From Nitrospira sp. (lineage in GTDB: Bacteria; Nitrospirota; Nitrospiria; Nitrospirales; Nitrospiraceae): DNA of 64,000 bases. The notes beneath the pieces were generated by a model. It saw only the letters and a list, made by a program, of their open reading frames with translations, was not told the origin of the DNA and searched no databases. Numbering within the stretch: the first letter of the stretch is position 1; every line of letters starts with the position of its first letter. Of this stretch, positions 1 through 64,000 are shown piece after piece. The stretch is from contig JARFXQ010000003.1 of assembly GCA_029194725.1 (NCBI GenBank), positions 124,001-188,000 of the forward strand. Reading direction: 5' to 3'. Made by a program: the position numbers and the translations under genes.

Positions 1-648
1 TTCGCTGTTGAATCGATGTCGATGACGCTGCTGCTGATTCCCAAGCTCCGCGATCTCTGCCTTCGTCAGGCCCATCTCGTCCATCGTGCGCTGCCAGCCG
101 TTCTCACGCCAGCGGCGAAAATTTTTATAGATGCGCTGACTCTCCAACCCATTGAGTCCGGTCATCGCGATCACCTCTCCCGGACCCCATCCATAGGCAT
201 GACGATAGAGTGCGATCAGTGCGTCACGGCTGATGACCGCCCTTGCCGCAAGGCCGTCGACAAATCGTCCGAGTGGTCTCAGCAAGTCCGGATGATAACA
301 GAACGGATCCGGCTTGCTGTGTTGTTTGGCGACGAGTGAGTCGAACAGAAACAACGGCCGGCACGGGATTTCGCTGCGTCCACAGACAAGAAACCGTTCA
401 AGGTACTCGGAACCCCAACGTAGCGCGAACTTTTCATGCTCGATGTCGTCCTTCCACTGGCCGGTCTCCCGTAAGAACCGTTTTGTGTAACCAGTCGCGC
501 GATCCAAAAGCATCGGCAGGGACTGTAACACGACCTGATCGAACTCGTCCGCTGTCGAAACCACCTCTTCGAGGCGACTCGCCGTTGCTGTACGATCAGC
601 CATCGTCTGACTCTTACTGACCGTGTCTTGCCTTCTCGTCACGAGCAT
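1..648 (-). CDS. Unrecognised protein, C-terminus cut by window edge
   Basis: An open frame of 216 codons runs from an ATG at 648 to the first base of the window without a stop, so the C-terminus is missing. The start is supported by GGAGG four bases upstream; a second in-frame ATG lies at 603. The protein is soluble-looking with no signal peptide. From about residue 145 it is rich in helix-forming residues, and a stretch containing YGWGPGEV, then GLES and NFRRWRENGW resembles a helix-turn-helix of the sigma region 4 or phage-regulator type. That resemblance is my inference, not a family match. Its codon use looks like the rest of the window. Nothing in the neighbourhood gives a function; it is separated from hsp20 by about 720 bases. 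Confidence 0.7.
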   Translation of the reverse strand, partial: MLVTRRQDTVSKSQTMADRTATASRLEEVVSTADEFDQVVLQSLPMLLDRATGYTKRFLRETGQWKDDIEHEKFALRWGSEYLERFLVCGRSEIPCRPLFLFDSLVAKQHSKPDPFCYHPDLLRPLGRFVDGLAARAVISRDALIALYRHAYGWGPGEVIAMTGLNGLESQRIYKNFRRWRENGWQRTMDEMGLTKAEIAELGNQQQRHRHRFNSE

Positions 649-1370
649 TCTGCCTCCATTAACACCGAAACGGCATTGGACAAATACTTCCTCTCGTTTG
701 CTAATTTTGTCCGTTGTGCGCCTACCTCAACTTTGTCGGTGACATCTAAGAACCATTTCCCTCCACCGTCGGTTTATCCTGAGCAGAACTTTAACGGTTG
801 ACACGACAGACTAATTAACCAGATTTTCCTGGGCAATTACCAGTGGTTTAACGGTAGGCGATTGACTATTCATGATAGACGGTTATCTTGTGAGTGAGCG
901 GAGGCTTCGGTGAGAGGAACATTCAGGCTAACCGAGGTCGAGCGCCGGGGCGGTGAGCAAGCCCGTCAGTACCGAGCGGGAAGCCTAAAGCTCAGCCAAG
1001 ACCTTCACCTTTCACAAACAGCTCTCTGGACCTACCTCCGCTCTCGTTTTGTTTATTGTTATTAGATTTCTCGTTTGACTGTCCTGGGCGACCAGCGGGA
1101 GGAGAGTGTTGGTGTGGTCTTTGGGGATCGCTCAGCTTTCTCAACGCTCCCTCCCAGGGATGTCGAAAGAAGCAACAGCTGCTCAGAGGTCCCTGACCCG
1201 TAATGCCACAGACCCTCCTCTTTTCCTTGTAAGACGGAGGTGAACTGATCATCTAACGTATCGGTTTTCAAGAGGAGCCTGGACGGTCTTGCGATCTTGG
1301 CACCATCGATGCACCAACAGCGGGTTGAGAGGAAGCTTCATTCAATTCTCACAAGAAGGAGGTAAACGTC
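649..1370. other. Intergenic region, no convincing gene
   Basis: About 720 bases between the unrecognised minus-strand gene and hsp20. The open frames here lack start signals and protein-like composition. The left part (about 660-900) is AT-richer than the surroundings. A possible promoter and a structured segment are listed separately. I looked for a CIRCE element or a clear heat-shock sigma promoter before hsp20 and did not find one. Confidence 0.6.
862..986 (+). other. Possible promoter followed by structured RNA-like segment
   Basis: TTGACT (862-867) and TATCTT (884-889) are 16 bases apart, a plausible but imperfect sigma-70 promoter. Just downstream, AGGCTTC (902-908) pairs with GAAGCCT (980-986), and a nested GGGC (948-951) can pair with GCCC (961-964). 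The order promoter then nested stems would fit a small RNA, but no known RNA family is recognised and no clear terminator follows. It may be only an intergenic repeat. Confidence 0.2.
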
Positions 1371-1841
1371 ATGAGCGGATTGACAAGATGGGAACCAACG
1401 ACGCGATGGAATCCGTTCAAGGAACTCGAAGAGATGGAGAAACGACTCTCAAGCTTCTTCGGCCGCACACCGGTTTCTACCGGGGACAAGAAGGAAGCCA
1501 TCACTGTCGCGGAGTGGTCGCCGCTGGTGGATATCTCGGAAGACGAGAAGGAGTATGTCATCAAAGCGGAAGTGCCAGAAATGAAGAAAGAAGAGATCAA
1601 GATCAACGTCCAAGACGATGTCCTTGCCATCAGCGGCGAACGGAAATACGAGAAGGAAGAAAAGAGCAAGAAGTATCACCGCGTGGAACGGGCGTACGGC
1701 AGCTTTATGCGGAGCTTTGTCCTTCCCGAAGACGCCGATGGGTCCAAGGTCAATGCCGAATACAAAGATGGCGTGTTGAAAGTCCATCTTCCAAAGTCGG
1801 AGAAGGCTAAGCCTAAAGCGATCGAAGTGAAAGTTGCCTGA
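1371..1841 (+). CDS. Small heat-shock protein, Hsp20/alpha-crystallin family
   Basis: A 156-residue ATP-independent holdase chaperone of the cytoplasm that binds unfolding proteins. The N-terminal arm (1-47) is followed by an alpha-crystallin domain (about 48-142) beginning WSPLVDI and ending with the family hallmark GVLKVHLPK. A C-terminal I-x-V motif (IEV), used for oligomer assembly, is present. Length is typical of bacterial class A Hsp20. The start is fixed by AAGGAGGT at 1356-1363. It heads a same-strand run of stress-type genes reaching to 7.9 kb. No CIRCE operator was seen. Confidence 0.95.
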   Translation: MSGLTRWEPTTRWNPFKELEEMEKRLSSFFGRTPVSTGDKKEAITVAEWSPLVDISEDEKEYVIKAEVPEMKKEEIKINVQDDVLAISGERKYEKEEKSKKYHRVERAYGSFMRSFVLPEDADGSKVNAEYKDGVLKVHLPKSEKAKPKAIEVKVA

Positions 1842-1880
1842 ACCTTCAACCCTGGCTTTCATCGGGAAAAGGAGGGCATT

Positions 1881-2033
1881 ATGTTTCGTCATCCCCGTTA
1901 CCTCGAAATTCCATGGGAAGTCCATTGGAATCAGGATGAGGGTAGGCCGCACCACCACCTGCTCCTCACGGCCATCCTGATCATTCTGGCAATGTTTTTG
2001 ATCGGGGTCGGTGTGACAAGCGGTTTGATGTAG
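1881..2033 (+). CDS. 50-residue His-containing single-span membrane protein
   Basis: A short gene with an excellent ribosome-binding site (AAAAGGAGG, 1867-1875) 39 bases after hsp20. The 50-residue product has a polar N-terminus with an IPWEVHW segment and a HHH run, then one membrane span of about 20 residues (roughly 28-47) ending in VTSGLM. The layout predicts an N-in or N-out anchored peptide at the inner membrane. I do not recognise a named family. Its place between hsp20 and a phosphoribosyltransferase, and the strong translation signal, argue that it is a real gene despite its size. Confidence 0.65.
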   Translation: MFRHPRYLEIPWEVHWNQDEGRPHHHLLLTAILIILAMFLIGVGVTSGLM

Positions 2034-2070
2034 GCCTATGAGCTTCCTCCAATGAGCGGAAAAGAGACAC

Positions 2071-2763
2071 ATGGCATTTAGGAATCGCGAAGAAGCGGGT
2101 CGACGGCTCGTCGAACGATTGATTCGGTATCGTGACGAGCCGGCAGCTATCATATTGGCGCTTCCACGCGGTGGTGTGGCAGTCGGGTATCAACTGAGCG
2201 TGGGACTGCATCTTCCGCTGGACGTCTTCATCGTTCGAAAGCTGGGAGCACCTGATAATCCAGAATATGCATTAGGGGCGGTGGGAGAGACCGGGACTGT
2301 GTACTTGAATCCGGAGGCGATGGCTGCGTTTCACCTCTCACAATCCGAACTCCAGACGCCTATTCAGGTACAGCAGCAGGAGATCGTTCGACGGCAGAAT
2401 CTCTATCGACAAGGCCGGCGATTACCCACGCTCACAGACCGCATCGTCATCCTCGTAGATGACGGCATCGCCACCGGGTCTACGTTTTTTGCGTCCGTTC
2501 AATCCATCAGGCATCTCAAACCAGGCAGCCTGATTGGAGCCATTCCGGTTGGGCCGACAGAGACCATCCGAGAGGCCCGCGCGCGAGTGGATGAGTTAGT
2601 CGTCCTTGCCACGCCGGACCCGTTTTGGGCTGTCGGTAACCACTATGTCGACTTTGCGCAGGTCAGCGATCACGATGTGGTGGAGTATTTGAACTTGGCG
2701 GAGGAGTCGTTGTCGGAGTGGAAGGAACGGACACAGTCTTCAACGGCCTCACCGCCACGATAG
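2071..2763 (+). CDS. Phosphoribosyltransferase-domain protein
   Basis: A 230-residue cytoplasmic type I phosphoribosyltransferase-fold protein. The PRPP-binding loop is clear: a run of aliphatic residues, then VDDGIATGST with acidic residues D130 and D131. The N-terminus has LALPRGGVAVG, typical of the stand-alone PRTase family often found beside Hsp20 and universal stress proteins. The substrate of this family is not established, so I do not assign purine or pyrimidine salvage. It lies 11 bases before the next gene, so the two are likely co-transcribed. Confidence 0.85.
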   Translation: MAFRNREEAGRRLVERLIRYRDEPAAIILALPRGGVAVGYQLSVGLHLPLDVFIVRKLGAPDNPEYALGAVGETGTVYLNPEAMAAFHLSQSELQTPIQVQQQEIVRRQNLYRQGRRLPTLTDRIVILVDDGIATGSTFFASVQSIRHLKPGSLIGAIPVGPTETIREARARVDELVVLATPDPFWAVGNHYVDFAQVSDHDVVEYLNLAEESLSEWKERTQSSTASPPR

Positions 2764-2773
2764 GGGAGCACAC

Positions 2774-3274
2774 ATGACAGCGAAAGCAAAGACACCGGCA
2801 GGCTTGGGGGCTCGACACGATCGAACCGTCCAGGAGTATCAGCACGACACCTATAAGCTGCGGGGGAAACCAAAAGAACCGACCATCTGCACCGAATGCG
2901 GGGCCTTATTTCACAAGGGACGCTGGACGTGGGGCGCAAAGCCGGCGGACGCCGACGAGATCATCTGCCCTGCATGCATGAGAATCCGCGACAAGTATCC
3001 CAAAGGGCTTGTCACACTCAAAGGTAGTTTTAAGGACGAGCAACAGGAACAGATCATCGGTCTGGTGAAGAACACAGAAGAAGCAGAAACAAAGGAACGC
3101 CCGCTGTCTCGAATCATGTCGATTGAAACCAAACCCGAGAGCCTCGTTATTTCCACGACCGACAGCCATTTGCCCAGAAGAATCGGCGAAGCCCTGAAGC
3201 ACGCGTATCACGGCGAGCTGGAGCTGCATTACAACCAAGACGAAGATTTTGTGCGCGTCACATGGACGAGGTGA
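2774..3274 (+). CDS. BCAM0308-type zinc-ribbon protein
   Basis: A 166-residue soluble protein with an N-terminal zinc ribbon made of CTECG (near residue 39) and CPAC (near residue 65), followed by a basic KYPKGLVTL segment and a C-terminal region with RRIGEALKHAYHGELELHYN. This pattern matches the BCAM0308 family, named for a gene of the low-oxygen-activated (lxa) locus of Burkholderia cenocepacia; the ribbon resembles those of ribosome-associated NMD3-type proteins. A role in translation or ribosome state under hypoxia is only an inference. Its neighbours (Hsp20, PRTase, universal stress protein) are also typical of that kind of locus. Confidence 0.8.
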   Translation: MTAKAKTPAGLGARHDRTVQEYQHDTYKLRGKPKEPTICTECGALFHKGRWTWGAKPADADEIICPACMRIRDKYPKGLVTLKGSFKDEQQEQIIGLVKNTEEAETKERPLSRIMSIETKPESLVISTTDSHLPRRIGEALKHAYHGELELHYNQDEDFVRVTWTR

Positions 3275-3328
3275 AACCGACAACGGTGTCTTGACCCTGA
3301 ATCTGCTCGATATCAGAAGGAGACTTGC

Positions 3329-3877
3329 TTGATTGTGCGAGGGAGAGCGGCATCGACCATTCCCAGCCTCATTGCCGTAATCGGGTTCCTTTCAGTCATC
3401 GGGACAGCAGAGGCGAAAGTCGTCGTTCCTCCATCCGGTTCGGTGATTGAGGTAGACGCGGCAACGCTCAAAGCCGTTGTCGGCACCTTCACGCAGGCGG
3501 AAGAAGCCATCAAAGCCCACGACCTTGAAAAGGTCATGGGCATCTATTCTCCTCAATACAACTACCATGGTCTTAAGAAAGACGATATTCGAAAAATCTG
3601 GAAAGATCTCTTTGATGAGTATCAGGAGATCGCGAGTACCCATCTCTTCACAAAGATGACCAAGATCGGAGCGGGTCGCGATGCGGTACTGGAAGTCACC
3701 TGTACCGGCCACCTCTGGGCCAGGTCGAAGACCAGCGGTCTGTACGTCCCCATCGACAGCTGGTATGAAGAAGTACACTATCTCGTCCTCGAAGACGGGG
3801 CGTGGCGTATTCGCGGCAATGTCGGCGAATCACCGCGTGTCCTCCCGTTCGGGACCGCGCCGCATCCGTTGTTCTGA
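3329..3877 (+). CDS. Secreted NTF2/SnoaL-like domain protein
   Basis: A 182-residue protein starting at TTG, chosen because AAGGAG (3317-3322) lies six bases upstream. Residues 1-29 form a signal peptide ending in a TAEA-K type cleavage site, so it is exported. The mature part begins with a short beta segment and continues as an alpha/beta domain (about 45-175) with EEAIKAHDLEKVMGIYS and WYEEVHYLVLEDGAWRIRG, the pattern of NTF2-like/SnoaL-like cone-shaped domains. No catalytic residues can be assigned with confidence, and the ligand is unknown. It sits in the stress-type gene run. Confidence 0.65.
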   Translation: MIVRGRAASTIPSLIAVIGFLSVIGTAEAKVVVPPSGSVIEVDAATLKAVVGTFTQAEEAIKAHDLEKVMGIYSPQYNYHGLKKDDIRKIWKDLFDEYQEIASTHLFTKMTKIGAGRDAVLEVTCTGHLWARSKTSGLYVPIDSWYEEVHYLVLEDGAWRIRGNVGESPRVLPFGTAPHPLF

Positions 3878-3901
3878 GGTTCACACGGGAAAGGCTATGC
3901 C

Positions 3902-4759
3902 ATGAGAGTCGTCATCGGCGTCGATTGGTCGGATCAGGCGTTCGCCGCCGTTACCCAAACGTTTCAACTCTACCATCCAACTGATGTCGCGCTGGTCCAC
4001 GGCGTTGATTTAGGGATTTTGGCACATCCGGTCGTGGCCCAAGCGAGCAACGTGCAAGGATACGACGATTTCCGCAATGCGATGGTTGATTCGGGACGCC
4101 AACTGCTGGAACGCGCTGCTGCCATGGTACCGGCCGAGGTGACGTCGATCAGGAAGGTGAACGAAATCGACAGTCCCGCTCAGCTCATCCTCGACAGCGC
4201 CGACAACCTCTCAGCCGACTTGATCGTCGTCGGCGTGCGCGGACGAAGTCGTCTTTCCGAGGTTGTGCTTGGAAGCGTGTCCCATCGTGTGCTTCTGCAT
4301 GGCTCCCGGCCGGTCCTGATCGTGAGAGGAGCTGCCCGCAAGGTTCAGCGCGTGCTCGTCGCGATCGAGGACCGGGACGACGCCGACCGAATCGCGAAAT
4401 GGCTTACACAACATCCCTTTGCCGATCCCACGGAGCTCTGTGTGCTCCATGCCCTCACTCCGATCGGAGTCAACGATCCCTATGACGCGCTGGGAACCGG
4501 AACCTGGTGGGAGGGTGCGGAGCGCTACGCGGACGAACTCGTCAATTCGACCGCCGCCAAACTCTTCAACCCTCGTTATACGGTGAGCACGAAGGTGGCC
4601 ACGGGTAATCCGGCATCGGTGATTGAACAGGAGGCAAAGGAGAGGGATTTAGTGGTCGTGACCTCCCACGGGCGCAAGGGCCTTTCTCGTTTTCTTTTGG
4701 GAAGCGTGTCGCATACCGTCGTGCATCACGTGACCTGCCCAGTCCTCGTCTTGAGATGA
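3902..4759 (+). CDS. Tandem universal stress protein (two UspA domains)
   Basis: A 285-residue cytoplasmic protein with two UspA folds. The first (about 1-142) starts MRVVIGVDWS and contains VVGVRGRS then VLGSVSHRVL. The second (about 147-285) contains VVTSHGRKGLSRFLLGSVSHTVVHHVTCPVLVLR. The second domain keeps the G-2x-G-9x-G-S/T ATP-binding type loop well; the first keeps a similar loop. Double-domain Usp proteins are common in organisms that meet energy limitation. A GAAAGG stretch precedes the ATG. The cytochrome gene follows after 11 bases. Confidence 0.92.
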   Translation: MRVVIGVDWSDQAFAAVTQTFQLYHPTDVALVHGVDLGILAHPVVAQASNVQGYDDFRNAMVDSGRQLLERAAAMVPAEVTSIRKVNEIDSPAQLILDSADNLSADLIVVGVRGRSRLSEVVLGSVSHRVLLHGSRPVLIVRGAARKVQRVLVAIEDRDDADRIAKWLTQHPFADPTELCVLHALTPIGVNDPYDALGTGTWWEGAERYADELVNSTAAKLFNPRYTVSTKVATGNPASVIEQEAKERDLVVVTSHGRKGLSRFLLGSVSHTVVHHVTCPVLVLR

Positions 4760-4770
4760 AAGGATAGAAC

Positions 4771-5130
4771 ATGAGTAAGATACCGGTCGCTGCGTTCATC
4801 CTCATATCCGCGTTGGCCTCACTGGCCTTTGCTCAGGTGATCCGGGGTGATTCGAAGACTGGACAAGGCGTGTATGAGCAACAATGTCTTCGTTGCCATG
4901 GGTCCAAACTGGATGGGAATGGACCGGACAGCCAAGATCTGATTGTCCGGCCTGCTGATCTTCGGTCTCAAACCACTCGGTCCAAGACCGATTGGGAACT
5001 GCTTGTCGCAATTTCAAACGGTGTCTTATTCACACCGATGCACAGCTTTCGCGGCAAACTGACCGATCAACAAATGTTGGACGTGTTGTCGTACATCAGA
5101 TCCGTATCACCACCCGAGATCATCAGCTGA
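4771..5130 (+). CDS. Small exported c-type cytochrome
   Basis: A 119-residue protein with a cleavable signal peptide (1-21, ending LAFA-Q) and one heme c site, CLRCH, at about residue 38. The distal methionine is probably the M in FTPMHSFRGKLT, near residue 88, a typical single-heme cytochrome c spacing. It would act as a periplasmic electron carrier. The partner is unknown. It lies between the universal stress protein and the acyl-CoA synthetase fusion on the same strand. An uncoupled role in redox sensing cannot be excluded. Confidence 0.88.
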   Translation: MSKIPVAAFILISALASLAFAQVIRGDSKTGQGVYEQQCLRCHGSKLDGNGPDSQDLIVRPADLRSQTTRSKTDWELLVAISNGVLFTPMHSFRGKLTDQQMLDVLSYIRSVSPPEIIS

Positions 5131-5172
5131 TCATAGAGGCCATTTCATTCACGCTAACGCCCCCGGAGCGCG

Positions 5173-7926
5173 ATGAGATCCGTTCGCCCTCTCTACATTC
5201 CGCCTTTGAAGGCCGATCATGTCGTGTCTGGCTCACTCATTCTGCGCGATGGAACGACCGCCGCTATCCGAACCGCCGAACCGGCTGATGCGGGACTGTT
5301 GCAACAGTTCGTCAGCCGCTTGTCACTCGAGTCGAGACGTCACCGATTCTTTTCGGAAAGCATGCCATCAGCCGACTCCGTCGCAAGCTTGTGTGATTCT
5401 TCCAATCCACGTGCTCAGCTCACCTTGATCGTGACACGAGCATGGGAGGGGGAAGAGCGCATTATTGCCGCAGGTTCCTACTGGGCGAAGGACAAACAGA
5501 CTGCAGAGGTGGCCATGGCCGTGGATGATGCTTGCCATGGAAAGGGCTTAGGCACACTGCTTCTCGAACGGCTTGCCCTCCCGGCCATCCGCTACGGCTT
5601 TACCAACCTCTGGGCCGTAACTCATCCTGACAATCTGGCGATGCGAGAAGTGTTTCGAGAATCGGGGTTTACCGCTCATGAAGCCTACGAAGGCGAAGAT
5701 ATGGAAGTGAAGTTGTCGTTGATTCCAACGGAAGTGACTGTGACCCGCGCGGAATTACGAGAACGCCTCGCCACAACCGCCTCGCTCCGACCGTTTTTCC
5801 ACCCCCAATCGGTAGCGGTGATCGGAGCATCACGCGATCCGACAAGTGTCGGCTATCGTCTCCTCGAAGCGCTGATGGCCAATCGGTTTCAAGGTGCCGT
5901 ATATCCTGTGAACCCCCATGCGACCGAAATCGCCGGAGTCATTGTCTTCCCCTCATTGCACGCGATCACCGAACCGATCGATCTGGCCGTCATTGCCGTC
6001 CCGCGAGACTCCGTATCGTCTGTGATCGATGAGTGTGCCGCAAAGGGAATCAGGGCCTGCGTCGTCATTACGGCTGGCTTCGCGGAAATGGGTTCAGAGG
6101 GAGCGATCCTTCAGCGACAGTTGGCTGCGAAAGTCCGCCAACACGGCATGCGCATGATCGGCCCCAATTGCTTCGGGATACTGAACAGGGATCCGACCGT
6201 CAGGCTCAATGCCACTTTTACCTCACTGTTTCCGCCTCAAGGCCGAGTCGCGATGTCGTCGCAAAGCGGCGCGTTGGGCCTTGCCACCCTCGCCGGCGCA
6301 CGTCGTATCCAGCTCGGCATTTCATCGTTCGTCAGCGTCGGCAATAAGGCCGATGTTTCTACCAACGATCTCCTCCAATATTGGGAGGAAGACCCTGCAA
6401 CCGATGTGATCCTCTTGTACGTAGAATCATTCGGCAACCCTCGCCGCTTCGCCCGTATCGCACGGAGGGTGAGTCACCGTAAACCGATCGTTGCAGTCAA
6501 AGCTGGACGCACCCAATCAGGGAGACGTGCCGCCAGTTCACATACGGCGGCCCTTGCGGCGAGTGAGATGGCCGTTGAGACGTTGTTTCGTCAAGCCGGT
6601 GTCATTCGCGCCGAGACGCTCGACGAAATGTTGGCGCTGGCAACTGGGCTCGCGGCTCAACCGCTGCCGCCTGGACGTCGAGTCGGCATCATCACGAATG
6701 CCGGAGGACCGGCCATCCTCTGCACGGACGCCTGCGAGGCAAGCGCCTTGGTGGTTCCGGAACTATCGGCCCGGACCAAGGCGACTCTCGCCTCCTTCCT
6801 TCCCTCCGCTGCTGCTCTAAACAATCCAGTGGATCTCATCGCATCAGCCACACAGGACCAGTATGAGAAGACGATCGAAACACTACTGTCGGCAGACGAG
6901 ATCGACGCGATGATCATCCTCTATACGTCCGTGACTGTGGCGAACACAACCGGCATCGCCCACGGTATTCTGGCTGGAATTGAAAAAGGTCGGAAAGGAG
7001 GCGCGAAGGCCAAGCCGGTACTCATCGGTTGGATTGCAGAAGGGGACATGGACCGTACGTTTGGCTTCCAAACAGAAACCATCCCGGCCTATCACTTGCC
7101 GGAGACTCCCGCGCTCGTGTTCGGCAAAGCTGCGGCTTATGCGGAGTGGCGGCAACAGCGGCCTGGGATGGTGCCGGACTTCGATGATCTGGATCTTTCG
7201 GTCGTACGAACAATCTGTGCAAATGCTCTTGCGTGCCGCGGAGCCGGCTGGTTGACGACTGAAGAAGCACAAAACGTCCTGAGAGCGACGAGACTCCCTG
7301 TTCAGCCTGGTGGAGTGGCGAGAACAGCTGATGAAGCAGCAGCCTTGGCCAGGCACGCTGGCTATCCGGTCGCCGTTAAACTGGTCTCACACCAAATTGT
7401 CCACAAAACTGAGATCGGCGGTGTGCAGTTGAATCTCGCGAACGAAGGGGAGGTTCGCAAGGCGTTTGACTCGATGAAAACGCGAGTCGCCGAGACCGGT
7501 CAACTCAACGCCATGGAAGGGGCACTCGTGCAGACGATGGTCATTGGTGGCGTGGAGGTGATGATCGGAGTCACCGACGATCCCCTATTCGGCCCCTTGA
7601 TCGCATTCGGTCTCGGCGGGATTCACGTAGAGATTCTTGGCGATGTTCAGTTCCGCATCACGCCCCTCACCGACCGTGACGCGACGGAGATGGTCCGAGG
7701 AATCAAAGCCTACCGCTTGCTCACCGGCTATCGAGGACATCCACCGGCCGATCTTGAAGCCTTGGAAGAAACGCTCTTGCGGGTGTCTCGTCTCGTTGAG
7801 GAAGTTCCAGAGATCAGCGAGCTAGACCTGAATCCGATCTTCGCGCTCCCGCCGGGTCAAGGTTGCCGGATCGTGGATGCGAGGATTCGGGTCAATCATG
7901 CCGACTCACCTTTAGCGCAGCGTTAG
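5173..7926 (+). CDS. GNAT domain fused to ADP-forming acyl-CoA synthetase
   Basis: A 917-residue fusion. Residues about 15-185 are a GNAT acetyltransferase with the acetyl-CoA loop HGKGLGTLLL. Then come a CoA-binding Rossmann domain (about 203-335, AVIGASRDPTSVGYRLL), succinyl-CoA-ligase-like domains (about 340-640) and an ATP-grasp domain (about 690-905). The phospho-histidine of ADP-forming synthetases is present as His457 in SSHTAALA. E. coli PatZ has a related synthetase module with GNAT at the C-terminus; here GNAT is N-terminal, as in some actinobacterial Pat proteins. The intact histidine suggests real acyl-CoA synthetase or ATP-forming activity, with lysine acylation as a second or regulatory function. 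The substrate (acetate or other acid) cannot be read from sequence. Confidence 0.88.
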   Translation: MRSVRPLYIPPLKADHVVSGSLILRDGTTAAIRTAEPADAGLLQQFVSRLSLESRRHRFFSESMPSADSVASLCDSSNPRAQLTLIVTRAWEGEERIIAAGSYWAKDKQTAEVAMAVDDACHGKGLGTLLLERLALPAIRYGFTNLWAVTHPDNLAMREVFRESGFTAHEAYEGEDMEVKLSLIPTEVTVTRAELRERLATTASLRPFFHPQSVAVIGASRDPTSVGYRLLEALMANRFQGAVYPVNPHATEIAGVIVFPSLHAITEPIDLAVIAVPRDSVSSVIDECAAKGIRACVVITAGFAEMGSEGAILQRQLAAKVRQHGMRMIGPNCFGILNRDPTVRLNATFTSLFPPQGRVAMSSQSGALGLATLAGARRIQLGISSFVSVGNKADVSTNDLLQYWEEDPATDVILLYVESFGNPRRFARIARRVSHRKPIVAVKAGRTQSGRRAASSHTAALAASEMAVETLFRQAGVIRAETLDEMLALATGLAAQPLPPGRRVGIITNAGGPAILCTDACEASALVVPELSARTKATLASFLPSAAALNNPVDLIASATQDQYEKTIETLLSADEIDAMIILYTSVTVANTTGIAHGILAGIEKGRKGGAKAKPVLIGWIAEGDMDRTFGFQTETIPAYHLPETPALVFGKAAAYAEWRQQRPGMVPDFDDLDLSVVRTICANALACRGAGWLTTEEAQNVLRATRLPVQPGGVARTADEAAALARHAGYPVAVKLVSHQIVHKTEIGGVQLNLANEGEVRKAFDSMKTRVAETGQLNAMEGALVQTMVIGGVEVMIGVTDDPLFGPLIAFGLGGIHVEILGDVQFRITPLTDRDATEMVRGIKAYRLLTGYRGHPPADLEALEETLLRVSRLVEEVPEISELDLNPIFALPPGQGCRIVDARIRVNHADSPLAQR

Positions 7927-8143
7927 GTCCGCTCATCACGCGGTATTCTTCCTAGCCAAGCAATCATCCCGCATACCACCACAAGTGTCACCCATGAACT
8001 GCCGGCCATTGCCGATGCTGAAGGCGGAGATAGGGCAACCGTCATTCCGATGACCGTGAACATGAGGACGATAAGGATGAGGAACCCGAACGCAATGGAC
8101 TTACCACGTGCCAGTCCGCTTTGCGGGAGAAAGAGACACAGAC
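7923..8143 (-). pseudogene. Membrane-protein fragment without a start codon
   Basis: A minus-strand frame of 73 codons bounded upstream by TAG (8144-8146) and ending at TAA (7923-7925), which overlaps the TAG stop of the convergent acyl-CoA synthetase gene. The translation contains two clear hydrophobic segments, around AFGFLILIVLMFTVIGMTVAL and SWVTLVVVCGMIAWLG, and ends in a charged RIPRDERT tail. There is no ATG or good ribosome-binding site at its upstream end; the first ATG lies inside the first span. It may be the remnant of a larger membrane protein or a small gene with an unusual start. The remaining bases up to 8299 show nothing recognisable. Confidence 0.35.
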
Positions 8144-8299
8144 CTAGCCCAACTTTCTCAACTGGATAGTCTAACCGTCAACGGTGGTATTCCAGGCTCG
8201 GGAATCGCTCACCCGCCGCATTTGCCAAGCCATGAGTCCGTCAACAACCGGCGGCATGAGGCTGCGGTTTATGGCGTTCACTATTGACAACCGAGGTCA

Positions 8300-10450
8300 T
8301 TAGTCCTGGGGCAGCAATCGGAGGATGGCAAGGGACCTTGCCTGGATCTCGTAGTGCTTGCCTCCCCTGATGAGACGGGCTTTCTCGGGATGAAAGCTAG
8401 TTGAAGAGGTGTCGAGCAAGGGCTGCCAGCGCACACCGCGCTTGTGTGCCGGAAGCGTAAAGGTGAGCGGCCTGTGGTGGGCGTTCAGGAGGATGAGGAG
8501 CGTATCATCGATGATTGGCCGGCCCTTCTCGTCGGTCTCTGCGATCGCGTCACCGGCCAAACGTAAGGCCAGTGACCTGACATACCCAGCGTCCCAGTCC
8601 TGGTCGCTCATCTCTTTCCCGTCCGGTCGAAACCAGGCCAGATCCTTGACCATCGACCCGCGGAGGCGGCGGCCTTGGAAAAAACGCCGACGTCGCAGGA
8701 CCGGGTGTTGTTTGCGGAATGCGATCATGTCGCGAACGAAGGACAGGAGGTCGCGCTTGGCCTGGTCCACCTTCCAATCGTACCAACTGATCTCATTATC
8801 CTGGCAGTAAGCGTTGTTGTTACCTTGCTGTGTTCGGCTGATCTCGTCGCCCCCGGAGATCATCGGCACACCTTGCGAGAGCAGCAGCAACGCCACGAGG
8901 TTCCGTTTTTGCCGTTCGCGGAGCTCGGTGACGGCAGGATCGCTTGTGGGCCCCTCGGCCCCACAGTTCCAACTGAGATTATCGTCGGTCCCGTCGCGGT
9001 TGTCCTCTCGATTGGCTTCATTGTGCTTCGAGTTGTGGGAAACGAGATCGTGCAGCGTGAATCCGTCGTGCGCGGTGACGAAATTCACGCTGGCGAACGG
9101 GCGTCTGCCGCTCCCTTCATACAGATCACTGCTGCCAGTCAGCCGGTAGGCCAATTCGGCGACCTGGCCTCCGTCCCCTTTAACATAGCGCCGGATGCTG
9201 TCTCGATATTTGCCGTTCCACTCGGCCCAGCCAACGGGGAAGTTGCCGACCTGATAGCCCCCCTCCCCGACATCCCACGGTTCGGCGATCAGTTTGACCT
9301 GAGACAGAACGGGATCTTGATGCAGGATGTCAAAGAAGGCGCTCAGCCGGTCGACCTCGTGCAGTTCCCGCGCCAGCGCCGACGCAAGATCGAATCGGAA
9401 GCCGTCGACGTGCATCTCGAGCACCCAGTACCGCAAACTGTCCATGATCAGTTGCAGCGTGCGTGGGTGTCTGACGTTCAGCGTGTTCCCGCAACCGGTA
9501 TAGTCGACGTAATAACGCTCGTCACCGGACACCAGTTTATAGTAGCAAGCGTTGTCGATGCCTCGAAAACAGAGGGTCGGGCCGAGGTGACTGCCTTCGG
9601 CGGTGTGGTTGTAGACGACGTCCAGGATGACCTCGATTCCCGCGCTGTGGAGGGTCTTGACCATCGTTTTGAACTCACGCACGTGCCGTCCCCGCACAGG
9701 GGATACGGCATATCGAACATCCGGTGCGAAGAAGCCTAGCGTGTTATACCCCCAATAGTTGGTCAAGCCACGATCCTCCAAGTTCCGGTCCCGGACAAAC
9801 CGATGCACCGGCAACAACTCGACTGCCGTAATGCCAAGGTCGACCAAGTGGTCAAGTACGGCCGGAGTGGTCAGGGCGGCATAGGTCCCGCGCATCCGTT
9901 CCGGCACATCAGGATGCTGAGCTGTGATGCTCTTGACGTGGACCTCATAGATGATGGTTTTTTCCCAGGGTGTTTTGAGCTGGCTATCGCCCCCCCATGT
10001 GAAGGCCGAATCGATCACAACGCACTTGGGCATATTCGCCGCGTTGTCGCGCTCATCGAATGAAAGGTCGGCTTGAGGGTCGCCGATGCGGTACCCGAAC
10101 ATGACGTCCGACCAATCGATCCTGCCGGTGATGGATTTGGCATAGGGATCGACCACCATCTTGTTGGGATTGAACCGGTATCCTTCCTCAGGTTCATAAG
10201 GACCATGCACCCGATAGCCGTAGTGTTGGCCCGGCCAGAGCCCCGGCACATATACATGCCAGATCTGGTCGGTGCGTTCCTCGAGACGAATCCTATGAGA
10301 CTCTTTCGGAGCGTCCGGCCCGTCGAAGAGACAGAGCTCCACGGCCGTCGCGTTCTCGGAAAAGAGCGCGAAGTTGATCCCCTCACCGTCCCAGGTCGCG
10401 CCAAGGGGGTAGGGGTGTCCGGGCCAGGTTCTCACGGGTCGTTGTTCCAT
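8300..10450 (-). CDS. glgX: Glycogen debranching enzyme GlgX
   Basis: About 716 residues, the usual length for GlgX/isoamylase-type enzymes that hydrolyse alpha-1,6 branches of glycogen in the cytoplasm. An N-terminal CBM48 domain ([25 protein letters not shown]) is followed by a GH13 barrel with [10 protein letters not shown], the nucleophile motif [10 protein letters not shown], the acid motif AEPWD and [13 protein letters not shown]. Two adjacent ATGs exist (10453 and 10450); GAGGAG lies only two bases before the first, so the second is better spaced and chosen. It is divergent from treZ-treY, which would use the linear maltodextrins it releases. Confidence 0.95.
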
Positions 10451-10502
10451 CATGTCTCCTCTTTGTGGTGCAGAAATCCAGCCACCACAGCCTAACCTTA
10501 AT

Positions 10503-10532
10503 AAACCGGACGCGCTTGCGCAAGTCTGGTTT
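10503..10532. repeat. Palindrome in the glgX/treZ divergent gap
   Basis: AAACCGGAC (10503-10511) pairs with GTCTGGTTT (10524-10532) with one G-T wobble, and the loop itself contains the perfect palindrome CTTGCGCAAG. It sits near the middle of the 160-base gap between two divergent genes, so it could be an operator serving both, or a structured leader. No regulator gene lies beside it. Confidence 0.4.
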
Positions 10533-10611
10533 CTTTACCTTGGACTGAAGGGTTGGGTCCACTCTTGGATTAAGGAGCCTCGTTCGGGCAAACTGAGAGC
10601 AAGGTGGTCTG

Positions 10612-12489
10612 ATGAAAGCACGGGTCGGCAACATGTGGCGACTGGATCTCGGCGCGAACCTCATCGGTCCGTCGGCGGTCCGGTTCGGCGTGTGGGCCGC
10701 GCGCGCGAAGCATGTCTCCGTGCAGGTGCTCGATCGAGGACCTAAGCCGATTCCAATGGAGCCGCGCGAGCATGGCTATTTCGACCTCACGGTCGAGGGT
10801 GTGCGGGCGGGGGACCGTTACTGGTATGTCTTGGACGGCGAGAAAGCCCTGCCCGATCCGGCCTCGCGGTTCCAGCCCGACGGCGTCCATAAGGCTTCCG
10901 CCGTGGTTGATCCCGACGCGTTCGCTTGGACGGATCGCGGCTGGAGAGGGCTCGCGTTCAAAGAACTGATCATCTACGAACTCCATACCGGAACATTTAC
11001 ACCGACCGGCACATTCGAGGCGATCATCCCTCACCTAAAGTATCTCAAGCAGGACGTGGGCATCACGGCCATCGAACTCATGCCGGTTGCGCAGTTTCCT
11101 GGGGCGCGAAACTGGGGCTATGACGGGACCTATCTTTACGCGCCTCATTCGAGCTACGGAGGTCCGCAGGGCCTCAAGGCGCTCGTCGATGCTTGCCACG
11201 CCACCGGATTAGCGGTCATTCTAGACGTGGTCTACAATCATCTTGGGCCAGAAGGAAACTATCTGTCCGCTTTCGGTCCCTACTTCACTGATCGGTACCG
11301 CACACCTTGGGGCGAGGCGATCAACTATGACGGAGCCGACAGTGACGAAGTTCGGCATTTCATCCTCAGCAATGCGCTGTATTGGGTCACCGAATACCAT
11401 ATTGATGCGCTGCGGTTGGATGCGATCCATGGGATTTATGATTTCAGTGCGACTCATATTCTCCAAGAAGTAGCCACAGCGGTGCATGAGCAGGCAGTTC
11501 GGCTCGGGCGACAGATCTTCGTGACGGCCGAGAGCGCGTTGAACGACGCGCGAGTCGTTACGCCCCCTGAGCAGGGCGGGTACGGTCTGGACGCCCAATG
11601 GAATGACGACTTCCACCACGCACTCCGGACTGTGCTGACGAAGGAACGGGCCGGGTACTATCAAGATTACGAAGGACTCAAACATCTCGCGAAAGCCGTG
11701 AATGAGGGCTTCGTCTACTCCGGGCAATATTCCCGGTACCATCGGCGCCGTCATGGGAATTCGTCGACAGCCTGTGCTCCGTCGCGCTTCATTGTGTTCT
11801 CACAAAACCATGACCAGGTCGGGAACCGGGCGTTCGGCGACCGCCTGAGCACCCAGGTTCCCTTCGCAGCGCTCAAGGTTGCAGCAGCAGCCGTCCTGTT
11901 GTCCCCCAACATTCCGTTGCTCTTCATGGGCGAGGAGTCCAGCGAGACGGCGCCGTTCCTCTACTTCATCGATCATGGCGACCCGGCGTTGGTCGAAGCC
12001 GTGCGTCGAGGGCGGCGTGCGGAATTTGCCTCATTCGCGTGGGAGGGGGAGATTCCGGATCCTCAGGATCCTCTCACATGCGAACGGTCGCGGGTCAACA
12101 TCGACGGACCGTTGGATCCTCGTCGGGCCGCCATGCTGAAGTGGACCAGGGAGTTGATCGGGCTCAGAAAAACGATTCCATCACTGGGCGCGGACGGCGC
12201 CCCCCACGAGTATCCGGTCTTGGCTCACGAAAAGGAAAACGTGTTGGTCGTGCATCGTCGGGGAGTACAAGGGCCAGACGCCTTGATCGTTCTGAGTTTC
12301 AACAACGCACCGGTGTCGGTGCTTTTTCGGGAGCCTGAGGGCCGCTGGCTGCTTCGATTAGGGTCTACAGCACAGGAGTTCGGCGGTGACGGGAGGGAAC
12401 GTCTTCCACAGAAGCTGATCATTGCGTCGGAGAGCATGACGATCCCGCTTCCAGCCTATGCCGTCGTGGTGTTTTTGCGGGAGGGCTGA
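10612..12489 (+). CDS. treZ: Malto-oligosyltrehalose trehalohydrolase
   Basis: A 625-residue GH13 enzyme that cleaves trehalose from maltooligosyl-trehalose. An N-terminal beta domain (about 1-95, FGVWAARAKHVSVQV) is followed by the barrel with AIELMPVAQFPGARNWGYD, DVVYNHLGPEGNYL, the nucleophile motif ALRLDAIHGI and FVTAESALND, then FSQNHDQVGNR. These are diagnostic of TreZ rather than branching enzyme. AAGGTGG lies before the ATG. The stop is 13 bases before the preferred treY start, so the two form an operon and act in sequence: TreY isomerises, TreZ hydrolyses. Confidence 0.95.
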   Translation: MKARVGNMWRLDLGANLIGPSAVRFGVWAARAKHVSVQVLDRGPKPIPMEPREHGYFDLTVEGVRAGDRYWYVLDGEKALPDPASRFQPDGVHKASAVVDPDAFAWTDRGWRGLAFKELIIYELHTGTFTPTGTFEAIIPHLKYLKQDVGITAIELMPVAQFPGARNWGYDGTYLYAPHSSYGGPQGLKALVDACHATGLAVILDVVYNHLGPEGNYLSAFGPYFTDRYRTPWGEAINYDGADSDEVRHFILSNALYWVTEYHIDALRLDAIHGIYDFSATHILQEVATAVHEQAVRLGRQIFVTAESALNDARVVTPPEQGGYGLDAQWNDDFHHALRTVLTKERAGYYQDYEGLKHLAKAVNEGFVYSGQYSRYHRRRHGNSSTACAPSRFIVFSQNHDQVGNRAFGDRLSTQVPFAALKVAAAAVLLSPNIPLLFMGEESSETAPFLYFIDHGDPALVEAVRRGRRAEFASFAWEGEIPDPQDPLTCERSRVNIDGPLDPRRAAMLKWTRELIGLRKTIPSLGADGAPHEYPVLAHEKENVLVVHRRGVQGPDALIVLSFNNAPVSVLFREPEGRWLLRLGSTAQEFGGDGRERLPQKLIIASESMTIPLPAYAVVVFLREG

Positions 12490-12502
12490 TCGCTTCATCG
12501 TT

Positions 12503-15400
12503 ATGGCTGATGGGTCTTCAATGGAGCCTCGCGTGCCGGTATCTACGTACCGGCTGCAGCTCAATCGAGCCTTTCCCTTCAAGGCAGCGACCGCGATCGT
12601 CCCGTATCTGTCTGCCTTGGGCATTACAGATTGCTATCCCTCGCCCTATCTAAAGGCGACGCCCGGTAGCGAGCACGGCTACGATGTGGTGGATCCCACC
12701 GTGCTGAATCCTGAGCTTGGCACCGAAGATGAGTATCGCGAGTTCATCCGCTCGCTGCACGCACACCAGATGGGCCACATCCTCGACGTCGTACCGAACC
12801 ACATGGGGATTGGACGGTCAGCGAACGTCTGGTGGTTGGACGTGCTCGAAAACGGGCCCAGTTCGCGCTATGCGCATCTGTTCGACATCGACTGGCATCC
12901 GGTCAAACGAGAATTGGAGAACAAGGTGCTCCTGCCGATCCTCGGTGATCTCTATGGAACGGTACTGGAGAATCAGGAAATTGTCCTGCTGTATGAGGAA
13001 GGACGGTTCTTCATCAGGTACTATGACCATCGGCTGCCTGTCGGGCCGAAATCGGCAACGATGGTGCTGACGCACCGGCTCGATGAACTGATCGCCGAGG
13101 CGAGAGCCTCGTCCCCCCACGTGCAAGAGTTGCAAAGCATCGTGACGGCTCTGCGCAATCTACCCGCCAGTACGGAGACGGATCCCGAGCGTGTGGAGGA
13201 GCGGAACCGGGAGCGAGACATCATCAGACAGCGCCTCGCTACCTTGGTGCGGGATGGAGCGACCATCGCGAGATTTCTCGACGACAACGTCCGGATCTTC
13301 AACGGGACGAAGGGCGATCCGCGCAGTTTCGATCTGCTCGATGCCTTGCTCGACGAGCAGGTGTACCGACTGGCCGACTGGCGGGTGGCGGCGGAAGAAA
13401 TCAATTACCGGCGGTTCTTCGACATCAATGAGTTGGCCGCCGTTCGAATGGAGGACGAGGCGGTCCTCCAGGCGTTGCACGTGCTGGTGTTCAGGCTTGT
13501 GAAAGAGGGTGCGGTGACGGGGCTGCGTATCGATCATGTGGACGGCCTTTCCGATCCAGGCCGGTATCTGCGCGAGTGGCAGACATGGGGGCAACGCGAG
13601 TTGGGCCGCCCGCTGTTTGTTGTTGTCGAAAAGATTCTCGGCAAGGACGAGCCGCTACCCGAGACCTGGCCCATCTCCGGCACGACCGGTTACGATTTTC
13701 TGAACCTGTTGAACGGACTCTTCGTGCAGACAACCAACGAGCGGGCAATGAACGAGACCTATGTCCGGTTCATCCGCCGCCGTATCTCGTTCGAGGATCT
13801 GGTCTACGAATCGAAGAAGCTGATCATGCAAGCCTCGATGGCCAGTGAAATCAATGTCCTTGGACACCAATTGAACCAGCTGTCCGAACGCGATCGGCGG
13901 TCGCGGGATTTCACGCTGAACAGCCTCACGAATGCCATCCGCGAGATCATCGCCTGCTTCCCTGTGTACCGGACCTATATCACGGAGGGGCCCGAACCTC
14001 TGTTGGATCGAGACCGCGCTTATATCCGTCTGGCAGTGGCCAGGGCCAAGCGACGAAACGCTGCTCTGAGCTGGAGTGTCTTCGACTTCGTCCGGTCCTT
14101 GTTGCTGAAGGAATGGGATGAACGGACCAGTCAAAATCGCCAGGAACAGCTCCGGTTCGTGATGAAGTTTCAGCAAATGACAAGCCCCGTGACGGCGAAA
14201 GGAATAGAGGACACGGCGTTCTACCGGTTCAACCGGTTGGTGTCGCTGAACGAGGTCGGGGGTAATCCCGAGTCGTTCGGCGTGACGGTCACAGCTTTTC
14301 ACAAACATCTCCGGGAGCGCCAGGCGCGCTGGCCCTTCTCGCTCTCGGCCACTTCCACCCACGATACGAAGCGGAGTGAGGATGCGCGGGGGCGCATCAA
14401 TGTGTTGTCGGAGATACCTCGCGAGTGGCGGACCAGCGTAAATCGATGGGCGAAACTCACCCGGAAATGCAAAGTCGACGTGGAGGGACAACTCGTCCCG
14501 GATCGTAACGAAGAGTATCTACTCTACCAAACACTCGTCGGTATCTGGCCCCTCAGGCCCGTCGATGACGCAGAGTACCGTGCGTTCTGCGACAGAATTC
14601 AGGGCTATATGAACAAGGCCCTGAGGGAAGGCAAGACCCACACGAGTTGGATCAATCCCGACCAGGCCTACGAGGACGCGATGCGGCAATTTATCGACGC
14701 GATCCTCGACCGAACCACACCCAATGCCTTTCTTGACGAATTCCTTCCGTTTCAGCGGCGGGTCGCTCAGTGGGGTATGTGGAACACGTTGTCCCAAGTG
14801 GTGCTCAAGGCGACGGCTCCCGGCGTTCCGGACTTCTATCAAGGGTCGGAACTCTGGGATTTCAGCCTCGTCGACCCGGATAATCGTCGACCTGTGGACT
14901 ATGAAATGCGCGCCTCCATATTGAACGAGCTGCGGCGCGGGCTCGCAGAGCGCGGCCAAGATCTTCGTCCGCTGATTCGAACTCTGCTCGCTGAACGGAC
15001 CGACGGAAGGATCAAACTGTACACGACGATGAGGGCTCTGAACTTCCGTCGTGAGAACCACCCACTGTTTCATCAGGGGGAATACATTCCGCTCGAGGGG
15101 CACGGAACCAAGCAAGATCATTGCTGCGCTTTTGCCCGACTCCATCTGGAGCGGGCGTTGGTGACTGTCGTTCCGCGCCTCGTGGTCTCACTGACCGGTG
15201 ATGCCATGACCTCACCCGTCGGGTCAGATGTGTGGGAAGACACCTATGTGACCGTACCATCCTGGAGACCGCATTCGCCCTATCGTAATCTTTTCACCGG
15301 CGAAGGACTGTCGACTCAGACCGTCGGAGATCGCCAAATGCTGCCGATGGCGGATGTGTTGCGTGAATTTCCCGTTGCCCTGTTGGAGCGCCTGACGTAG
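12503..15400 (+). CDS. treY: Malto-oligosyltrehalose synthase
   Basis: A GH13 enzyme that turns the reducing end of maltodextrin into a trehalose unit. Motifs in order: PVSTYRLQLNRAFPF at the N-terminus, ILDVVPNHMGIG, the nucleophile region GLRIDHVDGLSDP, VVVEKIL, and near the end ATAPGVPDFYQGSELWDFSLVDPDNRRPVDY, which is characteristic of TreY. The 965-residue length fits. An in-frame ATG at 12458 would overlap treZ by 32 bases; the conserved region begins only near PVSTYRL, so 12503 (or 12521) is preferred. Neither choice has a strong ribosome-binding site, which suggests coupling to treZ. Confidence 0.94.
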   Translation: MADGSSMEPRVPVSTYRLQLNRAFPFKAATAIVPYLSALGITDCYPSPYLKATPGSEHGYDVVDPTVLNPELGTEDEYREFIRSLHAHQMGHILDVVPNHMGIGRSANVWWLDVLENGPSSRYAHLFDIDWHPVKRELENKVLLPILGDLYGTVLENQEIVLLYEEGRFFIRYYDHRLPVGPKSATMVLTHRLDELIAEARASSPHVQELQSIVTALRNLPASTETDPERVEERNRERDIIRQRLATLVRDGATIARFLDDNVRIFNGTKGDPRSFDLLDALLDEQVYRLADWRVAAEEINYRRFFDINELAAVRMEDEAVLQALHVLVFRLVKEGAVTGLRIDHVDGLSDPGRYLREWQTWGQRELGRPLFVVVEKILGKDEPLPETWPISGTTGYDFLNLLNGLFVQTTNERAMNETYVRFIRRRISFEDLVYESKKLIMQASMASEINVLGHQLNQLSERDRRSRDFTLNSLTNAIREIIACFPVYRTYITEGPEPLLDRDRAYIRLAVARAKRRNAALSWSVFDFVRSLLLKEWDERTSQNRQEQLRFVMKFQQMTSPVTAKGIEDTAFYRFNRLVSLNEVGGNPESFGVTVTAFHKHLRERQARWPFSLSATSTHDTKRSEDARGRINVLSEIPREWRTSVNRWAKLTRKCKVDVEGQLVPDRNEEYLLYQTLVGIWPLRPVDDAEYRAFCDRIQGYMNKALREGKTHTSWINPDQAYEDAMRQFIDAILDRTTPNAFLDEFLPFQRRVAQWGMWNTLSQVVLKATAPGVPDFYQGSELWDFSLVDPDNRRPVDYEMRASILNELRRGLAERGQDLRPLIRTLLAERTDGRIKLYTTMRALNFRRENHPLFHQGEYIPLEGHGTKQDHCCAFARLHLERALVTVVPRLVVSLTGDAMTSPVGSDVWEDTYVTVPSWRPHSPYRNLFTGEGLSTQTVGDRQMLPMADVLREFPVALLERLT

Positions 15401-15534
15401 GAGCGGGGGAGCGTCCATGCAACTTGTCTTCACGAGGGTGTGGCGGTGACGCGGACGCGATCTTCCTGCCTTGCGCGAGAGGATAGGAGTTCGTACTATG
15501 GCCCGACCATCCATCCGGTAATAGACGGTGATTT

Positions 15535-16677
15535 GTGGCTGACGACATTCACAGAGTCCTTCCGGCAGCTCACCTCCAACGAGTGCTCGATGCCTTGAGC
15601 GCGGACGGATATCGAGTTGTCGGGCCCACTGTGCGTGACGGGTCTGTCGTGTGGGAGACGATCCGGTTCATGTCGGACTTGCCGATCGGCTGGCGTGATC
15701 ACCAAGAACCAGGTCGCTATCGACTTGAACAGACTGGATCCCAAGACATCTTCGGGGTCGTCCATGGACCGCAATCGCTGAAGCCGTTCGTCTTTGCGCC
15801 GCGCGAGCCTCTCTTGCAGATTGAGCGGACGAAAGGCGGATTCGCCGCTCATCCAGCGCTTCCCCATCCGGAACAAATTGCGGTCATCGGGGCTCGCGCC
15901 TGCGATCTCGCCGGACTGGCGATTCAAGATCGGATTTTTCTAAACGATGCCTACCGAGATCCTTACTACGCGGCTCGCCGTGATGAACTCTTCGTGATCG
16001 CCGTGAACTGCACCAGAGCATTGAGCACTTGTTTTTGCGCATCCATGGAGACTGGTCCTCGCGCTAAAACCGGCTTCGATCTCGCTTTGACGAAAGTGGA
16101 CGACATGCTGCTGATCGAAGCGGGCAGCGAGGCCGGATCTGGTTTGCTCTCCGAACTCTCCCTATCTCCTGCTCACGAAAACCTGATCGACGAGGCAGCG
16201 AGGTGTATAGAAGCCTGCGCCCGTAGCCAAGTCCGCCAGCTGGATCACGCTCGCTTGCCGCAAGCTCTCTACGATGCCCATGATCATCCACGATGGGATG
16301 AGGTAGCGGGGCGCTGCCTCGCCTGCGCGAATTGCACCATGGTTTGCCCGACGTGCTTTTGTCATACGGTCGAGGAAACACCGGACCTCTCGAACCAGCA
16401 GACCGCGCACGCCAGATTGTGGGATTCCTGCTTCACCCAGGAACATGGGTATATCCACGGCAAGAACATTCGGCCGACGATCAAAGATCGGTACCGGATG
16501 TGGCTGACGCACAAGCTCGCCTCGTGGATCGATCAATTCGGTATGTCCGGCTGCGTCGGCTGCGGGCGATGCATCACATGGTGCCCGGTCGGAATCGATT
16601 TGACTGAAGAGTTGTCGGCTTTGCTGACATCGGACAGCCGGTCGTCGGTCGTTGGATCACCGGTAGAAGGCACCTAA
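15535..16677 (+). CDS. hyhB: Group 3b [NiFe] hydrogenase beta (Fe-S) subunit
   Basis: A 380-residue iron-sulfur subunit that passes electrons between the hydrogenase dimer and the NAD(P)-binding subunit. It has the 4Fe-4S dehydrogenase/sulfhydrogenase beta-subunit layout: an N-terminal globular part with [15 protein letters not shown], then two ferredoxin-like clusters, one starting at C261 ([14 protein letters not shown]) and one at C340 ([14 protein letters not shown]). The start is GTG at 15535 with no strong ribosome-binding site, so the exact N-terminus is less sure. The gene begins a run of nine hydrogenase genes, two bases before hyhG. Confidence 0.92.
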
Positions 16678-16679
16678 CC

Positions 16680-17534
16680 GTGCAGGCTGAAGCTGATTCA
16701 ATCGTGAACCCCTATGTCATCCATCCGGCAACTATCGTCGAGAAGATCCGGGAGGCCGAGGACATCAACACCTACCGCTTGCAGTTTGTCGACGAGCAGA
16801 TGCAGCGCCGATTTCGATTTAAGGCCGGACAGTTCAATATGATGTATTTATTCGGAGTCGGCGAGGTGGCGATTTCCATCGTTTCGGACCCGGATGTGCC
16901 GGAGTTGCTGGATCATACCATCCGAGCTGTCGGTCGAATCACCAAGTCGATTGCCGGTCTCCAACCGGGTGACGTCTTGGGCGTCCGAGGCCCGTTCGGG
17001 CAAGGTTGGCCGCTGGAAGAGTCGCCCGGCCGCGACGTTGTGATTGTCACGGGCGGCTTGGGCTGCGCCCCGGTCGTTGGAGCGATTGAGTACATCTTTC
17101 GTCGGCGAGCACAATATGGATCCGTCAAAATCCTGCACGGCGTCAAGACACCGCACGATCTCCTCTATCGCGAGCGATTCGATGCATGGCGGCGCTCTCC
17201 TGATACAGAAGTGTTGCTGAGCAGCGACCAGCCGGACAAGGGTTGGAGGTATCACATCGGCGTGGTGACAGAGCTGTTTGAGCTGGTATCGATCGACCCA
17301 CTGAAGACCATTGTGTTGATGTGCGGACCCGAGATCATGATGCGTCTGGGCGTGCCCATTCTAATAAGGCGGGGCATTCCGACGACTGCCATTTACGTCT
17401 CGCTGGAACGCCACATGGAGTGCGGAATCGGTCTCTGCGGACATTGCCAGATGGGTCCGTACTTTGTATGCAAAGACGGTCCGGTCATGCGGTATGACCG
17501 AGTCGAGCCTTGGTTAGGGCGGGCGGGAGTGTGA
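16680..17534 (+). CDS. hyhG: Group 3b hydrogenase gamma subunit (FAD/NAD(P) reductase)
   Basis: A 284-residue flavoprotein of the ferredoxin-NADP reductase fold. The FAD domain (about 1-105) contains GQFNMMYLFGVGEVAISI, and the NAD(P) domain (about 110-240) contains VTGGLGCAPVVGAIEY. A C-terminal cysteine cluster (MECGIGLCGHCQMGPYFVC) binds a [2Fe-2S] centre, as in sulfhydrogenase gamma and PyrK-type subunits. It starts with GTG two bases after the hyhB stop. It would exchange electrons with NADP(H) in the cytoplasm, giving the complex its H2-NADP coupling. Confidence 0.93.
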   Translation: MQAEADSIVNPYVIHPATIVEKIREAEDINTYRLQFVDEQMQRRFRFKAGQFNMMYLFGVGEVAISIVSDPDVPELLDHTIRAVGRITKSIAGLQPGDVLGVRGPFGQGWPLEESPGRDVVIVTGGLGCAPVVGAIEYIFRRRAQYGSVKILHGVKTPHDLLYRERFDAWRRSPDTEVLLSSDQPDKGWRYHIGVVTELFELVSIDPLKTIVLMCGPEIMMRLGVPILIRRGIPTTAIYVSLERHMECGIGLCGHCQMGPYFVCKDGPVMRYDRVEPWLGRAGV

Positions 17535-17543
17535 GGCGAAGCG

Positions 17544-18365
17544 ATGTCCAACCCTGATGAGCGGCAACGGCCAAAACTGGCCGTAGTCAAGTTCGCCTCC
17601 TGCGATGGTTGTCAGCTCAGCATCTTGAATCTTGAGGAAGACCTGCTTGCTTTAGGTCGGATGCTGGATATCGCCTATTTCCCTGAGGCTTCTAGCGACA
17701 TGAGGCCTGGCCCGTACGATATCGCTCTGGTGGAAGGATCAATCACGACCGCAGAGGACGCCCATCGCATTCTCGCCCTGAGACAACAGGCGAAGGTGTT
17801 GATCACGATCGGGGCCTGTGCGATGGCAGGCGGTATTCAATCGTTGCGGAACTGGGCCGATGTCGAGTCGTTCAAGCGCACAGTCTATCCCAGCCCAGAA
17901 TATATTCAGAGCCTCAGTACATCCACGCCTATCTCGGAACATGTCCATGTGGATTTCGAACTGTGGGGCTGCCCGATCGATAAGAGCCAGCTCCTGCGCG
18001 TGATTACGGATCTGATGGTCGGGGTCCAACCTCGCCTACCGGCCGACAGTGTATGTCTAGAGTGCAAGCGACGGGGAAATGTTTGCGTGCTGGTCGCAAA
18101 GGGGCTGCCTTGTCTCGGACCGGTGACCAAGACCGGTTGTGGAGCCATTTGTCCTGGCATGGGTCGCGACTGTTATGGTTGTTTCGGGCCCAGCGAAGGC
18201 GCACGAAAAGGACCAGGTCTTCCACCCAACACGACCTCGCTTGCCAGGCACTTCCATGGCGAACTGCAGCTTATTCCGATCGAAGTCATGCGCCGATTTC
18301 GCGGCATCAACGGCTCTGTATCGCCCTTTCGCGCGGAGAGCGATATTTGGGAACAGAAGACGTGA
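17544..18365 (+). CDS. hyhS: Group 3b hydrogenase small (delta) subunit
   Basis: A 273-residue [NiFe] hydrogenase small subunit without a Tat signal, so cytoplasmic. The proximal cluster ligands are in CDGCQLSILNLE (near residue 19), GACAMAGG and LWGCPIDKSQLL. The C-terminal part carries further clusters (CLECKRRGNVC, GLPCLGPVTKTGCGAICPG, CYGCFGP). The absence of a twin-arginine leader and the partner genes place it in group 3 rather than membrane group 1. It starts nine bases after hyhG. Confidence 0.94.
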   Translation: MSNPDERQRPKLAVVKFASCDGCQLSILNLEEDLLALGRMLDIAYFPEASSDMRPGPYDIALVEGSITTAEDAHRILALRQQAKVLITIGACAMAGGIQSLRNWADVESFKRTVYPSPEYIQSLSTSTPISEHVHVDFELWGCPIDKSQLLRVITDLMVGVQPRLPADSVCLECKRRGNVCVLVAKGLPCLGPVTKTGCGAICPGMGRDCYGCFGPSEGARKGPGLPPNTTSLARHFHGELQLIPIEVMRRFRGINGSVSPFRAESDIWEQKT

Positions 18366-18404
18366 TGGACAAAGCGCATTTCGTTTGCGAACGTTGAGGA
18401 CTCC

Positions 18405-19712
18405 ATGCCTGAAGAAAATGCGCGAACCAGAACGATCGCCGTGGACATGGTGGCGCGCGTGGAAGGCGAAGGCGCGCTCCGTGTCACGGTGAAAGGCGAA
18501 ACCGTCCAAGATGTGGAGCTCCGGATCTTCGAGCCGCCGAGGTTTTTCGAGGCGTTCCTGCGGGGGCGACATTACGAGGAAGTGCCGGACATCGTCGCTC
18601 GAATCTGCGGCATCTGCCCGGTCGCCTACCAGATGAGCGCGGTCCATGCAATCGAGCAAGTGTTCGGTCTACGCGTTGACGGTGCAATCCGTGACCTGCG
18701 TCGGCTCATTTACTGCGGGGAGTGGATCGAAAGCCACGCACTGCATGTCTATATGCTCCAGGCACCGGACTTTCTTGGGTATGAGAGTGGTCTCGCCATG
18801 GCGAAGGACCAGGCGGCCGTCGTGACGCGAGGTTTGCGGCTCAAGAAGGCGGGCAATGCGATCATGACGCTGCTCGGAGGTCGGTCAGTACATCCGGTCT
18901 CCGTGAAGGTCGGCGGCTTCTCGCGGGTGCCGCTGCGACGCGAGCTGGGAGCGTTGAAGGATGAACTGCTATGGGCACGCGATGCAGCGGTAGAAACAGT
19001 GCGATGGGTGGCAGATTTCGACTATCCGGATTTTGCTCTGGACTATCACTGTGTCGCGCTCCGGCACCCTGATGAGTACCCGTTCAATGAAGGGCAGATC
19101 GTCGCCTCCAGTGGCTTGCAAATCACTGTGAGCGAATTCGAACAACATTTCATCGAGCACCAGGTGGCCTATTCCAACGCCCTGCATTGCACACTGCAAG
19201 GTTCGTCCTATTTGGTCGGCCCCCTCGCGCGTCTGAACTTGAATCAGGGGCATCTCACGCCATTGGCCAGACAGGTCCTGGCAGACAGGCGGATCGAGCT
19301 GCCGCTGCGTAATCCGTTTCACGGGATCATCGCTCGGTCCGTCGAAATTCTCTATGCGTTGGAGGAATCATTGCAGCTGATCGAGCGGTATGAGCCCCCA
19401 CCCGAGCCGGCGTTGCCGGTCGTCCTTCGACCAGGCACCGGTATGGCTTGCACGGAAGCACCCAGGGGAATCCTCTATCATCGGTACGAGGTAGCCGGCG
19501 ACGGGGTGATCCGTGACGTCAAAATCGTTCCCCCGACCTCGCAGAATCAAGCGCGCATCGAACAAGACTTGCGTCTGTTCATGCCGCGCCTCCTGCGCCT
19601 TCCCGATAAGGAAGCTGCTCTGGGCTGCGAGCGGGTGATTCGCTGTTACGATCCCTGCATTTCCTGCGCAACACATTTTCTGAACCTGGAGATCAGGAGG
19701 GAGAGTGCGTGA
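18405..19712 (+). CDS. hyhL: Group 3b hydrogenase large (alpha) subunit
   Basis: A 435-residue catalytic subunit binding the NiFe site. The N-terminal ligand pair is C68 and C71 in [11 protein letters not shown]; the C-terminal pair is C418 and C421 in DPCISCATH. Eleven residues follow His424, the usual tail removed by the maturation protease encoded next. The reaction is reversible H2 oxidation or proton reduction with NADP(H), or sulfur reduction in some relatives. The gene overlaps the protease start by four bases (GTGA). All metal ligands are intact, so an active enzyme is expected. Confidence 0.95.
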
Positions 19713-20191
19713 AGAATGACGGTTCCAGCTCCTCCTCCATTCGAATCATCGGCCTCGGCAATGGGCTAAGAGGAGATGATGCGATCGGCCTTCTAGCTGC
19801 CCGTCGACTTCGACAAACCATAGGCAACTGCGTAGAGGTGATCGAGGCGGAAATGGCAGGAGTTGACCTCATGGAATTGATGAAAGGGGCGCGCGTTGCG
19901 ATTCTCATCGATGCAGCGCGCAGCGGACAGGCTCCGGGCACTGTCCACCGACTCGATGCCTCGGCAGGTCCGATCACTGGCCAGATCTTCCCTCGCTCGA
20001 GCCATGCCATCGGCACGGTGGATGCCCTCGAGCTGGCCCGCGCCATGGGCATCCTTCCCGCTACGGTTATCGTCTACGGGGTTGAAGCAGGCAACACGGA
20101 AGCAGGACAAAAGCTGTCGCCCCCGGTGGTCAGGGCGTTGGACGAAGTCGTAGCGCGAGTCCTCCAGGAATGTGAAGTATTCCATGCATGA
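19709..20191 (+). CDS. Hydrogenase maturation endopeptidase (HyaD/HycI family)
   Basis: A 160-residue cytoplasmic protease that clips the C-terminal tail of the large subunit after nickel insertion. The start motif [17 protein letters not shown] and the nickel-sensing acidic residues (D in GDDAIG, E in VIEAEMAG, and the later [11 protein letters not shown] histidine) match the HybD/HycI fold. The GTG start overlaps the hyhL stop, with AGGAGGGAG just upstream. Its substrate is most likely the adjacent HyhL. Confidence 0.9.
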
Positions 20192-20537
20192 ACTCCATCT
20201 CATGACGCAAGTCGTAAAGGCTGCCGAAACCAAGTTGAGTGAAACTGTGGACGGTAAGCTATCCGCAGTGAGACTGAAGGTCAGTGCGCTGTCTCACCTA
20301 TTGGCTCATGATCAGTCGGCATTGCAGACAGCATTTATGTTGGCCGCCCGAGGCACCAAAGTCGAAGGCGCGACACTGGAGCTCATCCCTATACCGAGTG
20401 ATGCTTGGTGCCCGCAATGCCGGCGGGATATTGTGGTCACACAATCCCAGGAGGCCTGTTCCGCCTGTGGAGGACCATTGGTCATGGGATCAGAAGGGCC
20501 GGAGGCAGTGATCCATGAGTTGGTGATCAAAGAATGA
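20184..20537 (+). CDS. hypA: Hydrogenase nickel incorporation protein HypA
   Basis: A 117-residue Ni/Zn metallochaperone. I start it at the ATG giving MHELHLM, because family members bind nickel through the N-terminal Met-His-Glu; an upstream GTG at 20172 would bury that motif. The zinc site is CPQC and CSAC (near residues 74 and 90). It overlaps the protease stop by eight bases and the hypF start by four. HypB, its usual GTPase partner, is not in this window. Confidence 0.93.
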   Translation: MHELHLMTQVVKAAETKLSETVDGKLSAVRLKVSALSHLLAHDQSALQTAFMLAARGTKVEGATLELIPIPSDAWCPQCRRDIVVTQSQEACSACGGPLVMGSEGPEAVIHELVIKE

Positions 20538-22894
20538 ACGAGACCCTTGTTCAGCGCATACAGGTCGAGGTGGAAGGAACCGTACAGGGTGTGGGGTTCC
20601 GTCCGTTCATCTATAGGCTGGCGTCCGAGTTGGGGTTGACTGGGTGGATCAAGAACACAAGAAACGGCGTGGCGATCGAAATAGAAGGCTCTGTACCGCT
20701 TGTGGAGGCGTTTCTCCAGCGGCTGCGATCCGACGCGCCGGCCTCAGCCTCTGTCGAGGTAATAAGCACCAGCGCCATTCCGGCGCTCGACGACGAGAGC
20801 TTTTCAATCGGTCAGTGTACTGAATCGGGTCAGCGAGCCCTTGTCATCCCGCCCGATCTGGCCACATGCGCCGACTGCCTGCGCGAGCTCAACGACCCAC
20901 ATGACCGTCGCTTTCGGTATCCGTTCCTCACCTGCACACAATGTGGCCCGCGCTATAGCCTGCTCACGGCGATTCCTTACGAACGCTCCAATACAACCAT
21001 GACCGGATTCGACCTCTGCTCCACCTGTCACTCAGAGTATTCCACTGAATCAGATCGACGCTTTCACGCGGAACCGATCGCCTGTCCCGACTGCGGCCCT
21101 CACTTGTCCTTGTGGAATATGCTGGGTCAGGAAGTTGCGGATGGTGAGGAGGCTTTATCGCAGGCATCGGCTCTACTCGGCGAAGGCCTCATCGTCGCGG
21201 TGAAGGGATTGGGCGGATTTCAGCTCTGGGTCGACGCGAAATCGGAGAAGGCAGTCCGGCGATTACGCGATCGGAAACGAAGATCGGAAAAGCCATTTGC
21301 GGTGCTGTTTTCTTCGATCGAGATGGCTCGATCCTACTGCCAGCTGCCCTCCGATGAAGAGGCGTTGCTCTGCTCACCGCAAACGCCGATCGTCCTGTTA
21401 CGTAAGCAGCGAGATGTGGTTCTCGCCGATGCCGTGGCGCCGGACAACCCCTATCTCGGGGTGATGTTGCCGGCAACACCGCTCCATCATCTCTTGATGG
21501 GGACGCTTCAGCGACCTATGGTCGCCACGAGCGGTAATCGATCCGAAGAACCGATCGTGACCGACGAGCGAGAGGCACTGGTTCGACTCCAAGGCATTGC
21601 CGACGCCCTGCTCTTGCATGACCGGCCGATCGCAAGACCGATCGATGATTCAGTCGTGATGGTGGTCGGCGGCATGGGTGAGGCAGGCAAGTCGACGGCT
21701 GACGTGATGGTCCTTCGTCGGGCGCGAGGCTATGTGCCTCAGGCGATTCGCTGGAGTGATGACCCGACGAATGACGACTCCCAAGGTCCGATCCTTGCCG
21801 TAGGTGGACATCTCAAGAACACCGTGGCCGTTCTCACCGGCAATCGTGTCGTCCTGAGCCAGCATCTCGGTGATCTTTCCACCGTTGAGGCGGACAGAGC
21901 CTTCCGGCAAGCGATCGAAGATCTTCAGCGATTGCTACAGGTCACGCCTCAGGCCATTGCCTGTGATCTGCATCCTGATTATCGATCGACGGCCTTCGCG
22001 CGGGAACTGGCCGCGACCCTATCCGTCCCGTTGGTTTCCGTACAGCACCACCACGCCCATGTAGCTTCCTGCATGGCGGAACACAAGCTCGATGGTGAGG
22101 TGCTGGGTATCGCTTGGGACGGGGCTGGGTACGGAGGAGCCGGCCAGGTTTGGGGCGGGGAATTATTGATTGCGAGCTATCGGCAGTTCAGTCGGGTTGC
22201 GCATCTCCGGCCCTTTCGCTTGCCGGGCGGCGAAGCCGCCATGCGAGAGCCAAACCGGTCGGCCGCAGCAGTACTGTGGGAACTCATGGGAGAAGAGATG
22301 CTAAAGCTTCCGCTACCTTCTTGGGAAGTGACGGACAATCAACGTACGCAATGGGCAAGTCTGCTTCGGTCCGGCTTTGCGTCGCCATGGACGACGAGTA
22401 TGGGGCGACTCTTCGACGCAGTGGCATCATTCACTGGATTGTGCTCACATGCGTCCTTTGAAGGGCAAGCGGCGATGGCAGTTCAGTTTGCCGCGGAGCG
22501 AGGAGCAGATGAAGGCATAATGAGCATGGAAGGGTATCCGATGAATGTGGGGCCCAGTGATAGTCCTGATACCAGGTGGATGGCTGATTGGCGTCCCATG
22601 ATCAGTGCCTTACTCGATGACCTTCGCAGAGGCATTAATCCTGCTAAGATTGCCGCCCGGTTTCATGCAGGCCTTGCCGCTGCAACTGTCGGCTTGGCTC
22701 AAGAGGCCGGCCTGCCACGCGTCGTCCTGACCGGTGGCTGTTTTCAAAATCGGCTGCTTCTGTCATTGGTGAGACAACGTTTGGAGAAGGCTAGGTTCAC
22801 CGTGTATAGCCATGCTCTGGTTCCGCCCAACGACGGCGGGTTGTCACTGGGTCAGGCGGTGGTTGCTGCGAACCATCTGGACGATGTTCAGTAA
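20534..22894 (+). CDS. hypF: Carbamoyltransferase HypF
   Basis: A 786-residue enzyme that makes the thiocarbamate precursor of the cyanide ligands of the NiFe site. Order of domains: acylphosphatase-like (about 1-95, VEGTVQGVGFRPFIYRLA), two zinc fingers (CADCLREL and CTQCGPRY, then CSTCHSEY and CPDCGPH), a YrdC-like domain (about 205-395), and a Kae1-like domain (about 415-780) with HHHAHVASCMAEH and LTGGCFQNRLL. The length is standard. The ATGA overlap with hypA indicates translational coupling. Confidence 0.95.
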   Translation: MNETLVQRIQVEVEGTVQGVGFRPFIYRLASELGLTGWIKNTRNGVAIEIEGSVPLVEAFLQRLRSDAPASASVEVISTSAIPALDDESFSIGQCTESGQRALVIPPDLATCADCLRELNDPHDRRFRYPFLTCTQCGPRYSLLTAIPYERSNTTMTGFDLCSTCHSEYSTESDRRFHAEPIACPDCGPHLSLWNMLGQEVADGEEALSQASALLGEGLIVAVKGLGGFQLWVDAKSEKAVRRLRDRKRRSEKPFAVLFSSIEMARSYCQLPSDEEALLCSPQTPIVLLRKQRDVVLADAVAPDNPYLGVMLPATPLHHLLMGTLQRPMVATSGNRSEEPIVTDEREALVRLQGIADALLLHDRPIARPIDDSVVMVVGGMGEAGKSTADVMVLRRARGYVPQAIRWSDDPTNDDSQGPILAVGGHLKNTVAVLTGNRVVLSQHLGDLSTVEADRAFRQAIEDLQRLLQVTPQAIACDLHPDYRSTAFARELAATLSVPLVSVQHHHAHVASCMAEHKLDGEVLGIAWDGAGYGGAGQVWGGELLIASYRQFSRVAHLRPFRLPGGEAAMREPNRSAAAVLWELMGEEMLKLPLPSWEVTDNQRTQWASLLRSGFASPWTTSMGRLFDAVASFTGLCSHASFEGQAAMAVQFAAERGADEGIMSMEGYPMNVGPSDSPDTRWMADWRPMISALLDDLRRGINPAKIAARFHAGLAAATVGLAQEAGLPRVVLTGGCFQNRLLLSLVRQRLEKARFTVYSHALVPPNDGGLSLGQAVVAANHLDDVQ

Positions 22895-22910
22895 AACAGG
22901 GAGAGCAAAC

Positions 22911-23159
22911 ATGTGTCTCGCGGTCCCAGGACAAGTTCTGAACATCGAAGATGACACCCTTCGTACCGCAACCGTGTCGTTCGGCGGAGTGACCAAATCC
23001 ATCTCATTGGCACTGGTGCCGGAAGCGACAGTCGGAGACTATGTCATCGTCCATGTCGGCTTTGCCATCAGCAAACTGGATGAAGACGCGGCGCGACGAA
23101 CGTTGGAGACCTATGCCGATCTGACGGCTTCTGATCCGGATCGAGGGGTTAAACTATGA
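22911..23159 (+). CDS. hypC: Hydrogenase assembly chaperone HypC
   Basis: An 82-residue chaperone that carries the Fe(CN)2CO unit together with HypD and then binds the large-subunit precursor. The essential N-terminal cysteine is present (MCLAVPGQVL), and GDYVIVHVGFAI is the conserved core. The start is fixed by this motif and by AGGGAGAG upstream. No hypD or hypE follows; instead a 24-codon bridging frame leads to a small protein of other type. The stop overlaps that frame by ATGA. Confidence 0.94.
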   Translation: MCLAVPGQVLNIEDDTLRTATVSFGGVTKSISLALVPEATVGDYVIVHVGFAISKLDEDAARRTLETYADLTASDPDRGVKL

Positions 23160-23230
23160 AGCGCGACTACCGTCCGGACAGTGATCCGGGCGATATCGAA
23201 AGACATCTGATCAACAAGGAAGGTGAATGA
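23156..23230 (+). CDS. Bridging micro-ORF, 24 codons, hypC to next gene
   Basis: ATG at 23156 overlaps the hypC stop (ATGA) and the frame ends with a TGA at 23228-23230 that overlaps the ATG of the next gene (ATGA). The peptide is polar and charged, ending INKEGE. An AAGGAAGG near its end serves as the ribosome-binding site for the next gene. The exact overlaps on both sides suggest a coupling device rather than a functional peptide; the same design occurs in the nuo operon. Confidence 0.45.
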   Translation: MKRDYRPDSDPGDIERHLINKEGE

Positions 23231-23550
23231 TGAATGACAACGACGGAATGTTGTTTGTAGCCCATTGGACGCACACGCCTGAGAATTGCCCGGGAAGAAG
23301 TAAAGAAGGGGCCACGATGCTCAATGAGTTCTGGGCTAAGCGTGACCTTGCCGCCAAGAAAGGAGTGAAGATCCTGAGTGCCTATGTCGCCGCCACGGAA
23401 CATACCTACTACATCACCGTTCAGGCCAAGGACTATCAAGCCCTCTTAGAGTTTTTCGAGCCGTTAGCCCCAACCCAAACCGGCGCAATCCATCCGGTTA
23501 CGACGATGGATGAATGGACGAAGCACATTGACCCGAATCGAAAGTGCTGA
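23227..23550 (+). CDS. Small DUF3303-like protein
   Basis: A 107-residue soluble protein (two adjacent ATGs, 23227 and 23230). The sequence MLFVAHWTHTPENCPG and the closing pattern LEFFEPLAPTQTGAIHPVTTMDEW resemble DUF3303-type ferredoxin-like alpha/beta barrel proteins, but I cannot assign a biochemical role. It follows hypC through a bridging frame, so it is probably the last gene of the hydrogenase operon. It may have nothing to do with hydrogenase chemistry. Confidence 0.6.
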   Translation: MMNDNDGMLFVAHWTHTPENCPGRSKEGATMLNEFWAKRDLAAKKGVKILSAYVAATEHTYYITVQAKDYQALLEFFEPLAPTQTGAIHPVTTMDEWTKHIDPNRKC

Positions 23551-23645
23551 GTGGCTCTCCACCTATCGAAATTACGATTCCACACCGGTCGGTCGTCGTC
23601 AGGTACGCTGCCAAAGACCACGTCGTCAACGGCATCCTTTCACTC

Positions 23646-23674
23646 TTGAAACCACTTTGACAATCTTTTAGAGT
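23646..23674 (+). promoter_or_regulatory. Candidate sigma-70 promoter for soxC/soxD
   Basis: TTGAAA (23646-23651) and TAGAGT (23669-23674) are 17 bases apart, 80 bases before the preferred soxC start. Five of six bases of the -35 and four of six of the -10 match the consensus. The gap after the hydrogenase operon supports a separate transcription unit. Confidence 0.4.
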
Positions 23675-23753
23675 GAGCATGGTCCTGTGCGGGCAGGAAC
23701 GCACCACCCATACGACGGCACAACGTAGCAGCCCCTTCATCGAGGAGCCTTCC

Positions 23754-25028
23754 ATGACGGAGCACCATCAGGAGGAAACACCAACCGGAAACGGTGGCCG
23801 GCCCGATGTCGAGGGCGAATCCCTTTTGAATCGCCGAAGCCTTCTAGCCGGAACAGTCGGCTTAGTGGGCGCGATGCTCATGGGAACGGTGCCACCATCC
23901 GCAGAGGCGGCAACGGAGAAATTGCCGGAAGATCCGACGCGGGTGCCCGGCGCGGTGCCGAGTGCCTACGGACAGCGATCGGCCCTTGAAAAAGCCGTTC
24001 GTATCCCCCGTTCCTGGTGGTCGTCGCTGACGCCTTTGCAAGACTCGCATGGGATTCTGACTCCTTCCTCCTTGCACTTCGAACGACATCACAATGGCGT
24101 GCCGACCATTCAATCGGCACAGCATCGGCTCCTCATTCACGGCATGGTGGACCAACCCTGGACATTCACCCTCGATGATCTGAAACGATTTCCTTCCATT
24201 TCGCGACTGACCTTCATCGAATGTTCAGGCAATTCGGCGCCCGAATGGCACAAACCGGCCGGGCAGACCGCGCAGCAAACACACGGCCTGACGAGCACGA
24301 GCGAATGGACCGGCGTGGCCTTGAAGACCGTCCTGCAAGAAGTGGGACTGCATCCCGATGCATCCTGGATGTTGGCCGAAGGCAGCGATGCAGCGGCCAT
24401 GACGCGCAGCCTTCCGCTGGCGTCCATTCTGGAGGAGGCAATGCTTTGCTATGCCCAAAACGGCGAACCGCTCCGTCCGGAACAGGGCTATCCGCTTCGC
24501 CTGCTCATCCCAGGCTGGGAAGGCAACACCTGCATCAAATGGCTGCGGCGGTTGAAGCTCGGCAGAGCGCCCTTCATGACTCGCGAAGAAACATCACAAT
24601 ATACCGATCTGATGCCGGACGGCACGGCCCGCCAATTCACCATGGTCATGGATGCCAAATCCGTCATTACCTCTCCCTCGGGTGGACAACGTATCCAGTC
24701 TGGTTTTGTGGAGATCCGTGGGTTGGCATGGAGCGGCAGAGGCAGCATCACGCTGGTTGAGGTGAGCACGGACGGAGGACGATCCTGGCAGCAGGCGGCC
24801 TTACAAGAGCCGGTCCTGCCCAAGTGCCATACCAGGTTTCGCTTGCCATGGCGGTGGAACGGAGAGGATGTAATTTTGCAGAGCCGCTGCCTGGACGACA
24901 CAGGATATCGACAACCGGACCGCGCGACCTTGGTGGCGATACGTGGGGTGAACTCGGTCTACCACTACAATGCGATCCAAAGCTGGCACATTGCAGCGGA
25001 TGGGCAGGTGAGCAATGTCCATGCGTAA
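23754..25028 (+). CDS. SoxC-like molybdopterin sulfite dehydrogenase
   Basis: A 424-residue molybdenum enzyme that oxidises sulfite or sulfur intermediates in the periplasm. The start at 23754 is preferred because GAGGAG lies upstream and because it gives a proper N-terminus before the twin-arginine leader NRRSLLAGTVGLVG. The Moco-ligating cysteine is in FIECSGNSAPEW. A C-terminal dimerisation domain (about 310-424) contains VEVSTDGGRSWQ and FRLPWRWNG. A partner heme protein is encoded next with a 14-base overlap. It could be SoxCD-type or SorAB-type; no soxXYZAB genes are in the window, which favours direct sulfite oxidation. Confidence 0.88.
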   Translation: MTEHHQEETPTGNGGRPDVEGESLLNRRSLLAGTVGLVGAMLMGTVPPSAEAATEKLPEDPTRVPGAVPSAYGQRSALEKAVRIPRSWWSSLTPLQDSHGILTPSSLHFERHHNGVPTIQSAQHRLLIHGMVDQPWTFTLDDLKRFPSISRLTFIECSGNSAPEWHKPAGQTAQQTHGLTSTSEWTGVALKTVLQEVGLHPDASWMLAEGSDAAAMTRSLPLASILEEAMLCYAQNGEPLRPEQGYPLRLLIPGWEGNTCIKWLRRLKLGRAPFMTREETSQYTDLMPDGTARQFTMVMDAKSVITSPSGGQRIQSGFVEIRGLAWSGRGSITLVEVSTDGGRSWQQAALQEPVLPKCHTRFRLPWRWNGEDVILQSRCLDDTGYRQPDRATLVAIRGVNSVYHYNAIQSWHIAADGQVSNVHA

Positions 25029-25584
25029 CATTCTTGCGGTGTGGCTCTCCACCATCTTATTAGGTGCAGGAGTCTTGTGGGCCGGTGGTCCGGCGAACAA
25101 ACAGGAAGAGACGCACGGATACGGCTTGGGACGGCCCGCCACAGATCAGGAAATCCACGCATGGAACATCGACGTGGCGCCGACCGGGGAGGGATTACCT
25201 GCCGGCGAAGGGACCGCCAAACAAGGGGCGGCCATCTTTGCCGCACGTTGCGCGACTTGTCATGGACCGACGGGGCAGGAAGGTCCGATGGACCGTCTGG
25301 TCGGCGGCGCCGGCACGTTGGCGAGTCAACACCCGATCAAAACCATCGGCAGTTACTGGCCCTATGCGACGACACTGTATGATTACGTGCATCGCGCCAT
25401 GCCGTTCCCCGCTCCGCAGAGCCTTTCCCCGGACGAAATCTACTCAGTCGTGGCTTGGTTGCTCTACCGGAACGGCATTATTGCCGAAGACACGGTGCTC
25501 GATGCTCGGTCGTTACCCCGCGTTTCCATGCCGAACCGCGAGGGTTTCGTCCCGGATCCTAGGCCGGACGTACCCAAGCCCTGA
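25015..25584 (+). CDS. SoxD-like c-type cytochrome
   Basis: A 189-residue exported cytochrome c with a signal peptide (1-24), one heme site CATCH near residue 81 and a likely distal methionine in HRAMPFPAPQSL. The run DEIYSVVAWLLYRNGII is typical of SoxD and sulfite-dehydrogenase cytochrome subunits. It overlaps the soxC-like gene by 14 bases, so the two proteins are probably made together and form a complex. It would hand electrons from sulfite to periplasmic cytochromes. Confidence 0.88.
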   Translation: MSMRNILAVWLSTILLGAGVLWAGGPANKQEETHGYGLGRPATDQEIHAWNIDVAPTGEGLPAGEGTAKQGAAIFAARCATCHGPTGQEGPMDRLVGGAGTLASQHPIKTIGSYWPYATTLYDYVHRAMPFPAPQSLSPDEIYSVVAWLLYRNGIIAEDTVLDARSLPRVSMPNREGFVPDPRPDVPKP

Positions 25585-25616
25585 CGCGTGGGTCAGACGC
25601 CGCGCGCGGCTCACGA

Positions 25617-26093
25617 TTATTCGCTTCCACAGCTGGCCTGGTACCGTTCTTCGGGAATCTCCTTCATCGCTTGATAGATCGCTGCGCGCTCGTCGTCACT
25701 GATCACTTGATCCATCGAGGGATAGAGAATCCGCTCTTCCTTCATGTTGTGTGATTTCAGCAGTTCCAACAACCGCTGCTCCTCTCGATCGCTCTCGGGA
25801 CTCTGCTCCTGCACCTTGCGATGAATGGCCTCCAGACAGTCGCCGATCAATCGGTGCTCCGTACGCATGACCTGCGTAGGGCCCCCCTCCGCCATGCCGG
25901 AGTTCTCCTCCCATTTTGGGAACAACAGATCTTCCTCCCATACGATATGACGCTGCAGCCCGAACTTGAAGGCGACGAACGCCTCCTTGGCCTTGGAGAA
26001 ATCTTTTCGCTTCTCTTCCTGGAAGGTCTGGAACAACTTGTCGAGCCGGTCGTGGTCCTGTTCGAACGTGACGCTGATCTTCGCTTCAGACAT
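25617..26093 (-). CDS. Hemerythrin-like domain protein
   Basis: A 158-residue four-helix protein starting at MSEAKISV, chosen because AAAGGAG lies just upstream; a longer frame to 26156 has no such signal. Candidate di-iron ligands appear in order: FEQDHDRL, LQRHIVWEEDLLFP, MRTEHRLI and LKSHNMKEERILYP, matching the hemerythrin HHE pattern with HxxxE pairs. It may bind oxygen or NO, or act in iron repair. It faces the sox pair tail-to-tail and precedes no obvious operon partner; it lies downstream of cusA on the same strand. Confidence 0.85.
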   Translation of the reverse strand: MSEAKISVTFEQDHDRLDKLFQTFQEEKRKDFSKAKEAFVAFKFGLQRHIVWEEDLLFPKWEENSGMAEGGPTQVMRTEHRLIGDCLEAIHRKVQEQSPESDREEQRLLELLKSHNMKEERILYPSMDQVISDDERAAIYQAMKEIPEERYQASCGSE

Positions 26094-26243
26094 GCTTATC
26101 TCCTTTGTTTTCCGTTCCAGGCTTTTCTTCTTGAACGCTTCTTTTCCCACGACCACCGCCTCAATGATCGTGACTTCGGTCTCCGCCCGAAAGCACCTGG
26201 CCTCCTCTTCATACCATGTTTGATCGACAGGACGCGAAAATTC

Positions 26244-29200
26244 CTAGGGGGCAGGACTCGACATCGTGGAACCGAGCTGCACACGTCGCCACATGGAATA
26301 GAGAACGGGAATAACGATCAAGGTGAGGACCGTCGAGCTGACCATCCCTCCGATCATGGGGGCGGCAATCCGTTTCATCACGTCGGCTCCGGCGCCGGTC
26401 GTCCACATGATCGGCAGCAAGCCGCCCATGATCGCCGCCACCGTCATCACCTTGGGTCGTACTCGTTGAACCGCACCCTCCATGATGGACTCGCGGAGGT
26501 CCTGCGCCGTAACCATTCGACCTTCACGCACCCGTCGCTCATACGCTTCGTCGAGATAGACGAGCATGACCACCCCTGTCTCCGCCGCGACACCGGCCAA
26601 CGCAATGATCCCCACCCACACAGCCACGCTGAGATTGTAACCCAGGTAATGGAGATACCAGATGGCTCCGATTGCAGCAAAGGGGACGGACAAGAGCACG
26701 ATCAACGATTTCGCGAAGGATCGGAAATTAAGATACAGGAGCAACAGAATCACGGCGAGGGTCACGGGGACCAGCAGCTTCAACCGTTCTTCAGCCCGCA
26801 CCAGATGCTCGTATTGACCGGTCCAAATCAGCCGGTAGCCGGAAGGTACTGTCACTCGGTCTCGCACCGCCCGTTGCGCGTCGAGGACATAGCCACGCAA
26901 GTCGCGGTCACCGACCGACACAGACACCAGACCGGCCAGCGCTCCCGCTTCATCTGCGATCGAAGGCGGCCCCTGCGTGATCACCATTTCTGCGATTTGT
27001 CCGAGGGGGATCTGCGCGCCGGTCGGCGTGGGAATCAGCACCCGTTTGAGCCGGTCCGGATCGTCGCGCAATTCACGCTTGTAGCGCACGTTGATCGGAT
27101 ACCGCTCCCGCCCCTCCACCGTAGTCGTCACGGTTTCTCCTCCGATAGCCGAAGTGATCACCGTTTGCACATCGCCCACCGTCAGGCCATAGCGGGCCGC
27201 TTCGCGTCGGTTCACGATTACATCCAGGTAATAACCCTCATTGAGCCGCTCGGCGAAGGCGCTTTTGGTGCCGGGCACGGTCGCCAAGGTCTGCTCGATT
27301 TCTAGGCCGATTCGCTCGATCGTCTTCAGATCCGGCCCCAGCACCTTGATCCCGACCGGGCTTCGGACACCGGTCGTGATCATCTCCGTGCGTGTCTGGA
27401 TCGGCATCCACCAGATGTTTGGGAAACCCGGGATGCGCAGTTTGGCGTCCATCTCATCAAGCAACCGATCCCAGGTCATGTCTCGTCGCCATTGTGCCTC
27501 CGGTTTCAGGGTAACGGTGATCTCTGCCATGCCGACGAAGGCTGGATCAGTAGCGGTCGGGGCCTTTCCCATTTTTCCGAATACCCGCTCCACTTCCGGG
27601 AAGGTCGTGAGCAACTGATCCTGGACCTGTAAGACCTTCGTCGCTTCAGGAATCGAAAGACCGGGCACGGTGGTCGGCATGTACAGGATGGTGCCCTCGT
27701 TCAGCGGCGGCATGAACTCCGCGCCGAGTCGCATGAATGCCGGCAGCGTGATCGCCACTGCCGCAACGGCCACGCCCATGGTCAGCCAGCGGACTCGCAG
27801 GGCGCCTGAGAGGATGGGGCGATAGAGGGCGATCAGCAACCGGTTCAAGGGGTTCTTGGTTTCCGTCCGGATGTGGCCGCGAATCAGCACAACCATGAGC
27901 ACTGGCGCCAAGGTCACCGAAAGCGCGGCGGCAAAGAACATCGCAAAAGTTTTGGTGTAGGCCAGGGGCGTGAACAGTCGCCCTTCCTGGGATTCGAGTG
28001 CAAAGATCGGAAGGAACGACACTGCGATCACAAGCAGTGAAAAAAATAGAGGACGCCCGACCTCTTTTGCGGCGGCGATGATGATTTCCGTTCGGTTGCC
28101 TGATGGAAATTGCTCCAACCGTTTATGAGCATTCTCGACCATCACAATAGCGGCATCGACCATGGCTCCGATGGCAATGGCAATCCCGCCCAGCGACATG
28201 ATGTTGGAGGTAATCTTCAAGTAGGCCATCGGGATAAAGGCCAGCAACACCGCGACCGGGAGGATGAGGATGGCGACCAGAGCGCTTCGGAAGTGAGATA
28301 AGAATAGGACCGAAATCAGGCTGACGATCACACTTTCTTCAAGCAGTTTCTCGCGAAGGACGGCAATCGCGCGATGAATGAGATCGGACCGATCGTAAGT
28401 GGGGACGATGCGCACTCCTTCAGGCAATGCCGGAATGATTTCTTCCAGCCGCTCCTTGACCCGCTCGATCACAGTAAGAGCGTTTTCTCCGACCCGCATG
28501 ATCACGATGCCACCGACGGTCTGGCCCTTGCCGTCCAAGTCGGCTATGCCCCGACGCTGATCCGGCCCGAGTTGGACATGCCCGATGTCTCGCACGAGAA
28601 TCGGCGTGCCTCGTCCATCCGTGCCGACCGGAATCAACTCGATCTCGTCGACTGAACGCAGGTAGCCTCGCCCTCGGATCACGTATTCGGTGCCGGCCAT
28701 CTCCAAAACACGGCCGCTCACCTCCGCGTTGCTGTTGCGGACTGCTTCGCTGACCCTCTGAATCGGCAGCCGATAAGCCGCTAATGTGTTGGGGTCCACT
28801 TCGATTTGGTATTGTTTGACGAAGCCACCGATCGCCGACACCTCTGCCACACCAGGCACACTCTCAAGTTGGTAACGCAGGTACCAGTCCTGAAGGCTCC
28901 GGAGCTGCGCCAGATCGTACGTCCCTGACTCGTCCACCAACGCGTACTGATAGACCCACCCGACTCCGGTTGCATCAGGTCCGATGGTCGGCGTCACACC
29001 GATCGGCAACCTGCCGGTGAGCTTCTGGAGATATTCGAGAACACGACTTCTTGCCCAGTAGAGATCGGTCCGGTCTTCAAAAATCACATAGACATAAGAG
29101 ACACCGTATTCCGAGACACCTCGGACTCGCTTGACTTTAGGTCCAGCGAGCAGAGAGGTCACAACCGGATAGGTGATCTGGTCTTCAATGAGCGTCGGGC

Positions 29201-29369
29201 TACGCCCCTGCCACTCGGTGTAGACAATCACTTGAACATCCGAAAGGTCCGGAATCGCATCCAACGGGACTTGAAACAAGGCCCACAGACCCCAACCTGT
29301 CAGCAGGATCACACAGAGGATGACGAGGGCCGGATTGCGTGCACTCCCTTCAATGATCCGCGCGATCAT
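26244..29369 (-). CDS. cusA: CusA-type heavy-metal RND efflux pump
   Basis: A 1041-residue inner-membrane proton-driven pump of the HME-RND family. TM4 has the proton-relay motif GAMVDAAIVMVEN. Methionines M564, M614 and M663 are spaced exactly as the copper/silver-binding triad of E. coli CusA (573, 623, 672), which argues for Cu(I)/Ag(I) rather than Co/Zn/Cd. Twelve membrane spans fit the hydrophobic pattern (1 + 5, then 1 + 5). The start codon overlaps the cusB stop by four bases. With CusB and the TolC-like protein it would export copper from the periplasm across the outer membrane. Confidence 0.94.
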   Translation of the reverse strand: MIARIIEGSARNPALVILCVILLTGWGLWALFQVPLDAIPDLSDVQVIVYTEWQGRSPTLIEDQITYPVVTSLLAGPKVKRVRGVSEYGVSYVYVIFEDRTDLYWARSRVLEYLQKLTGRLPIGVTPTIGPDATGVGWVYQYALVDESGTYDLAQLRSLQDWYLRYQLESVPGVAEVSAIGGFVKQYQIEVDPNTLAAYRLPIQRVSEAVRNSNAEVSGRVLEMAGTEYVIRGRGYLRSVDEIELIPVGTDGRGTPILVRDIGHVQLGPDQRRGIADLDGKGQTVGGIVIMRVGENALTVIERVKERLEEIIPALPEGVRIVPTYDRSDLIHRAIAVLREKLLEESVIVSLISVLFLSHFRSALVAILILPVAVLLAFIPMAYLKITSNIMSLGGIAIAIGAMVDAAIVMVENAHKRLEQFPSGNRTEIIIAAAKEVGRPLFFSLLVIAVSFLPIFALESQEGRLFTPLAYTKTFAMFFAAALSVTLAPVLMVVLIRGHIRTETKNPLNRLLIALYRPILSGALRVRWLTMGVAVAAVAITLPAFMRLGAEFMPPLNEGTILYMPTTVPGLSIPEATKVLQVQDQLLTTFPEVERVFGKMGKAPTATDPAFVGMAEITVTLKPEAQWRRDMTWDRLLDEMDAKLRIPGFPNIWWMPIQTRTEMITTGVRSPVGIKVLGPDLKTIERIGLEIEQTLATVPGTKSAFAERLNEGYYLDVIVNRREAARYGLTVGDVQTVITSAIGGETVTTTVEGRERYPINVRYKRELRDDPDRLKRVLIPTPTGAQIPLGQIAEMVITQGPPSIADEAGALAGLVSVSVGDRDLRGYVLDAQRAVRDRVTVPSGYRLIWTGQYEHLVRAEERLKLLVPVTLAVILLLLYLNFRSFAKSLIVLLSVPFAAIGAIWYLHYLGYNLSVAVWVGIIALAGVAAETGVVMLVYLDEAYERRVREGRMVTAQDLRESIMEGAVQRVRPKVMTVAAIMGGLLPIMWTTGAGADVMKRIAAPMIGGMVSSTVLTLIVIPVLYSMWRRVQLGSTMSSPAP

Positions 29370-30925
29370 TTCATGCCACCCTTCACACCCGCCCGCCCTG
29401 GCGCCGCCGAGACGCCGCCTTCTCCCATCTCACCCTCCCGCTCGCCTCGCACGCCTCGCGGACTCGTCGACGCGGGCGGCGAAGCCGAGGGCCCTGGGGG
29501 CGCCGAGACGTCCCCCTTCCCCAGTTCCATGCCTTCCATGCTGTCCATCTCACCCGCCCGCCCTGACGGCGCCGAGACGCCGCCTTCTCCCATGGCCATT
29601 TTGTCTTCGTGTGCACCGCGCATCTGCCAGTCGCCCATGCCGATCCGGCCCATCATGCCCTGCATGCTCGAGGCTGACGCTAATTTGCTCTCTGCATCCA
29701 ACAAGAAATTGGCCGAGGCGACGATCCGATCTCCTTCTTTGAGTCCTTCCATCACTTCCACTGAATCCTGACTCCGGCGCCCCAACTTGACCGAAGCAGG
29801 CTCATACCGGCCTTGCCCCCGATCCATGAACACGAGTTGGCGAAGCCCGGTGTCCATCACGGCTTCCTTTGGCACGACTAAAGTCCTGACCGCATTCGTC
29901 TGCAAGGTCACGTTCCCGTACATGCCCGGCTTCAATTTCAACTCAGGATTCTGAAATTCCAGCCGCACCCGCACTGTACGAGTTTCGGTATTCAGCGTCG
30001 GGTACACATAGGACACCTTGCCGCTGAATGTTTCTCCCGGATATGCAGCAAAGGTCACCGTTGAAGGCTGACCGACTTTCGTGGCCGCCATTTCTGATTC
30101 ATAAATATCGGCGGAGATCCAGACCAGGGAAAGATCCACGATTTCGTACAGTGTCGTGCCAGGCTCCACATATTTCCCCGGCAACGCCTCTCGTTTCATC
30201 ACGATGCCGGAGGAAGGAGCATAGACCGTGAGCACCGGGTCGGCCTGGCCTCGACGCTCAAGAGCCTCGATCTGTGAATCGGTCACATCCCAGAGCCGCA
30301 AACGCTCCCGCGCACTCGCCACAAGCGTCTCGGCGTTGGTTTTCACTTCGGCGAGCGGGCTCGCGGCCAGTTGCGCACGCATTTTCAGAGCGAGGAGATA
30401 CTCGTCTTGCGTGACCAAGAGATCCGGCGAATAGACAGTAAAGAGTGGTTCACCTTTGCGAACCGTTCGCCCAACCGAATTGACGAAGACCTTTCGAACC
30501 CACCCGGATACTTTCAGCGTGACTTGCGCGAAGCTCCGTTCGTTATAGCCGACCGCGCCGACCGTACGAATCTCTTCATCCAACGTTGCATAAGCGGCCG
30601 GGGCGCTACGGACACCGATCAACTGTCTCGCCACCGCCGGAACAACCACAACCTCGGGTGAAGCTCCCGACAGGCCAGGCATTGGTTCCATGTCTCTCAT
30701 GGATTTCGTTCCTTCCATCGACATCCCTTTCATGTCGCCCATGCCCCCCATCCCTTTCATCGACATGCCTTCCATCTCATGTGTCTTCATCCCCTCACTG
30801 CCCTTCGTCCCCGACATGTCACCCATCATTCGATGGGCGGCGAAGAACCCCGCGATAGCTCCGACGAGCAGGCCGACTACCGCAACACCGACAATAAGAC
30901 CTTTTCTGCGCAGGTCCTGATTCAT
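29366..30925 (-). CDS. cusB: CusB-type periplasmic adaptor with Met/His-rich arm
   Basis: A membrane-fusion protein of about 519 residues. I choose the ATG at 30925 because AAGGGAGG is well spaced from it. An N-terminal anchor (about 6-30) is followed by a Met/His/Gly-rich arm (about 30-85, many MxGM repeats) that probably binds Cu(I) and may replace a separate CusF. The hairpin, lipoyl and beta-barrel parts follow (about 100-440), for example KVSGWVRKVFVNSVGRTVRKGEPLF and YAPSSGIVMKREALPGKYVEPG. The last 75 residues are a low-complexity tail of Gly/Ser/Ala/Pro with GEGGVSA repeats, built from an inserted DNA repeat. Confidence 0.92.
   Translation of the reverse strand: MNQDLRRKGLIVGVAVVGLLVGAIAGFFAAHRMMGDMSGTKGSEGMKTHEMEGMSMKGMGGMGDMKGMSMEGTKSMRDMEPMPGLSGASPEVVVVPAVARQLIGVRSAPAAYATLDEEIRTVGAVGYNERSFAQVTLKVSGWVRKVFVNSVGRTVRKGEPLFTVYSPDLLVTQDEYLLALKMRAQLAASPLAEVKTNAETLVASARERLRLWDVTDSQIEALERRGQADPVLTVYAPSSGIVMKREALPGKYVEPGTTLYEIVDLSLVWISADIYESEMAATKVGQPSTVTFAAYPGETFSGKVSYVYPTLNTETRTVRVRLEFQNPELKLKPGMYGNVTLQTNAVRTLVVPKEAVMDTGLRQLVFMDRGQGRYEPASVKLGRRSQDSVEVMEGLKEGDRIVASANFLLDAESKLASASSMQGMMGRIGMGDWQMRGAHEDKMAMGEGGVSAPSGRAGEMDSMEGMELGKGDVSAPPGPSASPPASTSPRGVRGEREGEMGEGGVSAAPGRAGVKGGMK
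29386..29593. repeat. Two 43-bp near-identical repeats inside cusB 3' end
   Basis: Positions 29386-29428 and 29551-29593 match at 41 of 43 bases. A shorter, diverged copy lies near 29499-29525. Between them is GC-rich sequence with CGCCTCGCACGCCTCGCG. In the cusB frame the copies encode GEGGVSA-type segments. This looks like a repeat that expanded or inserted in frame at the gene end. Confidence 0.75.
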
Positions 30926-30941
30926 GGCCATTCCTCCCTTC

Positions 30942-32228
30942 TTAGCTGCCATTCAGGTCAGTGCCGATCACCTGTTCCAGCTCGGCGAGTCGGTTTGCTC
31001 GCTCAACCAGCGCTCGGTAGTACTCCTGTTGAAATCCTCGCCAAGCCCGCTGAGTATCAATAAGATCCAGGAACCCTCCCGTTCCTGCGCGATATCCCGC
31101 TCGCGCTGCTTCAAGGTTCTGTACGGCCTGAGGCAAAATCGTGGTGTGATACAACCTGGCCACCTGCTCACTCGCCCGGAGCTTGGCCAAGAGGTCGTTG
31201 ACCTGAAAACGAGTCATGTTTTCCAGCCTGTGCTGCTGTGCCTGCGCGGCTGCGACCGATGCTGCGGCTTCTTGAACCCCGGCGTCATACTTCGATTTGG
31301 TCCAGAACGAGAAGGGGACAGTCATCGCTACGTAGGCGCCGAATCCATCGTTGGCCTGAAAGTTCTGGAAACGCTGAAACATCACGTTGAAGTCCGGATA
31401 GTACTGGCGCTGGGCGAGCGCGCGAGACTGTTCACTCTGTCGAATCGCCAGCTCTGCTGCTTTCAACTCCGGTCTGCCATTCAGCGCAAGCCGATGCAGG
31501 TCGTCGATGGTGGTGTCCAGCGGTGTCAGAGCCGGCTCCTGAGGAATACCGAATGGTGATCGGAGTTCCCGGTCCAAAATCGTATTCAGCAGCGCTGCAG
31601 TTGTCTCCCGACTCTGCTCCAGAACGGGAAGCTGCTGGTGCAACAGAGACAGCTCCACCTGGGCCTTGAGCACATCAGCCTGTGATCCTTTTCCGGCCCG
31701 GAACTTCGCGTTCGCAATCTCGATGAACTGCCTGAGCAATTCGGCCTGTTCATGATGAATCTGGATCGCCTTGTGCGCGAGAAACAGATCGTAGTAGGCC
31801 CCCTTGAGACGAGCGACCAATTCTCGTTCCTTCGCACGCAGCGCCTGCTCGGTCATTTCTGCCGACCGACTCGCGATTTCGCTTTTCAAGGCCAGCTTGC
31901 CTGGGAATGGGAGATTCTGCGAGAGACCAAAGATCGTATTCTGTGTCTGCATGACATTGAAGTTCTGCGGGAAATTCCACAAGTGGACAGACAGAGTGGG
32001 GTCATCCAGCGACCGAGCCTGGGCAATCCGATTCGTGGCAGCCTCCCATTGTTTGCGCGCTGCCACAAGTTCCGGATTTCTGGCCAAGGCCTCCTGGATC
32101 AGATCTGGTAACGCCAAAGACGATGGTGCAGTCTGATCGGCTGCATGAACGACCTGACGCCCCTCCATCGTGAAGGTCACGCTCAGGACTGTTATCGTCA
32201 GGAGCACAATTTGAATTGTACGAGGCAT
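30942..32228 (-). CDS. TolC/CusC-family outer-membrane efflux protein
   Basis: A 428-residue outer-membrane factor of the TolC superfamily. The start at 32228 follows AGGAGG and gives a signal peptide (about 1-30, ending VVHAA-D); a longer frame upstream would be non-coding. Two OEP repeats are visible: LPDLIQEALARNPELVAARKQ at the N-terminus and LHRLALNGRPELKAAELAIRQ in the middle, with coiled-coil helices. It ends ten bases before the cusB ribosome-binding site. It would complete the Cus-like tripartite exporter. Confidence 0.92.
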   Translation of the reverse strand: MPRTIQIVLLTITVLSVTFTMEGRQVVHAADQTAPSSLALPDLIQEALARNPELVAARKQWEAATNRIAQARSLDDPTLSVHLWNFPQNFNVMQTQNTIFGLSQNLPFPGKLALKSEIASRSAEMTEQALRAKERELVARLKGAYYDLFLAHKAIQIHHEQAELLRQFIEIANAKFRAGKGSQADVLKAQVELSLLHQQLPVLEQSRETTAALLNTILDRELRSPFGIPQEPALTPLDTTIDDLHRLALNGRPELKAAELAIRQSEQSRALAQRQYYPDFNVMFQRFQNFQANDGFGAYVAMTVPFSFWTKSKYDAGVQEAAASVAAAQAQQHRLENMTRFQVNDLLAKLRASEQVARLYHTTILPQAVQNLEAARAGYRAGTGGFLDLIDTQRAWRGFQQEYYRALVERANRLAELEQVIGTDLNGS

Positions 32229-32374
32229 GGGATGGTCCTCCTCAATAGCTTTCCTGCCCACGACTGCCGTGGATCTCGGGGCCCATCTGCTACAGAAGAA
32301 GCGGCGGGATGAACCGAGGTCAGCGTCGGGCAGATCGCACGATGATGAAACGGTATAAGGCAGAGCCGAGGAGA

Positions 32375-32752
32375 TCAGATACGAAGCACTGTGCTTGGAA
32401 GCGACTGATGCGGAGGAGAACTCGATTCGAGGAAACGATGTGGACTTGAAATGAGTACGAGCCTGCAGCTCACTGGTGAAAACGCAGCCGGCGCCTGGTC
32501 TGCTGCTGACCAATGATGGTCCATGCGCAACGAAGACGACTGAGAGGAAGACTCAACACCTAGAGTCTTGAAGGCATCGCACAGCTGCCGGCCCGGTTGC
32601 TCCACGGGGGTTGAACAGCCGTTTGCCATCGAGACATCACTGATCCCCGAGAGCGGTAGGAGACAGGCATAGGCATTGAAGCTGAACGCCAGCAACAGCA
32701 CCACGATGATCACGGCAAGAAACGACCGGGAATGATACGAACTTAATCGCAT
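32375..32752 (-). CDS. Small secreted Cys-containing protein
   Basis: A 125-residue protein with a signal peptide (about 1-29, ending FNAYA-C). The mature part has a cysteine pair in NGCSTPVEQPGRQLCDAF and a Pro/Ser-rich end. I recognise no family. It lies just upstream of the TolC-like gene and downstream of copA, so a metal-linked role is suggested by context only. There is no strong ribosome-binding site. It is broadly like the two His/Cys peptides at 40.4 and 45.4 kb in size, export and position, but the sequence similarity is weak. Confidence 0.6.
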   Translation of the reverse strand: MRLSSYHSRSFLAVIIVVLLLAFSFNAYACLLPLSGISDVSMANGCSTPVEQPGRQLCDAFKTLGVESSSQSSSLRMDHHWSAADQAPAAFSPVSCRLVLISSPHRFLESSSPPHQSLPSTVLRI

Positions 32753-32845
32753 GAGGTCAGTCTATGCTTCCGTCACCTGAGCGTCAACGGCATTTCTCAT
32801 CCGCCAGCACTCGGTGGACGCTGTTCCCGAACAAACTCATCAACG

Positions 32846-35584
32846 TTACAGGGCGATCTTCCGTAATCGCAGCGCATTTGCAATCACCGACACGGAACTG
32901 AACGTCATCGCCGCGCTCGCGATCATGGGGCTCAACAGGACCCCGACGAACGGGTACAGGACTCCGGCTGCGATGGGCACGCCCAGCGTATTGTAAATGA
33001 AGGCGAAGAACAGATTTTGACGAATATTGCGCATCGTCCCACGACTCAACCGGCGGGCCCGGGCAATGGCTCGAAGATCGCCCTTCACGAGCGTGACCCC
33101 CGCGCTTTCCATCGCCACATCCGTTCCCGTCCCCATCGCAATCCCCACCTGCGCCTGCGCCAAAGCCGGCGCATCATTGATGCCGTCTCCCGCCATGGCC
33201 ACGACGTGCCCTTCGGCCTGGAACCGCTTGATGACCGCCGCCTTTTGCTCTGGTAGAACGTCGGCCTGAACTTCGTCGATTTGGAGCCGACGCGCCACCG
33301 CCTCAGCTGTCGTCCGATTGTCGCCCGTCAACATCACAAGCCGCAGGCCTTCACGGTGCAACAAGTCGATGGCTTCCGGCGTGGTGGACTTGACTGGATC
33401 AGCCACACCCAGCAACCCTGCCGGCTTGCCGTCGATCGCCGCGAACATGACGGTTTGACCCTCCTGCCTCAGTGGCTCGGCCTGGGCCAGCAGCGGTTTT
33501 GTCTCGATACCCAGCTCGTTAAGAAGCAATACCGTACCGACTGCCACTGAACGACCTTCGATCATGCCGGTGATTCCCTTTCCCGTGAGGGAACGAAAGT
33601 CCTGCGCCTTCGCCGGAATCATTCCCTTCTTCTTGACACCCGACACAATGGCCGACGCCAACGGATGCTCACTGTTCTGTTCCAGGCCAGCGGTAAGTCT
33701 GAGCAGTTCCGTCTCACTGAAGTCCGGCAAAGGCGCCACCGTGATCAAACGCGGTTTTCCTTCCGTCAATGTCCCTGTCTTATCAACCACTAGAACATCG
33801 ACCTTGGCTAAGGTCTCAAGCGCCTCGGCATTGCGGATCAGCACCCCTGCTGTCGCGCCACGACCGGTCCCGACCATGATCGACATCGGTGTCGCGAGCC
33901 CCAAGGCACAGGGACAGGCGATGATCAGCACCGCAACCGCGTTGAGCAAGGCATAAGCCATGCGAGGCTCGGGGCCATAGAGAGCCCAGATTACAAAAGT
34001 AATGGCTGCGACCAAAATCACAACCGGAACGAAATAGGCGGCCACGACATCGGCCAACCGCTGAATCGGAGCGCGTGTGCGCTGCGCTTCACTGACCATG
34101 CGCACGATCTGCGAGAGCAGCGTCTCGCGACCGACACGCTCCGCACGCATGACAAAGCTCCCGGTGCCGTTGACGGTCGCCCCCACCACTTTGTGGCCCG
34201 GCTGCTTCTCTACCGGGATCGACTCGCCGGTCACCATCGATTCATCGACGGCGCTTGCGCCCTCCAAGATCACGCCATCCACAGGAATCTTTTCGCCCGG
34301 TCGGACACGCAATTGGTCGCCGACCTGGACCTGTTCCAGTGGAATATCCTCTTCATGACCATCCGGTCGGACGACGCGAGCGGTTTTCGGTGCCAGCCCC
34401 AACAGCGCTTTCAACGCGCTACTGGTTCTGCTCCGTGCCCGCAGCTCCAATACCTGCCCTAGTAAGACCAGCGCAACAATGGCTACAGCCGGTTCAAAAT
34501 AGACGGCCAGCTCGCCACCGTGGACCAGGAATGAGTCGGGGAACAATCCGGGCACGAGCGTGGCGGCAACACTGTAGAGATAGGCCGCGCCGGTGCCGAG
34601 GCCGATCAACGTAAACATATTCAGATGACGGTTGACGATCGAAGCCCAGGCTCGCTCGAACAGCGGCTGACCGATCCAGAGCACAACGGGCGTGGCCAGC
34701 AGGAACTGAAACCAGATCAATGTCCGTCCGGAGAAGAGGTGTTGCAACGGTTGGCTCGGCAACATCTCGGAAATCATCAGGGCAAAAATTGGCGCGCCAA
34801 GAATGACGCTCCGCCAAAACCGGAGGGTCATATCGACCAGCTCGGGATTGGTCTCCTCCGTCGTCACCGTGCGGGGCTCTAACGCCATTCCGCAAATCGG
34901 GCAATTCCCGGCCTCTGGCTGTGCGATCTCCGGGTGCATCGGACAGGTATATTCGGTGCGGGTATCAGAAGCGGTTACATCAGCCGGTTCCAATGCCATG
35001 CCGCATATGGGACATGCTCCCGGTTTGGTCTCGAGCACATCGGGGTCCATCGGGCAGATATACTTCGTGTCCCCGCTCGCCGATACAGGCATCGGCTTCG
35101 GAGTCCGTCGTTCCGGCGGGGTGAGATAATATTCGGGATCAGCTCGGAATTTTTCGAGACACCTGGCGGCGCAGAAATAGTATTTCTTGCCGTGATACTC
35201 GTACGAACCGGCCGCCGTGACAGGCTGAACTGTCATCCCACACACAGGGTCGATCTCACCGATTGTCGGCGCCGGCTTAACCGGCATCATCATCGGCAAT
35301 GGCTTCTTCTTGCTTAGTGAAATAAGCTCGGTCGGCGCCGGCTTCACGAACCGTTCTGGGTCGGCTTTGAATGTAGCGAGACAGGATACCGCGCAAAAAT
35401 GGTACGTCTTGCCTTGGTAGTCGTAATGCCCTGCGGCAGTAGTTGGGTCCACCGTCATCCCGCATACCGGATCGATGTCCGATCCGGCGCGCGATGGAGT
35501 GTGAGGCATTAGTATGTGCTCGCTCATATCGTTCTCTCCCAGTTGGTGACCCCCGCAACAGCCGCCTGTCGATCGATCGGCCAT
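32846..35584 (-). CDS. copA: Copper P1B-type ATPase CopA with double YHS domains
   Basis: A 912-residue Cu(I) exporter. Two YHS domains with DPVCGM (about 36-85 and 112-160) and two metal-binding motifs of the YICPMDP...[10 protein letters not shown] type (about 170-245) precede the pump. The pump has CPC at 557-559, the phosphorylated D601 in DKTGT, SEHPLA and [10 protein letters not shown]. Late membrane helices carry FIYNTLG and MTFSSVSV, the YN and MxxSS signature of P1B-1 transporters. There is no classic MXCXXC domain. AAGGAGA precedes the ATG, but this signal lies next to a stem listed separately. Confidence 0.95.
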
Positions 35585-35651
35585 GGTCCGTCTCCTTTCA
35601 TCTTATCCGGTCTGCTTGCTCAATGTCGCCGTCACCCCTACAGACGGACCA
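35584..35651 (-). promoter_or_regulatory. 10-bp stem covering the copA start region
   Basis: The copA leader can fold so that bases 35642-35651 pair perfectly with 35584-35593. The second arm contains the end of the Shine-Dalgarno sequence, the spacer and the A of the start codon, with a 48-base loop. This could hide the ribosome-binding site, so copA translation may depend on opening of the stem. Confidence 0.5.
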
Positions 35652-35725
35652 GGTCGCCCATTATTACAGAGAGGTGCTCGGTACAATGAAAACGATCAGC
35701 AATGAGGCAGAAACGGGCGTGACAG

Positions 35726-36283
35726 TCAGCCGCAGGTACAGTTCAAACAACCATGTCTACTGCACACGCCGCAAGCATCCTCCAAGGAAGCCCGTAAGGA
35801 GTGACGAGCTCTGTGCAAGCGAACCGTCAGATTGTTCCGCGAGATCTTGAGCTCCTTCGCAACCTGTGCCGGCGATTCCCCGTCGAGATCGATACGTTTA
35901 ATGAGTTCGGCATAGTTTTCATGGAGGCTCGGCAGAAGTCCGTGAAGGCAGGTGCAAGCGGTAGCCTGGAGCTCGTCGAGCGGCGGTTCCTGATGATTCC
36001 CGGAAATGGTCAATTCCCTGAGCAAAGCCTCATTCCGACGAGCCTCGGCTCCATGAGCACGATAATAATCGGCCACCGTATGGCGGAGGATTTGATAGAA
36101 CCAGGCGAGCACGCTTTGCTCATTCTTCAACGAGTGGGAACGCTCGACCGCTCTGGTGAGGCTTTGTTGCAAGATATCGTCCGCGATGACTTCATCGGGC
36201 ACTCGACGGCGAATAAACTGTCTGAAGGCAGACTCGTTCTCCAGAAGTCGTTGAATGACTCCGCTTCTATTTCCCTCCTGCAT
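35726..36283 (-). CDS. CorE-like (ECF44-type) copper-responsive sigma factor
   Basis: A 185-residue ECF sigma factor with region 2 (about 12-80, FIRRRVPDEVIADDILQQ) and region 4 (about 115-168, AQVAKELKISRNNLTVRLHRAR). No anti-sigma gene is adjacent. Two features match CorE of Myxococcus xanthus: a CxC motif in the linker (C110, C112) and a cysteine-rich tail (C171, C174, C179, C182, C184, with H177). In CorE these cysteines sense copper and switch activity. GAGGAG precedes the ATG. It sits between dsbA-like and copA genes, so it most likely controls part of this copper region. Confidence 0.85.
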   Translation of the reverse strand: MQEGNRSGVIQRLLENESAFRQFIRRRVPDEVIADDILQQSLTRAVERSHSLKNEQSVLAWFYQILRHTVADYYRAHGAEARRNEALLRELTISGNHQEPPLDELQATACTCLHGLLPSLHENYAELIKRIDLDGESPAQVAKELKISRNNLTVRLHRARHSLRASLEDACGVCSRHGCLNCTCG

Positions 36284-36299
36284 CCTAACTCCTCACCCA

Positions 36300-36953
36300 T
36301 CACCTCTTCCCGTCTGCCTCAAGGATGCTCCGAATGATGGTGACGACATTTTCTTGGTTCATGTTGACGCCGTCAACTTTGATATTCCCATCCAGCAAGA
36401 GCGAGGGCGTCGACGACACCTTGATCCGCTCTCCCCAACGACGCCCTTCTTCAAATAGCCTGGCCGGCTTTCCACTCTCCAGACCTGCTTCGAACGCCGC
36501 GACGTCCAAGCCGGCCTCTTTGATCAACAAGGCACGTATGGAGCGATCCAACACACCATCAACTTTGTCCTTGTGGATCGTGCGGAACAAGATCGCCCTC
36601 ATTTGATCGCCCTTCCCCATCAGCTTCGCTTGCTCATACATATCGAACACGGTCGGCAGTTTCCCCGGGATGACGGGGAATCCGACCATCGTGATGTCAA
36701 CCCTGTTTCCGAATTCTTTCAGAAGCAGCGGCACCCCGGTTTCCTCGAAATGATGGCAATGCGGGCAGTAGAAGTCGGCGAACTCGACGACTTTCACCTT
36801 CCCCGGCTGATGGGTCGACGTCTCGTCCTTGAGTATTTCGAATTGTCCTTTGAATTCGGGTTTGGCCGCCGTCGCCTTCAACGGCACGGTCAGCAACCAT
36901 ACGGCCCCGACTAGGACTACAAGCCTCCTCACCCACTTCTGCGAACGATTCAT
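36300..36953 (-). CDS. DsbA-like periplasmic thiol oxidoreductase
   Basis: A 217-residue thioredoxin-fold protein with a signal peptide (about 1-30, ending ATA-A) and the active site CPHC in FADFYCPHCHHFEE, near residue 63. The cis-proline is in VSSTPSLLLDG. The CPHC dipeptide is that of oxidising DsbA proteins, so it probably forms disulfides in exported proteins. It has AAGGAG six bases before the ATG and a perfect -10 box upstream, and precedes the sigma gene by 16 bases, so both are likely in one transcript. Confidence 0.88.
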   Translation of the reverse strand: MNRSQKWVRRLVVLVGAVWLLTVPLKATAAKPEFKGQFEILKDETSTHQPGKVKVVEFADFYCPHCHHFEETGVPLLLKEFGNRVDITMVGFPVIPGKLPTVFDMYEQAKLMGKGDQMRAILFRTIHKDKVDGVLDRSIRALLIKEAGLDVAAFEAGLESGKPARLFEEGRRWGERIKVSSTPSLLLDGNIKVDGVNMNQENVVTIIRSILEADGKR

Positions 36954-36985
36954 CTGATTCTCCTTTCCCTGTAATTGCCACCGCC

Positions 36986-36991
36986 ATTATA
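36986..36991 (-). promoter_or_regulatory. Perfect -10 box for the dsbA/sigma transcript
   Basis: TATAAT on the minus strand, about 33 bases before the dsbA-like start. No good -35 is seen at 17 bases. It is 28 bases from a second TATAAT pointing the other way, so the two promoters overlap back to back. Confidence 0.5.
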
Positions 36992-37019
36992 GCGGATGAT
37001 GAGGTTCATTGCCCTTTGT

Positions 37020-37025
37020 TATAAT
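37020..37025 (+). promoter_or_regulatory. Extended -10 box just before the slp-like ATG
   Basis: TG-T-TATAAT ends only six bases before the ATG at 37032. Transcription would begin at or very near the start codon, implying a leaderless mRNA. This also excludes an upstream in-frame ATG at 36996 as the start. Confidence 0.55.
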
Positions 37026-37031
37026 CGCGTC

Positions 37032-37565
37032 ATGCTAGAACTTCGGTATGTGTTGCTGACGTCGATGCTCTTGATCGCGCTCGGCTGCGTCTCGAAGGGC
37101 AGGCAGGTTGACCAACAGTCCGCCGGCACTCCGCAAATCACCTATACGCAGGTGAAAGCGGCGCCCAGAACATTCAACGGGCAGTCAGTAACTTTCGGGG
37201 GAAAGGTATTGGGTGCGAGGCGATTGAAGGAGGGAACTAGGATCGAAATTCTGCAACTACCCCTCACCCCTTCATCCCAGCCGACGATGGATCTTACTAA
37301 GTCTGAAGGCCGTTTCCTTGCCCTGCAGAGAGAATTTCTTGACCCGGCGACGATCCCGCCCGGCACATTTCTAATAGTGACAGGAGAGATAGAAGGCTCG
37401 GTAACCTTGCCGTTCGATGAGACGGAGTACAGCTACCCGCTCCTGCGCATCAACGATCTGCGTGTGTGGACCGACAGCGAGCAAGAAGCCCCCCACGTGC
37501 GACCCTGCATGGGGCCTGGCCCTTATTGGGGCCCCTACTGGAGGGCATGGCCTTATTGTTGGTAA
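37032..37565 (+). CDS. Slp-family outer-membrane lipoprotein
   Basis: A 177-residue lipoprotein. The signal peptide ends in LIALGC, so lipid is attached to the cysteine at about residue 19. The mature domain (QVKAAPRTFNGQSVTFGGKVLGARR, then IEILQLPL and FLIVTGEIEGSV) is the OB-like fold of Slp/YeaY lipoproteins induced in carbon starvation in enterobacteria. The end is unusual: a Pro/Tyr/Trp-rich tail (GPYWGPYWRAWPYCW). Start chosen from the promoter position. It is divergent from the dsbA-sigma unit and alone on its strand. Confidence 0.85.
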   Translation: MLELRYVLLTSMLLIALGCVSKGRQVDQQSAGTPQITYTQVKAAPRTFNGQSVTFGGKVLGARRLKEGTRIEILQLPLTPSSQPTMDLTKSEGRFLALQREFLDPATIPPGTFLIVTGEIEGSVTLPFDETEYSYPLLRINDLRVWTDSEQEAPHVRPCMGPGPYWGPYWRAWPYCW

Positions 37566-37962
37566 CGCGCCACGTCAAACGATCTAGCTGCCATCAACGC
37601 CAACGGAGAGAAACCACAGTCACCTCATTCCACCTTCCGCTTCACACCTGAAACATGACGTGCGACGAATGACGGTTCCCCCTTATTGAAAGACTGTTTG
37701 CACTCGCAGCGCCCAGCTAATCGCCGCCGTTGCGACCGGTCAGGTCGAACGATAGAATACGTTCAGGAATCATGCGGTTGGCAGGAACCACATCGTGCAA
37801 CTCGTGACCTCACCAGCGTGAAAAAGGGCGGGGCGAAGGAGGAGGCAGGCAACCTTCGCCCCGCGCTTGGTCCGAGCCGGAGGCAGCCTGCTCGGACAGC
37901 CCATCGATCATCCGATTCCAACCCAACGAAAGGGTCTTCTCTCGCTCGCTCACACCTTTCCG
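37566..37962. other. Intergenic region with two hairpins
   Basis: About 400 bases between the convergent slp-like gene and the TonB-dependent receptor gene. It holds the intrinsic terminator of the receptor operon and a 7-bp hairpin (37871-37877 with 37890-37896). Small open frames here have no protein-like composition or start signals. Confidence 0.6.
37821..37864 (-). terminator. Intrinsic terminator of the TonB-receptor operon
   Basis: A perfect 12-bp stem (37828-37839 with 37853-37864) with a 13-base loop is followed, on the minus strand, by CC and a run of five T. It lies about 100 bases after the receptor stop codon and so ends the eight-gene minus-strand operon. Confidence 0.85.
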
Positions 37963-40326
37963 TTAGAAAAGTCCTAACGTCACCCCTCCATAAATAGCTC
38001 GTCCATAACCCGCATAAAACGCCTGCCGCCCCGCAGCTTCGGCATGAGTTTCGCCGGTGATCACTTGTCCGGAGGCGGCATATTTCGTATCTGCGATGTT
38101 GTCGACTTGAACAAACAGCTTGGCGAATCGGAACCAGGAGGATTTCGACAGTTCGATATTCTTGTGCACATTGATGTTTCCGGTCACATAGGAAGGAAAT
38201 CCGAACGTATTACTGTTGTTCAAGAAATAGCTATTGGAGTAATTGCCTTCGACCCAGGCACCCCATCCAGTCGGCGCATGGTAGTACTCCAGCTTCCCGT
38301 TTAGAGTGTCGGTCGGCACATTCGGCACTTGGTTGCCGTCACGCACAATGAATCCGGAAGCGGTCCGATCAGAAAAGTTGATGTACTCCGTATTGATGTG
38401 GGTGTAGGCGCCGGATACCCGCAGACCTGAGACAGGCCGCCATTCGGCGAAGAGTTCGACACCGCGATACCTGGAGGAGGGCGCATTGACCGATGCCGTG
38501 TTATTCCCTGAAATCACCTGTGTGATGATTTCGTCTCGAAAGAACGTATAAAATCCGACGAGGTGGACGAGCAATGTCGGATGCAGCCTCATCTCCGTGC
38601 CGATTTCAAGGTTGAGATTCTTTTGGGGTCTCAGGTCGAAATTGCTCCCCGGAAGCCCCGTGACAGGATCTCGCAAGAGATTGTTGAACTGCGGAATACC
38701 ATACCCCGTCGAGGCCCGAATCCAATTGCGATAGTCTACCGATGGTTTCCAAATCAACGCACCTTCCGGCGCCCAGTTTAGATAGGACCGATTGATGCTG
38801 GCGCGCGTGTCTACCAAAGCAGTGGTTGGATTATAGTTCGTGGCATCCACGCTGATAGTGGATTGTTCAAAGCCGAGGCCGACCGCGAAAGTCCAGTTCT
38901 GATAGAATTCCAATTCCTCACGAAACCGACCGCCGATGTTGAAGATAGATCCACGGGTGTTCTGCAGCAACGTCCCTTTCGTTCCGAAGCCATCCGCAAG
39001 ATTCTGGAAGGTGTTGCCCTTCTGATCCATGTAATTGACAAAGAAACCGACATAGCTCTTCAAGGGCATGGCTCCCAGTCGGCCGTCGTGTCGCAAGTCG
39101 GCATAGCTCTTGTAGTTGGGATTCGTGTTCTCAATAACCTGCGAAAATGATTGCTGAATGTCTTTGAGGTCGTAGTCTGCTTCCACCGTCAAGACAGTGT
39201 TTGCATCGATCTGACGTTCGTAGATTCCTCCGATAATCGTTCGGGTATCGACGCGGCTTTGATCGAGCAGAATCGCATTGGCGCAACCGGGGTTGTAGGT
39301 GCCGGGCGTACAAGGCGTCTGCGCGCCGCCGGCCTGTCGCTCATCAGCGAAGAACTGTCCCTGTGTGAGTCTGGTGGGCACTTTGGTATTGAGCCAGTTG
39401 GTGATGGCTTTGAAGTAAAAATTCTGCCGGTCATCCAGTTTGTACCGAACATTGAAATTAATGGTTTGCGTGTTGTAGTTGCTGTGCTGGATAAACCCAT
39501 CTGCCGCCATCTGACTGCCGAACATCGCGATATCGAACCGGTCCGTTGCCTGACCGAAGGCGACGCCGTACTTCTGGTAGCCAAAGGATCCTCCCGATAA
39601 GAAGGTCTCCAGCCCGTGAATGTCGCTCCCTCGTCTCGTTCGGAAGTGAACCATTCCACCCAATGCGTAGTTGTCGTACAAGGAAGAGGAGGCCCCGCGA
39701 ATCACTTCAACGCTGCGCATGAACCAGGGATCTTGCATATCCAGGCGTGAAAGGCCGTCGGACTGGGTCTGAGAGATTCCGTCTTCGTACACCTTGATGT
39801 CCCGAATCGCAAAGGTGGTCTTGGCTCCTTGTCCTCGGATCATCATGCTGAAATCTCGAGGCCCATTGGCCTGTCGCAGGACGATACCGGGAAGCGATTC
39901 CATGGACTCCTTCATGGTTCTGGTCGGTTGGGATTCCGTCTCGGAAGGGACCGTTGCCGAGAGCGATACCCCTTCCGGCCGATTCTGCTGACGCTTGCTG
40001 ACGATGCTCATGTCGGCGAGATCGAAATCCGGTTTCGCGGATATGCCTTCGGTCGCGGTCGCCTCTGTGGCAGGCTCGGTGTCCTCCTTAATAATCGTTG
40101 GACGTTCTCCTTCAGGCTTACCGCTCTCCTTCTTCTGCTGCAACTCATCCAGTTCCCGCAGAATATTGTTAAGCTGATCACGCAGCTCTTTCTCGCGCGC
40201 CGACGCAGATGGATCTGAAGAAGACGTTCCTTGCGCGAAAACGTCGTTGCCGGTGGCCGCACAGATCACGAAGATACCTACAGCAATCCCATAACCCCAT
40301 CGAGAAATACGTGCCAATTCGGACAT
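37963..40326 (-). CDS. TonB-dependent outer-membrane receptor
   Basis: A 787-residue receptor with a signal peptide (about 1-31), a predicted coiled-coil stretch (EKELRDQLNNILRELDELQQ) that is unusual for this family, a plug domain (about 110-225, LPGIVLRQANGPRDFSMMIRG and VIRGASSSLYDNYALGGMVHF) and a beta-barrel to the C-terminal phenylalanine. It would import a substrate using the adjacent TonB. The ligand is not readable; copper or a metallophore is inferred from the small Cys/His proteins and thioredoxins in the operon. A cysteine pair lies in an extracellular loop (TPCTPGTYNPGCAN). Confidence 0.92.
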   Translation of the reverse strand: MSELARISRWGYGIAVGIFVICAATGNDVFAQGTSSSDPSASAREKELRDQLNNILRELDELQQKKESGKPEGERPTIIKEDTEPATEATATEGISAKPDFDLADMSIVSKRQQNRPEGVSLSATVPSETESQPTRTMKESMESLPGIVLRQANGPRDFSMMIRGQGAKTTFAIRDIKVYEDGISQTQSDGLSRLDMQDPWFMRSVEVIRGASSSLYDNYALGGMVHFRTRRGSDIHGLETFLSGGSFGYQKYGVAFGQATDRFDIAMFGSQMAADGFIQHSNYNTQTINFNVRYKLDDRQNFYFKAITNWLNTKVPTRLTQGQFFADERQAGGAQTPCTPGTYNPGCANAILLDQSRVDTRTIIGGIYERQIDANTVLTVEADYDLKDIQQSFSQVIENTNPNYKSYADLRHDGRLGAMPLKSYVGFFVNYMDQKGNTFQNLADGFGTKGTLLQNTRGSIFNIGGRFREELEFYQNWTFAVGLGFEQSTISVDATNYNPTTALVDTRASINRSYLNWAPEGALIWKPSVDYRNWIRASTGYGIPQFNNLLRDPVTGLPGSNFDLRPQKNLNLEIGTEMRLHPTLLVHLVGFYTFFRDEIITQVISGNNTASVNAPSSRYRGVELFAEWRPVSGLRVSGAYTHINTEYINFSDRTASGFIVRDGNQVPNVPTDTLNGKLEYYHAPTGWGAWVEGNYSNSYFLNNSNTFGFPSYVTGNINVHKNIELSKSSWFRFAKLFVQVDNIADTKYAASGQVITGETHAEAAGRQAFYAGYGRAIYGGVTLGLF

Positions 40327-40439
40327 GATCGCCGACTCCTCGCTCGATCAGATTGGTGAAGAGCATAGTCCGACGTATAGCCTGATCTGGCCAGCGACGC
40401 CGGTAACCAGCTTACGACTGATACGGATCTAGAAAGGGA

Positions 40440-40745
40440 TCACTGAGGAGGTGCGCGAGAACGAGAAACCGTGGAAATGAAATGAAGTTGTGGTGCTGCA
40501 TCAACCAACCGCTGCAGTGCTACGACGGCGAAGAACCCGAGGAGAGGTGCGGCTGCGTGGATGCTGGCCGTCGGGTGAACCTGACAAACCCAGGCACAGA
40601 GCGTGGAGTGAGCAGCATGAGACGGAGTGTGGTGAGCATGGCCCGACTCTTCTGTGTGCATGACGAGACAGCCTGCCGCGCTCACCGCAAGAGCGGCATA
40701 GAGCAGGACCATCCCAACGGCGAAGGGTACAAACCAACGTTTCAT
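40440..40745 (-). CDS. Small His/Cys membrane-anchored peptide (HTLCxWxC type)
   Basis: A 101-residue protein with an N-terminal hydrophobic segment (about 5-27), a histidine-rich stretch (HAHHTPSHAAH), the motif HSTLCAWVC and a second hydrophobic segment, ending SRSRAPPQ. The gene at 45.4 kb has the same plan (HGTLLCSWMC and SSRAPP), so they form a small family; both resemble the DUF2946 type found with copper genes. The start overlaps the stop of the TlpA-like gene by four bases. Metal binding is inferred from the His/Cys pattern. Confidence 0.7.
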   Translation of the reverse strand: MKRWFVPFAVGMVLLYAALAVSAAGCLVMHTEESGHAHHTPSHAAHSTLCAWVCQVHPTASIHAAAPLLGFFAVVALQRLVDAAPQLHFISTVSRSRAPPQ

Positions 40746-41311
40746 TTCATCCCATCAAGAACATGCTGTATCAGCGCGACCGACTCCTCGCTGTCCCAGG
40801 CCCTCGGCCCGACTGCGCGACCGACGGCTCGACCGTCTTGCGTAATGAGCACGGTCGTCGGCAGCCCCCTGACCATAAAGGACCGCGACACATCTTCATT
40901 CTCATCGAACAGCACGGGGAGTCGGATGCCCAGGTGATCGAGAAACTGCTTGATCCCCTGTGGATGCATGTCCGTCGTAACGGTCACCACCTGGAACTGC
41001 GTGGAGTCGAACTGTGATTGGATTCTGGCAAGCGACGGCATCTCTTCTTTGCACGGTCCACACCAGGTTGCCCAAAAATTGAGAAGCACGACCTTTCCAA
41101 CCAGTTCTTTCGAGTGAACAGTTCCGCCATCGAGTGTCGTGAGATCGAACCCAGTAATCGGTCCGCTAGAAGCGATTCGAGCGACGCGTAGCGCGACGAA
41201 GGGGTCGCTCACTGCGGCGGTGGCATGGGTGCCGTACCACCCGGAGGCAAGCGCGCTCACGCTTCCAGTGAGAAACAATGCAAGCAGCAAGCTCCACGAT
41301 CTATGGTTCAT
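40742..41311 (-). CDS. TlpA/ResA-like thioredoxin, exported
   Basis: A 189-residue thiol-disulfide protein with a signal or anchor (about 1-30) and a thioredoxin active site WCGPC near residue 83, followed by KEEMPSLARI as in TlpA/ResA. The start at 41311 overlaps the end of the propeller gene by 11 bases. Such proteins reduce disulfides or metal-binding cysteines in the periplasm, for example during copper centre assembly. A second, distinct TlpA-like gene lies two genes upstream, so the operon carries two. Confidence 0.88.
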   Translation of the reverse strand: MNHRSWSLLLALFLTGSVSALASGWYGTHATAAVSDPFVALRVARIASSGPITGFDLTTLDGGTVHSKELVGKVVLLNFWATWCGPCKEEMPSLARIQSQFDSTQFQVVTVTTDMHPQGIKQFLDHLGIRLPVLFDENEDVSRSFMVRGLPTTVLITQDGRAVGRAVGPRAWDSEESVALIQHVLDGMK

Positions 41312-42578
41312 GGGTTCCACCCTGAAGAGCTGTGAGATTGGCCGTTGGGAACTGCATGGTTTGGATGACCAGGCGATGCGCCGGCATTGCATGTTCCTTC
41401 CAACCCATCACGACCGTCCCATGCTGATTGACCGCTACGGTCGGTGTCTGGCCGTTCTTTTCGTTGAGTTTGATCGGGATGTTGAACGACTGGCCGCGAT
41501 CGAGCGAATAGCTGACGACGACTTCTCGACGGACGGGTGATTGTTCTTCCCAGATGACGGCAATCCTCCCTGCCGGATCGACCGCCATCTGCGGATGGTC
41601 TGGGAAGGTCCCTTTGGACCGGTTCAATTGCTTCTTGGCCGAAAACGTTTGCCCTCGGTCATCCGAGTAGGCCAAATAGATTGCGGGCGTTTCGTCGGCG
41701 CCCTCCGTGTACCACACCACATACAGTCGCCCTTGCCGATCAGCACCGAGCGACGCCGGACGATGAGGGCAGGCAGGATAGACCCACCGATCGTCTCCGA
41801 CGATCACCGACGGCAAAAACGTCTCGCCGCCGTCCATCGATCGAGAGACCACGGTCTCCCGCAGATTGCCGTCAAAAATCTTTCGCCACGCGACATAGAC
41901 AGTTCCATCTGTGGACGTCGTCACGGCTGTTCTGCAACAGACACAGGTATCGTCGTCGATCTTGAGATTCTTTGAGATCGTGTGTCCATGATCCGTCGAT
42001 CTCGCGACAAACGTTCCCGGCTCCTTCTTGCCTTCGCGGCCATCGATCCAGGCCATGTGCAGGGCTCCGTTCGGAGCTGTCTGGATCGAATCAAACGTGT
42101 GCTGGGTGACATGACTGTCGTCATTCACCAAGATGGAGGGCGCGAACGTTCGTCCTCCGTCCGAGGACCTGCTGAGCCTCAGTTCCCCGGAGAACGGCTT
42201 ATCAAGGGTGATGTGCGGATGGGTCTGCGACCAAGTGACAAATACCTCATTCCCAAGGACGGCCAAGGCTGGGGACTCCTGGCGATGATAGACATTGTCG
42301 GTTGGTTGGTTCACGGGGACGGGCCTTCCAAACGGCCCACCTGGTTGTTCAGATCTCGCAAAGAGGATGGTGCGGGTGTCCTTGTCTTCCTCCACCCAGG
42401 CGGCCGAAACGACACCCTGTTCATCGATCTGTACCGATGGCCCGACTACGCCCTTCACTTGGTGAACCGTCATATGTTTAGGACCAAAAATGACGGCCGG
42501 CTCGGAAGTCTCGGCCCACACTTGCATTGGTACCAAGGAGGAGAGAATCACGGTGAATGTAGTAGCGAAGTATCGCAT
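41301..42578 (-). CDS. Secreted sialidase-fold beta-propeller with CVCC motif
   Basis: A 425-residue exported protein with a signal peptide (about 1-22, ending VWA-E) and repeated Asp-box motifs (SSDGGRTF, STDHGHT, SMDGGETF, YSDDRGQTF, YSLDRGQSF), giving a six-bladed sialidase-type propeller. Typical sialidase arginines are not evident, so it is probably a binding protein and not a glycosidase. A DDDTCVCC motif near residue 213 is striking and may bind metal. It overlaps the TlpA-like gene, which suits delivery or redox control of that cysteine cluster. Confidence 0.8.
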   Translation of the reverse strand: MRYFATTFTVILSSLVPMQVWAETSEPAVIFGPKHMTVHQVKGVVGPSVQIDEQGVVSAAWVEEDKDTRTILFARSEQPGGPFGRPVPVNQPTDNVYHRQESPALAVLGNEVFVTWSQTHPHITLDKPFSGELRLSRSSDGGRTFAPSILVNDDSHVTQHTFDSIQTAPNGALHMAWIDGREGKKEPGTFVARSTDHGHTISKNLKIDDDTCVCCRTAVTTSTDGTVYVAWRKIFDGNLRETVVSRSMDGGETFLPSVIVGDDRWVYPACPHRPASLGADRQGRLYVVWYTEGADETPAIYLAYSDDRGQTFSAKKQLNRSKGTFPDHPQMAVDPAGRIAVIWEEQSPVRREVVVSYSLDRGQSFNIPIKLNEKNGQTPTVAVNQHGTVVMGWKEHAMPAHRLVIQTMQFPTANLTALQGGTHEP

Positions 42579-42643
42579 GACTTACCTTTCATGATCTGGC
42601 ATGAGTCGCGTTCATGACGGCGTTTCACCTTTCATTCGACTCA

Positions 42644-43501
42644 CTAATTGGCCAAGCTATACACGATCGGAAGACTCACGACGATCTGCGGCTTTCCGAT
42701 GGCATGTTTCATATGGAGTGGACAGGCCAGTTTCACCGCCTCGATGGCCGCGTCATCAAGGACGCTATGTCCAGAACTCTTCTGGACGGATACGTCGGCC
42801 AAATGGCCGTCAGATCGAATGACGGCTTTCAGGACCACTTTCCCTTCTTGACCGTTCATGCGAGCCTGATTCGGATAGCGTTTGAGCTCGGCCACCCGGC
42901 GCCACAGCGACTCGGCCAACCATCGATGATCCATTTTCGTTTCCGGACCGGGCGCCGGAGCCTTGGCCACCTCCACTGGCGCAGTATCCACGGGAGCTTC
43001 CTGTGACGGGGATTCCGGCGGTGCCTCTTGTTGGGCCACGTCCTCATGCGACGGGGTAGGAGCTGCTGCAATTGCTGCCGACTCCTGTTGAGCTGGTGGA
43101 GCCTCAACCGGCTCCGGTTGCTTTTCTTCTACGACCGGTTCGACCTTTGATTCAGTCCTCTCGACAATCCGTTGTTCAACCGGCTCCTCTCGTGGCTGAG
43201 GCTCGACTTTCCGCTCCAACGGCGTTACCGCCCGGGATACTTCCGCCATTTGTCTGGGACGTGGCTGAGACACGACTTTCGCCGGTGGCTGTACAGGAGC
43301 CACGACTGACGGCGCTTGTTCCGAAATGGATTCCGTCTTCGTCGCCTCCACCAACGCCACATCCCACTCGAATAAGTCCTTCTGCACGATGGGCTTGATC
43401 TGCCCGGCCAGAAGAAACGCGAGACCAACCAGCATGCTATGGAGAGTTAACGAAATGCCCCAGGCTGGGAAAAAGAATCGGTTTTCATCTGTTGATGTCA
43501 T
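42644..43501 (-). CDS. tonB: TonB energy transducer
   Basis: A 285-residue inner-membrane protein with one N-terminal span (about 12-34), a long Pro/Glu/Val-rich periplasmic linker (about 55-190) and a C-terminal TonB domain (about 205-285: RYPNQARMNGQEGKVVLKA, SSGHSVLDDAAIEAVK). It couples the proton-motive force to TonB-dependent receptors. No exbB or exbD is next to it, so it must use those from elsewhere. Its place in the receptor operon suggests a dedicated TonB. Confidence 0.92.
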   Translation of the reverse strand: MTSTDENRFFFPAWGISLTLHSMLVGLAFLLAGQIKPIVQKDLFEWDVALVEATKTESISEQAPSVVAPVQPPAKVVSQPRPRQMAEVSRAVTPLERKVEPQPREEPVEQRIVERTESKVEPVVEEKQPEPVEAPPAQQESAAIAAAPTPSHEDVAQQEAPPESPSQEAPVDTAPVEVAKAPAPGPETKMDHRWLAESLWRRVAELKRYPNQARMNGQEGKVVLKAVIRSDGHLADVSVQKSSGHSVLDDAAIEAVKLACPLHMKHAIGKPQIVVSLPIVYSLAN

Positions 43502-43567
43502 GCTGTCTTCTGCCTTTCCACTTCCCGCTAATCAGTTCACCAACCCCCGTTCTTAGTCTGCGTAGGG

Positions 43568-44119
43568 CTACCGCAGAGAGGCAGCCTTCACCGCTTCTGA
43601 TTTCTGGATTCGTGCCACGGTATCGAGGATCAGCTGCTCGGTCAGAAGACCTCCCTTGATGTATTCTTGAACGACACCCTTCTCATCAATGAATACGCTG
43701 ACCGGTAAACCGAAGACCCCGAATTGGTTGGCGACCTTGTTGTCTCGATCCATAAGCACAGGGAAGGTATGGCCATATTGCTTGATATGCTCACGCACTT
43801 TGGCATCGTCTTCCAGTTCGTTGATCGCCAATACCACAAACCCCTTGTCACGGAGCTTGTCGTACATGGTCTGCATGGCAGGCATTTCCGTCGTGCAGGG
43901 CTTGCACCAGGTCGCCCAAAAATTCACTAGGACGACCTTCCCGCGATATTGGCTCAGGCTTTGCTGCATGCCTTCCAGGTCGACCAAGCGAAAATCTTCA
44001 GCGGTTGTCCCCACCGCCGGCACTCGTGAACCCATTCCCCACACCAAGCTGCCGGTGAGCACGCCTGTTAAACTCAGGGCCAACAGCCCCAAGATGGTCT
44101 TGTTGTACGCTCTCCTCAT
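43568..44119 (-). CDS. TlpA/ResA-like thioredoxin
   Basis: A 183-residue exported or anchored thioredoxin with a hydrophobic N-terminus (about 8-30), the active site WCKPC in NFWATWCKPCTTEMPAM near residue 74, and the cis-proline region FGLPVSVFIDEKG. The WCKPC dipeptide differs from the WCGPC of the other copy, so the two may have different redox potentials or partners. It lies between tonB and the outer-membrane protein gene with gaps of 66 and 37 bases. Confidence 0.88.
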   Translation of the reverse strand: MRRAYNKTILGLLALSLTGVLTGSLVWGMGSRVPAVGTTAEDFRLVDLEGMQQSLSQYRGKVVLVNFWATWCKPCTTEMPAMQTMYDKLRDKGFVVLAINELEDDAKVREHIKQYGHTFPVLMDRDNKVANQFGVFGLPVSVFIDEKGVVQEYIKGGLLTEQLILDTVARIQKSEAVKAASLR

Positions 44120-44156
44120 GATGGTCTCCTCATCATCATTGTGGCTCCTTTGAGAA

Positions 44157-45281
44157 CTAACTCTTCAGCAACTGCACCGATCGAGTCACTCCGAAGATAA
44201 AACTTGTTCCCTGAGCGAGATTGTTGTTGGAATCCCGCATGATCGGAATCTCTGAGTAGAAGTACAGCGAGGTCATCTTCGTCAACGGTGAATCAATCAC
44301 TCCTTCAAGATTGACCTGGAATCCCGGTGAGAACGCGAAGTAGGTGGAGCCGGTATTCGGCACCTGGCGATCAGAGATTGTGGGATCGATCACAATCGGC
44401 TCACCTGGGAAGTCGGGAGCATCAGCAGGCGTGGCCGATCGCTGCAACGATGCACTGATATTGTCGTGGACTAAATACCTCCAATGGAACTGGCCCATCA
44501 GCGCCAACCACGGCGCCTTTTCTAGCGGAATTCCGCTCGCGCCCAGGCTGAGATTGTACTCATCACCGAACTGATAGCCGTAATTGTTCCGGAACGTATG
44601 GCGATAGCTCCCGAAGAAAAACTGGTTGAGCCGATGGGGAATCAGTTCGTAGGTTTGATAGAGCGACCCGATGAACCCCAGGTTGCCTCGTCCAAGCTGC
44701 GTCGGCGACTCCATGAGGTCCCCGTTCGCATCGTTGGCGCTCGTGCTGCCGGTCGGCACCTGCACCCCGAATCCGGGGATGACCATGCTTCTGAGCGTCG
44801 GCAGCAGGTTGTACTTAGCCGTAATGATCATGTCGCCGATTCCGTTGTCTTTGAAAGGCACCAATTCTCCCTCGCCGTTGGGGCCGTCTTCCCCGAGCCC
44901 ATCGATATGCTTGTGCGTCCGCCACAGATACGGAATGGTGACCTGTACACCTAGGTGTTCCGTGATACCGTAGTTAAAGTCAAAGGCGACCATCTGCGTG
45001 ATCGTCCGAATTTCTTGGTGATGGTCCAGAATCAGAACGCGATCGCCTTGATCGATCCCGGGAATCACACCGTTCGTCCCATCGAGCAAGCGCATAGGCG
45101 TATAACTGTAAATGGTGTTGAACGTTAAGAGACCTGCTTGCGGCACCTGTTGCTGAGAGCCGATGACGACGAAACAGGTCACAGCCCCACAGGCTGCTTC
45201 GGCATGTCGAGCGGTCGGCCCGCCAAGGAGGATCAGGGCAGATCCGAGCACACACGCGACGACAGAATGTTTGACCGCCAT
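44157..45281 (-). CDS. Outer-membrane channel-like protein
   Basis: A protein of about 374 residues with a signal peptide starting at MAVKHSVVACVLG (start 45281, preceded by GGAG). The mature part has alternating beta-strand pattern with YGITEHLGVQVTIPYLWRT, GIGDMIITAKYNLLP and a closing strand SFIFGVTRSVQLL, like the transporter family related to phenol-degradation meta-pathway proteins. The mature N-terminus carries a cysteine pair, ACGAVTC. It could be a porin for the metal or ligand handled by the operon; the true cargo is unknown. Confidence 0.7.
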   Translation of the reverse strand: MAVKHSVVACVLGSALILLGGPTARHAEAACGAVTCFVVIGSQQQVPQAGLLTFNTIYSYTPMRLLDGTNGVIPGIDQGDRVLILDHHQEIRTITQMVAFDFNYGITEHLGVQVTIPYLWRTHKHIDGLGEDGPNGEGELVPFKDNGIGDMIITAKYNLLPTLRSMVIPGFGVQVPTGSTSANDANGDLMESPTQLGRGNLGFIGSLYQTYELIPHRLNQFFFGSYRHTFRNNYGYQFGDEYNLSLGASGIPLEKAPWLALMGQFHWRYLVHDNISASLQRSATPADAPDFPGEPIVIDPTISDRQVPNTGSTYFAFSPGFQVNLEGVIDSPLTKMTSLYFYSEIPIMRDSNNNLAQGTSFIFGVTRSVQLLKS

Positions 45282-45385
45282 AATGCTCCAGACGCTTTGT
45301 TGCAACGTGTACCTTGAACCGCCTGCAGGGTGACTCCTCACAGAGTTACCTGCGGCAAGACGGCTCTGAACGAACGCGACGAAGA

Positions 45386-45688
45386 TTACAAGGGGTATGG
45401 AGGAGCGCGGCTAGAGGAAATGGGAGGCGGCTCAGAGATTGAATCATCCGAATGAAGGATTGGAATAAGGGCAATGGGGCTCCGTTCGATCTGAATCAAC
45501 ACGACATCACTGTCGAGCACAGTGCCTGCCGCACACATCCACGAGCAGAGCAGCGTCCCATGCGTGGCTGCTTGATGCTGAGCGTGATGTCCAGCATGTT
45601 CGGCAGATTGGGCCTGCGCCAATCCGCCGACCACCAGGATACAAAGCACGAGCGCAGTGGAAAGAACCTTGTAGAATGTCTTACTCAT
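45386..45688 (-). CDS. Small His/Cys secreted peptide (HTLCxWxC type)
   Basis: A protein of about 100 residues. The preferred start is the ATG at 45688, giving a signal peptide (about 1-27, ending AQA-Q). The mature part has a histidine-rich segment (EHAGHHAQHQAATH), the motif HGTLLCSWMC and an end SSRAPPYPL, matching the plan of the gene at 40.4 kb. It is the first gene of the minus-strand operon and is divergent from secA. The ribosome-binding site is weak. Copper or other metal binding is inferred from the His and Cys pattern. Confidence 0.65.
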   Translation of the reverse strand: MSKTFYKVLSTALVLCILVVGGLAQAQSAEHAGHHAQHQAATHGTLLCSWMCAAGTVLDSDVVLIQIERSPIALIPILHSDDSISEPPPISSSRAPPYPL

Positions 45689-45949
45689 CGACGGCGCTTC
45701 TTGAAACGGATCGAACCCGCCCCTCTGACTGAGACTCAACTTATTCAGTACAACAATCGTCGAATGCCTACCGGTGATGCAGACTCACCAGCCCGCGAAT
45801 ACTAGGCGGCTGGAACAACACCTGTCAAGCAGCGGTGAGGCCGTCCGACCTCCTAGAGGAATCATCGAGTAGGATTCACCGAAAAGATCCTGTATACTGG
45901 GCTGATTCTTTCGACCTAACACTTATCTACGAAGACGAATGCCCTTCTT

Positions 45950-48673
<2,724 letters not shown>

Positions 48674-49060
48674 AGAGAGTGCTCGGCAGTGGGGCCGGAC
48701 CTCGGCCTCTGCATGATGCGACCGATCCCCACCGCTATTGATCCTTGTCAACCTGCCCGCACACGCCTCTAAGGCTGCGTCGAAGCGCCGCAAAATTGGC
48801 GTGCGCAGTATCAATCACCAATTGTGATGCCACAGCCGCCATGCCGACGCCGAAGATCCAACTCCACTACCGAGCAAAGGGGAAAGAACAGAGAGGGGAA
48901 GCAGCGCGATGTGTTGTTTTCCCCCCACGCCTCCACGATTCGCTAACTGCGGATCAACGAGGCTGTGAGCGAGTCATTGGATTGAGGACAAACCTTCCCT
49001 CCTCCCTGCTCGAGAGATTTTTGTTGATTACACTGTAGGACATTAGGAGAATCTGCCACC
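48674..49060. other. Intergenic region after secA
   Basis: About 390 bases. A short GGCCG/CGGCC hairpin just after secA (near 48693-48707) lacks a T-run. A 97-codon open frame is present but has no start signal or recognisable composition. I see no gene here. Confidence 0.55.
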
Positions 49061-49791
49061 GTGGAAAAGGAACAGATCCTCAGAGAACTTCGACACCTAG
49101 GGAAACAACGTGGTGGGTACATCAGCCTCGATGCCCTTCTCGCAGCACCTGGCTTGAAGCAGCATAACTTGTTGGGGAAATACTGGGCAACGTGGAATGA
49201 GGTTGTCGTGGAGTCGGGTCTCAACACAGCCTAGTTTTTTCGCCCAAAAACTGAAGAGGATTTTGTTCTTGGCCCTTTCGCAAATCTCATTGAGCGCCTA
49301 AAGAAGTGGCCTACCCAAACCGACCTCCTTCTTGAACGACATCGAGAAAGCTCTTTCCCGAGTCTCCCAGTTATTCGCCGCTTCAAGAACTCTCATAATT
49401 TTGTCTCCAAACTAGTGGACTACTCTGAAACGCATGGCCTGACTGTCGCAGCCAAGATTGCGGTGGAGCGCTTAGCAAGCGAGAAGATAGAGCCACCAAT
49501 TGTTGGGAGTGAGCCTATATTGGGCTATGTTTATTGGGCTATGTTTAATTGATGCGCTCGGGCCGTCGATCCAAGATTGGTCACACGACCTCTCCTTCCC
49601 GTCGTCACCGCGAAGTACGGCTTGATTTGCCTGATCCCACAATGCTGGTTCACTCGATTCCAACAGATGATCCTTTCGGCATCGAATCTTATTGGCATCA
49701 TCGCTTCGGCGCTAAACGCATCCGGGAGACTGAGTTCTTCAAACTCGACGCATCCGTCGTTGCGGCATTTAAGCGCCGCAAATATCAATAA
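49061..49791 (+). pseudogene. Decayed GIY-YIG/T5orf172-type nuclease gene
   Basis: A broken gene of about 240 codons. The first part (from GTG 49061) reads as a small repeat domain of the homing-endonuclease-associated type (GKQRGGYISLDALLAA, WATWNEVVVESGL), stops at TAG 49232-49234 and continues in frame through VIRRFKNSHNFVSKLVDY to EPILGYV. A tandem 14-bp duplication then shifts the frame; the rest (49549-49791) encodes RSGRRSKIGHT, IPTDDPFGIESYWHHRFGAKR and FFKLDASVVAAFKRRK, typical of T5orf172/Mug113 nucleases. Removing one repeat copy restores the frame exactly, leaving one further TAA. At least three lesions show that the gene is dead. Confidence 0.85.
49520..49547 (+). repeat. Tandem 14-bp duplication that breaks the nuclease gene
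   Basis: TTGGGCTATGTTTA occurs twice without a gap (49520-49533, 49534-49547). The 14-base length causes the frameshift in the pseudogene. Confidence 0.9.
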
Positions 49792-50177
49792 CGCCAAGAA
49801 CTCGATACCTCTTAACGTTGAAGACCCAAGAGATGGGGTTTGATTGCGACCTACCGTCTCTTAAAGTGCTGCGGCTTCCAATCTCCCCTTCCCTCTTCCG
49901 TTGCGAGGAATCATTGCGCCTTGCGAGTGAACTGCCGGCAATTTGGATATCGTTCTGTCGAGTAGCTGCGGCTCACCCCTTAAGTGAGTGGCATCGATGT
50001 CCGGCGTTCCGTTCATGCGTGCATGGGACGGAACTAGTTTCGATGCCAAGCAGCTATGAGACGTAGAACGACCAAATTGCTGGCCCGGAAACGAGCGAGG
50101 CCCAGCGATTCCTCCTCTACATCCTCCTGATCTCACCTTGACTTAACGCTCTTCCGAAGGCTACTCTACACCCCCTT
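49792..50177. other. Intergenic region with a large palindrome
   Basis: About 390 bases between the pseudogene and the terminator before the methyltransferase gene. Overlapping open frames on both strands (82 and 91 codons) are explained by the palindrome and have no start signals. The notable content is the 151-bp multi-stem element, listed separately. Confidence 0.6.
49934..50084. repeat. 151-bp multi-stem imperfect palindrome
   Basis: Nested arms, outside to inside: 49934-49946 with 50072-50084 (13 bp, one G-T), 49951-49957 with 50064-50070 (7 bp, one G-T), 49963-49969 with 50050-50056 (7 bp), 49990-49997 with 50040-50047 (8 bp), 50006-50012 with 50028-50034 (7 bp), and a small ATGC/GCAT apex. 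This could be a MITE, a structured RNA, or a folded recombination site. No target-site duplication or attC core is evident. Confidence 0.8.
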
Positions 50178-50231
50178 CGACACCCAGCGATGGGCAGGAT
50201 AGTGCCCATAAGCTAGGGGTGTCGCTTTTTT
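50178..50231 (+). terminator. Intrinsic terminator before the methyltransferase gene
   Basis: An outer 8-bp stem (50178-50185 with 50217-50224) encloses a 7-bp hairpin (50190-50196 with 50203-50209) and is followed by C and six T (50226-50231). It stops transcription coming from upstream, 30 bases before the chosen start of the next gene, or acts as an attenuator for the midA-nuo transcript. Confidence 0.75.
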
Positions 50232-50260
50232 CCGTCTTGGATGGTGAATTGGAGCTTTCC

Positions 50261-51436
50261 GTGAGCACAGGGCATCCGGAACTCGTTGCTGCCATTGTCT
50301 CTGAGATCGCCGCTTCCGGCCCGATTCCGTTTGTTCGTTTTATGGAGTTGGCTCTCTACCACCCGCAATTCGGCTATTACACGCGTAGCCCCGAACCAAG
50401 GCAAGAACGGATCGGCTGGCAAGGTGATTTTTACACGAGTTCGGATGTCCATCCTATCCTTGGGCAAGCCTTGGCCAAACAAGCCGAACAGATGTACCGA
50501 TTACTCGGCCAACCCCATCCCTTTACCATCGTTGAAATGGGGCCCGGCAAAGGCTTGCTGGCGAAACACATCCTCGCAACATGCGCGCATCACCATCGTT
50601 CGTTTTTTCAGGACCTTCGGTATGTCCTGATAGAACGAAGTCCGGCCATGCGCGAGTTGCAGCGCAGGAACCTGGCTCCTTGGCTGGATCGACCGGACTT
50701 GCTGACATGGGTGGACGAGCTTACGAATGTGGCTCCTCAAGGTCTGAGCGGTCTGTTTTTCAGCAATGAACTGGTGGACTCCTTTCCGGTCCACCGCGTT
50801 CAAGTCACGGCAAAGGGAACCCAGGAACTCTGGGTGGACTACCGAGACGGGAGATTCGTTGAATGTCTGATGCCGCTGTCGTCGGACACGTTGGTCCAAC
50901 GCGTCCGACGTATGAGCGCCGATTGGCCGGAAGGCTATCGAACCGAGATCAACCTTCGAGCATCGGATTGGATGAAGCAAGTGGCGCAACAACTGGATCG
51001 TGGGTTCGCGCTCACCATCGATTACGGCCACACGGCAGAGGATCTCTATCGGTCCGACCGAAAACACGGCACGTTCCTTTGCTATTTCCAACAATCCATC
51101 AACGAAGATCCGTTTCTACGCGTGGGCGAGCAGGACATGACGGCTCACGTGGATTTTTCAAGCCTGGCAGCGACCGGTGACGAGCAAGAACTCTACACGA
51201 CCGGATTCACGAACCAGATGAGTTTCCTCATGGGACTCGGCGTCGAACAGATGATAGCGGAATTGGAACAGGACAGCCCTGCGTTCAAAGCGGCGATTCA
51301 TCTCCTGAGACCAAACGGGATGGGCACGACGTTCAAGGTTCTCATCCAACACAAAGGCATCCGACAGCCTGAACTCGACGGCTTGCAGTACAAACCGTTC
51401 TTTGGCTCGGCGCTCACAACGCAATCAGCCGCCTGA
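50261..51436 (+). CDS. MidA/NDUFAF7-like SAM-dependent methyltransferase
   Basis: A 391-residue class I methyltransferase of the Methyltransf_28 (DUF185) family. The GTG start at 50261 has GGAG six bases upstream; an in-frame GTG at 50219 lies inside the terminator. The N-terminus has GPIPFVRFMELALYHPQFGYYTR, then the SAM loop VEMGPGKGLLAKHIL and FSNELVDSFPVHRV. Mitochondrial NDUFAF7 dimethylates an arginine of the complex I 49-kDa subunit, the counterpart of NuoD. Here the gene directly precedes nuoA, so a role in complex I assembly is likely; the candidate target is Arg222 of NuoCD. Confidence 0.88.
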   Translation: MSTGHPELVAAIVSEIAASGPIPFVRFMELALYHPQFGYYTRSPEPRQERIGWQGDFYTSSDVHPILGQALAKQAEQMYRLLGQPHPFTIVEMGPGKGLLAKHILATCAHHHRSFFQDLRYVLIERSPAMRELQRRNLAPWLDRPDLLTWVDELTNVAPQGLSGLFFSNELVDSFPVHRVQVTAKGTQELWVDYRDGRFVECLMPLSSDTLVQRVRRMSADWPEGYRTEINLRASDWMKQVAQQLDRGFALTIDYGHTAEDLYRSDRKHGTFLCYFQQSINEDPFLRVGEQDMTAHVDFSSLAATGDEQELYTTGFTNQMSFLMGLGVEQMIAELEQDSPAFKAAIHLLRPNGMGTTFKVLIQHKGIRQPELDGLQYKPFFGSALTTQSAA

Positions 51437-51489
51437 GGAATTTGCGATGGCGGCGGCGCCGATGTTCGGCAACCTGTTTTGAGGTTTGC

Positions 51490-51861
51490 ATGGGTGATTC
51501 ACCCGTACCGCAAAACTATATCCCGATCCTCATTTTTATCGGTGTGGGCATCGTACTCGGGACGCTGATTCTCTTGCTCGGGAAGTTTGTTCGTCCGAAC
51601 CAACCATACCGCGCAAAGTTAGCCCCGTATGAAAGCGGAAGCCCGCTCTTTCAGGACGCCCGTGTGCAGTTTCCGATGCGGTACTACATCATCGCGATGT
51701 TGTTCGTCATCTTCGACGTCGAGGTGGTCTTTCTCTACCCGTGGGCAGTTGCATTCAACAGTCTTGGGCTGGTTGGATTAGTGGAGATGGTTCTGTTCAT
51801 CGCCATCCTCGTGGTCGGCTTTTGGTACGCGTGGAAAAAGGGAGCATTGGAGTGGGATTAG
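51490..51861 (+). CDS. nuoA: NADH-quinone oxidoreductase subunit A
   Basis: A 123-residue membrane subunit with three spans. The start at 51490 ([12 protein letters not shown]) follows GAGG; a longer frame to 51442 is not supported. The conserved loop [30 protein letters not shown], which links the membrane arm to the Q module, is intact. It starts 53 bases after the methyltransferase gene and leads the nuo genes. Confidence 0.95.
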
Positions 51862-51895
51862 CGAAGACGTTACCTCTAACGAATCTCAACACATT

Positions 51896-52375
51896 ATGAG
51901 TCTACTAGAGCGACAGTTTGACGCGAATATCGTGACGACGAATCTGGACGCGGTCGTCAACTGGGCCAGAAAGTCGGCGCTGTGGCCCATGACTTTCGGG
52001 CTGGCCTGCTGTGCCATTGAAATGATCGCCAGCGTCTCCTCCCGTTATGACCTGGACCGTTTCGGCGCCGGTGTCTTTCGCGCATCCCCGAGACAATCTG
52101 ATCTCATGATTGTCGCAGGAACGGTTTCGCGCAAGATGGCGCCGGTCATTCGACGGATCTACGACCAAATGCCTGAGCCTCGATATGTAATTTGCATGGG
52201 CTCGTGCGCGACCTCTGGCAATCACTACAACAGCTATGCGGTCGTGCAGGGTGTGGATCAGATCGTGCCGGTGGATGTCTATGTGCCCGGTTGCCCGCCG
52301 AGGCCGGAAGCCTTGTTGGACGGACTGTTGAAATTACAGGAAAAGATCCAGCGAGAGAGAGTGTTCGTGAAATGA
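51896..52375 (+). CDS. nuoB: NADH-quinone oxidoreductase subunit B
   Basis: A 159-residue subunit that holds cluster N2, the electron donor to quinone. The tandem cysteines (GLACCAIEM, near residue 38) and the later [10 protein letters not shown] and VPGCPPRPE cysteines are intact. The stop overlaps the start of a 30-codon bridging frame (ATGA) that leads to nuoCD. Confidence 0.96.
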
Positions 52376-52464
52376 GTTTGGAAAGGGTACAAAGTGGACA
52401 GGTCTACAAATTACGCCTCCTGGGAGGCCTCCAAACTTGTAGGCATTCCAACGCCCGCGAGTGA
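52372..52464 (+). CDS. Bridging micro-ORF, 30 codons, nuoB to nuoCD
   Basis: ATG overlaps the nuoB stop (ATGA) and the TGA at 52462-52464 overlaps the GTG start of nuoCD (GTGA). The peptide is basic ([20 protein letters not shown] at its start). nuoCD has no ribosome-binding site of its own at this GTG, so passage of ribosomes through this frame may be what initiates nuoCD. Confidence 0.5.
52404..52442 (+). repeat. Hairpin in the nuoB-nuoCD gap
   Basis: CTACAA (52404-52409) pairs with TTGTAG (52437-52442) around an inner GCCTCC/GGAGGC stem (52415-52428). It lies inside the bridging frame and ends about 18 bases before the nuoCD start, so it could slow or guide re-initiation. Confidence 0.6.
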
Positions 52465-54230
52465 CGACTGAAGAAACCATGCAATCTCTCATCGAAAGGT
52501 TACTCACCACGTTCCGGGAAGCGGTGCCCTCCGTCGATGTCGACACGGCCCGATCGGAAGTGACCGTTCATGTCGCTGCACCAAGGATCTTGGAGGTCGC
52601 TCGTTTTTTGCACGACGACCCGCAGGCTTGTTTCGACCATATCACCGATATTTGCTCCGCCGACTATCCGACCGATCAGCAGCGGTTTGAAGTCATCTAT
52701 CTCTTGTTGTCGCTCCCGTACGGCAGACGGATTCGCCTGAAAACGCGGCTCACCGAAGACAACCCGTCGCTGGATTCCGTAACAAGCATCTGGCGTGGCG
52801 CGATATTCTTAGAACGCGAAGTCTACGACATGATGGGAATCCGGTTTTCAGGGCATCCGGACCTACGGCGTATCCTCCTTCCGGAAGACTATGCCGAAGG
52901 ATATCCGCTCCGGAAGGACTTCCCGGCGGAGGGCCGAGGGTGGCGGAGTCAGTTCGACTTTATCCCGCGCCTCGATGAACCGCCGGTCGAACAGATTGAA
53001 GGCGAGGTTCCCGAAGCTGAGAGGAAGCTGTTCCTTTCAGAACCGACCAGGTCCTCATCGAATCGGCGGGAAGAATTGTTGCTGAATATGGGCCCACAAC
53101 ATCCGAGCACGCACGGCGTGGTACGGGTTGTTCTCGAGCTGGATGGAGAGAGGATCGTCAAGGCGACGCCGGATCTGGGATATCTCCATCGCGGTGTCGA
53201 GAAACTGGCTGAGGGTCTCGCCTACATGCAGATCATTCCCCATACAGACCGGCTCGACTATGTCTGCGCAATGGCCAACAATTATGCTTATGTGCGCGCC
53301 GTCGAGAAACTCCTCGGTATTACCGTGCCTGAACGAGCCGAGTATATCCGCACGATAGTCGCGGAGATGCAACGTATACTGGGGCACCTGTTCTGGTTGG
53401 GTGCTCAGGCGCTGGATATCGGGGCCATGACGATCTTCTTCTGGACCTTTCGCGAGCGGGAAATCCTGCTCGACATGTTCGAACGGCTCTGCGGAGCCAG
53501 ACTGACCTTGAATTATTATCGGATCGGCGGGGTGGACAGCGACTTCACTCCCGAATTGGTGACTCATCTCAAGACATTCTTGGAAACATTTCCGCAGAAG
53601 GTCAACGAGTATGACTCGCTGCTAGCAGGCAACCGGATTTGGCTGGGGCGAACGAAACATGTCGCGGTCATCTCCGGGGAAGATGCGATCAATTTCGGCA
53701 TGACCGGCCCGGCGTTGCGGGGATCCGGCGTGGCCTATGACGTCCGCAAACTCGAACCCTATGGGGTTTACAATAAAGTGGACTGGGAGGTACCGGTCGG
53801 GAAAAACGGCGATACCTACGATCGCTATTGGATTCGCGTTGAAGAGATGCGTCAGAGCGCCCGGATCATTTCACAATGTCTCGATCAGATGCCGCCCGGG
53901 CCGATCATCGCCGATATGCCACAGTACATTCCACCGCCCAAGCCGCAAGTGATGCGCGACATGGAGAGCTTGATCCATCATTTCATCATTTTCACCCAAG
54001 GATTCAAGCCGCCGAAGGGGGAAACCTATTGCGCGACCGAAGCGCCCAAGGGGGAATTGGGATTTTTTATCATCAGTGATGGATCTCCTCGCCCTTATCG
54101 ATTGAAAATTCGCTCGCCCTCGTTCATTCATATGGGCGCGTTCGACCATATGGCCCGGGGTTATTTGATATCAGACATCATCACGATTTTCGGGACCTAC
54201 GATGTGGTCATGGGGGAGTGCGATCGATGA
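52461..54230 (+). CDS. nuoCD: Fused NADH-quinone oxidoreductase subunits C and D
   Basis: A 589-residue fusion. The NuoC part (about 1-185) has FDHITDICSADYP and FPAEGRGWRSQFDF; the NuoD part (about 200-589) has NMGPQHPSTHGVVR and LGYLHRGVEKLAEGL, which form the quinone site with NuoB, and the hydrogenase-like C-terminal end. The fusion also occurs in E. coli and others. GTG at 52461 is preferred through the bridging frame; ATG at 52479 is the alternative. Arg222 in HGVVR is the likely equivalent of the arginine dimethylated in the mitochondrial subunit. Confidence 0.94.
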   Translation: MTTEETMQSLIERLLTTFREAVPSVDVDTARSEVTVHVAAPRILEVARFLHDDPQACFDHITDICSADYPTDQQRFEVIYLLLSLPYGRRIRLKTRLTEDNPSLDSVTSIWRGAIFLEREVYDMMGIRFSGHPDLRRILLPEDYAEGYPLRKDFPAEGRGWRSQFDFIPRLDEPPVEQIEGEVPEAERKLFLSEPTRSSSNRREELLLNMGPQHPSTHGVVRVVLELDGERIVKATPDLGYLHRGVEKLAEGLAYMQIIPHTDRLDYVCAMANNYAYVRAVEKLLGITVPERAEYIRTIVAEMQRILGHLFWLGAQALDIGAMTIFFWTFREREILLDMFERLCGARLTLNYYRIGGVDSDFTPELVTHLKTFLETFPQKVNEYDSLLAGNRIWLGRTKHVAVISGEDAINFGMTGPALRGSGVAYDVRKLEPYGVYNKVDWEVPVGKNGDTYDRYWIRVEEMRQSARIISQCLDQMPPGPIIADMPQYIPPPKPQVMRDMESLIHHFIIFTQGFKPPKGETYCATEAPKGELGFFIISDGSPRPYRLKIRSPSFIHMGAFDHMARGYLISDIITIFGTYDVVMGECDR

Positions 54231-54253
54231 GCAAAACGTCACTGGTCGCTTGC

Positions 54254-54302
54254 CATTGGTCAATCAAGAGAGCGTGCTTTGCCCATTGACGATTGACCAA
54301 TG
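54254..54302. repeat. 12-bp inverted repeat in the nuoCD-nuoE gap
   Basis: CATTGGTCAATC (54254-54265) and GATTGACCAATG (54291-54302) are a perfect inverted repeat with a 25-base loop. There is no T-run, so this is not an ordinary terminator. It has the GGTCATT-type core seen again between nuoL and nuoM. Confidence 0.8.
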
Positions 54303-54313
54303 ACCATTAACTC

Positions 54314-54871
54314 ATGACTGAGAGAGACAACGTGACCTTTTCAGAAAAATATAAGCACGAGATAGCCGACATTTTATCGCGCTACCCGGTCAAGCGTTCC
54401 GCCTTGATTCCACTCCTCTATGTCGCCCAGCGAGATCAGGGCTATGTCACCGAGTCGACGATGCAGGAGATTGCACATCTGCTTAAGCTGACGCCTCCGC
54501 AAGTCTACGAGACGGTCACATTCTACACGATGTTTAACCTGAAGCCGGTGGGCAAATTTCACATTCAGGTGTGCAAATCTCTCATGTGCGCCCTGGTCGG
54601 CTCGGATACCGTCGTCGAATGGATCAAAGCGAAGCTCGGGATTTCCTCGGGTGAGTCGACCTCAGACGGACTGTTCAGCCTCAGCTTGGTGGAGTGCTTG
54701 GCGGCCTGCGGGACAGGCCCCATGATGCAGATCAACGACGACTACTATGAGCAGCTGACCGAGGACAAGCTGGACCGAATCTTGGCCGATCTGCGATCGA
54801 CAGGGACCAGCCCGCTGAAGAGCGGGCCATTTATGTGGCCGGAACCAGTCGCCGTGAACGGTGAGAGCTGA
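54314..54871 (+). CDS. nuoE: NADH-quinone oxidoreductase subunit E
   Basis: A 185-residue thioredoxin-like subunit with one [2Fe-2S] cluster (N1a). The ligands are in VCKSLMCAL (C-x4-C) and ECLAACGTG (C-x3-C). The N-terminal helical part contains LIPLLYVAQRDQGYV. The ATG at 54314 has no clear ribosome-binding site, while GTG at 54332 has AGAGAG before it, so the start is uncertain by six residues. Confidence 0.94.
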   Translation: MTERDNVTFSEKYKHEIADILSRYPVKRSALIPLLYVAQRDQGYVTESTMQEIAHLLKLTPPQVYETVTFYTMFNLKPVGKFHIQVCKSLMCALVGSDTVVEWIKAKLGISSGESTSDGLFSLSLVECLAACGTGPMMQINDDYYEQLTEDKLDRILADLRSTGTSPLKSGPFMWPEPVAVNGES

Positions 54872-54883
54872 AACGCTGAAATT

Positions 54884-56188
54884 ATGCCCAAGCACGAACT
54901 CATTCTTCTGAAGAATATGATGCAACCTGGATACACCGGGTCGTTGAAGGACTATGAGAAGACCGGAGGGTATCAAGCCCTGCGCAACACGCTCGGGAAG
55001 ATCGCTCCGCCGGATGTGACGGCAATGGTCCGCAACTCCGGATTACGCGGCCGAGGCGGGGCCGGCTTCCCGACCGGTGTGAAATGGGGCTTTCTGCCGA
55101 AGGATTATCAAGGCCCTCGTTATCTCTGCTGCAACGCCGATGAGAGCGAGCCCGGTACGTTTAAGGATCGTCAACTCATGGAGCGGGACCCCCATCAAGT
55201 ATTGGAAGGCATCGTGCTGGCCTGCTACGCCATCGGCGCGGAAACCGCCTACATCTATATCCGTGGAGAAATGGTTCTGGGCTCAAAGATCTTAGAACAG
55301 GCCATCGGCGAAGCAAGAGCCGCCGGGTATATCGGGAAGAACATTCTCGGCACAGGTATCAACGTAGACGTGTGGGTGCATCGAGGAGCGGGCGCCTATA
55401 TCTGCGGCGAGGAAACAGCCCTCTTGGAATCGCTCGAAGGCAAACGCGGGCTCCCTCGCATAAAGCCTCCGTTTCCAGCCACGCATGGTCTCTACAACAA
55501 GCCGACCGTGGTCAATAACGTCGAGACTCTGGCGAACCTCCCGCATATCATCAACCGAGGCGCCGACTGGTTTGCCGCGATCGGTTCTCCGCCAAAGAGC
55601 ACCGGTACGAGAGTCTTCTGTGTCAGCGGACATGTGAAACGGCCGGGCAATTATGAAGTTCCGATGGGGGTGACGGTCCGAGAGTTGGTCTACGAACATG
55701 CCGGTGGCATGCGCTCGGATAAGCCGATCAAAGCGTTCATTCCCGGTGGGGCTTCGGCGCCGTTTCTAACTCCGACTCATCTGGACGTCAAGTTGGACTT
55801 TGAACATGTTGCGGCGGCGGGATCGATGTTGGGATCCGGCGGCGTGACGGTCATGGAAGAAGGCACCAGCATGGTCTGGGCTGCCCTTCGGCTGATGGAA
55901 TTTTTCTACCATGAGTCCTGTGGGAAATGTACCCCCTGTCGAGAGGGCAGCTCGTGGCTCGTACAGACCCTCCGTCGAATTTTGGCGAAGCGTGGCCGGA
56001 TGGAGGATCTTGAAACCTTGTCGGATCTATGCAAGAACATCGCGGGCCGTACGGTCTGCGCCTTCGGTGACGCGGAAGTCGCTCCGATCCAAAGTACGTT
56101 GCATCATTGGCGGCAAGAGTACGTCGACCTCATCAACGAAGCGGAGGCGGCCAATCTGATCAGACTTGAACCGGTAGGAAGACCTTGA
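54884..56188 (+). CDS. nuoF: NADH-quinone oxidoreductase subunit F
   Basis: A 434-residue NADH-binding subunit. The FMN/NADH glycine-rich loop GRGGAGFPTGVKWGF is near residue 55, the second loop YICGEETALLESLEG is near residue 170, and the [4Fe-4S] N3 ligands are in ESCGKCTPCREG near residue 345, with the last cysteine in GRTVCAFGDA. It starts 12 bases after nuoE. Its stop overlaps a bridging frame toward nuoG (TGATG). Confidence 0.96.
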   Translation: MPKHELILLKNMMQPGYTGSLKDYEKTGGYQALRNTLGKIAPPDVTAMVRNSGLRGRGGAGFPTGVKWGFLPKDYQGPRYLCCNADESEPGTFKDRQLMERDPHQVLEGIVLACYAIGAETAYIYIRGEMVLGSKILEQAIGEARAAGYIGKNILGTGINVDVWVHRGAGAYICGEETALLESLEGKRGLPRIKPPFPATHGLYNKPTVVNNVETLANLPHIINRGADWFAAIGSPPKSTGTRVFCVSGHVKRPGNYEVPMGVTVRELVYEHAGGMRSDKPIKAFIPGGASAPFLTPTHLDVKLDFEHVAAAGSMLGSGGVTVMEEGTSMVWAALRLMEFFYHESCGKCTPCREGSSWLVQTLRRILAKRGRMEDLETLSDLCKNIAGRTVCAFGDAEVAPIQSTLHHWRQEYVDLINEAEAANLIRLEPVGRP

Positions 56189-56292
56189 TGGGAATCCGTC
56201 GATCTGATGATCTGTTGAGTGGAAGACATCCGTCAAATCCTCGGATCAACAGATCGACAGATCATCAGATAACAAAGTTCGACTATGCCTGA
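56188..56292 (+). CDS. Bridging micro-ORF, 34 codons, nuoF to nuoG
   Basis: ATG at 56188 overlaps the nuoF stop (TGATG), and the frame ends at TGA 56290-56292, five bases after the nuoG start at 56285. The peptide is translated across a long inverted repeat. It is the least exact of the bridging frames at its right end. Confidence 0.35.
   Translation: MGIRRSDDLLSGRHPSNPRINRSTDHQITKFDYA
56202..56270. repeat. 14-bp inverted repeat in the nuoF-nuoG gap
   Basis: ATCTGATGATCTGT (56202-56215) and ACAGATCATCAGAT (56257-56270) match perfectly. A competing stem (56209-56218 with 56246-56255) shares the same bases, so two folds are possible. No T-run follows. Confidence 0.8.
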
Positions 56293-58951
56293 GACAACAC
56301 CGCAGATGGTTCGCATCACGATCGATGGAATGACGGTCACCGTCCCGAAGGGGACGTTGGTGATCGAAGCAGCCCGTCGCGTCGGTGTCATGATTCCACA
56401 TTTCTGCTATCATCCGAAACTCAAACCGGACGCCAATTGCCGTATGTGTCTGGTTGAAATCGAAAAGATGCCCAAGCTTCAAACGGCCTGCAGCACACCG
56501 GCCGACGAAGGGATGAATGTGCGCACCGCCACCACCGTGGTCGACGACGCCCATAAATCGGTCCTCGAGTTTATCCTTGCCAACCATCCACTGGACTGTC
56601 CGGTCTGCGATCAAGGGGGGAAGTGCGACCTTCAAGACTTTTCGCACCAGTACACGGCCTCCAGCCGTTTCGCTGAAACCAAGCGCATCTTCCAAAAAGA
56701 ATACTTTAGTCCGCTTATCGAAACGCAGATGAATCGTTGCGTGCAGTGTCTCCGCTGCGTCCGATACTGTGACGAAGTGATGGACGTCAAGGCGCTAGCT
56801 CCGGTCGGTCGCGGCACTATGACGGAAATCAAGTACTTCGGCGCCCATCCTTTGAATTGCGAGTTCTGCGGCGGCTGTGTGCAAATTTGCCCGGTTGGAG
56901 CGATCACAAGCCGGCTGTCCATGTATGAGTATCGGCCATGGATGCTGAAGCGAGCCGACACCATCTGCGGCTACTGCGGAGACGGGTGCCAGATCACCGT
57001 GCAGACGAAGGGGCAGGAACTCATTGAAGTGAACTCCGCGCATGGAGCAGGACGCAACAACGGGGACCTGTGTGCTCGAGGATTTTTTGGATTCCATGCA
57101 GCCGCCCATCCGGATCGCCTGACACATCCGCTCATTCGTCGCGATGGCCGGCTCGTACGGACGACGTGGGAAGAAGCGTTGGAATACGTCGCCGGCCGCG
57201 CCGATGAGATCAAAGCCGCACATGGGGGACAGAGCTTCGGAGGATTGATCTCAGGCCGCTGCACCAACGAGGAACTGTACCTCTTTCAGAAATTCATGCG
57301 CGTGGCCGTCGGCACCAACAACATCGACAGCAGCGCACGCTACGGTCATGTCAACGGCCTGCATGCCATGCAACTCGTGCAGGGGACGCATCGGTGGACC
57401 GTGACCTTCGACGATATTCTGGATGCGGATGTCCTGATCCTCGTCGGCACGAATATCACCGAGACGAATCCCATCACGGGCCTCAAAGTCAAGGAAGCGG
57501 TGAAGAAACGGCGGGCGACGCTGGTGACGATCGAATCGCTGGAGCCGGTCGTCGACACGATCAGTAATATCGCAAACCTCTCTCAGCATCACTTCTGCCT
57601 CCCGCCCAGCGAGACGCAGAACGCGATCCTGGGTCTGGTGAAGGGCGTTGTAGAACAGAATCTGATACAGCCGGAGCTCGCGCAACGGCATCCGGTTTAT
57701 GTCAACGCCATTACGAGGGCGCTGCAGCAGATCTCTTGGCAGGACCTACAGGCGGCAACCGGAATCGAGCCGGATTCTTTTATGAGGGCGGCCAAGGACG
57801 CGGCAGGAGCACGCCGGGTCGTCGTCTTGGCCGGACAGTTGTTGCTGCGGAGCGAACATGGGTACAGCGGCTGCGTGACTCTCCTCGATCTGCTGCTCCT
57901 GACAGGAAAGTTGGATCAGCCCGGCTGTGGTTTTGCCCCGCTTGCCGAGGAAAACAACGACCAGGGCGCGGTCGAGATGGGAACCGTCACCGAATTTCTT
58001 CCCGGTGCCGGCCCCATCGCCTGCAGCGCGGATCGCGAGAGGCTCGCGAAGCAATGGAATGCCGACCTTCCGATCGACAGGGGAGCGTCCCTCATCGAGA
58101 TGTTGAAGCGCGCCAACGAGGGCTCCATTAAGGGGATGTTCATCGTCGGAGAGAATCCTGTCGGAAGTCTCCCCGCGGCGATACATGCCGAGCGATCACT
58201 GCGCAAGCTCGATCTCCTGGTGTGCCAGGAGCTGTTTTTAACGGAGACGGCCGCCTTGGCCCACGTCGTGTTACCGGCCGCCTCTTCGATGGAAAAAGAG
58301 GGGACGTTTACCAATACCGAAGGACATGTTCAGGCCGTTCGTCCGTCGATCGAACCTGTCGGCGAAAGCCGCCCCGACTGGGAAGTCTTTTCCGCCCTCT
58401 CCATTTTGTTGAACTCGCCGATGGAGTATGCCGAAAGCAAAGAGATCCTCAAGGAAATCCGGAGCCTAATTCCCGGCTACGGCTCACTGGGGCCCGCACC
58501 ATTGCCTCAAAAGGTCGATCGGACCGTTATAGACCGCTATCTCTCCGAGGGGTATCAGCGTGATCTTGCGACGCGATACCGGCTCGTGACGCCGAAATCC
58601 AGACCGGATGGAACCCTGCGGTTGGATCTCGGTCAAAGCCTGTTCCATTCCGGAAAGTTATCCACTCGCTCCAAAGGGCTGTTACAGGTCGAAGGGAGCG
58701 GCCGGCTTCGTATCAGCCCGCCTGACGCCGCACGCTTTGCCTTGTCGGACGGAGATCGGGTCCGCCTCTCCAGCACGTCCGGGGAAATGACGACCGAGGT
58801 CAAAATTATGGAGCGGATCCCACAAGGAACGGCATGGTTTCCAGATCACTTTAGCCAAGCTGCCGTCCGACTTTTTGAATGCGCCATCAATCCGACCACC
58901 CAAGCGCCGTCGTTCCGGACAGCGACTGTGTCTATCATGAAGGTTGCGTGA
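56285..58951 (+). CDS. nuoG: NADH-quinone oxidoreductase subunit G
   Basis: An 888-residue subunit that carries most of the iron-sulfur chain. The N-terminal [2Fe-2S] domain (about 1-85) has PHFCYHPKLKPDANCRMCLVE; then CDQGGKCDLQD, MNRCVQCLRCVRYC and CEFCGGCVQICPVGA hold further [4Fe-4S] clusters. A molybdopterin-oxidoreductase-like domain (about 220-888) begins ICGYCGDGC, which would bind an extra cluster N7. It has no molybdenum function in complex I. The stop overlaps a bridging frame toward nuoH. Confidence 0.95.
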   Translation: MPETTPQMVRITIDGMTVTVPKGTLVIEAARRVGVMIPHFCYHPKLKPDANCRMCLVEIEKMPKLQTACSTPADEGMNVRTATTVVDDAHKSVLEFILANHPLDCPVCDQGGKCDLQDFSHQYTASSRFAETKRIFQKEYFSPLIETQMNRCVQCLRCVRYCDEVMDVKALAPVGRGTMTEIKYFGAHPLNCEFCGGCVQICPVGAITSRLSMYEYRPWMLKRADTICGYCGDGCQITVQTKGQELIEVNSAHGAGRNNGDLCARGFFGFHAAAHPDRLTHPLIRRDGRLVRTTWEEALEYVAGRADEIKAAHGGQSFGGLISGRCTNEELYLFQKFMRVAVGTNNIDSSARYGHVNGLHAMQLVQGTHRWTVTFDDILDADVLILVGTNITETNPITGLKVKEAVKKRRATLVTIESLEPVVDTISNIANLSQHHFCLPPSETQNAILGLVKGVVEQNLIQPELAQRHPVYVNAITRALQQISWQDLQAATGIEPDSFMRAAKDAAGARRVVVLAGQLLLRSEHGYSGCVTLLDLLLLTGKLDQPGCGFAPLAEENNDQGAVEMGTVTEFLPGAGPIACSADRERLAKQWNADLPIDRGASLIEMLKRANEGSIKGMFIVGENPVGSLPAAIHAERSLRKLDLLVCQELFLTETAALAHVVLPAASSMEKEGTFTNTEGHVQAVRPSIEPVGESRPDWEVFSALSILLNSPMEYAESKEILKEIRSLIPGYGSLGPAPLPQKVDRTVIDRYLSEGYQRDLATRYRLVTPKSRPDGTLRLDLGQSLFHSGKLSTRSKGLLQVEGSGRLRISPPDAARFALSDGDRVRLSSTSGEMTTEVKIMERIPQGTAWFPDHFSQAAVRLFECAINPTTQAPSFRTATVSIMKVA

Positions 58952-59001
58952 TGACGGTCTTCACCAAGGATGATTATGCTCATCGAGGAGTCCAATTGTG
59001 A
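58951..59001 (+). CDS. Bridging micro-ORF, 16 codons, nuoG to nuoH
   Basis: ATG at 58951 overlaps the nuoG stop (TGATG) and the TGA at 58999-59001 overlaps the GTG start of nuoH (GTGA). GAGGAG, the ribosome-binding site for nuoH, lies inside it. The peptide is only 16 residues and is unlikely to fold. Confidence 0.45.
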   Translation: MTVFTKDDYAHRGVQL

Positions 59002-60074
59002 CTGAATTCGGATTGCGTCTCGCCATCTCCCTTACCCAGATCGCCGCGGTCATGGGCATTGTGGTCATCACAGTACTCATCCTCACTCTTGCGGAGCGCA
59101 AAGTCCTGGGCTGGATGCAGGACCGCATGGGTCCGATGGAAGTCGGACCCTACGGGATTCTCCAACCGTTTGCGGACGCCATCAAGCTGTTTTTCAAGGA
59201 AGACATCATCCCCGCCGGCGCCAACAAGTTCCTCTTCACCATGGCGCCGATTCTTTGTCTGATTCCGACATTCATCGGATTTGCAGTCATTCCCTGGGGC
59301 CCGAACTGGACGTTCGAGATCGGCGGTATTTCCGTCAAGCCGTTCATCATCAGCGACATCAATATCGGCATTCTGTACATCTTAGCCTTCGCCTCACTTG
59401 CTGCCTATGGCATCATCCTGGGAGGGTGGGCTTCCAACAGCAAGTACTCGTTGCTCGGCGGACTTCGATCGGCGGCGCAGATCATCAGCTACGAGCTCAA
59501 TGTCGGATTGTCCATTGTCGGCGTGTTGATTTTGGCCGGCTCCCTGAGCCTCGTGAAAATCACCGACGCCCAGGCCGGAGGCTTTTGGAATTGGTTCCTC
59601 TTCGCGTTGCCGGCCCCGCAGATTTTTGCGTTTGTCGTCTACGTGATCTCAACAGTGGCTGAAACCAATCGAGTCCCATTCGATCTGCCGGAAGCGGAGA
59701 GCGAACTCGTCGCCGGCTTCTTCACCGAATACAGCGGCCTCAGATTCGCGTTCTTTTTCTTGGCTGAGTACGCCAACATGATGCTGGTGTCCTGTGTCGC
59801 CGCCGCCCTGTTTCTCGGCGGATGGAACGCACCGTACCCTGGAACGATTTTGGGGCTCATCGGTTTGCCGTCCTTTGCTTGGGTCGAGAACACGATGTGG
59901 TTTGCGGTCAAGACGTACTCCTTCTTGTTCCTTTTCTTCTGGCTCCGGGCCACGTTGCCCAGGCTGCGATACGATCAGCTCATGAGGTTCGGTTGGAAGG
60001 TGATGCTGCCCATCGCATTGGGCAACATTGTCGTGACATCTATTGCAGTATTCGTCCACCAGCAAATGAAGTAG
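58998..60074 (+). CDS. nuoH: NADH-quinone oxidoreductase subunit H
   Basis: A 358-residue membrane subunit with eight or nine spans that forms the floor of the quinone cavity. ERKVLGWMQDRMGPMEVGPYGILQP near residue 34, AETNRVPFDLPEAESELVAGF near residue 218 and EYANMMLVS are the family signatures. GTG start with GAGGAG upstream. It ends 13 bases before nuoI. Confidence 0.96.
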   Translation: MTEFGLRLAISLTQIAAVMGIVVITVLILTLAERKVLGWMQDRMGPMEVGPYGILQPFADAIKLFFKEDIIPAGANKFLFTMAPILCLIPTFIGFAVIPWGPNWTFEIGGISVKPFIISDINIGILYILAFASLAAYGIILGGWASNSKYSLLGGLRSAAQIISYELNVGLSIVGVLILAGSLSLVKITDAQAGGFWNWFLFALPAPQIFAFVVYVISTVAETNRVPFDLPEAESELVAGFFTEYSGLRFAFFFLAEYANMMLVSCVAAALFLGGWNAPYPGTILGLIGLPSFAWVENTMWFAVKTYSFLFLFFWLRATLPRLRYDQLMRFGWKVMLPIALGNIVVTSIAVFVHQQMK

Positions 60075-60087
60075 CGGCAGGACCACC

Positions 60088-60654
60088 ATGGCATCAACGA
60101 CAACCACCAGGCGCCTGAGTCTGTCCGAATGGTTCAAGACCATCACGTTCTACGAGATTCTCGTCGGCATGAAGGCGACCATGTCGCATTTGCTCAATTA
60201 TCGTCCGGTGACCTTGCAATACCCTCATGAGAAGCGCACCCTGCCCGACAACTATCGCGGCATGCTCGCGCTGCTCAGATACGACGACGGGACCGAGAAG
60301 TGCGTCGGTTGCGATCTCTGTGAAGCAGCCTGTCCGTCACGCGTCATTCGGGTCGTCAGTGCCGAAGTGCCGGGCGAGCCGACGAAGCGTTACTCTAAAG
60401 AATATTACATGGACATGACCCGTTGCTTGTTCTGTGGGATGTGTGTGGATGCCTGCCCTGTCGATGCGCTAGGCATGACGAGAGAATTTGAGTGGGCGGT
60501 ATACGACAAGCGCCAACTCCACCTGAACAAACAGCAATTGCTCGCAATCGGCGACCGCTCGTTCCCGATTCGCGAGAAGCGCCTGGAGCTTCAGCATCCC
60601 AACGTCGCGTTCTTCAATGTGGCATTCAAGCACGTGCCGTCAAAACCGGACTGA
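60088..60654 (+). CDS. nuoI: NADH-quinone oxidoreductase subunit I
   Basis: A 188-residue subunit with two [4Fe-4S] clusters (N6a, N6b): CVGCDLCEAACPSRVI near residue 72 and CLFCGMCVDACPVDAL near residue 112. The N-terminus has an amphipathic helix for membrane docking (ITFYEILVGMKATMSHL). The start follows a GGCAGGA stretch. All cluster cysteines are present. Confidence 0.96.
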   Translation: MASTTTTRRLSLSEWFKTITFYEILVGMKATMSHLLNYRPVTLQYPHEKRTLPDNYRGMLALLRYDDGTEKCVGCDLCEAACPSRVIRVVSAEVPGEPTKRYSKEYYMDMTRCLFCGMCVDACPVDALGMTREFEWAVYDKRQLHLNKQQLLAIGDRSFPIREKRLELQHPNVAFFNVAFKHVPSKPD

Positions 60655-60744
60655 GTCTCAAAGAGTGCTCATCGTACGAGCAATGACTGCAACGTCGTAG
60701 CGTTAGTCGAGCCCAGGTCGAGCCCCTAATCCAGGAACCGCCTC

Positions 60745-61272
60745 ATGTCTCTGGTGTTTTTTGGTTACTTTGCCGGGATGATCGCCTTGACTTCCATGCT
60801 GGTGGTCGCGCTGAGAAACCCCGTCTACAGCGCGCTTTCGCTCTTGGTAATGTTCTTCCATGTCGCGGGACTCTTCGTCATACTCCATGCCGAATTTCTC
60901 GCGGCCGTGCAGGTCATCGTCTATGCCGGAGCCATTCTCGTGCTGTATCTCTTCGTCGTCATGTTGCTCAATGTCAAACAAGACGACCGTTATCACAGCC
61001 AATGGCTGGTCGCCGCCGTTGTCTGTGTGCCATTGCTGATCGAGTCGATCGTGCTGCTCTCCGGCGGAGCGGGAGCGACCGATCAGACTAGTCCATCGTT
61101 CCGGTCCGGGCCGCATGATGCAATCGCCGCCGACAACACGTTGGCCATCGGCAAGACGCTTTTTTCAACCTACTTATTCCCCTTCGAGGTCGCCTCTTTA
61201 GTGCTCTTAGTGGCGATGATCGGCGCCATTGTTCTCGCGAAACGAGACTTTTCTGAAGGCCGTGAACTATGA
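60745..61272 (+). CDS. nuoJ: NADH-quinone oxidoreductase subunit J
   Basis: A 175-residue membrane subunit with five spans. Conserved LVMFFHVAGLFVILHAEFLAAVQVIVYAGAILVLYLFVVMLLN spans TM2-TM3, including the glutamate and the pi-bulge region. It ends EVASLVLLVAMIGAIVLAKRD. About 90 bases separate it from nuoI. The stop overlaps a bridging frame toward nuoK (ATGA). Confidence 0.94.
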   Translation: MSLVFFGYFAGMIALTSMLVVALRNPVYSALSLLVMFFHVAGLFVILHAEFLAAVQVIVYAGAILVLYLFVVMLLNVKQDDRYHSQWLVAAVVCVPLLIESIVLLSGGAGATDQTSPSFRSGPHDAIAADNTLAIGKTLFSTYLFPFEVASLVLLVAMIGAIVLAKRDFSEGREL

Positions 61273-61376
61273 GAGATGAAATGTTGGACGATCGTTCATG
61301 GAGGAATCTGCCGGCTGCCGCCTGTTCCTCTCAACCGCTTGCTTTTCACCGGTTACGTTCCTCGAGGCAAGGATGA
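61269..61376 (+). CDS. Bridging micro-ORF, 35 codons, nuoJ to nuoK
   Basis: ATG at 61269 overlaps the nuoJ stop (ATGA) and TGA at 61374-61376 overlaps the nuoK start (ATGA at 61373). The frame runs without a stop across the 100-base gap. Its peptide is hydrophilic with an Arg-rich end (RLRSSRQG). It could couple the two genes at equal rate. Confidence 0.5.
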
Positions 61377-61675
61377 TTCCCGTCTCTTACTACCTCATCC
61401 TGAGCGGCATCGTCTTCCTGACCGGCCTTGTGGGTGTGCTCATACGGCGCAACATCATCGCCATCCTGCTGTCTGTGGAGCTGATGTTGAACGCAACCAA
61501 CATTAACTTTGTCGCGTTTTCCCACCACCTTCAGGATCTTGGAGGCCAGGTGTTCGTATTCTTTGCTTTGACGGTGGCGGCTGCCGAAGTCGCAGTCGGA
61601 CTTGCGATCATCATCGCCCTGCACCGATCCAGATCCACGATCAACGTGGAAGAGTTCAATCTGTTGAAATGGTAA
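61373..61675 (+). CDS. nuoK: NADH-quinone oxidoreductase subunit K
   Basis: A 100-residue subunit with three spans. The start [12 protein letters not shown] at 61373 follows GAGGCAAGG; a longer frame to 61298 is not supported. The membrane glutamates used in proton transfer are kept in [16 protein letters not shown] and [12 protein letters not shown]. Length is standard. Confidence 0.95.
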
Positions 61676-61685
61676 CCGATTCCCG

Positions 61686-61748
61686 GATGGCTTATCGCGA
61701 ACGGCGAATAGCACGGACAGAGGTCCGACGCTCGTACTATCAGCCATC
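61686..61748. repeat. Inverted repeat in the nuoK-nuoL gap
   Basis: GATGGCT (61686-61692) pairs with AGCCATC (61742-61748), extended by CC/GG with one bulged G. A small GGAC/GTCC stem lies inside. No T-run follows. Confidence 0.6.
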
Positions 61749-61768
61749 GGCTATCAGTTCCTGAGCTT

Positions 61769-63667
61769 ATGCTATACACACTCATCCCACTTCTGCCCCT
61801 GGCCGCCTTTCTGATCTTAGGCTTGGCCGGCTGGCACATTAAAGACCGCGCCCATCTGGTCGCGGTTCCAGCGGTCTTGTTGTCGCTCGTCTTGTCGGTG
61901 GCGGCCTTTTTTGAAGTGGGGTCCGGCTCCGTAGTTTCGGTTCCGCTGTATACCTGGCTTACATCTGGACATCTCGACATTCACATCGGTCTCCATATCG
62001 ACAGGCTGACCGCCGTCATGCTCCTGTTGGTCACCGGTGTCAGCTCGCTCGTACACGTCTATACGATCGGCTACATGCACGGTGAGCCGGGCTATGCTCG
62101 GTTTTTCAGCTACATCGCCTTGTTCACCTTTTCCATGTTGATGCTGGTGTTGGCCGATAACCTGTTGCAGCTCTTCGTGTTCTGGGAAGCCGTGGGGCTG
62201 TGTTCCTACCTGTTGATCGGCCATTGGTACGAGCGCGCTTCCGCCTGCGCGGCAGCGACCAAGGCCTTTGTCGTCAATCGCGTGGGCGATTTTGGGTTCA
62301 TGCTGGGCCTTCTGCTCGTCTGGTACCACTTCGGCTCGCTGAACTACCTCGATATCTTTCCTGCCCTCCATGAGGCGGCTGACGTGACGATGAACCTCCT
62401 CGGCCCGTTCAGCGGCACATGGGAGGTTTCGGTCTACACGCTTATCGGGCTCCTCCTGTTCACCGGAGCAGTGGGTAAATCGGCGCAAGTTCCGCTTCAC
62501 GTCTGGCTGCCCGACGCGATGGAAGGACCGACGCCGATTTCGGCACTCATTCACGCCGCCACGATGGTCACAGCCGGGGTCTTCATGGTGGCACGTCTCG
62601 CCCCGATCTATAACCTTTCTCCAACCGCGATGAGCGTGGTCGCTGTCACAGGCGCGGCGACAATGGTTCTCGGCGCCACTATCGCCTTGACTCAAACGGA
62701 CATCAAACGTGTCGTCGCCTATTCGACGGTCAGTCAGCTCGGGTATATGGTCATGGCTTGCGGGCTCGGAGCCTATGCCTCCGGCATGTATCACTTATTG
62801 ACACATGGCGCGTTCAAAGCCTTGCTTTTCCTTGGCTGTGGCTCTGTTATTATCGCCCTGCATCATGAACAGGACATGCGACACATGGGCGGCCTTAAAG
62901 ACAAGTTGCCGATCACCTACTGGACGTTTGTGGTCGGTTCGCTGGCCCTCGCCGGCTTCCCCCTGACGGCGGGATTTTTCAGTAAGGATGACATCCTCGT
63001 GTCCGCTTGGTCGTCGGGCACTCTAGGTCAGGTACTGGCGCTCTTCGGTCTGGTGACGGCTCTCCTGACAGCCTTCTACAGCTTCCGGCTGGTCTTCGTG
63101 ACCTTTTGGGGTCCTTCGCGTGTTGTTCCGCATCATGCGGAGCACCTCCACGAACCCTCGCAAACGATCACCACACCGCTCATCATTCTGGCATTCCTCA
63201 GTATTCTGACTGGTTATCTCGGCATTCCATCGTTCCTGGAGCCTGTCTTTTCAACCGGGAGTGAAGCGGCTGTTCACCACGGCTCAGCAGGGCTCGCCAT
63301 TATGATCGCAGCAACTGCGATGGGCTTACTAGGTATTGCAGCAGCTTACTATGTTTATGTGGTCAACCCCGGCCTCCCAGAACGCCTGGGTCAATTGTGG
63401 GGCAGCCTGTATCGAGGCTCTCTGAACAAGTGGTATGTAGACGAAGCCTACGATCATCTGTTTGTCAGACCAACATGTACAGCCGCCTCAGAGCTATGGA
63501 AGCGGGTTGACGTCAATCTCATCGACGGAGCAGTCAACGGCGTCGCGCGCGGGGTTGCCTGGGGTGGATGGTTATTGAGATTGATCCAGAGCGGGCAGAC
63601 CCAGCATTACGCGCTGGCGATGGCGGTTGGGATCGTTGTGATTGTGACGGCCTTTCTGATTTCGTAA
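61769..63667 (+). CDS. nuoL: NADH-quinone oxidoreductase subunit L
   Basis: A 632-residue antiporter-like subunit with about 16 spans and the lateral helix at the C-terminus. Signatures are FWEAVGLCSYLLIGHWYER near residue 130, HVWLPDAMEGPTPISALIHAATMVTAGVFM near residue 245, and STVSQLGYMVMACGLGAYASGMYHLLTHGAFKALLFL near residue 325. The start lacks a strong ribosome-binding site. The length is typical of the family. Confidence 0.96.
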   Translation: MLYTLIPLLPLAAFLILGLAGWHIKDRAHLVAVPAVLLSLVLSVAAFFEVGSGSVVSVPLYTWLTSGHLDIHIGLHIDRLTAVMLLLVTGVSSLVHVYTIGYMHGEPGYARFFSYIALFTFSMLMLVLADNLLQLFVFWEAVGLCSYLLIGHWYERASACAAATKAFVVNRVGDFGFMLGLLLVWYHFGSLNYLDIFPALHEAADVTMNLLGPFSGTWEVSVYTLIGLLLFTGAVGKSAQVPLHVWLPDAMEGPTPISALIHAATMVTAGVFMVARLAPIYNLSPTAMSVVAVTGAATMVLGATIALTQTDIKRVVAYSTVSQLGYMVMACGLGAYASGMYHLLTHGAFKALLFLGCGSVIIALHHEQDMRHMGGLKDKLPITYWTFVVGSLALAGFPLTAGFFSKDDILVSAWSSGTLGQVLALFGLVTALLTAFYSFRLVFVTFWGPSRVVPHHAEHLHEPSQTITTPLIILAFLSILTGYLGIPSFLEPVFSTGSEAAVHHGSAGLAIMIAATAMGLLGIAAAYYVYVVNPGLPERLGQLWGSLYRGSLNKWYVDEAYDHLFVRPTCTAASELWKRVDVNLIDGAVNGVARGVAWGGWLLRLIQSGQTQHYALAMAVGIVVIVTAFLIS

Positions 63668-63680
63668 GAGGAAAGTCAAT

Positions 63681-63746
63681 GGTCATTAGTCATCAGAGAG
63701 GACACATGCATAGGGAGCATGCGCCTCACTCCGATGACCAATAACC
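63681..63746. repeat. Imperfect inverted repeat in the nuoL-nuoM gap
   Basis: GGTCATTAGTCATC (63681-63694) matches the reverse complement of 63733-63746 at 12 of 14 bases; an ATGC/GCAT stem lies inside. The core resembles the repeat before nuoE. Confidence 0.65.
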
Positions 63747-63794
63747 GATGATGAACGACCCGCCTGCGGCGAGGTCTAAAACGACTATTACACG

Positions 63795-64000
63795 ATGACA
63801 CACTCCTTTCCTTGGCTTACGGCACTCATCTGTCTCCCGTTGATCGGCGCGACTGCGGTCTTTTTCGTGAAAGACAGCTCGGCTCGGCTCATCACCCTCG
63901 CCGCCACCGTCGCTGACTTAGTGATCTCACTCCCGCTCTGGTGGTTGTTCGACGCCTCCTCCAGTGACATGCAGTTCATGGAATCGGCCCTGTGGATCTC
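63795..64000 (+). CDS. nuoM: NADH-quinone oxidoreductase subunit M, N-terminus
   Basis: The first 68 codons of a gene cut by the window edge. The translation MTHSFPWLTALICLPLIGATAVFF, followed by ITLAATVADLVISLPLWWLFD, gives the first two membrane spans of a NuoM-type antiporter-like subunit. The gene order after nuoL supports the assignment; NuoN should follow outside the window. No strong ribosome-binding site is visible. Confidence 0.85.
   Translation, partial: MTHSFPWLTALICLPLIGATAVFFVKDSSARLITLAATVADLVISLPLWWLFDASSSDMQFMESALWI

Follow-up and report, generated by a model that had tools for sequence, protein, structure and literature searches.

HEARO and omega RNAs and the msd of retrons are structured, dispersed non-coding sequences linked to mobility. 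For the ERIC and NEMIS repeats, a hairpin in the mRNA has been proposed to control processing, stability or operon balance. The attC biology with which we compare our results below is partly general knowledge. ERIC/IRU/RU-1 and other intergenic MITEs (Correia/NEMIS, RUP, RPE) are 100-200 bp long, lie dispersed between genes and would give transcripts folded into one long hairpin (PMC2229807), and REP/BIME sequences are extragenic imperfect palindromes which are recognised as single-strand hairpins (PMC2817692).

The palindrome studied here lies in a window (the whole stretch of DNA that was analysed, 64,000 nucleotides of a Nitrospira sp. contig), and it is one copy of a dispersed family of elements of roughly 210 letters in Nitrospira and its relatives. 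This element resembles the ERIC-type MITEs in its size and in its multiple dispersed intergenic copies, but several members of that group end in TA and duplicate their target, whereas the termini of our element vary and no duplication was seen; it also differs in the compensated turnover of its stems, in its conserved unpaired letters and in its lineage. Its terminal inverted repeats are present in each copy, with a sequence specific to each subfamily and not the conserved one of a MITE. With attC sites and CALINs (PMC9892861, in part) it shares a long imperfect hairpin beside a stop codon, a folded antisense strand, direct arrays that include toxin-antitoxin genes and a structure more conserved than the sequence, yet it is about three times as long as the attC sites of these genomes, is devoid of R boxes and lies outside their arrays adjacent to IntI. 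REP sequences are about 20-40 nt long, with a GTAG/GTGG head and a high copy number, whereas our element has 210 nt and few copies, and GTAG is absent from its near-invariant letters. An association with RAYT proteins was considered and rejected: Y1_Tnp was not found in the carriers G033, G376, G358, G269 and G420, and is present in non-carriers. From the HEARO and omega RNAs and from the retron msd the element differs in that Rfam has no match to the window copy at E up to 5, and in that neither IscB nor TnpB nor a reverse transcriptase was recognised beside the inspected copies. Since for each of ERIC-type MITEs, REP and attC the element lacks defining features that we tested for, we file it under no named family: by these features it is an unnamed variant among the dispersed palindromic elements, and not an attC site, a REP or a typical MITE.

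The hairpin in the window

The sequence-only reading had described five nested stems, closed by 13-bp arms, in 151 bp (49934-50084). The stems are real: the 13-bp outer arms (49934-49946 / 50072-50084) are 92% complementary, and the 151 nt folded as RNA reach -79.5 kcal/mol, against a mean of -46.8 for shuffled sequences (z -8.5; 0 of 200 shuffles reach it), with a similar excess on the opposite strand and under DNA parameters. The simple nesting and the 151-bp limit had to be given up. The 151 bp are the inner region of a larger element, as pairing continues outward through three stems of 8, 3 and 7 bp (49905-49912/50107-50114, 49914-49916/50103-50105 and 49918-49924/50095-50101) to 49905-50114, that is 210 nt with -110.7 kcal/mol, and homology between non-orthologous copies stops near these limits. 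With its side hairpin (49971-49989) the structure is a branched one. From the outside inwards one meets the three outer stems, the 13-bp arms, further stems, the side hairpin at a three-way junction and the apical hairpin. Our covariance models cover a conserved core (49950-50071); inside it, the segment 49990-50047 holds the inner stem (49990-49997/50040-50047), the apical hairpin (50006-50034) and an internal loop whose unpaired letters are nearly invariant, TGT.CGA on one side and AGTT on the other. All these features are given on the + strand, which is the better-folding one. The structure in the window is genuine and larger than first reported: it is a branched hairpin of 210 nt.

The element has secA on one side and a Methyltransf_28 gene on the other, with NADH dehydrogenase genes after the latter. 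A few tens of bases further on from the right end of the element comes a conserved, promoter-like stretch that belongs to the methyltransferase gene and lies in a region outside the element (50115-50218, +), which sequence comparison shows to be kept with or without it. The promoter-like motif itself (TTGACTT ... TACTCT, 50139-50170), ahead of the methyltransferase and NADH dehydrogenase genes, is kept in nearly all the inspected relatives, whether the element is present or not. The earlier remark that transposase, integrase and reverse transcriptase are all missing nearby holds for the immediate neighbours (SecA, a nuclease remnant, the Methyltransf_28 protein and NADH dehydrogenase chain 3). 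A retron msr-msd was rejected, as there is no reverse transcriptase in the neighbourhood in the window. Of the resemblances proposed earlier, the general neighbourhood of MITE-like elements or folded single-strand sites stands, and the retron does not; the features of a standard MITE and of an attC site are likewise missing.

The nuclease remnant (GIY-YIG type, MUG113/T5orf172; 49061-49791, +) ends 113 bp before the true left end of the element. A relation between the two, as suggested earlier, is unsupported because the genome G092, which lacks the nuclease, keeps the left arm and its flank at this site, and because a nuclease of this kind was recognised beside none of the other inspected copies; the decayed gene looks unrelated to the element. 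The interval between secA and the methyltransferase gene (48674-50218 in the window; counterparts L040, L210, L072 and L073) differs in content among genomes: it holds the decayed nuclease in the window, while G007 has a weakly SIR2-like protein there, G237 has a PIN gene, and other genomes have other sequence. It looks like an insertion hot spot.

A dispersed family with a conserved fold

By BLAST, the genome of the window has no second close copy of the element. The related genome G007 has a copy 78% identical, in the same intergenic region, inverted and beside secA, and between these two copies 10 base pairs differ on both sides and are still paired. A first covariance model made from the two yielded 32 copies in the genus; a second one, built from 31 copies, found 54 copies in 33 of the 79 genus genomes. 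Three belong to the genome of the window: the window copy, one at C21:53321 and a truncated one after a UDG gene at C18:25330. A single copy, which had been named as what would speak against the element, is therefore not the case. Over the phylum, 68 of 396 genomes have matches, nearly all in the same family (Nitrospiraceae), with copy numbers that are undercounted since nine candidates were scored per genome; six genomes scored more fully have 7 to 18 copies each. Copies outside orthology are 83-93% identical over about the length of the element: two copies of G220 are 93% identical, copies of G220 and of G376 87-89%, and homology stops near the element edges.

Weak model matches outside the Nitrospiraceae (G194, G282 and G319, all of family f17, genus g84; at most 3 per genome) may be due to chance or come from distant relatives. 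A scan of genome contigs with an exact pattern fitted to one subfamily gave six matches, all in Nitrospira or Nitrospiraceae. One BLAST match, in G027, showed no unusual folding and was discarded. The covariance models of Rfam 15 (4227 families) have no match at E up to 0.5 across 20 loci bearing copies. BLAST against plasmids and phages found no match to the element, nor did one narrow exact pattern in viral contigs, and a search of open-licence papers found no description of it. The family is apparently undescribed so far.

The check by covariation that had been proposed gave a strong signal. In the alignment fitted to the model, 37 of the 42 pairs show changes on both sides, including all 6 pairs of the side hairpin (helix 3), and 90.8% of the cells pair; none of 500 shuffles reaches 37, and sliding the pair partners abolishes the signal. 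Such an alignment is biased towards its model, and a plain MAFFT alignment served as an independent check: RNAalifold predicted 27 pairs there, 20 of them with compensatory changes. With a wide alignment it recovered the inner helices only, because the outer arms misalign between subfamilies. The unpaired letters of the internal loop under the apical hairpin and of the junction are 90-100% conserved.

As for the folded strand, 29 of 30 copies have a + strand that folds more stably than the complementary one, and the mismatches in paired columns are G.A in 42 cases vs C.T in 8. In the core, G.U pairs outnumber A.C in the paired columns (57 vs 39), which is non-significant (p 0.08), and core alignments folded per strand show no excess of G.U over A.C; in the full-length orthologous sets the ratio is 39:18 at purC and 38:7 at the UDG locus. 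With moderate confidence, we take the + strand to be the folded one, as RNA or as single-stranded DNA alike.

Orthologous copies at purC and at the UDG locus differ at 7-41 positions and have folding energies near each other, while neutral drift simulated with the same number and kind of substitutions at random sites gave markedly less stable sequences in nearly every comparison. As the orthologous copies are far more stable than this simulated drift, the result argues for a fold maintained after insertion, with the caveat that copies were detected through a structure model, so that decayed copies, which do exist, are under-sampled.

Gene ends, empty sites and arrays

The copies follow genes such as purC (SAICAR synthetase), a UDG-superfamily gene, sucC, a TENA-family gene and secA. 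The right end abuts the stop codon of a gene read towards the element in 30 of 64 copies, the left end in 2 of 64, and random positions do so in 6.5% of cases (reading frames of at least 120 codons ending 20-75 nt beyond the core were accepted; orthologous sites are counted separately, so that there are fewer independent events). The stop codons fall mostly 30-48 nt past the core, which is the right boundary of the element, and in the copies that abut one, the strand that folds better runs antisense to the gene. The window copy does not follow this pattern, as it is not at a stop codon. At the other end, ahead of the left arm, lies a pyrimidine-rich tract (49875-49904, + strand, in the window): a 20-mer of at least 85% pyrimidine is found there in 50% of the copies vs 4% of the controls. 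Copies of differing subfamilies occur at the same gene ends. In G016 (L102), the stop codon of purC is apparently lost and the frame continues into the element before stopping.

The sites are not occupied in all species. At the methyltransferase locus the element is missing from most of the inspected related genomes and half-deleted in two, G092 keeping the left arm only and G028 the right half only; at the purC and UDG loci, sites are occupied, truncated or empty in related species. In many genomes without the element, another long palindrome (GAAGGGGACGGCGGGATCGTCCTC ... GAGGACAACCCCGCCGTCCCCTTC, about 125 nt) lies just past the purC stop (L105, L107, L108, L112, L113, L117-L121, L126, L128-L130). 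Direct repeats in the flanks of the element are not above those of mismatched flanks, with boundaries uncertain by a few bases. As neither a target-site duplication nor an exactly reconstructed insertion supports it, the case for mobility is built on the polymorphism of the sites and on the similarity of the copies.

Most copies are solitary. Several lie 0.3-1.3 kb apart, mostly in the same orientation (direct arrays), and the genes between or beside them include PIN, BrnT/CopG, Gp49-like/addiction antidote and DUF2442 genes. Two copies of G376, inverted to each other, enclose a STAND NTPase together with an AAA_13 protein of a candidate defence family; the copy in G007 adjoins the weakly SIR2-like protein. 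Some copies are tandemly duplicated (L211 at 98173/98410, L215 and L216), with flanks matching at 100% and periods of 237, 366 and 336 bp; these may be assembly artefacts. Full integron integrase genes (TIGR02249, over the cut-off) exist in the genome of the window (L247, G000:C14:66604-67548) and in several relatives (L249, L250, L252, L254), and the relatives have ordinary attC-like sites of 56-78 bp (GCCTAAC..GTTAGGC) near integrase genes or fragments.

Mobile element or resident RNA

The reading we favour, to which we give an even chance, takes the copies as a family of small mobile elements of the Nitrospiraceae that are non-autonomous: one strand, once folded, would be recognised in trans, and the fold would be kept in place. 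The element would consist of the pyrimidine tract followed by the branched hairpin of about 210 nt. A putative trans-acting enzyme would recognise a single folded strand, either as single-stranded DNA or as its RNA, by the unpaired letters that hardly vary, and would insert it in one orientation beside gene ends. The fold would be kept either because it is useful in place or because only folded copies remain mobile. No enzyme among those considered could be tied to the element: the presence of Y1 transposases does not follow that of the element, and only some carriers have full integron integrases.

The strongest competitor, possible though clearly less probable, is that the element is resident, as a structured RNA or a 3'-end element that functions where it lies: the folded strand may be transcribed antisense to the neighbouring gene, or an mRNA hairpin may govern processing, stability or operon balance. 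The stability held against the neutral expectation by the orthologous purC and UDG copies, the near-invariance of the unpaired letters and the placement at 3' ends of genes, including within the purC-purQ gene cluster, speak for this reading. However, the presence of the element is patchy, with empty and half-deleted sites in related species, and differing subfamilies sit at the same gene; in the purC cluster it is the antisense strand that folds better, and the next gene starts directly behind it, so that no obvious promoter is left.

Two readings as a cassette site appear unlikely to us. One is an integron-independent second kind of single-strand-folded site: in the Nitrospiraceae, a putative recombinase would act on the 210-nt hairpin, placed at stop codons, and so capture toxin-antitoxin and defence genes and shuffle them. 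The other, doubtful as well, is an attC-like single-strand-folded recombination site of a cassette system capturing such genes: the geometry is the same, beside a stop codon with the antisense strand folded, several of the direct arrays enclose toxin-antitoxin genes, and integron integrases occur in the genome of the window and in relatives. But RYYYAAC or GTTRRRY stands at the required end, the base of the hairpin, in none of the 64 copies, the integrons of these genomes have ordinary short sites, the IntI-adjacent regions with those sites have no model match except one copy 3.4 kb from an IntI fragment (G213), and solitary copies are in the majority. A conventional MITE, moved as double-stranded DNA by a cut-and-paste transposase via terminal inverted repeats, would account for these repeats, the small size and the dispersal of the copies, but is very improbable given termini that vary among subfamilies, target-site duplications not above chance and conserved letters that lie in internal loops and not at the ends.

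The ecologically important nitrifiers of this family carry a family-wide structured element for which we found neither a curated model nor a description. Its covariation is unusually strong, and its position follows a sharp rule (right end on the stop codon, folded strand antisense). If it is mobile, as in the reading we favour, it points to a not yet described enzyme recognising folded single strands; if it is resident, it would be a new class of structured RNA.
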